Shown: in pieces, positions 1-23,203 of the stretch
Layout: each line of letters opens with the position of its first letter
How positions within the stretch are numbered: position 1 is the stretch's first letter
Origin: a virus
DNA: 23,203 bases
IMG/VR virus record: IMGVR_UViG_3300031718_000045
Coordinates: 1 to 23,203 of that record
Reading direction: 5' to 3' (one strand)
The notes under the pieces: generated by a model
What the model saw: only the letters and a program-made list of their open reading frames with translations
Databases searched by the model: none
What the model was told of the DNA's origin: nothing
Position numbers and translations under genes: made by a program

Positions 1-8
1 AGAAGACC

Positions 9-191
9 ATGAAAGAGTTAGCTTTTTTGTTTTCGTTTGTGTCTGGTTTAGGTAGCTCCATGTCAGCTCCGCCGTCCGAGAAGGCGATGGAGAGTTTGCG
101 GCCGTCGAAGGTTGTTGGTCAGTGTTTCACGCAATGCACGCGCGATCCTTTCCCGCCCTATACGCAGCGGTGTTCGACGCAGTGCTTCTAA
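9..191 (+). CDS. Small Cys-rich protein with signal-like N-terminus (hypothetical)
   Basis: I do not recognise this 60-residue protein. The first 20 residues look like a signal peptide (a Lys followed by a hydrophobic LAFLFSFVSG-type stretch ending in a small-residue MSA), and the mature part has four Cys in two CxxxC-type pairs at the C-terminal end, which suggests an exported, possibly disulfide-bonded peptide. The ATG overlaps a TGA in another frame (ATGA at 9-12), the junction type used throughout this window, so an upstream gene may end at base 12. A purine-rich AGAAGA precedes the start. Competing ORFs overlap on both strands and the upstream context is cut off, so it could be spurious. 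An internal ATG at 60 is an alternative start. Confidence 0.4.
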   Translation: MKELAFLFSFVSGLGSSMSAPPSEKAMESLRPSKVVGQCFTQCTRDPFPPYTQRCSTQCF

Positions 192-193
192 GT

Positions 194-249
194 CTTTGCC
201 TCGCATTACGCGGACTGGTTTTCCACATCGCTCCAGTCTTGAGGCAAGG
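194..249 (+). promoter_or_regulatory. Two-tier stem-loop in the leader before the small membrane gene
   Basis: The outer stem pairs 194-202 (ctttgcctc) with 241-249 (gaggcaagg), with one G-U pair. An inner stem pairs 213-218 (gactgg) with 233-238 (ccagtc). It begins three bases after the stop codon at 189-191. No T-run follows, so it is not an intrinsic terminator. Its role is unknown: RNA leader, small RNA, or an inverted-repeat packaging site are all possible. Confidence 0.35.
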
Positions 250-275
250 GGCCGTGCTCGGCGGCTGAAAACAAA

Positions 276-319
276 CCCCGGACGAGAGAGACCAGTCGGG
301 ATTAATCTCTGGTCCGGGG
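276..319 (+). promoter_or_regulatory. Strong 5' leader hairpin upstream of the 338 gene
   Basis: The arm 276-289 (ccccggacgagaga) pairs with 306-319 (tctctggtccgggg) over 13 of 14 positions, with a single G-G mismatch at 284/311 and a 16-base loop. A mutually exclusive pairing, GACCAG 290-295 with CTGGTC 309-314, is also present. The hairpin ends eight bases before the Shine-Dalgarno (327-334) of the next gene. There is no U-tract, so a translational or packaging role is more likely than termination. A small GCCG/CGGC stem lies at 251-262. Confidence 0.45.
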
Positions 320-337
320 CCGGCTTGGGAGGGAAGC

Positions 338-451
338 ATGTGGTGGCATTCATGGATTGACGTTGCGATTGGCGGCGCTGTTCTTGCGGTGTTTGTGTGG
401 TCGGAATTTTGGCTTGCTGGCGGCGATCCTCACGACCACGATTTGCTTTGA
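338..451 (+). CDS. 37-residue single-span membrane protein (hypothetical)
   Basis: This is a short ORF with a clear Shine-Dalgarno (GGGAGGGA, 327-334) just before the ATG. The N-terminus is Trp-rich (MWWHSWIDV), followed by a single hydrophobic helix at about residues 7-28 and a short polar, His/Asp-rich tail (DPHDHDLL). One membrane-spanning segment with a tiny tail would fit a small phage inner-membrane protein. A lysis accessory such as a holin-like peptide is possible because phage lysis genes often sit just before the terminase, but nothing in the sequence proves it. The next gene follows within eight bases, so they are probably co-transcribed. Confidence 0.55.
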   Translation: MWWHSWIDVAIGGAVLAVFVWSEFWLAGGDPHDHDLL

Positions 452-458
452 GGGCGTG

Positions 459-677
459 ATGAGCGTTAAGCGGCTGCTGCGCATGATGGCGGGTGACTTG
501 CGGTCTCCATCGGAGCGGATGGCGCAGCGCGAGGCGAGGTCGATCGCACGGGAGGCGACGAGGATGTATCAGGCTGCGGTGTTGATCGACAAGATTCAGC
601 GCCGGGAGAAGGGCGATCCTGACTTGCCGCCAATGCCATTGGATTTTGAGGAGATCGAGAAGAGGTCAAAGAAGTGA
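459..677 (+). CDS. 72-residue basic helical protein (hypothetical)
   Basis: I do not recognise this protein. The same frame is open back to 357, but the ATG at 459 is preferred because a GAGGG lies just upstream and the segment before it is used by the 338-451 gene. The product is charged and helix-prone (RSPSERMAQREARSIAREATRM), with an acidic/basic C-terminus ending in lysines and no signal peptide or membrane span. A cytoplasmic role is likely. The stop codon overlaps the GTG start of the next gene, so the two are translationally coupled. A GTG at 456 is an alternative start. Confidence 0.55.
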   Translation: MSVKRLLRMMAGDLRSPSERMAQREARSIAREATRMYQAAVLIDKIQRREKGDPDLPPMPLDFEEIEKRSKK

Positions 678-1114
678 CGCCGCTGCGCTGGTGGATCACG
701 ACCATGTTCGCTTTGGCGATGCTGCTGTCGCTGTCGTGGTGCGTCCGGGCGCAGGCGCTGACCTGCGAGACCTCGGCGCGCACTGTTTTAGCGAATGGCG
801 CCCCGCATGCGCGGTGGCGTACGATCGGCGGCCGCAAATGCTGGTTCCCCGGTTACCCGGGGGCGGCGACACGGATAGGTGCACTTCCCTCACCGAAACC
901 CCGGCCACCCCGCCAGTCTGGCCGGACTTCCGTGTCGCTTCTGCCGCCGCCGTGGCACCAGTACACGCAAGAGGACGTAGACGCAGCATGGAAACGATAC
1001 GATCGGGCGCAGCAGCAGTATGACCAGGCTGCCATGTTTCTGAATCTTTTGCTGTTTGGTACTCTGTGCCCGCAGAGAGACCAGGAGTGTTCCTTTGGCG
1101 GACCTAGACGCTAG
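674..1114 (+). CDS. Exported protein with signal peptide (hypothetical)
   Basis: The 146-residue product starts with GTG at 674, which overlaps the preceding TGA (675-677). Residues 1-28 form a typical Sec signal peptide: Arg at 5, a hydrophobic run to residue 24, then an AQA-type cleavage motif near 26-28. The mature part has Cys residues (CET at 31 and GRKCWF near 54), a Pro-rich central stretch, and an Arg/Gln-rich helical stretch (AAWKRYDRAQQQYDQ) near 107-121 followed by a second hydrophobic segment near 125-133. A periplasmic or cell-envelope role is inferred. It might take part in lysis, but there is no diagnostic motif. Its 3' end overlaps the start of the terminase by 20 bases. Confidence 0.6.
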   Translation: MTPLRWWITTMFALAMLLSLSWCVRAQALTCETSARTVLANGAPHARWRTIGGRKCWFPGYPGAATRIGALPSPKPRPPRQSGRTSVSLLPPPWHQYTQEDVDAAWKRYDRAQQQYDQAAMFLNLLLFGTLCPQRDQECSFGGPRR

Positions 1115-2948
1115 AGAAGATGACGAGAGTAATTTTCGCGACGTTCCTACCGCGAAGGTCGATCCGTTCCCCCGCGATAAGTACCTGAAATACGCATCTC
1201 GTCTGAAGGTTCAGTCGCGCGATTACGGGTTGATCCCGTTCCGTCTTTTGGGTTCTCAGCGCTATGTCTTGGACGAGGTATGCAAGGGCCTGGATGCCGG
1301 GGTGACGACGTTCGTGATATTGAAGTCTCGCCAGATCGGAATGACGACTTTCTGGATTTCAGTAGATACGTTCTGGGCGTTTGAGAACAAGGGCTTGCTG
1401 GGAACTTTCATCCTGCACAAGGAAGAGGCTCGCGACGAATGGCGAACGGCGATAGAGGTGTTCTATCACGAGATTCCGAAGACGCATCGGGTGCGCATGA
1501 TCCATCACAACAGGAACATCCTGTCGTTCGCGAACGGTTCCCGGTTCCGCTATGTGATTGCTGGCACAGCGGAAAACCGAAAGGGGGGAATGGGAAGGTC
1601 ATCTGCGTCGAATTTCGTTCACGGGACCGAGGTTGCCTTCTATGGGAACGAGGAGGACGTAAAAGCTTTCAAGAGTTCGATATCGTCGATGTATCGCCAC
1701 CGCATGCAAGTCTGGGAATCGACAGCGAATGGTTTCAATCATTTTTACGATACGTGGGAGACAGCAAAAAATTCCGCCTCAATGCGTGCGATATTTGTCG
1801 GCTGGTGGCGCTCGGAGTTATTCGCCTTCGCGACTGACGATCCGCGCTTTCCGATTTATTCGGCGGCGCCTTTGACGACTCTTGAGAGGTCGCGCATTCG
1901 CGCCGTGAAGAAAGAGTACGACTACGACATTACGATCAACCAATTGGCCTGGTATAGGGCGAAGATCGAGGACGAGTTCTCCAACGATCAAGCCATGATG
2001 GACCAGGAGTTCCCGTGGACGGAGGATGATGCGTTCCAGGCGACGGGCTCCCAGTATTTCACGACGGAAAGCCTCTCCAAAGCGATCAAGTACGCGAAGG
2101 AGCAGCCGTACCGCAGGTATCGCTACCGATTCACGAGAGACTGGAAAGAAACAGAGGTTATTGGCGCGCCGAAAGACCCCAGAGCAGAGCTTAGAATATG
2201 GGAAGATTCCAGTAAGTTCGGCTATTACTCACTTGGCTGTGACCCTGCCTATGGAAGCAGTGACGAAGCTGATCGAAACGTTATCTCGGTCTGGCGTTCA
2301 TATGCCGATTGCCTGGTTCAGTGTGCCGAATATTGTTCGGCTAGAGATTCAACTTACCAGACTGCGTGGGTCCTCGCTCACCTGGCTGGCTTCTATGGAA
2401 TTAACGAATCGAGAGTAATCCTTGAAATAAACGGGCCAGGCAAGGCCGTTCTGCAGGAGCTTCAACTTGTCCAGCAGCAAATGCGAGAACTCAAATCCGG
2501 CGACCCCGATTACTCTCTCCGCAACGTCCTCGGCAACATGCGTCATTACTACTATAAGAAAGTGGACTCCCTCGGATCAGGGGATCTGGTTTACCACTAT
2601 GCTACCACCCACCAACTCAAGCCAGGGCTTATGGGTCGTTTTAAGGATAGTCTTGAACTCGGGCGCCTGGTCATCCGCTCTGTACCCTTGCTCGAAGAAA
2701 TGCGACGGGTCGTCAACGACGAGGGGTACATCGGAGCCGAGGGCGCGCACAAGGACGACCGGGTCATGGCTGCTGCGTTGGCGCACGAGAATTGGCAGCG
2801 CTGGCAGTGGCAGCGGCTCCGCGGGCAAGGCATGACCATGGCCAAGTCGCTCGCGGTGGAGCGCGCGGGCGGCATCAAGCCGCTCGACACTCTTATGGTC
2901 AACTATCTTCGCAAGCAGCAAATAAAGGTTCCCGGAGTGAACGCATGA
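1095..2948 (+). CDS. terL: Terminase large subunit (ATPase/nuclease DNA packaging motor)
   Basis: This protein translocates phage DNA into the prohead through the portal and cuts it. The N-terminal ATPase has a Walker A-like motif SRQIGMTT (about residues 78-85), a Walker B-like segment near TEVAFYG (about 178-184) and a coupling motif ESTANG (about 208-213). The C-terminal RNase H-like nuclease shows GCDPAYG (catalytic Asp about 383), VILEING (Glu about 444) and HKDDR (Asp about 554-555). At 617 residues it is a normal length. The start is TTG at 1095, chosen because AGGAG (1083-1087) lies seven bases upstream; the frame is open back to a TTG at 1056 that has no ribosome site. The stop overlaps the next ATG. 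No separate small terminase is obvious upstream. Confidence 0.93.
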   Translation: MADLDAREDDESNFRDVPTAKVDPFPRDKYLKYASRLKVQSRDYGLIPFRLLGSQRYVLDEVCKGLDAGVTTFVILKSRQIGMTTFWISVDTFWAFENKGLLGTFILHKEEARDEWRTAIEVFYHEIPKTHRVRMIHHNRNILSFANGSRFRYVIAGTAENRKGGMGRSSASNFVHGTEVAFYGNEEDVKAFKSSISSMYRHRMQVWESTANGFNHFYDTWETAKNSASMRAIFVGWWRSELFAFATDDPRFPIYSAAPLTTLERSRIRAVKKEYDYDITINQLAWYRAKIEDEFSNDQAMMDQEFPWTEDDAFQATGSQYFTTESLSKAIKYAKEQPYRRYRYRFTRDWKETEVIGAPKDPRAELRIWEDSSKFGYYSLGCDPAYGSSDEADRNVISVWRSYADCLVQCAEYCSARDSTYQTAWVLAHLAGFYGINESRVILEINGPGKAVLQELQLVQQQMRELKSGDPDYSLRNVLGNMRHYYYKKVDSLGSGDLVYHYATTHQLKPGLMGRFKDSLELGRLVIRSVPLLEEMRRVVNDEGYIGAEGAHKDDRVMAAALAHENWQRWQWQRLRGQGMTMAKSLAVERAGGIKPLDTLMVNYLRKQQIKVPGVNA

Positions 2949-3547
2949 GCTGGGTGAATCTGACAAAATTAGGGGCGGCCGACAATCCGCTAACCCTGCA
3001 GATTTGGCCGCCGCAGAGGATCGAGCGCGGCGTATCCATGCGGCGCTACGGATGGAACAAGCCGGCACAGCAGATTGCCGACGAGGCTGGCGTCAACGTC
3101 GATACCATCAACAAGATTTTGCGCCGGGAGCCGGTGTCGCCGGAATCCTATGCGAAGCTGACAGGCTATCTGGCTACTCCGGCCGGTCCAGGCGCTCTGA
3201 TCAACAACCGTGCGGGCGCGGCATCTAAGGATGCTCCCCGCAGGGAACTGATGCGAAAGCTGATGGGGCTGACTGCGATCGCGATCAAGTATGGAGTGAT
3301 GTGTCGTTCACGGGTGACTTGCGACTCGATGACCTACGGGGAACTGAAGGCTTACTTTTACCGCCTCGACTTCACCGTGAAGGAGCGAATCCTGAAAGAC
3401 CAGAAGTGGCCGAGCATGATGTGGAAATACATGATTTCGGATTCCATGGAGGCGTGGCAATGGATGGAGCGGCTAGACAAACTCGCAGCCCGCCAGAGCG
3501 CAAGCCGGCCCACCAATACGGCTCCAAGGTCTTCCCTATCGCGATAG
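2945..3547 (+). CDS. Helix-turn-helix protein following the terminase (possible small terminase or regulator)
   Basis: The 200-residue product starts at an ATG that overlaps the terminase stop (ATGA), with GGAG upstream. Residues about 38-60 (PAQQIADEAGVNVDTINKIL) read as a helix-turn-helix: an AQQIADEAGV recognition pattern followed by a second helix. The rest is helical and basic, with Trp/Met-rich segments near 155-175. A DNA-binding role is likely. Since no small terminase is seen upstream of terL, this protein is a candidate for it. A phage regulator is the alternative. The following gene overlaps its last 88 bases. Confidence 0.6.
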   Translation: MSWVNLTKLGAADNPLTLQIWPPQRIERGVSMRRYGWNKPAQQIADEAGVNVDTINKILRREPVSPESYAKLTGYLATPAGPGALINNRAGAASKDAPRRELMRKLMGLTAIAIKYGVMCRSRVTCDSMTYGELKAYFYRLDFTVKERILKDQKWPSMMWKYMISDSMEAWQWMERLDKLAARQSASRPTNTAPRSSLSR

Positions 3548-3858
3548 TCTCCGGCGTGGCTTGTGTGATTGGAAAGAGAAACGTCACGCTGGTGGCCGGC
3601 CCCAGAGGCAGAGCGTGGATTCACTGGTTTGACCACCAATTACCTCCTGGCGTTGCCGTCGGCCGAGATGTTCTTGCCTACGGCAGGCTGTTGACCATGG
3701 GCAATTCCAGGTCGTTTCGCCTGGTAGACACCGTGCTGGTCCGGGGTCTCCCAAAGAAGCAATTATCGGAGGGATTGTCGAACCTTCTCAAGGGACATAT
3801 CGTGGAGCCTCCCTCCTCTAAAGGCGAGGCGAAGCCCAATGGGAATGGTGTCGCGTGA
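3460..3858 (+). CDS. 132-residue beta-rich protein (hypothetical)
   Basis: I do not recognise this protein. The frame is open from 3301, but ATG 3460 is favoured by a strong GGAGG (3448-3452) seven bases upstream, giving an 88-base overlap with the HTH gene in another frame. After a basic, Pro-rich lead of about 25 residues, the body alternates hydrophobic strands (VFPIAIVSGVACVIG, RNVTLVAG, RDVLAYGRLL, SFRLVDTVLV), compatible with a small beta-barrel such as an OB fold, although that is only an impression. The C-terminus is a Lys/Pro-rich tail. GTG codons at 3556 and 3565 are later alternative starts without a ribosome site. Confidence 0.5.
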   Translation: MDGAARQTRSPPERKPAHQYGSKVFPIAIVSGVACVIGKRNVTLVAGPRGRAWIHWFDHQLPPGVAVGRDVLAYGRLLTMGNSRSFRLVDTVLVRGLPKKQLSEGLSNLLKGHIVEPPSSKGEAKPNGNGVA

Positions 3859-4324
3859 CTGGTGCTGCCTGAACGACCTCTGCCGGGCGACGTTCCATTC
3901 CTTCGACGACGCTCCGGAATGCCCTCGGTGCGGCAACGTGCGGGTTCATTGGATTCCGGGCGGCGGGCACATCGGCAAGGTCGCGCCGGGACACGACCGT
4001 AGGCTGAACCATCTGGCGAATGCCTACGGGATGATGGACATCAACTCGCCGTCGCATTCACGGCTCAACCGGGCGATGCCGCGCGCGTCCCACCCCGGGC
4101 CCGAAAGCCTTCGCGGCCAGCACACGTTTGCGCCGGGCTTTACGGCCAACATCTACCACACGGCGTCCTGCGAGCCGTCGCTGACGCGGAACAACTTCAA
4201 GGGAGTGACTGCTGCGATCGGGGATTCAGCGCCGGGATTCTCTCGATCGCGATCTATCGCCACTCCGGGGATGAATCCAGATTTCGTCACCGTGCGCGCT
4301 CGCCATCGTGGAGCGATCAAATGA
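3839..4324 (+). CDS. Zinc-ribbon protein (hypothetical)
   Basis: The 161-residue product has an N-terminal zinc-ribbon-like cluster: WCC at residues 8-10, a Cys at 15, then ECPRCG with Cys at 28 and 31, followed by a VHWIPGGGH strand. Small zinc ribbons of this kind are common in phage genomes, where they are often called FmdB-like, and may bind nucleic acid or protein partners. The remainder is rich in His, Arg, Pro and Ser with no recognisable domain. ATG 3839 has a GAGG nine bases upstream; ATG 3845 is an in-frame alternative. It overlaps the previous gene by 20 bases and its TGA overlaps the next ATG. Confidence 0.6.
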   Translation: MGMVSRDWCCLNDLCRATFHSFDDAPECPRCGNVRVHWIPGGGHIGKVAPGHDRRLNHLANAYGMMDINSPSHSRLNRAMPRASHPGPESLRGQHTFAPGFTANIYHTASCEPSLTRNNFKGVTAAIGDSAPGFSRSRSIATPGMNPDFVTVRARHRGAIK

Positions 4325-4530
4325 GAGTTGCTTGGATAGTCGGAAATGACGAGCATGGATCGGAAATTTTCTTCGATCTGTTCGAGCGATGTCAAGTGGG
4401 GTGGCACAGAACCAAGCCGGTGAAATGCTTTCCTCCTTATGAGCATGTATCCGTAATCACGTACAGTTTCGGGGTTGGATTTGCCGCTGCGTACGTCGCT
4501 GTTTTTAGGCGTCGAAAGGCAAAATCATGA
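4321..4530 (+). CDS. 69-residue small protein with hydrophobic C-terminal segment (hypothetical)
   Basis: I do not recognise this protein. It sits between the zinc-ribbon gene and the portal gene with ATGA overlaps at both ends (4321-4324 and 4527-4530) and a GGAG before its start, which argues that it is translated. The sequence has a strand-like start (MRVAWIVGND), a Cys/His-containing middle, a hydrophobic stretch (VITYSFGVGFAAAYVAVF, about residues 44-61) and a basic end (RRRKAKS). The start resembles a small nucleotide-binding fold but is too short to classify. Confidence 0.55.
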   Translation: MRVAWIVGNDEHGSEIFFDLFERCQVGWHRTKPVKCFPPYEHVSVITYSFGVGFAAAYVAVFRRRKAKS

Positions 4531-6260
4531 TATTTCCGTCAAACGAGGAGAAGCTGGAAGAGCGTGTCCTCTGGCTAATCGACAAATGCTTCAACACGCG
4601 CGAGGATCGCAGCCGGCTGTATGACTGGCGGGAAAAGTATTATTTGTTCGGAACCGGAGGATTCCAGCCTGCGAAGTACAATCGGATTTCAAGCCATCTC
4701 GATCTGGTATCCTCATTCCTGTATGCACCAGACGGGGCCTTCTATCACATCGCCGCGGCGCGCAACTCCGAAGACGACCAGATCGCCAAAGCAATCGCGC
4801 TGCAGGATGATTTTAACGACGACTTCACCGACACCTTCCAGTCCGTTTCCATCTCTGAATGCATCGATTGGTCCCTCGTCTATGACACCATGATCGTGAA
4901 GCAGGGCTGGAACCGATCGCGAGGTAAGTTCTTTTGCGAAATAGTTCCTCCGCATAACTTCGGGGTCTATCGCGAGGACCGGAAAATGGAGGATCAAAGC
5001 TGTTTCGCCCACACGTTCTTTGTTGAGTATCAATACGCTGTCGAGGCGATGATCCGGGCTGGTCGCTATGACGATATCGCGCGTCTGAACGTCAAGCACG
5101 ATCCGGCAATCTCGCCATTCCCTCAGATGATACAGCGGATGATCATTGCCAATACCGGTGGGACCAATTTGGCGGGAAATATTATCGGTCAGGTTAACCC
5201 GGACTACGCGCCGCTCGCGACATATCAGCCAAAGTCTGAGCCACCCGGCGTGATGTGGACGGAACTCTACGCGTGGGACGACTACGCGGAGGATTACCGC
5301 ATTTTCCACGTAGTAGAGGGTATGCTGGTCGGCGACTCGAAGAAAACTATCGACCTTATAAGGGAATCCTCTGAGAAGGATTACAAAAACCTATGGGGCT
5401 ACCTCTCGACCTCCGACGACTTCAAGCCATCCGAGACGAACTACTTCATCCCGGGTGATCACCCCTTCACGATCCTCCAGCCGTTCCCGAAGTACAATTA
5501 TGTTTGGGGCGTGTCGCACCTCGATCGCCTCGTTCAGTTGCAAGAGTGGTTGCTGGAGCGGCTCGACCAGATTTCCGACATTCTCGAACAGCAAGCCTAT
5601 CCGTCCCGGTCCTTCACCGGAATGCCGGGCCTTGCCGAGGAAAAGGCCGCGGCGTTCGGGGGTGCCGATACCTGGGTTCTGGACCAAACGCCAGGAGGGA
5701 AAGTCGAGGAACACAGACCCAACATGCCGGATGACATATTCCGGGACACGGACACGCTCGGAGCCTTCTTTTTGGAGGCTTCCGGGCTCACCGAATTAGT
5801 TTCCGGTAAAGGCGAGAAGGGCGTTCGATCCGGAGCGCACGCACAGCAACTTAAAAAGACCGGTTCCGGCCGGATCAAGAAAACCGCCGAACGTCTCAAG
5901 CCGTCCCTTGTGAGAATTGGAGATCTCAATCTCAAGTTGAAAATCATGCATGACAACACTGAGATCATTGACGAACACAAGCAGCACTTCCGGGCCGCCG
6001 ACATCCGCGGCGAGGTCAAAATGCGGGTAGACGGTCACGAGTACTCCCCTCTTTTCTCCGACGAAGCTGTAGAGAAGGCGACCTTGATGTTCAAGAACAA
6101 GGTCATAGGCCGCCAGTTGTTTGCCAGATTGATCCGCCCGCCGGCGATCGACAACGTGTTGCACGACGCGGCCAAGATTGACCGGGCGGAGGCCGCTCAG
6201 GCCGCGCTGATCCAGAAGCATCCGGAGTTGGCTCAGCAGTCGAAAGGTGCTAAGAAATGA
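4527..6260 (+). CDS. Portal protein
   Basis: The portal dodecamer forms the DNA entry channel at one vertex of the head and docks the terminase. The 577-residue product matches the size and look of podovirus head-tail connector proteins. It has an N-terminal helical region (LEERVLWLIDKCFNTREDR, a Tyr/Trp-rich YDWREKYYLFGTGG), a central alpha/beta region, the LLERLDQISDILEQQAYPS stem-like helix at about 346-364, a TELVSGKGEKGVRSGAHAQQL segment near 423-443, and a charged C-terminal helix ending in a Lys-rich tail. The call rests on these features, on the size and on the position between terminase and scaffold/capsid genes; there is no single catalytic motif to check. AAAGG precedes the ATG and the start overlaps the preceding stop. 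Confidence 0.85.
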   Translation: MIFPSNEEKLEERVLWLIDKCFNTREDRSRLYDWREKYYLFGTGGFQPAKYNRISSHLDLVSSFLYAPDGAFYHIAAARNSEDDQIAKAIALQDDFNDDFTDTFQSVSISECIDWSLVYDTMIVKQGWNRSRGKFFCEIVPPHNFGVYREDRKMEDQSCFAHTFFVEYQYAVEAMIRAGRYDDIARLNVKHDPAISPFPQMIQRMIIANTGGTNLAGNIIGQVNPDYAPLATYQPKSEPPGVMWTELYAWDDYAEDYRIFHVVEGMLVGDSKKTIDLIRESSEKDYKNLWGYLSTSDDFKPSETNYFIPGDHPFTILQPFPKYNYVWGVSHLDRLVQLQEWLLERLDQISDILEQQAYPSRSFTGMPGLAEEKAAAFGGADTWVLDQTPGGKVEEHRPNMPDDIFRDTDTLGAFFLEASGLTELVSGKGEKGVRSGAHAQQLKKTGSGRIKKTAERLKPSLVRIGDLNLKLKIMHDNTEIIDEHKQHFRAADIRGEVKMRVDGHEYSPLFSDEAVEKATLMFKNKVIGRQLFARLIRPPAIDNVLHDAAKIDRAEAAQAALIQKHPELAQQSKGAKK

Positions 6261-6403
6261 ATCGTCGTACGTTCTTTGCGGACGTGGATCGAAACGTTGC
6301 GGACGTGGATCGAAACGGACAAGAGCATAAGGACACCGGACCATGTATGAGATCGACACCGAGTTTTTGTCGTCCCCTATTGCGGACGTGGATCGAAACG
6401 TGA
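6257..6403 (+). CDS. 48-residue tiny ORF containing two ADVDRN repeats (doubtful)
   Basis: The ATG overlaps the portal stop (ATGA, 6257-6260). The product begins MNRRTFF, reads ADVDRNVADVDRNG through the two tandem 21-bp repeats, and then becomes Cys/Arg/Pro-rich with no recognisable fold. The coupling overlap is the only support for translation, and the second half runs in a different frame from the following tiny ORF. It may instead be non-coding DNA made of repeats. Confidence 0.25.
   Translation: MNRRTFFADVDRNVADVDRNGQEHKDTGPCMRSTPSFCRPLLRTWIET
6276..6296 (+). repeat. 21-bp repeat, copy 1
   Basis: The core gcggacgtggatcgaaacg (6278-6296) is preceded by TT. It is directly followed by copy 2, giving a perfect tandem pair. 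Copy 3 lies about 63 bases further on. The repeat reads ADVDRN in the 6257 frame. Confidence 0.9.
6297..6317 (+). repeat. 21-bp repeat, copy 2
   Basis: This is identical over all 21 bases to copy 1 and abuts it. The unit length is a multiple of three, so the tandem copy preserves reading frame. Confidence 0.9.
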
Positions 6404-6453
6404 AGACCCGCTATCATGAGAGGCGCGGCCGTCGGCGGCACCGTCGCCGGTAA
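6343..6453 (+). CDS. 36-residue Arg-rich tiny ORF containing one ADVDRN repeat (possible)
   Basis: The ATG has an AAGGA (6329-6333) nine bases upstream. The product has an acidic first half (MYEIDTEFLSSP), then ADVDRNVK from repeat copy 3, then a very basic tail with ten Arg among the last 14 residues (RYHERRGRRRHRRR). An Arg-rich tail suggests nucleic-acid binding, as in protamine-like peptides. It ends 24 bases before the terminator stem. It overlaps the previous tiny ORF in another frame, and both are too short to judge by codon use. Confidence 0.35.
   Translation: MYEIDTEFLSSPIADVDRNVKTRYHERRGRRRHRRR
6380..6400 (+). repeat. 21-bp repeat, copy 3
   Basis: This third exact copy lies in a different frame from copies 1 and 2 but is again read as ADVDRN, this time in the 6343 ORF. 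I saw no further complete copy in the window. Confidence 0.88.
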
Positions 6454-6477
6454 GAGGTACTAACCCTCCCGATCTTG

Positions 6478-6504
6478 CCCCCGGCTAAAAACCGGGGGTT
6501 TTTT
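6478..6504 (+). terminator. Intrinsic (rho-independent) terminator
   Basis: The stem CCCCCGG (6478-6484) pairs with CCGGGGG (6492-6498) across a ctaaaaa loop and is followed directly by six T (6499-6504). This is a textbook terminator on the + strand, placed after the packaging block (terminase to portal) and before the scaffold/capsid block. It may reduce read-through and set the ratio of the two blocks. Confidence 0.88.
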
Positions 6505-6512
6505 CTTACCCA

Positions 6513-6540
6513 TTGCGGTGAATCCGGATTCACTTTATTA
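6513..6540 (+). promoter_or_regulatory. 16-bp palindrome and possible promoter after the terminator
   Basis: GTGAATCCGGATTCAC (6518-6533) is a perfect 16-bp palindrome, as expected for a dimeric regulator site. It is flanked by TTGCGG (6513-6518) and an A/T-rich TTTATTA (6534-6540), which would make a weak -35/-10 pair with 15-16 base spacing. The position straight after a terminator fits a promoter with an operator restarting transcription for the capsid genes, but the promoter elements are poor. Confidence 0.35.
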
Positions 6541-6987
6541 ATGGACGCCATGCCCGTACCGATGCCCCCTATTGGAGGGGCCGGCGGCGGTGGTGTTCCC
6601 GGCGCCCTCAACCTCCCAAAATCGCCCGTAGGCGGTGCCCCCGGACCGGGCGCGTCCCCAATGCTCTCGCCGGGCGACGGCGCTGGCATGGAGGCGCACA
6701 TCGAGGACCAAATTCGGGGAGTGATGCCTGGTTTGTTGGCCGCCGCTGGCAAAATCAAGCCCGGAACCACCAAGTTCAATGCGCTGATTTCCGCAATCAA
6801 AACACTCAACGGCGTCTTCGGAAAGCCTAGCGAGATCGGCTCGTCAAATGTACCGAAGCCGGCCCCGCCGATCGGCAACGCCCCGCCGATGGGCATGGGT
6901 GGAGCACCTCCAGGCATCCCGCAGGGCGGCATGGGCGGACCGCCAGGAGCTGCCCCGCCGCCGATGGGCGCAATGGGCGCAATGTAA
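6541..6987 (+). CDS. Gly/Pro/Met-rich protein between portal and scaffold (hypothetical)
   Basis: The 148-residue product has two low-complexity arms flanking a helical core. The N-terminal arm (PVPMPPIGGAGGGGVPG) and the C-terminal arm (repeated PPMGMGGAPPG-type units, ending GAMGAM) are unstructured. The core at about 50-100 (MEAHIEDQIRGVMPGLLAAAGK, FNALISAIKTLNGVFG) is helical. Its place between portal and scaffold suggests a head assembly or minor virion role, which is inference. The frame is open from 6475 inside the terminator, so a downstream start is needed. ATG 6541 and ATG 6550 are both possible and neither has a clear ribosome site. Confidence 0.6.
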   Translation: MDAMPVPMPPIGGAGGGGVPGALNLPKSPVGGAPGPGASPMLSPGDGAGMEAHIEDQIRGVMPGLLAAAGKIKPGTTKFNALISAIKTLNGVFGKPSEIGSSNVPKPAPPIGNAPPMGMGGAPPGIPQGGMGGPPGAAPPPMGAMGAM

Positions 6988-6996
6988 GGAGTCGAT

Positions 6997-7197
6997 ATGT
7001 CAGAAGATTTCCTGAAGCCGAAGGGGGTCGACACTCGCGAACTCCAGCGGCGCCGCATGGAAGACGGCCAGTTCCGCAATCCGCCGACCTATACGAAATG
7101 GGGCGGCTTTTCCTCGGCCGGAAAGGGCAAGTTCGACCAGAACAAAATGACGCTCGAACGCGGCGGACCGCAGGGCATCCGCGGGCGGCCGATCTGA
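6997..7197 (+). CDS. 66-residue basic hypothetical protein
   Basis: I do not recognise this protein. It has a strong AAGGAG just before the ATG and ends in a TGATG overlap with the next gene. The sequence is basic and Gly-rich (LQRRRMEDGQFRNPP, KWGGFSSAGKGKF, RGGPQGIRGRPI), with no hydrophobic segment and little predicted order. It belongs to a run of three small genes between the Gly/Pro-rich gene and the scaffold-like gene, which suggests a head-assembly accessory. Confidence 0.65.
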   Translation: MSEDFLKPKGVDTRELQRRRMEDGQFRNPPTYTKWGGFSSAGKGKFDQNKMTLERGGPQGIRGRPI

Positions 7198-7445
7198 TGT
7201 CGCGCCGCGACCGCCAGAAGGTGCAGAGCAAGTCCCATTGGGGGAACATGCCGGGCCCCATCCCTGAAAAGGACATCCTCGGCACGCTGGGCGAATCCAA
7301 GGACTTCCGAAATCCGTTTCGCCTCCCCGAGATGGGCGACGGCTGGCCGCGCACCGAGAGGACGCGCGAGTACCGGAAGATTCTCGGTCATGAACAGGGG
7401 CCGGGACACGAAGTCGATCTGTCGAAGAAGGGGAATCCAATCTGA
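7197..7445 (+). CDS. 82-residue charged hypothetical protein
   Basis: I do not recognise this protein. The frame is open from 7098, but the ATG at 7197 overlaps the previous stop (TGATG), which is the pattern of this operon. The product is basic at the start (MSRRDRQKVQSKSHW), Pro/Gly-rich in the middle (NMPGPIPEKD, FRLPEMGDGWPR) and ends GNPI. It shares a disordered, RGG/GP-rich style and a similar NP or RP-I ending with the preceding 66-residue protein (GRPI versus GNPI), so the two might be diverged duplicates. That is a weak impression only. Confidence 0.6.
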   Translation: MSRRDRQKVQSKSHWGNMPGPIPEKDILGTLGESKDFRNPFRLPEMGDGWPRTERTREYRKILGHEQGPGHEVDLSKKGNPI

Positions 7446-7621
7446 TGACGCTATTCTGGGACAAGACGGGACCGCTGGTTGCTTACAGCGCCGGCGTGTT
7501 GCGCATCGAAGACCTGAATCCCGAACAGAAGATGAAGTGGAGCATGAGCCGCTGGGAACTCTTCAAGTTGGGCTTGAAGTGCATTCAATCTGCTTCAATG
7601 AACGAGAAACCCAATGCCTGA
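7445..7621 (+). CDS. 58-residue hypothetical protein
   Basis: This short gene is easily missed. ATG 7445 overlaps the preceding TGA (TGATG), an AAGGGG lies upstream, and its end overlaps the start of the scaffold-like gene by eight bases. The product starts MTLFWDKTGPLVAYSAG, a beta-like stretch, and continues into a helical Trp/Lys/Leu-rich part (LNPEQKMKWSMSRWELFKLGLK). There is no known domain. The codon pattern and the tight overlaps on both sides argue that it is real. Confidence 0.6.
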   Translation: MTLFWDKTGPLVAYSAGVLRIEDLNPEQKMKWSMSRWELFKLGLKCIQSASMNEKPNA

Positions 7622-8240
7622 TCCCGCCGCGCCTCAGGCTCCACAGCCTCCGGCATCACAGCCCGCCAGGGCGCAGCCGCTCCCGCCGAACCTCCCGCCG
7701 ATGGAGATGGTTCGCCTAGCGAACATGATGCACGCGCTAGCGCACAATCCGCAGACGCGCGAACTCATCGCCGAGGCCGCCAATCGGGTTGATCCGCAGT
7801 TTGCCGGCAAGGCATTCCAGGACGTGGCGCTAAACAAGCGCTTCAAGCAGCTCGAAGACAAAATCACTCAGAAGGAACTCGACAAGCAGATCGAGGTGGC
7901 TGTCAAGAACCAGCAGCTCCAGCGCAAGTCTCTGGAGCAAGCCGGCCGCACCAAGGAGGAAATCGAGGACATCGAGAAGCTGATGAACGCGCGCGGCTAC
8001 CACTCCTATGCTGACGCCGCGATCCTCTACGATGCCGAGAAGCCTCCCGTCCTGCCGAAGTTCGAGGCGAATAGCGCGACGTGGGAGTTCCCCACCGTCA
8101 CCAATCGCGATGGCTCTGCCTCAGTCCCCTTCAAGGACTTTCAAAAAGACTCGAAAACGGCAGCATTCAACGCCGCTTATCGGGTGATCGACGAGTTCAA
8201 GCTGAACACCCTGCCGCGCGGATTCTCCAGGCCATCATGA
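7614..8240 (+). CDS. Scaffold-like head assembly protein
   Basis: The 208-residue product sits immediately before the capsid region and has the look of a phage scaffold: a Pro/Ala/Gln-rich disordered N-terminus (residues 1-30), a long helical, charged stretch (about 65-125, including KRFKQLEDKITQKELDKQIEVAVKNQ-type heptads and a TKEEIEDIEKLM helix), and a compact C-terminal part with aromatic residues. Scaffold proteins guide capsid shell assembly and then leave the head. No protease motif is seen, so maturation may be protease-independent. It is called from position and shape, not from a conserved motif. The Gln-rich coiled coil would also suit a minor structural protein. Confidence 0.6.
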   Translation: MPDPAAPQAPQPPASQPARAQPLPPNLPPMEMVRLANMMHALAHNPQTRELIAEAANRVDPQFAGKAFQDVALNKRFKQLEDKITQKELDKQIEVAVKNQQLQRKSLEQAGRTKEEIEDIEKLMNARGYHSYADAAILYDAEKPPVLPKFEANSATWEFPTVTNRDGSASVPFKDFQKDSKTAAFNAAYRVIDEFKLNTLPRGFSRPS

Positions 8241-8761
8241 AGAGAGCAGCCAAGAGCGCATTGAGAGCACTTGAAAGAATGGCAAATCATCGAACGAGAC
8301 CACGTATTTCATGTCCGCAATGTGGGAAGGAATTTGCGCAGAAAAGACGCGAAGGTCCGACTAGAAACAATTCAGACGGCACCAATCGCCTGCAGCAATT
8401 TTGCTCGCGCGCATGCGCCAACCAGGCGCGGTCCAGAGTATGGCTCGACAAACACGGATATCGGCTGCTGGCTTCTGGGAAAAAGGGTGGATACCAGCAA
8501 CCCGAACATCGTGCGGTGATGGAGACCGTTCTCGGTCGTCCCCTAGCGAAGCATGAAACCGTCCACCACAAGAATGGAATCCGGCACGACAACCGGCCGG
8601 AGAATCTAGAACTTTGGTCCTCTCGACACGGACGCGGCCAGCGGATTGAGGACCGTATCGCTGATGCGAAAGCGCTCTTGGCCGAGCATGGGTACATGGT
8701 GATCGACACCGGAGGCGAGTTCAGTGGGCTTGAAAAAGCCATACTTAGCCTACCTTCATAA
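8237..8761 (+). CDS. HNH endonuclease (free-standing, homing type)
   Basis: The 174-residue protein has an N-terminal zinc-finger-like cluster (CPQCG, Cys 26 and 29; then CSRAC, Cys 56 and 60) and an HNH domain (HRAVMETVLGRPLAKHETVHHKNG, His 110-111, Asn 113, then DNRPENLELW with Asn 119 and Asn 123). This is the HNH family typical of free-standing phage homing endonucleases, which cut DNA to spread their own gene. It is inserted between the scaffold-like and capsid genes. Its ATG overlaps the scaffold stop (ATGA); an internal ATG at 8279 is an alternative. The 5' half is more A/T-rich than its neighbours, a sign of separate origin. The frame is open upstream to 8081. Confidence 0.85.
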   Translation: MKRAAKSALRALERMANHRTRPRISCPQCGKEFAQKRREGPTRNNSDGTNRLQQFCSRACANQARSRVWLDKHGYRLLASGKKGGYQQPEHRAVMETVLGRPLAKHETVHHKNGIRHDNRPENLELWSSRHGRGQRIEDRIADAKALLAEHGYMVIDTGGEFSGLEKAILSLPS

Positions 8762-8775
8762 AAGTGTCATAAAAG
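8756..8775 (+). repeat. Direct repeat TCATAAAAG x2 in capsid leader
   Basis: TCATAAAAG occurs at 8756-8764 and again at 8767-8775, an 11-base period, close to one helical turn. The first copy covers the stop codon of the HNH gene. It is A/T-rich in a GC-rich genome and lies upstream of the capsid start, so it could be part of a promoter or protein-binding site. TTGAAA at 8730-8735 could be a -35 element, but its spacing to any -10 is poor. Confidence 0.4.
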
Positions 8776-8776
8776 C

Positions 8777-8863
8777 CCGTAAGTCATTGATAGGAGGCGA
8801 CAATTCCCCAGTACGGACAGGGAATCGTTCCGGCCCAGGGCCCCATTGCTGCCGAACTTACGG
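8777..8863 (+). promoter_or_regulatory. Inverted repeat enclosing the capsid start site
   Basis: CCGTAAGT (8777-8784) and ACTTACGG (8856-8863) are perfect 8-base complements. They enclose the Shine-Dalgarno (8792-8797) and the proposed ATT start (8803). Inside, ATTCCC (8803-8808) can pair with GGGAAT (8820-8825), which would put the start codon in a hairpin. Short complements arise by chance, so this is only suggestive of a translation-control leader. Confidence 0.3.
8792..8797 (+). promoter_or_regulatory. Shine-Dalgarno deciding the capsid start
   Basis: AGGAGG is the ideal anti-16S complement and lies five bases before the ATT at 8803. No ATG, GTG or TTG in the capsid frame follows it until 8884, which is 86 bases away. 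This is the main evidence for an ATT start. Confidence 0.7.
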
Positions 8864-9819
8864 CAGTAGTAAGGCGAGCATTCATGCCTCGTGTCTACGT
8901 GCAGATTTGGAAGGCGGCGCCGCTGATGGCGTGCCTGCTTTCCTCCGCGCAGACTGCGACCGGCGGCCTTTCTCCGATCACCGCGCCCATTCAGGGCAAC
9001 CCCATGGTGGCCGGCCAGTGGGTCGATTACTCGGGCGCCTTCCAGCAGCCTGGAACCACTCCCGGCATTCAGAACGCAGAGTTCAACCTCAAAGCATTCT
9101 GCACTCCGGTTCCGTTCCTTGGTTTTGAGGGGCTAGTTCAGGTTGATTACTCGATTGTGCCGCTGATCGACGCGCGCATGAACGACGCAACCAACGTCAC
9201 GATCGATGCCTTCGCAACAACGCTCTACAACAATGTCGCGAATACCATGCAGATGGTTGGTCTGCCGGCCGCGATTGACGACGGCACCTTCGCTGCGACC
9301 TACGGCGGCATTCCCCGGTCGACCAACCAGTTCTGGAAATCGATCTACGTCCACAACGCCGGCAACACGCTGCCGACGCGCAACCTGATCATGCAGTATG
9401 TGGGGCAGGTGACGAAGACCACCGGCGAAATGCCAACGATCGGCATCTGCGGGTTCGGTACCTGGACAATGCTGGGCCAGGATTTCATCCCGCAGGAACG
9501 CTACAACATCAACCCGACTGATCGCCTTGAGGCCTCGGCTGGTTTCATCGGCCACTCGTCCTTTCAGGCGCTCGATATCGCAGGCATCCCCGTCTATGCC
9601 GACCCGTACTGCCCCGAGGGAGTACTCTACCTCATCAACACAAACTACCTCACTCTCTTTTTACACGAGCGCGCAGCTTTTACATTTACTGGATTTGAAA
9701 GCACTCTCCCCAACAATCAGTTCGGGTGGCTCTCAGCCATCCTATCCTTGCTCGAACTCGTAGACGTCAAGCCTAAAGCGCATGGCAAGTTCGACGGCCT
9801 ACAATTCCTGCCGATCTAA
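8803..9819 (+). CDS. Major capsid protein (ATT start proposed)
   Basis: This is the head shell protein, placed after the scaffold-like gene. The 338-residue product (ATT start) begins PQYGQGIVPAQGPIAAEL, then a helix, then VQIWKAAPLM. The body has repeated QGNP, GTTPG and aromatic segments and a C-terminal GKFDGLQFLPI, and is a normal length for this capsid type. The frame is closed by a TAG at 8791-8793 and contains no standard start until ATG 8884. Starting at 8884 gives 311 residues and cuts a helix that continues the upstream frame. ATT 8803 has AGGAGG five bases before it. ATG 8884 has a weak AAGG nine bases before it and remains possible. Confidence 0.85.
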   Translation: MPQYGQGIVPAQGPIAAELTAVVRRAFMPRVYVQIWKAAPLMACLLSSAQTATGGLSPITAPIQGNPMVAGQWVDYSGAFQQPGTTPGIQNAEFNLKAFCTPVPFLGFEGLVQVDYSIVPLIDARMNDATNVTIDAFATTLYNNVANTMQMVGLPAAIDDGTFAATYGGIPRSTNQFWKSIYVHNAGNTLPTRNLIMQYVGQVTKTTGEMPTIGICGFGTWTMLGQDFIPQERYNINPTDRLEASAGFIGHSSFQALDIAGIPVYADPYCPEGVLYLINTNYLTLFLHERAAFTFTGFESTLPNNQFGWLSAILSLLELVDVKPKAHGKFDGLQFLPI

Positions 9820-9831
9820 GGGGGAACTCAG

Positions 9832-11064
9832 ATGGCACAGACACGCGGTACGTTCCCTCTCCCGCAGACCGCCCCGGCTCTCCAGGGCGTTCCGAACGTC
9901 GTCATGCTTCAGTCCGGTCAAACTTGGTATCCGCCCGCCGGCGAGTACCTGATTTCGACTGGCGGTCAGACCGTCATCCAAGCGTGGGAGCAAGACGGCG
10001 CCATCTGGCGCAACTACGCGCCGCCGGGATCGCTGGCGCAAATCTCGTGCGACGGCTGGAACTATCGTATGCTTAACAATTCCGGAACGTGCGTCGGAGC
10101 CAGCATCACGGCCGCCGGGTCGGCCATGACCAACGGCATCGGACCGGTGCAGACCGGCGTCGCCGTCGTCTTCGCCGCGCCAGCTGCCGGCGGCGCTCCT
10201 GCGACCGCGCAGGGATACGTCATCATCGGCGGCCAGGTGCTTGCTGCGGCCGGCACGCTCACCGTCGCGCAGGGCGGCTCCGGCTTCACCACCGCGCCTC
10301 TGGTGGTCTGCGATCCGCCGCCGCTCGGTGGCATTCAGGCGACGTTCGTCTCCACCATCACGGCCGCCGGCGTGCTGTCGACCGTGACGTGCGTCAATCC
10401 TGGCGCCGGCTACACCTCTGTGCCGAACTTCTACATCATTCCGCAGGCTCAGTTTTACACCGGCGCCCCGCGCTATCCCGGCGATCCGCTCACTGCTGCT
10501 CCGGTCAACCCGAACCCGTGGCCTCCGGGCCTTATCAACCCGGTCCACTTGTGGGCGGGCTCGCCGTACCAGGCGAACCTTGCTACGGGCACGCTGGGCG
10601 CCCTGATCACCCCGCCAGCGGCACTGACCGGTTCCGGCACGCTGACCGGTATCGTGATGACGGCATTCGGCAACGGCTATCTGGGGTCCTCGCAGGCGAC
10701 CGTGTCGTTTACCGGTTCCTCCGGATCGCCCACGGCAACTCCGATCCATTCGTTCTCGATGATCGCGGCGATCGGTGGAACCGTGACTGCCTCGGGCGGT
10801 GCGGCGCAGATCGCCAATACGCCGGCGATCACCTCGCTCGGCCTGATTGCCAACCCGAACGACAACAACACGTTCTTCCCGCGGCCGGCCCGCGGCCTCA
10901 ATAGCGGCGCTACCGGATCGTTCACCCTCGAGGACCCCGGCTATGGCCTGCAGGGTGGCGTCGTCTATGTGAGCGCCGGCACTTCGACCACGGTGGCAAC
11001 CGTCACCAGTACGCAATACGGCGGCCGCAACGACGTTTCCGTCGTCCAGGCGGCCAGCCAGTAG
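9832..11064 (+). CDS. Head decoration-like beta-repeat protein
   Basis: The 410-residue product directly follows the capsid gene with an AGGGGGA ribosome site. It is rich in Gly, Ala, Thr, Val and Pro, with no charged helices, and contains Gly-rich beta-repeat segments: about 145-150 (GGSGF), 190-201 (NPGAGYTSVP) and 278-306 (GNGYLGSSQATVSFTGSSGS). The N-terminal 60 residues (QTAPALQGVPNVVMLQSGQTWYPPAGEYLIS) look like a folded capsid-binding or beta-sandwich part. A head decoration or head fibre role is inferred from position and composition. Two Cys residues (GNC-type contexts) occur near 75-90. It shares its repeat style with the adaptor and nozzle proteins further on. An antisense ORF over this gene is a shadow. 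Confidence 0.6.
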   Translation: MAQTRGTFPLPQTAPALQGVPNVVMLQSGQTWYPPAGEYLISTGGQTVIQAWEQDGAIWRNYAPPGSLAQISCDGWNYRMLNNSGTCVGASITAAGSAMTNGIGPVQTGVAVVFAAPAAGGAPATAQGYVIIGGQVLAAAGTLTVAQGGSGFTTAPLVVCDPPPLGGIQATFVSTITAAGVLSTVTCVNPGAGYTSVPNFYIIPQAQFYTGAPRYPGDPLTAAPVNPNPWPPGLINPVHLWAGSPYQANLATGTLGALITPPAALTGSGTLTGIVMTAFGNGYLGSSQATVSFTGSSGSPTATPIHSFSMIAAIGGTVTASGGAAQIANTPAITSLGLIANPNDNNTFFPRPARGLNSGATGSFTLEDPGYGLQGGVVYVSAGTSTTVATVTSTQYGGRNDVSVVQAASQ

Positions 11065-11073
11065 GAGGGACCT

Positions 11074-11229
11074 ATGGACGACTTCCCGGTTGACGATGAC
11101 GGCAAGCCGATCTATCCGGGCGATATGGCCGACGTGCCAACGATGCACGCCTACAACGTCGCGCTGGCCAAGTGGCTCGACGAACAGCCAGACGCCTCCG
11201 AGGAAGAAGACGAGGAACCGGACGTATGA
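11074..11229 (+). CDS. 51-residue acidic hypothetical protein
   Basis: This tiny gene has a strong GGAGGGA nine bases before the ATG and a stop overlapping the next ATG. The product is very acidic (MDDFPVDDDGKP at the start, PDASEEEDEEPDV at the end) with a central helix (MHAYNVALAKWLDEQ). Acidic peptides between capsid and adaptor genes may be small head or neck accessories, but no function is recognisable. The coupling and ribosome site support it as real. Confidence 0.6.
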   Translation: MDDFPVDDDGKPIYPGDMADVPTMHAYNVALAKWLDEQPDASEEEDEEPDV

Positions 11230-11786
11230 TTGACCTGTTGCAGGGACCGGAGGGCATCCCGGAGGCGCCAGCCTACGTGATGCTCAAGGTCACGAATCGG
11301 AACCACTTCACTTTGCGGGACCGGTTCAACGGCGTTCCTGTCGAGTTTCGCCCTGGCGTTACCGTCAACATCACCAAGGACCAGGCGGCGCATTTCTTCG
11401 GCTGGCCGGGCACTCATGACGAGATGGCCGTGCATATGGCCAAGCGCTTTGGCTGGAATACGATCGAGTACGTACAGCGCCAGCCCGGTGCCCACCCCGA
11501 AAGCCCGATGCTCTTTCAGCAGTACGCGAACAACGTCATCGTCGAGGCGATCGAGATGGAGCTGGTCCCGAAAGAGCGAGTGAAAGCCGATGACGGACTC
11601 GACGTCGAGACCATGCCGCACATGGAAGCCGAGATCATTCGGAACATGGCTGACAAGGCGAGCACAGAGACCGACATGGGCACTAAGGTTGGGGTTCGCA
11701 CGGGCTCGACGGTGGTTCCGAAGAACAAGGGCGGCCGCCCTCGAAAGAATCCGCTCCCTGCCCCACCTTTTACGCCGCTCGGGTAG
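11226..11786 (+). CDS. 186-residue head/neck accessory protein with AT-hook-like tail (hypothetical)
   Basis: The frame is open from 11172, but the ATG at 11226 overlaps the previous stop (ATGA) and has GAGGAA upstream. The product starts with a folded part (MLKVTNRNHFTLRDRFNGVPVEFRPGVTVNITKDQAAHFFGW), followed by a helix-rich, acidic segment (about 100-150) and a basic tail with GGRPRKNP (about residues 169-176), which resembles an AT-hook. Similar basic tails could bind packaged DNA. Its place between decoration-like and adaptor genes suggests a neck or head completion role, by inference. The stop is followed by a 31-base gap with an SD-sequestering hairpin. Confidence 0.6.
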   Translation: MIDLLQGPEGIPEAPAYVMLKVTNRNHFTLRDRFNGVPVEFRPGVTVNITKDQAAHFFGWPGTHDEMAVHMAKRFGWNTIEYVQRQPGAHPESPMLFQQYANNVIVEAIEMELVPKERVKADDGLDVETMPHMEAEIIRNMADKASTETDMGTKVGVRTGSTVVPKNKGGRPRKNPLPAPPFTPLG

Positions 11787-11792
11787 GTGATC

Positions 11793-11811
11793 CCCTCCCC
11801 GGGAAGGAGGG
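11793..11811 (+). promoter_or_regulatory. Hairpin covering the adaptor Shine-Dalgarno
   Basis: CCCTCC (11793-11798) pairs perfectly with GGAGGG (11806-11811) across a ccgggaa loop. GGAGGG is the Shine-Dalgarno for the GTG start at 11818, six bases downstream. A GC-rich stem here could hold down translation until upstream ribosomes open it. The sequence also contains CCCCGGG, a palindrome. Confidence 0.5.
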
Positions 11812-11817
11812 CTTGCC

Positions 11818-12768
11818 GTGCAATTGCAGGACTATGTCAACGACGTCCAAGAACTGATCCACGACGTCTCGCAGTCCATCTGGTCTCTCCCGCGAGTTGT
11901 CTCGCGCATTAACCAGGCGCGGCTCTACACCTCCATGGACATGAAGTGCGTCCGGTCCCTGGTCACCGGCGTTCAACTCATGCCCGGGGTCGAACTCTAC
12001 GATATCGGGATTGACAACGACGAGTTAGGCACGCCGGGCGTAATTCCCTTCACGTCAACCGTTCAGTCGACGGGCACCGTATGCGGGGCTAACGTGACCG
12101 CTGGCGGGTCTGGCTATCCGGCCGGAACTGTCCCGGTGACGTTCGCTGCACCTCCCGCAGGCGGTACGCAGGCGTTAGGCTTCGGCACTGCCGCGGGCGG
12201 CGCGGTGACTTCAATTACGATGACGCAGTGGGGGCAAAACTACGCCACCAACCAGGTAGCGGTCACGATCGGTGGTGGCGGCACGGGGGCCACGGCGACC
12301 GCCGTCGTGATGCTGGGCGTGCTCTACCCGCTGTCGATCACCTATATCTTCAACGGCATCAGGACGACGCTGCGATATCTCCCGTTTGGCCTGTTCCAGG
12401 CTTACGCGCGCATCCTCGGCGTGCAGTTCCTCTCAACGCCAGGTGTCTGGACCTACGTTCCCGAGAGCAACCTCATTTACGTCCAGCCCATGCCGAACAT
12501 CACGTATCTCTCGGAATGGGACTGCGTCTTTATGGCGCAGCCGCTTGTGAATAACTCGGATTTCGACTCGCAAGTGATCGATCCGTGGGCCAGGGCGGCG
12601 CAATACATGGCCGCGTCGCAGTTGCTCCTGAAAACACGGTCTTTCGGGGAGTCGCAGGAGTACTGGGGTCTCTACGAACGGATGATCCCAAAAATCGTCA
12701 CCGGCATGGGGGATGTGAGAATCCCCAACGTCTATAACCGCAACTTCCAGAGGCTTGTTGCCCGCTAA
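11818..12768 (+). CDS. Tail adaptor protein with a beta-repeat insertion
   Basis: The adaptor ring joins the portal to the tail nozzle in podoviruses. The 316-residue product (GTG start, SD at 11806) opens with a helix pair (QLQDYVNDVQELIHDVSQSIW, then RVVSRINQARLYTSMDMKC), typical of adaptors. A later part has aromatic-rich strands (GVWTYVPESNLIYVQPMP) and a C-terminal helical segment (WARAAQYMAASQLLLKTRSFG). Residues about 80-166 form a Gly-rich beta-repeat insert (NVTAGGSGYPAG, NYATNQVAVTIGGGGTGATA), unlike the rest. Removing it would leave a typical adaptor of about 230 residues. The stop TAA overlaps the nozzle ATG (TAATG). Confidence 0.72.
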   Translation: MQLQDYVNDVQELIHDVSQSIWSLPRVVSRINQARLYTSMDMKCVRSLVTGVQLMPGVELYDIGIDNDELGTPGVIPFTSTVQSTGTVCGANVTAGGSGYPAGTVPVTFAAPPAGGTQALGFGTAAGGAVTSITMTQWGQNYATNQVAVTIGGGGTGATATAVVMLGVLYPLSITYIFNGIRTTLRYLPFGLFQAYARILGVQFLSTPGVWTYVPESNLIYVQPMPNITYLSEWDCVFMAQPLVNNSDFDSQVIDPWARAAQYMAASQLLLKTRSFGESQEYWGLYERMIPKIVTGMGDVRIPNVYNRNFQRLVAR

Positions 12769-14651
12769 TGGCCCGCGCACCGCAACAGCAGCGGATTCCT
12801 CCCAAACCGAAGAAATACATCAACTTCGGTAAGTTCAAGAAATTGAATACCAAGGTCAGTCGCCAGGCTCTCCCCGAGAACGAACTCGCCTGGCTGGAAA
12901 ATCTGATGATCATCGGGGAGAACAACCTGCAGACGGTTCCCGCCCCGCTCGGCCCCTTCGTTTCCATCCCCGGCGAAGTGACCTATCGCTCCTATTGGGC
13001 GAACATCAACAACAACGACTACATCATAGTTTTCACGACCGCGGGCGGCGGCTGGGCGATCAATCGCACGACGAACGCCCTCGTGCAGTTCGCTCCGGAC
13101 GGTACCTTCTCTAATCCGGATATGACGGTATACGCCTCCGAGAGAATTCTGATCATAGACCCCAACCCGCTCACCGGCTATTCGACCTGGGACGGCGTTC
13201 TTTTCATCAAGACCGGGCAGGTGTCGCCAAACATCAACATCACCAACGGAGGTACGTACAATGCCACGCCAACCGTCACGATTTCTGGAGGCTCTGGTTC
13301 GGGAGCCTCGGCCGTCGCCATTATGGGAGGGACTGCACCTAATCAATTTGTTGGGCAAGTTGAACTCGTCACAGGCGGGACAGGCTACCAGCCGGGCGAC
13401 ATCCTCACCGTTACGTTTTCAACCGGGACCTCGACTGCAACTGCAGTTGCTCGCGTCTGGCCGCAGGTCACCGGCACCTCGATTGGGGTGTTTGCCGGAC
13501 GGGTATGGTGGATATCTGCCCCTATGTTCCCGGTTGGAGGTAACGTTCGACAACTAAATTTCACCGGTCTGGGGGCAGTTACTGTGGTCGGCCCCACCTA
13601 TGACGACACCAACCCAGCAAACGCCGCAGGCAGCACCACGATCACTGACGCGGACGTGGCGCACAATCTGACGTGCGTCCGTGGCCTTAACAATTACCTC
13701 TACATTTTCGGCGACAACTCGATCAAGCAAATCGGCAGCATCACGGTCAGCAACTCGACCACTCTGTTCACGATTCTCACGATCGCCTCCGACATTGGCA
13801 CCACCTACATCCAGACGATTCTCTCCTATAATCGGTACGTCGTTTTCGCCAACAAAAACGGGGTCTACGGTATCTTCGGGGCCTCGGTGCAGAAGATCAG
13901 CGACGATCTTGATGGGCTTTTCCAGCAAATCGATTTCACCCAGCAAATGTCGGCGGCTCTCAATGACGTCCATCTCGGGATCACGGTTGGAGGCTCGATC
14001 CACTGCTATCTTGTGCTGGTCAAGTACAACGATCCTATACAGGGGGCGAGGTCTCTCATTCTGGGATTCGACGGCAAGACATGGTTTACCACCTCGCAGG
14101 GGAACAACATCATCGCAATCACTAGTCTCCCTGGCATAACGAGCCTGCAATGGGAAACCTACGGGTTAGCCTCCCCTCCTGGCGGTGGGTCTATTCAAGT
14201 CAAGCAATTGCTGGCTGACGACACGTCGAATACAAACGTGACTCTGATCACATCCTTGACGCCCCACAACGACGTTCAGACGGCGAAGCAACCGCTGCAT
14301 ATCGGCATTGCCGTAAACTTTGGCGCGGCTACGGTCGCCTCGCCATTGTTGATTGCCAATCTTGACACAGAGAACGGGACGGACGGCACCACGTTTCTTC
14401 CCCCCGGCGGCAAGTCTGGGTTTGCTCTCGTCCATCAGGACATGGAAGGCTATGGCCACTATCTCGGCCTAACGTTGTCGATGTCGGCACAGCGGTCATC
14501 GTTCAATGCGATGATCATCGAATATGTCGATGCCGACATTTGGGGCGACACGTTCCCGGCGCCTGTTCCGACGATCCTTACCGACGAGACGGGCAAGATC
14601 ATCCTTACCGACGAGACGGGCAAGATCATCCTTACGAAGGAAAATCCATGA
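12768..14651 (+). CDS. Nozzle (tail tubular protein B-like), with beta-repeat insertion
   Basis: Nozzle proteins form the narrow tip of the podovirus tail and carry beta-propeller repeats. The 627-residue product fits in size, order (after the adaptor) and style: an N-terminal KYINFGKFKKLNTKVS segment, many strand-turn-strand units (YIIVFTTAGGGW, YASERILIIDPN, RYVVFANKNGVYGIFG), and a propeller-like middle. Residues about 153-228 are a Gly/Thr-rich beta-repeat insert (GGTYNATPTVTISGG, GGTGYQPGDILTV). The C-terminus carries a short repeat (ILTDETGKI twice, then ILTKENP) from a 27-bp tandem duplication. An upstream SD is weak; coupling to the adaptor is likely. The stop overlaps the next ATG. 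Confidence 0.75.
   Translation: MARAPQQQRIPPKPKKYINFGKFKKLNTKVSRQALPENELAWLENLMIIGENNLQTVPAPLGPFVSIPGEVTYRSYWANINNNDYIIVFTTAGGGWAINRTTNALVQFAPDGTFSNPDMTVYASERILIIDPNPLTGYSTWDGVLFIKTGQVSPNINITNGGTYNATPTVTISGGSGSGASAVAIMGGTAPNQFVGQVELVTGGTGYQPGDILTVTFSTGTSTATAVARVWPQVTGTSIGVFAGRVWWISAPMFPVGGNVRQLNFTGLGAVTVVGPTYDDTNPANAAGSTTITDADVAHNLTCVRGLNNYLYIFGDNSIKQIGSITVSNSTTLFTILTIASDIGTTYIQTILSYNRYVVFANKNGVYGIFGASVQKISDDLDGLFQQIDFTQQMSAALNDVHLGITVGGSIHCYLVLVKYNDPIQGARSLILGFDGKTWFTTSQGNNIIAITSLPGITSLQWETYGLASPPGGGSIQVKQLLADDTSNTNVTLITSLTPHNDVQTAKQPLHIGIAVNFGAATVASPLLIANLDTENGTDGTTFLPPGGKSGFALVHQDMEGYGHYLGLTLSMSAQRSSFNAMIIEYVDADIWGDTFPAPVPTILTDETGKIILTDETGKIILTKENP
14574..14635 (+). repeat. 27-bp tandem repeat at the nozzle C-terminus
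   Basis: A 27-bp unit, nine codons encoding ILTDETGKI, occurs at 14574-14600 and 14601-14627, with a third partial copy (atccttac) at 14628-14635. The unit length keeps frame. It adds a repeated acidic/hydrophobic tail to the nozzle protein and may vary in copy number between related phages. Confidence 0.9.
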
Positions 14652-16750
14652 CTACCTCGACCCGCCGTGCCGCAGCACTGTTGGCAGTGGTGCTCGCCGC
14701 TATCGGCGTTACCATTCTTCTCAGGCCGGAAGCGCTTTCTCAGGCGACGGAGCCGTTCTCGGCATACATGGCGCCGCTACCGGTAGATTCGATCAGCGTC
14801 CAGAATGGAGATTTTCTCTATATTTTGAATGCTGGCGTCTCCAAGAAGCTTCCCGGAACCACGGTCCGCAATCCGATCCTGGACACCCTTAACGTTGGCG
14901 CTGCAGGCGTCTCAACGGGAACAATATCAATCACCGCATTCGGCGGCGCAAACAATACTCTGCAATTGTGCCAAGGCGGGGCTCTCCAGGTTCTAAATCA
15001 AAGCTCCGGAACCGCATTTTGCCTTCCATCCTCGACCGGTACAGTCGGTCAAGTGCTGACCTCCAGCGGTAGCGCAACCGTACCCGCTACTTGGGGGCCG
15101 GGAGGCGGCGGAGGAGGCGGCGGAACGATCAGCAGCATTGCGCTGTCCGTGCCGCAGGGCCTGTCGATCTCAGGAAGCCCCTGCTCGATTGCGAACTGCA
15201 CGTTCGGTATGACGTGGAACGCGTCTCAGGTCATTCCAAACACGCAAATTCCCACGCCTACTCTTAGCGCTCTCGGCGGCATCGAGGCGATAACCTGCGC
15301 CGCCGGTCAATTCATCAATGTGATCAACGTCACCGGCATACCTACATGTTCGACGCCGGCCGGCGGCGGCAACGTTTCGACGTCGGGGACAATTACGAGC
15401 GGGAATTGCGCTCAGTGGAACAGCGCAACCGGTCTTATTTCTACCGCTGCCCCCTGTGCGAGTGGTCCCGCTGGGGCCAACCCCACAGCAACGATTGGTC
15501 TCGCCGCCGTCAACGGTGTTGCCACATCGTTCATTCGGTCTGATGGCGCTCCGCCGCTCTCTCAAGCGATAGTCCCCACCTGGACGGGCCTGCACACGTT
15601 TGCAGGCAACATGGCGGTCAACGGCTCCGGAAGCGGCACCATCACGCTCCAGCCGCAGGCGGCCGCCGGAACATGGAACTGGAATTGGCCGATCACGGCG
15701 GGCGCGGCCGGCCAGGTGCTGACCTCTCAGGGTGGCGGTAGCACCGCGATGACGTGGACAACTGCCGGCATCCCCACGCCCATTTTTCAAACCATATCCG
15801 GGACGTCGCCTCAGTCTGCTACGATCACCACGGCCTCATACATCATATCGACGGTGACGGGCGGCTCGCCGAACTCGGTCACCGTCACATTGCCGGCCAG
15901 CCCAGCCACTGGAACGACGCTCACCTTCACGCTGGGTAACACCCAGGCGACCAACATTGTATCTGCGTCGTCAAATATCCTTCCGATTGAAAGCACGACC
16001 ACAGACACCGTCATCATCGGCACCCCAAGCACTGGCGTCGCGGTCGCCGAATGGGCCAGCATCGTTTACAGCGGCACTAATTGGGAGGTCGTCGCCGGAG
16101 GAAGCACTGGAGGCGGAGGCGGCACGCCGAGTTTCCAGACCTACCAGACCTTCCTGTCGGGCTCCGGCGCCAGCTACACGGCAACATCTTCCGCTGTCCT
16201 GCACATCAAGGTGAAGATGATTGGAGGCGGCGGGGGAGGCGGCGCGCAGACCGCGAATGCCGGAGGTAACGGCGCTGCGACCTCCTTTGGAGGATGGAGC
16301 GCAGGAGGAGGCACGGGCGGGCCTGGAGGTCCGACTAACGCCACGATTGCCGGAGGCACCGGCGGCTCCAACGGAAGCGGCACGCAAATACTGAGGTTGA
16401 ATGGCGGAACGGGAACCTCTGGAACCACCGGAGTCTCGGGGTTGACGCCATACAGTCCAGCAGGTTGCACGAGCCCGTTTGGCGGAACCGCTGGTGGGGC
16501 GACTAATAAGGTCGGCGATCCCGCGGCTGCGAACACGGGTTCGGGTGGGGCTGGAGGCGGTGGGCAAGGTTCGACCGGCGCTGGTTCAAGTGGCGCGTGT
16601 GGCGAGTATGTTGAGTTCATTATGACGAAGGCTCAGTTCGCGGGCGCCACCTACACGATCGGTGGGGGTGGCGCCGCCGGCGCAGCTGGCGGCGTAGCAG
16701 GCGGAGCAGGCGCGGCTGGGATCGTCATGGTCGAAGAGTTCTATTATTAG
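14648..16750 (+). CDS. Tail fibre-like protein with hydrophobic N-terminus and Gly-rich tip
   Basis: The 700-residue protein starts at an ATG overlapping the nozzle stop, with AAGGAA six bases upstream. Residues about 8-25 form a hydrophobic segment after a basic start (TTSTRRAAALLAVVLAAIG), unusual for a fibre. A Gly linker follows at about 151-158, then a fibre repeat near 273-305 (NGVATSFIRSDGAPPLSQ, a motif familiar from phage fibres). The C-terminal 200 residues (about 495-700) are extremely Gly-rich (IGGGGGGGAQTANAGG, GAAGIVMVEEFYY), as in Gly-rich fibre tips that bind the host. The frame extends upstream to 14540 over the nozzle, but ATG 14648 is clearly the start. A receptor-binding role is likely. 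Confidence 0.72.
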   Translation: MTTSTRRAAALLAVVLAAIGVTILLRPEALSQATEPFSAYMAPLPVDSISVQNGDFLYILNAGVSKKLPGTTVRNPILDTLNVGAAGVSTGTISITAFGGANNTLQLCQGGALQVLNQSSGTAFCLPSSTGTVGQVLTSSGSATVPATWGPGGGGGGGGTISSIALSVPQGLSISGSPCSIANCTFGMTWNASQVIPNTQIPTPTLSALGGIEAITCAAGQFINVINVTGIPTCSTPAGGGNVSTSGTITSGNCAQWNSATGLISTAAPCASGPAGANPTATIGLAAVNGVATSFIRSDGAPPLSQAIVPTWTGLHTFAGNMAVNGSGSGTITLQPQAAAGTWNWNWPITAGAAGQVLTSQGGGSTAMTWTTAGIPTPIFQTISGTSPQSATITTASYIISTVTGGSPNSVTVTLPASPATGTTLTFTLGNTQATNIVSASSNILPIESTTTDTVIIGTPSTGVAVAEWASIVYSGTNWEVVAGGSTGGGGGTPSFQTYQTFLSGSGASYTATSSAVLHIKVKMIGGGGGGGAQTANAGGNGAATSFGGWSAGGGTGGPGGPTNATIAGGTGGSNGSGTQILRLNGGTGTSGTTGVSGLTPYSPAGCTSPFGGTAGGATNKVGDPAAANTGSGGAGGGGQGSTGAGSSGACGEYVEFIMTKAQFAGATYTIGGGGAAGAAGGVAGGAGAAGIVMVEEFYY

Positions 16751-16758
16751 GTGCTTCC

Positions 16759-19700
16759 ATGGTTCGCTACGTACTGGCTCTTGCTATTTTGCTAATCAGC
16801 GCTTCGATCGGCGTTGAGGCTCCCTGTCCTCCGTGGGCCTGGTGCGGGAAAGTCGTGGGTGGAGGAGGCGGGGGAGGCGGAGGCACCGGCGGAACTGTCG
16901 CTCTGTCGCCCGTCAACGGCTCGACGCTGGCCGGACAGTCTGTGACTTTCACTGCTACCACCACCAGCAATGTTGCCAGCGTCGAGTTTCGTATGGGCGG
17001 CTACTGGCTCGGCACCGTGACTACACCGCCGTTCACGATCAACTGGAATAGCGGCTGGGCGTTCGACGGAAACTCTCATGTTCAGGCTATCGCTCGCGAC
17101 GGATTTGGGAACATCCTCGCCACGGCAGACAATGCCTACCAGATCAGCAATTACGGGAACACGTTCGCTCTGACGACGCCTAATCTGGCCAATCCGCTGA
17201 GCGGCACCGTCACCCTCACAGCGTCGGCGACCGACACTGTTAATAATGTTCTTGACACATGGATTGTCCAAATTGACGGAGTTTCCTATCACTCAAAGGT
17301 CATCTCTCCGGCGCCTAGTCCGTTTACGTTCAATCTAGATACGACGACTCTCTTCAACGGGCAGCACGAACTCTACCTAACCACGATAAGCCAGAACGTG
17401 GGAGGAGCAAATACGCTTGCCGGTACCGTGCAGCACCATCAGATGTTTACGACCGCCAACGCTCACGCCCTGCTCGGCGTCGCTCCAAATGTTCAGAACG
17501 CCTACATAGGCTTGACCGGTACTGTTAACGTCGGATGCCAGGAAATCTTCACCGACAACACCAAGGGGGCTTGCTCCTCACCTCAGTACACCTCCAGTGA
17601 CACCACCATCGCCACCGTCAACGGCGCCGGCTTGGTGACAGGCAGCGTTTCCAAAGAAGGATACGTCACGATCACGGTTACCGACTCGTCTGGCAAGTCG
17701 GGCAACGCTTACGTTTGGGTCCGCACCGCGGGGGCTATCCCTCATTTTGCCGGCAATGGAACTGGCATCCTCACCACGTTTAGCGCTGCGAACAGCCTGT
17801 ACGTCACTTCGCCGTTTTATACTCAGCCGTCAATCATAGCGAATGAACCAGGCAATGGGTTCGGTGGAACTGGCGTGAGCGAATTACACCGGGCCGGTGT
17901 CAATACAGAGCAGGATCAGTCCTACGACGGCGGTCCGACATATGGTGGCGCACCGTGCGACTCGATGAACTACACGACGTGGCAGACGAATTTCGACAAC
18001 ACCTATCCGGCAAAGTGGGCGCTGGCCGCAAACAACAACTTTCACATCATGGGTCTGGGGGACACTATTGCTCGCAACGTCGGGCAAGAGGGGTGGTGCA
18101 CGATCAACTGGCCGTCGGCCAACCTGGCGCTCGCCCACACCATACAGGTTCTCTACAACAGCGGCGTCGCCGTCAGCCAGGAGATGATCGACGAGGGCAG
18201 CAACGGCTGGGGCTCGATGACCAATCCAGGGACCGGGCTAGTTGGCCAGACCGGCCCCTATGTTGACGGGTCAGCCGATTTCTTCACGCAAATCGTGTGC
18301 AGCGGCTCCACCTGCACCGTGACGTGGCCTAATCATGTGTTCGTGAACAATGAGACGAACCCGGGCACCAACTTTGCTCTTGCCGGCTCAATCAACTCGA
18401 ACCTCAACACAGTATTCACGTTCGGTCAGCCGGCCAACTACTTCGTTGTGACAAATTCGACGCTGAACACCTTTGATTTCACCCCGCTGGGGTCGGTAAC
18501 CGGAACATTCAACTCAACCACGGACCCGGGTCTGACTTTCCTGCAGTGGGGACGATACCCATGTCTTCTGCCGTCCGGCAATTACAGCACGGCCTGCGCC
18601 CCGCCGGTGCCGAACAACACGCTGTCACAATTCAGCACCTGGATGCACCAGGCGACCAATCCTCTGCCGGTAAGTTGGCCTGGACTGGGGATATCGCCGG
18701 TGCAAGTGCATGGCAATTGGATTGGATCGACCAGCCTTAGCGACTATGCCTCGCATTATTGGGACAGTTTTAGGATTAGACAGGCTTATGCCTGGGGTCG
18801 CGGCGTTGCCGAAAACAACTTCGAAATGCGCACCCAATTCCTGCGGCGCCAGCAGTACATGAGGATGGATGCCCCGCAGATTTTGATCACCACAGTTAGC
18901 GGAGGGCCGCTGTACACCAAGCAGAGCACCACCGGAGGATATTATATCCCGTTGACTGACACCTGGAGCGCCGGCGGCGTTCCTCTATCTGCGCCGTTTT
19001 CTCAAATCATGACGATCGCCGCGCTGGGCGGGGCGGGTTCTCGAAACTACCTCTTTGAAAACTCAACGACGGTAGCCAACAAGTACACCGCGCCCAACGG
19101 CAGCGGGATGCAGACCGGAGGCTCCCCATACACAGCCGACCCTCAATCGACTTACGCATGGCATCAGGTTGGCTACGCTTCCAATCTTCTGTTCCATGCC
19201 TTGCAGCCGTACATCATAAACACGCCACTCCCATCTCCCTATTTTGGACCCATCCTGCTGGACGGACCAACGAACTCGCCGCCTCTCAACGATGTCGGCA
19301 ATTCGTGGAGCACCGTGGCGGCGAGACAGGGGTTTGACGCCGATCTTTTGCTTATCGTCAACGGCACAGACGCCCCTCAGACCTACACCGCTAATCTTGC
19401 GTCATACCTTGTGGGAGGAACACCGCAGACCGCCCGCTACCTTGCTACTGCCGACTACATTCGGACCGATCTGCTTATTTCCGGGACCACTTCTGACATT
19501 GTGACGGTTCCGGAGGGTGGGGCACTGGCTTATCTGGTTCCGAGAAATGCAGCATGGACCAACACGCCGACGCAGGCTGTGAGTTTACTTCCACCTAACG
19601 TGGGACAGTCCCAGACGTCTGTAGTTTACTCGTATACTTACTCCGGTGACCTGACCAAGCAGACGCAGGCGACGAACTGTACCGCCGGCTGCACGCTCCA

Positions 19701-19812
19701 CCTCGATCGGCGCCTAGGCGATGTGTTTTACCAGTACATCTATATGGGCGCGACCGGTATTGTGAGCGGCAGGAGTGCCGTGACCACTCTGCCGCAACTT
19801 ACGAGCAACTGA
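16759..19812 (+). CDS. Large secreted-type spike: Ig-like domains and possible glycoside hydrolase region
   Basis: The 1017-residue product has a signal peptide (MVRYVLALAILLISASIGVEA) ending before a Cys/Pro/Trp segment, and a poly-Gly linker (residues 34-45). It continues with Ig-like beta-sandwich repeats (about 45-130 and 135-230), a Big_2-like domain (about 249-321: IGLTGTVNVG, then TTIATVNGAGLVTG), and a large alpha/beta region (about 340-800) with Trp-rich motifs and a QEMIDEGSNGWG segment (Gln 474, Glu 475). A C-terminal beta-sandwich (about 840-935) resembles those attached to glycoside hydrolases. This layout suggests a tailspike or depolymerase that binds and cuts host polysaccharide. 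The catalytic assignment is inference. The start has a modest AGGTG upstream. Confidence 0.6.
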   Translation: MVRYVLALAILLISASIGVEAPCPPWAWCGKVVGGGGGGGGGTGGTVALSPVNGSTLAGQSVTFTATTTSNVASVEFRMGGYWLGTVTTPPFTINWNSGWAFDGNSHVQAIARDGFGNILATADNAYQISNYGNTFALTTPNLANPLSGTVTLTASATDTVNNVLDTWIVQIDGVSYHSKVISPAPSPFTFNLDTTTLFNGQHELYLTTISQNVGGANTLAGTVQHHQMFTTANAHALLGVAPNVQNAYIGLTGTVNVGCQEIFTDNTKGACSSPQYTSSDTTIATVNGAGLVTGSVSKEGYVTITVTDSSGKSGNAYVWVRTAGAIPHFAGNGTGILTTFSAANSLYVTSPFYTQPSIIANEPGNGFGGTGVSELHRAGVNTEQDQSYDGGPTYGGAPCDSMNYTTWQTNFDNTYPAKWALAANNNFHIMGLGDTIARNVGQEGWCTINWPSANLALAHTIQVLYNSGVAVSQEMIDEGSNGWGSMTNPGTGLVGQTGPYVDGSADFFTQIVCSGSTCTVTWPNHVFVNNETNPGTNFALAGSINSNLNTVFTFGQPANYFVVTNSTLNTFDFTPLGSVTGTFNSTTDPGLTFLQWGRYPCLLPSGNYSTACAPPVPNNTLSQFSTWMHQATNPLPVSWPGLGISPVQVHGNWIGSTSLSDYASHYWDSFRIRQAYAWGRGVAENNFEMRTQFLRRQQYMRMDAPQILITTVSGGPLYTKQSTTGGYYIPLTDTWSAGGVPLSAPFSQIMTIAALGGAGSRNYLFENSTTVANKYTAPNGSGMQTGGSPYTADPQSTYAWHQVGYASNLLFHALQPYIINTPLPSPYFGPILLDGPTNSPPLNDVGNSWSTVAARQGFDADLLLIVNGTDAPQTYTANLASYLVGGTPQTARYLATADYIRTDLLISGTTSDIVTVPEGGALAYLVPRNAAWTNTPTQAVSLLPPNVGQSQTSVVYSYTYSGDLTKQTQATNCTAGCTLHLDRRLGDVFYQYIYMGATGIVSGRSAVTTLPQLTSN

Positions 19813-20168
19813 TGAGTACCGAGTTCTTCGCCAATGTCGTGGCCTTCGGGGACATCCCCGGCATTGGCCTATGGGAGGTCGGGCACTATCGGCAGCACCT
19901 CAACTACAACAACTTTCTGGCAACCCGCACGCCGCCGATCTCCATCCCCGTCTATCCGATTCTCAACTTGGTCAGCCTTGACAAGCAAAAGCTTCTCTGG
20001 TGGCTCGAGCAGCACGAGCTTTGGCACGAGGCGGTTCGTCCATTCGCCAACGTGACCGATACCGACTTGTCCTACTTCGACGTGGAGAACGCGAACTCGT
20101 TCTATAACTGGCAGGAACTCCACAATGCGGAGCACACCGCAATTGACGCTGCCTTCGGCCTCACTTAG
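19812..20168 (+). CDS. 118-residue hypothetical protein, His/Trp-rich
   Basis: I do not recognise this protein. The ATG overlaps the spike stop (TGATG), with no strong ribosome site, so translation is probably coupled. The first half has strand-like segments (ANVVAFGDIPGIGLWEVGHYRQHLNYNNF), then a helix with Trp/Glu/His (LWWLEQHELWHEAVR, about residues 61-75), and a C-terminal helix (NSFYNWQELHNAEHTAIDAAFG). Several His residues could suit metal binding, but no known motif is complete. It sits among spike and fibre genes, so it could be a fibre chaperone or small virion protein. The next gene overlaps its last 44 bases. Confidence 0.6.
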   Translation: MSTEFFANVVAFGDIPGIGLWEVGHYRQHLNYNNFLATRTPPISIPVYPILNLVSLDKQKLLWWLEQHELWHEAVRPFANVTDTDLSYFDVENANSFYNWQELHNAEHTAIDAAFGLT

Positions 20169-20589
20169 CCGGGAGGAGTGGCATTCAGGATCGCAGGAGT
20201 TCAACGAATTATTCGTGCGCCACGGCGTCGAGGTGCGCGGCAAGCCTTTTGAACTGGATCGGCCGCGAATTTACGCCCTGCAAAGGCAGGGCCGCCTCGT
20301 TTGGATTGTCGCAAGGAACGACTTCGGCGAGCCGATCGGCTATCAGCTCTCGTTTTGGTATCGCAATCTGCACTGGAACGAGATCGAGGCAACGGACGAT
20401 CTCTGGTACGTCACGCCGGGGCATAGGCGTCAGGGCATAGGAGCCGCGCTCAAGTCGCTGGCGCATATTGAACTTGCCCGCCACGGCGCCATCCGCGTTT
20501 TCGACAATATCCGCGAGGCGGCTCATGCTAAACTGATGGGCGAACTAGGCTATGAGCCTTGGGGGACTAGATGGAATCGTAAATTATGA
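20125..20589 (+). CDS. GNAT-family N-acetyltransferase
   Basis: GNAT enzymes move an acetyl group from acetyl-CoA to an amine. The 154-residue product shows the acetyl-CoA loop RRQGIGAA (residues 101-108) after a strand (LWYVTPGH), preceded by the usual beta strands (IYALQRQGRLVWIVARND, EPIGYQLSFWYRN) and followed by a helix (LKSLAHIELARHG) and ENIREAAHAKLMGELGYE-type final helix. The substrate is not evident; a virion or host protein is possible. Such genes are often seen in podovirus tail regions. ATG 20125 overlaps the previous gene by 44 bases. A TTG at 20143 gives a shorter start; the GGGAGGAG at 20171 has no in-frame start after it. The TGA overlaps the next ATG. Confidence 0.82.
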   Translation: MRSTPQLTLPSASLSREEWHSGSQEFNELFVRHGVEVRGKPFELDRPRIYALQRQGRLVWIVARNDFGEPIGYQLSFWYRNLHWNEIEATDDLWYVTPGHRRQGIGAALKSLAHIELARHGAIRVFDNIREAAHAKLMGELGYEPWGTRWNRKL

Positions 20590-20882
20590 GCGTCAATCCG
20601 ACCAACATAACGCCGATCTGTTTTGGGATCGCCCTGACGACGGCCTCGGCGGTCATTCTTCAGCCTAACCCCACTAGAGGGGCGCTGATGTTCCACAATC
20701 GCTCCCAGACCCTGCTGCTCGAGGTGGCCGCGTTTCCCATTGTCGCCGGCGCCCCCGGTTCGGTCCTGATTTTCCCGGGCGGGTACTCTCCGGTGTTTTC
20801 CGGTCCTACCAGAGCCACATGCGGGTGGAACGGGCACATGATCTCCGGTTCCGGCGACGTCACAATCTTTGAATGGCCATGA
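20586..20882 (+). CDS. 98-residue beta-sandwich-like hypothetical protein
   Basis: I do not recognise this by name. The ATG overlaps the GNAT stop (ATGA). The product alternates short strands and Gly/Pro turns (ICFGIALTTASAVILQPNPTR, GALMFHNRSQTLLLEVAAFP, GAPGSVLIFPGGYSPVF, SGSGDVTIFEWP), which suggests a small beta-sandwich of the decoration or fibre-associated kind seen near tail genes. It has two Cys (residues 12 and 79). Its place between the GNAT and fibre genes makes a virion role likely but not proven. The next gene's ATG overlaps its stop. Confidence 0.6.
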   Translation: MSVNPTNITPICFGIALTTASAVILQPNPTRGALMFHNRSQTLLLEVAAFPIVAGAPGSVLIFPGGYSPVFSGPTRATCGWNGHMISGSGDVTIFEWP

Positions 20883-22504
20883 CCATGACACCTTGGAAGT
20901 TCGTCGCGCTTATGCTCGCCATCGTAGGGGCCTTCTTTCTCATTTTCTGGGCCTTTATGACGTTTACGACGGGCGCGCAGGCGCAGGGATGCGGACCGTC
21001 GAACCCAAATTGCGTCGTGCCCACGCCGCCGATCGGCCAGTACGACAACAGGGCAATCAACGGCCTCTACATCCAGACTATGCGGTCGGGGAATACGAAC
21101 GTCATCGGCACTGTGATCGGCACTCTGACGAACGGTCACTGCGTCTCGATAGATTCCAACATGAATCTGATCGATGCCGGAGGTGCCTGTACGACCGGCA
21201 GTGGCGGCGGTACCGTCAATGCGGCAACCGCCGGTCAATTGGCCTATTATGCGTCCTCCGGAAATGCCGTCTCTGGCGCCCCGAGTGGGACTGTCGTCAA
21301 TTCCTTCCTTGCGAACATGGCCGCCACCACCGTAAAGGGGAACGCTACCGGTTCGCCCGCTGCTCCTGCCGATCTCAGTATGACGACCCTCTTGGCGCAG
21401 TTTGGCATCACCGGAGCGGGCAATCTTTACGGCGCTCAAGGCTCGTTCTGGACGGATATCACCGACGCGGATGGCACTGCAAACGCGAGGATTCACGCCT
21501 TTCGCGACCGCGTGATGGTTGATGACGCCGCTTTGGAATCAGGATCGTGGAACGGTGGTACCGGAGGCCTGGCGAACTCTCGCAGCGGCACAGCGATCAA
21601 TTCCGTGAATTGGAATTGGGCACCCCGAGAAGGGTCTCTCAATGTAATTAATTCGTGGGGAGAATTGGCTGTTGTCGGCATGTCGGTGCTTTCCTCCGCA
21701 AACCGCTCTGGCGATCCGCACTCAGCCACCGGGGCGGCACCGATCGGTGTCTCAGGGTTTGGCCTCAACGATCGCACCACAAATCCTGCCAACGTGTGGG
21801 GGGGCTATTACGAATGCCTGCGTAAATTTACAGGCACCGGTAATTGCTTTCCTTTGGAGATTGATACAGGAAACGTGGGTCCAGTTGTTGATGTGGTTCC
21901 ATATACCGGCATATCTCCATCGTCAGGCGCATCAGTAGGAATTTGGAATCAATGTGGAGGTTCCGCCGGAGGAGCAGTTTCATACACTAATTGCAGCGCT
22001 GCAATGCAAATAGGAACAAACGGTTCTAATTGGAGAAAGGGCATCGTCGTCGGCTTTAACGGTCTTGATACAACCAACGGAAATAGTGGCGGCGGCGTTT
22101 TTGCTGATCTTACGCAGAATGCCGAATTGAGGTGGTGGCACATCACGTTAGGCATAACTACCGAAATGTGGGGTGGGCAAAAAGGCATAACGATAAATTC
22201 TCCCTCTGGCGGCGGGCATGTCGGTGTTACCGGTTCGGCTCCGACAATTTCAGCTTGTGGGACATCCCCTGGTGCCGCTGTCGGTACGGATTATGCTGGC
22301 ACAGTTCTTGAGGGCACGGCTTCAACTGGCTGCACGGTCACTTTTGCAACCTCCTTTAACAATACTCCCGGTTGCGTTGCAAATTTTACTGATGGAACTA
22401 ATGCCATTGCTGTGGCTGCCACTTCCATCACGTTGGCGGCCGCCGCCTTCGTGCATGCGAACACAAATAACGGGCGCCTGTATTGGCACTGTGACGGGAA
22501 TTGA
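20879..22504 (+). CDS. Tail fibre-like protein with N-terminal membrane/signal segment
   Basis: The 541-residue product begins at ATG 20879, which overlaps the previous TGA (ATGA); ATG 20873 and 20885 are in-frame alternatives. Residues about 7-30 form a long hydrophobic segment (WKFVALMLAIVGAFFLIFWAFM) followed by an AQA cleavage-type motif (33-35) and a Cys/Pro-rich start. The next part has fibre-like repeats (NGHCVSIDSNMNLID, GQLAYYASSGNAVSGAPSG, GNATGSPAAPADLSMTTLLAQFG). The C-terminal domain has paired Cys and a VTFATSFNNTPGC-type strand set. From about 21780 to 22230 the DNA is noticeably more A/T-rich than its surroundings. A host-binding fibre is likely; the export segment is unusual. 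Confidence 0.68.
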   Translation: MTMTPWKFVALMLAIVGAFFLIFWAFMTFTTGAQAQGCGPSNPNCVVPTPPIGQYDNRAINGLYIQTMRSGNTNVIGTVIGTLTNGHCVSIDSNMNLIDAGGACTTGSGGGTVNAATAGQLAYYASSGNAVSGAPSGTVVNSFLANMAATTVKGNATGSPAAPADLSMTTLLAQFGITGAGNLYGAQGSFWTDITDADGTANARIHAFRDRVMVDDAALESGSWNGGTGGLANSRSGTAINSVNWNWAPREGSLNVINSWGELAVVGMSVLSSANRSGDPHSATGAAPIGVSGFGLNDRTTNPANVWGGYYECLRKFTGTGNCFPLEIDTGNVGPVVDVVPYTGISPSSGASVGIWNQCGGSAGGAVSYTNCSAAMQIGTNGSNWRKGIVVGFNGLDTTNGNSGGGVFADLTQNAELRWWHITLGITTEMWGGQKGITINSPSGGGHVGVTGSAPTISACGTSPGAAVGTDYAGTVLEGTASTGCTVTFATSFNNTPGCVANFTDGTNAIAVAATSITLAAAAFVHANTNNGRLYWHCDGN

Positions 22505-22506
22505 GT

Positions 22507-23203
22507 ATGCGCGAACCTCTCCCCTATTTCGTCTGGAAGCTTATCCGTAGCGCCAACTTCGGGGACGGGGGCGACGGCGGGGATGGGGGAGGTGACGGAG
22601 GAGCCGGTGGTGAGGCGGATTCGGGCGACTCCTCGTCCGCGGCGTCTTCGGCCGACACCTCCTCGGCACCGTCCAGCGACTCAGGAGCCCCAGCGACCGA
22701 CGCGAGCGCACCGAGCGCAGATGCCGGCACTCCGGCGGACACAAGCCAAGCGACTGCGGGCGGTCCGGCAGATACGGGCACGCCGAGTGACACCGGAACC
22801 CCGTCCACTGACGCCGGCACGCCGTCGACCCCGGCGGACACCGGGGCCACGCCGTCAGGGACCGACGCAAGCACAGCCCCTCCGAGCGCGACCGGCGGCG
22901 ATGTCTCAAGCCAGGCCCCAGGCGGCACGCTACCTGGCGGTCTAGGCGATCTCAGTGGCATAGCTCCGATCGGAACGGTAGGCGCCGCTGCGCCGGCTGT
23001 AGGCGGGGCCCCGGGGGCAGGCCTCGGCATCGGTGGACCGGGCGCTCTGGGACCGGGTACGTTCGGCTTTGCCGGATCCGATCCGGCAGACCTCGGGATT
23101 TCGGCACCTGCGGTTACTCCCGCCTTGCCTAATCCCGGCATCTTCCAGAACGACTTCGGGGCTTTCGCCAATCCCACTGCGCCACCCACCGCAGAGAGTT
23201 CCC
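22507..23203 (+). CDS. Low-complexity acidic protein, 3' end outside the window (partial)
   Basis: The ATG at 22507 lies two bases after the fibre stop, and the frame stays open for 232 codons to the window edge, so the gene is partial. After a short folded-looking start (MREPLPYFVWKLIRSANF) comes a Gly/Asp run (GDGGDGGDGGGDGGAGG), then a Ser/Thr/Asp/Pro/Ala-rich stretch with repeated DTGTPSDTGTPSTDAGTP-type units (about residues 65-130). A Gly/Pro/Ala-rich part follows, ending with NPGIFQNDFGAFANP. It resembles a long disordered linker, which would normally lead into a folded domain further on. A virion or lysis-associated enzyme is possible, but nothing in the visible part shows it. The antisense ORF here is a shadow. 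Confidence 0.6.
   Translation, partial: MREPLPYFVWKLIRSANFGDGGDGGDGGGDGGAGGEADSGDSSSAASSADTSSAPSSDSGAPATDASAPSADAGTPADTSQATAGGPADTGTPSDTGTPSTDAGTPSTPADTGATPSGTDASTAPPSATGGDVSSQAPGGTLPGGLGDLSGIAPIGTVGAAAPAVGGAPGAGLGIGGPGALGPGTFGFAGSDPADLGISAPAVTPALPNPGIFQNDFGAFANPTAPPTAESS

Follow-up and report, generated by a model that had tools for sequence, protein, structure and literature searches.

Organization of the capsid locus

The window, the whole 23,203-base stretch of an IMG/VR virus record that was analysed, carries on its + strand a major capsid protein gene of 338 codons plus stop (8803..9819). The preceding genes on the same strand are one in the position of a scaffold gene (7614..8240), for which no PHROG or Pfam match was found, and, between it and the capsid gene, a free-standing HNH endonuclease gene (8279..8761; phrog_20891, E 1.2e-23; Pfam HNH_3). 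In relatives without the HNH gene, the scaffold-position gene is the direct predecessor of the capsid gene, and in many relatives, e.g. L109 and L103, tblastn places its end ~13–30 nt before the major capsid protein (MCP) gene. For the capsid protein, phrog_9953 (major head protein) is matched at E 5.4e-27, and two spring-water phages have annotated major capsid proteins with 51% identity to it. AF2 gave a poor model from 17 sequences (pLDDT 37) and a better one, with a mean pLDDT of 77.8, from 74. Foldseek comparison of the latter model with HK97-fold capsids returned 7f38_A as the best match (E 4.4e-11) and HK97 itself (2fs3_A) at E 3.0e-9; profile and fold together place the protein among the HK97-fold major capsid proteins.

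Upstream, the capsid frame is closed by an in-frame TAG (8791..8793, + strand) overlapping a Shine-Dalgarno (SD) sequence, AGGAGG (8792..8797, + strand), from which the five-base spacer CGACA (8798–8802) leads to ATT (8803..8805, + strand), the candidate initiation codon. Only GAG, GCG, ACA and this ATT separate the in-frame stop from the conserved codon 2, and ATT 8803 is the sole listed start-like codon with an SD among the first 110 codons. The first in-frame NTG is the ATG at 8884..8886 (+ strand), which is codon 28. The first-pass annotation, which had proposed from these elements that the gene starts at ATT, located the stop, the SD, the five-base spacing and the ATT correctly. Its further statement that the next standard start, ATG 8884, would cut a helix also holds for the AF2 model, in which residue 28 falls inside a predicted helix spanning residues 14–38.

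The start column and the coding boundary in relatives

Viral contigs were scanned by tblastn and by profile, which yielded relatives of 35–90% identity, and the start codon of each was read before the conserved N-terminal motif with the codon itself left free. Among 185 non-redundant members, the homologous codon is ATG in 129, ATT in 21, GTG in 16, TTG in 15 and ATC in 4, and no other codon occurs. A column restricted to these five codons carries the signature of an initiation codon, as an internal hydrophobic residue would add GTC, CTG, ATA and the like. The codon at 8803 thus departs from NTG at a conserved gene start, and it does so in company, as relatives have ATT or ATC in the same column. 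The residues that follow are strongly conserved, P2 being nearly invariant and G5, G7 and P10 invariant among 82 proteins. A more distant clade, recognized by the motif MPIGGG, has ATG in every member. Some ATT/ATC members came from a DNA pattern that demanded GGAG at the same spacing, 24 of whose 25 matches are capsid genes; in a pattern-free set of 118 members, from which the MPIGGG clade, the pattern-found loci and the window were removed, ATT/ATC is used by 10.

Coding constraint sets in at the ATT/ATC codon. In pairwise comparisons of ATT/ATC members, codons 2–27 differ 934, 545 and 2310 times at codon positions 1, 2 and 3, the codons affected being synonymous in 1746 cases and replacing in 917, and codons 28–60 behave alike. 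Upstream, at positions -39 to -13, the corresponding counts are 948, 886 and 903, i.e. there is no codon phase. These data bear directly on the reading in which ATG 8884 is the start and an untranslated leader takes up codons 1–27. That ATG is the first canonical in-frame start; however, it has no SD, codons 2–27 are under coding constraint within the ATT/ATC members themselves, helix 14–38 would be cut, and the ATG, GTG and TTG relatives begin at the 8803 column, as emerged from the alignment of homologous capsid proteins that the first-pass annotation had put forward as a check. ATG 8884 is therefore rejected as the start, and we regard this reading as extremely improbable. Homologues, coding constraint, SD geometry and fold instead lend strong support to an ATT start of the major capsid gene, and on this comparative sequence evidence translation almost certainly begins at AUU 8803.

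A start farther upstream, joined to the capsid frame by stop read-through, an HNH-associated intron or translational bypassing, might be suggested by the HNH gene just upstream and by the TAG in frame. Of the 24 ATT/ATC relatives that have GGAGG at spacing 5, 18 have an in-frame stop at -12. Over the relatives as a whole, in-frame stops fall at varying places, and the frame of the upstream gene is not conserved with respect to the capsid frame, on which ground read-through fusion with the upstream gene was rejected. As to an intron or recoding at the start of the capsid gene, the window gave no Rfam match and the upstream stretch no codon phase, and an adjacent HNH gene is absent from 16 of 24 ATT/ATC loci. 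The chance that the true start lies upstream is accordingly very small.

Relatives in bacterial genomes were sought twice: a first scan was negative, and a second, profile-based scan gave nine loci in metagenome-assembled genomes (MAGs) of mixed taxa. These are probably phage contigs, for which reason no host is assigned. Two peculiarities among the relatives may be recorded. In an ATC-start relative (L020/L110), the capsid frame is broken after codon 93, by either an assembly error or a real frameshift, and in L005/L006 the tblastn capsid match runs ~400 bp past the gene, after position 6014, suggesting that part of a second capsid copy follows.

Recurrence on the capsid tree

A tree of 134 capsid proteins was computed with the first 20 residues left out; it is a quick tree in which single long-branch placements are unsure. 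Distributing ATT/ATC and NTG starts on it requires 18 changes, at least 12 of which are forced by well-supported branches. Interchange on this scale rules out a sequencing error or one decayed gene as the origin of the pattern. For the window itself, an error of sequencing or assembly, or decay of the gene, could be entertained on the ground that it is a single metagenomic contig, but its frame is intact and there are 25 non-redundant ATT/ATC members from many metagenomes, which leaves this reading scarcely any probability. The AUU/AUC start is, rather than an error, a recurrent and largely overlooked way to begin the most heavily made virus protein. The window's own sister, L109 (90% identical; L004 is the same contig), combines ATG with a weak SD and lacks an HNH gene.

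Coupling of the start codon to SD strength

Outside the MPIGGG clade, GGAGG occurs within 14 nt of the start in 24 of 25 ATT/ATC genes, always at spacing 5, in 13 of 15 TTG genes, in 11 of 16 GTG genes and in 16 of 77 ATG genes. Many ATT/ATC loci were found through the pattern requiring GGAG at 5-nt spacing, which counts against reading these figures as SD compensation; in the pattern-free set, GGAGG at spacing 5 is nonetheless present in 10 of 10 ATT/ATC genes, against GGAGG in 16 of 77 ATG genes (Fisher p = 1.3e-6). Independent pairs on the tree, taken over all rows, associate ATT/ATC with GGAGG by 8.7 to 0.4 (median p 0.008). The pattern-free tree pairs number only 5–6 and do not reach significance, the informative ones all being as expected (3.4 to 0, and 4.5 to 0 once the window is added). 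In the clade uniting the window with L043, a strong SD accompanies none of 12 ATG starts and 29 of 33 non-ATG starts. Among the relatives, weak codons are thus coupled to stronger SDs, as expected of SD-compensated starts, and the strong SD ahead of a non-canonical codon is a trait of the infC/sigR type. The wider context (A)TAGGAGGCTAAN-ATT-CC, mostly not imposed by the search pattern, is found again at capsid genes whose proteins share only 35% identity. Around the start, the mRNA is predicted to be no more and no less accessible in ATT/ATC genes than in ATG genes (p = 0.48), and structure therefore does not explain the choice of codon. Judged from sequence, there seem to be two ways to one output level, a weak codon behind a strong SD and AUG behind a weak one.

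HNH endonuclease genes at the scaffold-MCP junction

At 18 loci, the end of an HNH gene lies no more than 150 nt from the start of the capsid gene, and their distribution over the capsid tree requires 16 or more changes; L117, L118, L119, L127, L128, L131, L160, L023, L029, L030 and others are among the relatives with an HNH gene at this junction. The scaffold-MCP junction is a homing hotspot for HNH genes. The first-pass annotation had suggested that the HNH gene altered the leader of the capsid gene, and a stronger form of this idea is that the mobile element brought the leader, SD and ATT together, upon insertion. An adjacent upstream HNH gene is indeed commoner at ATT/ATC loci (8 of 24) than elsewhere (10 of 108; p = 0.005), and the window differs from its sister L109 jointly in HNH gene, strong SD and ATT. 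However, tree-aware tests of the association give median p values of 0.07–0.22, most ATT/ATC loci (16 of 24) have no adjacent HNH gene, and some ATG and GTG loci do have one. The HNH gene is not a general cause of ATT/ATC starts, and delivery of the leader by the element is improbable; the suggestion of an altered leader is weakly supported by the raw enrichment, and the window phage may be a case in which the HNH gene reshaped the leader.

Specificity to the capsid gene and occurrence elsewhere

Within the contigs of the family, AUU/AUC starts are nearly specific to the capsid gene. Among 62 portal homologues, 53 start with ATG, seven with GTG and none with ATT or ATC, and the gene downstream of the capsid gene has ATG in 36 of 36 cases. 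Only one other convincing ATT start was found among strong-SD ORFs in these contigs, that of an FmdB-like zinc-ribbon gene (L153:1849-2319), where ATT stands behind AGGAGG-N5 and the homologous column holds ATG in 49, GTG in four and TTG in three.

Over all viral contigs, AGGAGGCTAAMATYCC occurs 17 times, and in 16 of these cases a long ORF begins there, seven of them in the capsid family and nine in other genes. The other genes opening with AGGAGGCTAAM-ATT/ATC-CC encode a gp14-type head closure (neck) protein (L232), a baseplate wedge protein (L233), tail fibres (L234, L235/L236), a portal-like ORF (L239), members of phrog_6566 (L230) and phrog_644 (L238), and a further ORF (L231). The L230 product aligns from profile position 1, and two cultured phages have annotated starts, GTG and ATG, at the position of its ATT. 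In L239, the portal-like ORF with the ATT start (11861-12475) has a match to the portal profile that begins only at position 187 and is possibly part of a split portal gene. A sample of 119 viral-contig sites of AGGAGGCTAAANTNCC has at ORF starts 62 ATG, three TTG, two ATT, one GTG and one ATC, and none of the 25 sites with other NTN codons is at an ORF start; the counts for AGGAGGCTAAANTNCC and AGGAGGCTAAMATYCC are low, and a CC following the codon is required by either pattern.

Relation to known non-canonical starts

Non-AUG starts with strong SDs are already known from infC, pcnB, sigR and cvfC1. The infC gene starts with ATT in E. coli and ATC in Streptomyces, i.e. with the same codon class as the capsid genes, a class repressed by IF3, and is autoregulated by IF3 (PMC5472188). 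It is, however, an autoregulated cellular regulator, whereas the present gene is a phage structural gene whose start codon often changes between relatives. E. coli pcnB also has an AUU start, one described in the title of the corresponding paper as translationally limiting (Binns and Masters 2002, in PMC13009471), but pcnB is a cellular gene of low expression and the capsid a high-output protein. In S. aureus, strong SD pairing in front of a non-canonical codon is the arrangement at infC, at cvfC1 (AUU) and at ccpN (AUA), and reporters in poor medium gave such starts ~10% of the AUG level (PMC13009471). The conserved non-canonical starts of cvfC1 and ccpN are preceded by an extended, very strong SD as in the capsid gene (PMC13009471); they are conserved in bacteria, whereas the phage capsid AUU/AUC has been recurrently gained and lost. 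Streptomyces sigR combines a conserved AGGAGGTG ribosome-binding site with a GTC start and is IF3-repressed (PMC5472188), a pairing of strong site and non-canonical codon like that of the capsid gene, but with GTC/GTT in place of ATT/ATC and conserved in one genus.

It has also been established that weaker GUG and UUG starts are accompanied by stronger SDs (Belinky et al. 2017, PMC5622118). In that survey a switch from AUG to AUU was seen once among 61,358 ancestral AUG starts (PMC5622118), whereas ATT/ATC makes up ~8% of the capsid family outside the MPIGGG clade. What is unusual about the capsid AUU/AUC start is the type of gene, its recurrence and its breadth. A search of open-access literature, outside which most subscription papers lie, turned up no account of a phage capsid gene starting with AUU or AUC, recurrently or otherwise, and this negative is weak evidence of novelty.

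A putative mechanism of initiation at AUU

In the most plausible scheme, AGGAGG, a maximal SD at a fixed 5-nt spacing that overlaps the stop codon, would dock the 30S subunit, and the near-cognate AUU in the P site would then be accepted by fMet-tRNA, the maximal SD at its fixed spacing compensating for the poor codon. The nascent capsid chain would begin with fMet-Pro and presumably be trimmed to Pro. Over the family, the start codon appears to shift among AUG, GUG, UUG, AUU and AUC while SD strength shifts in the opposite direction, so that the site would behave as a two-component setting of expression level. A decoding solution of another kind would be a tRNA with an anticodon for AUU/AUC or an initiator-like tRNA; none was found in the window or in 18 ATT/ATC contigs, many of which are fragments. 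The only tRNAs in those 18 contigs are two of tRNA-Gln (TTG), one each in the contigs, themselves related, that carry L123 and L136 (L226, L228), and one of tRNA-Phe (GAA), in the L133 contig (L227).

SD-compensated initiation at AUU 8803 with two-component level setting is the best account of the comparative data, and we hold it with considerable confidence; initiation at AUU in vivo, its level and selection for an output level are what we infer from those data. Two points sit uneasily with compensation. The ~10% of AUG obtained from AUU reporters in S. aureus (PMC13009471) is odd for a high-output gene, and compensation alone does not account for weak codons persisting in the capsid gene of all genes.

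A regulatory device, as the first-pass annotation had envisaged, would take the form of an IF3-repressed switch in which capsid synthesis rises late, when IF3 activity drops relative to ribosomes. IF3 represses starts other than AUG, GUG and UUG, and it autoregulates infC and also represses sigR (PMC5472188); the near-confinement of AUU/AUC to the capsid gene in family contigs is likewise in keeping with such a switch. Sister phages nevertheless use AUG, GUG or UUG, and switching is frequent, which a required switch would not easily tolerate. The IF3 switch is thus a less likely explanation, albeit one with more to recommend it than delivery of the leader by the HNH element, and SD compensation, or an expression set-point, fits the data at least as well as a regulatory device.

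Implications for phage gene starts

AUU and AUC starts have so far been regarded as oddities found in a handful of cellular genes. The repeated origin of SD-tied AUU/AUC starts within one capsid family offers a natural experiment on the trade-off between start codon and SD, and the many matched capsid leaders of this family are usable for tests of IF3 discrimination. Gene callers that admit only ATG, GTG and TTG would clip or mis-call the N-termini of such virion proteins, and annotations of environmental phages consequently need revisiting. With close to, but somewhat short of, an even chance in our estimation, AUU/AUC may prove to be a regular, hidden start class of phage virion genes: behind a maximal SD at 5-nt spacing, it would be about as frequent as GUG or UUG, would be set by selection on the dosage of capsid and tail proteins, possibly with timing by IF3, and would be truncated or missed by NTG-only callers.
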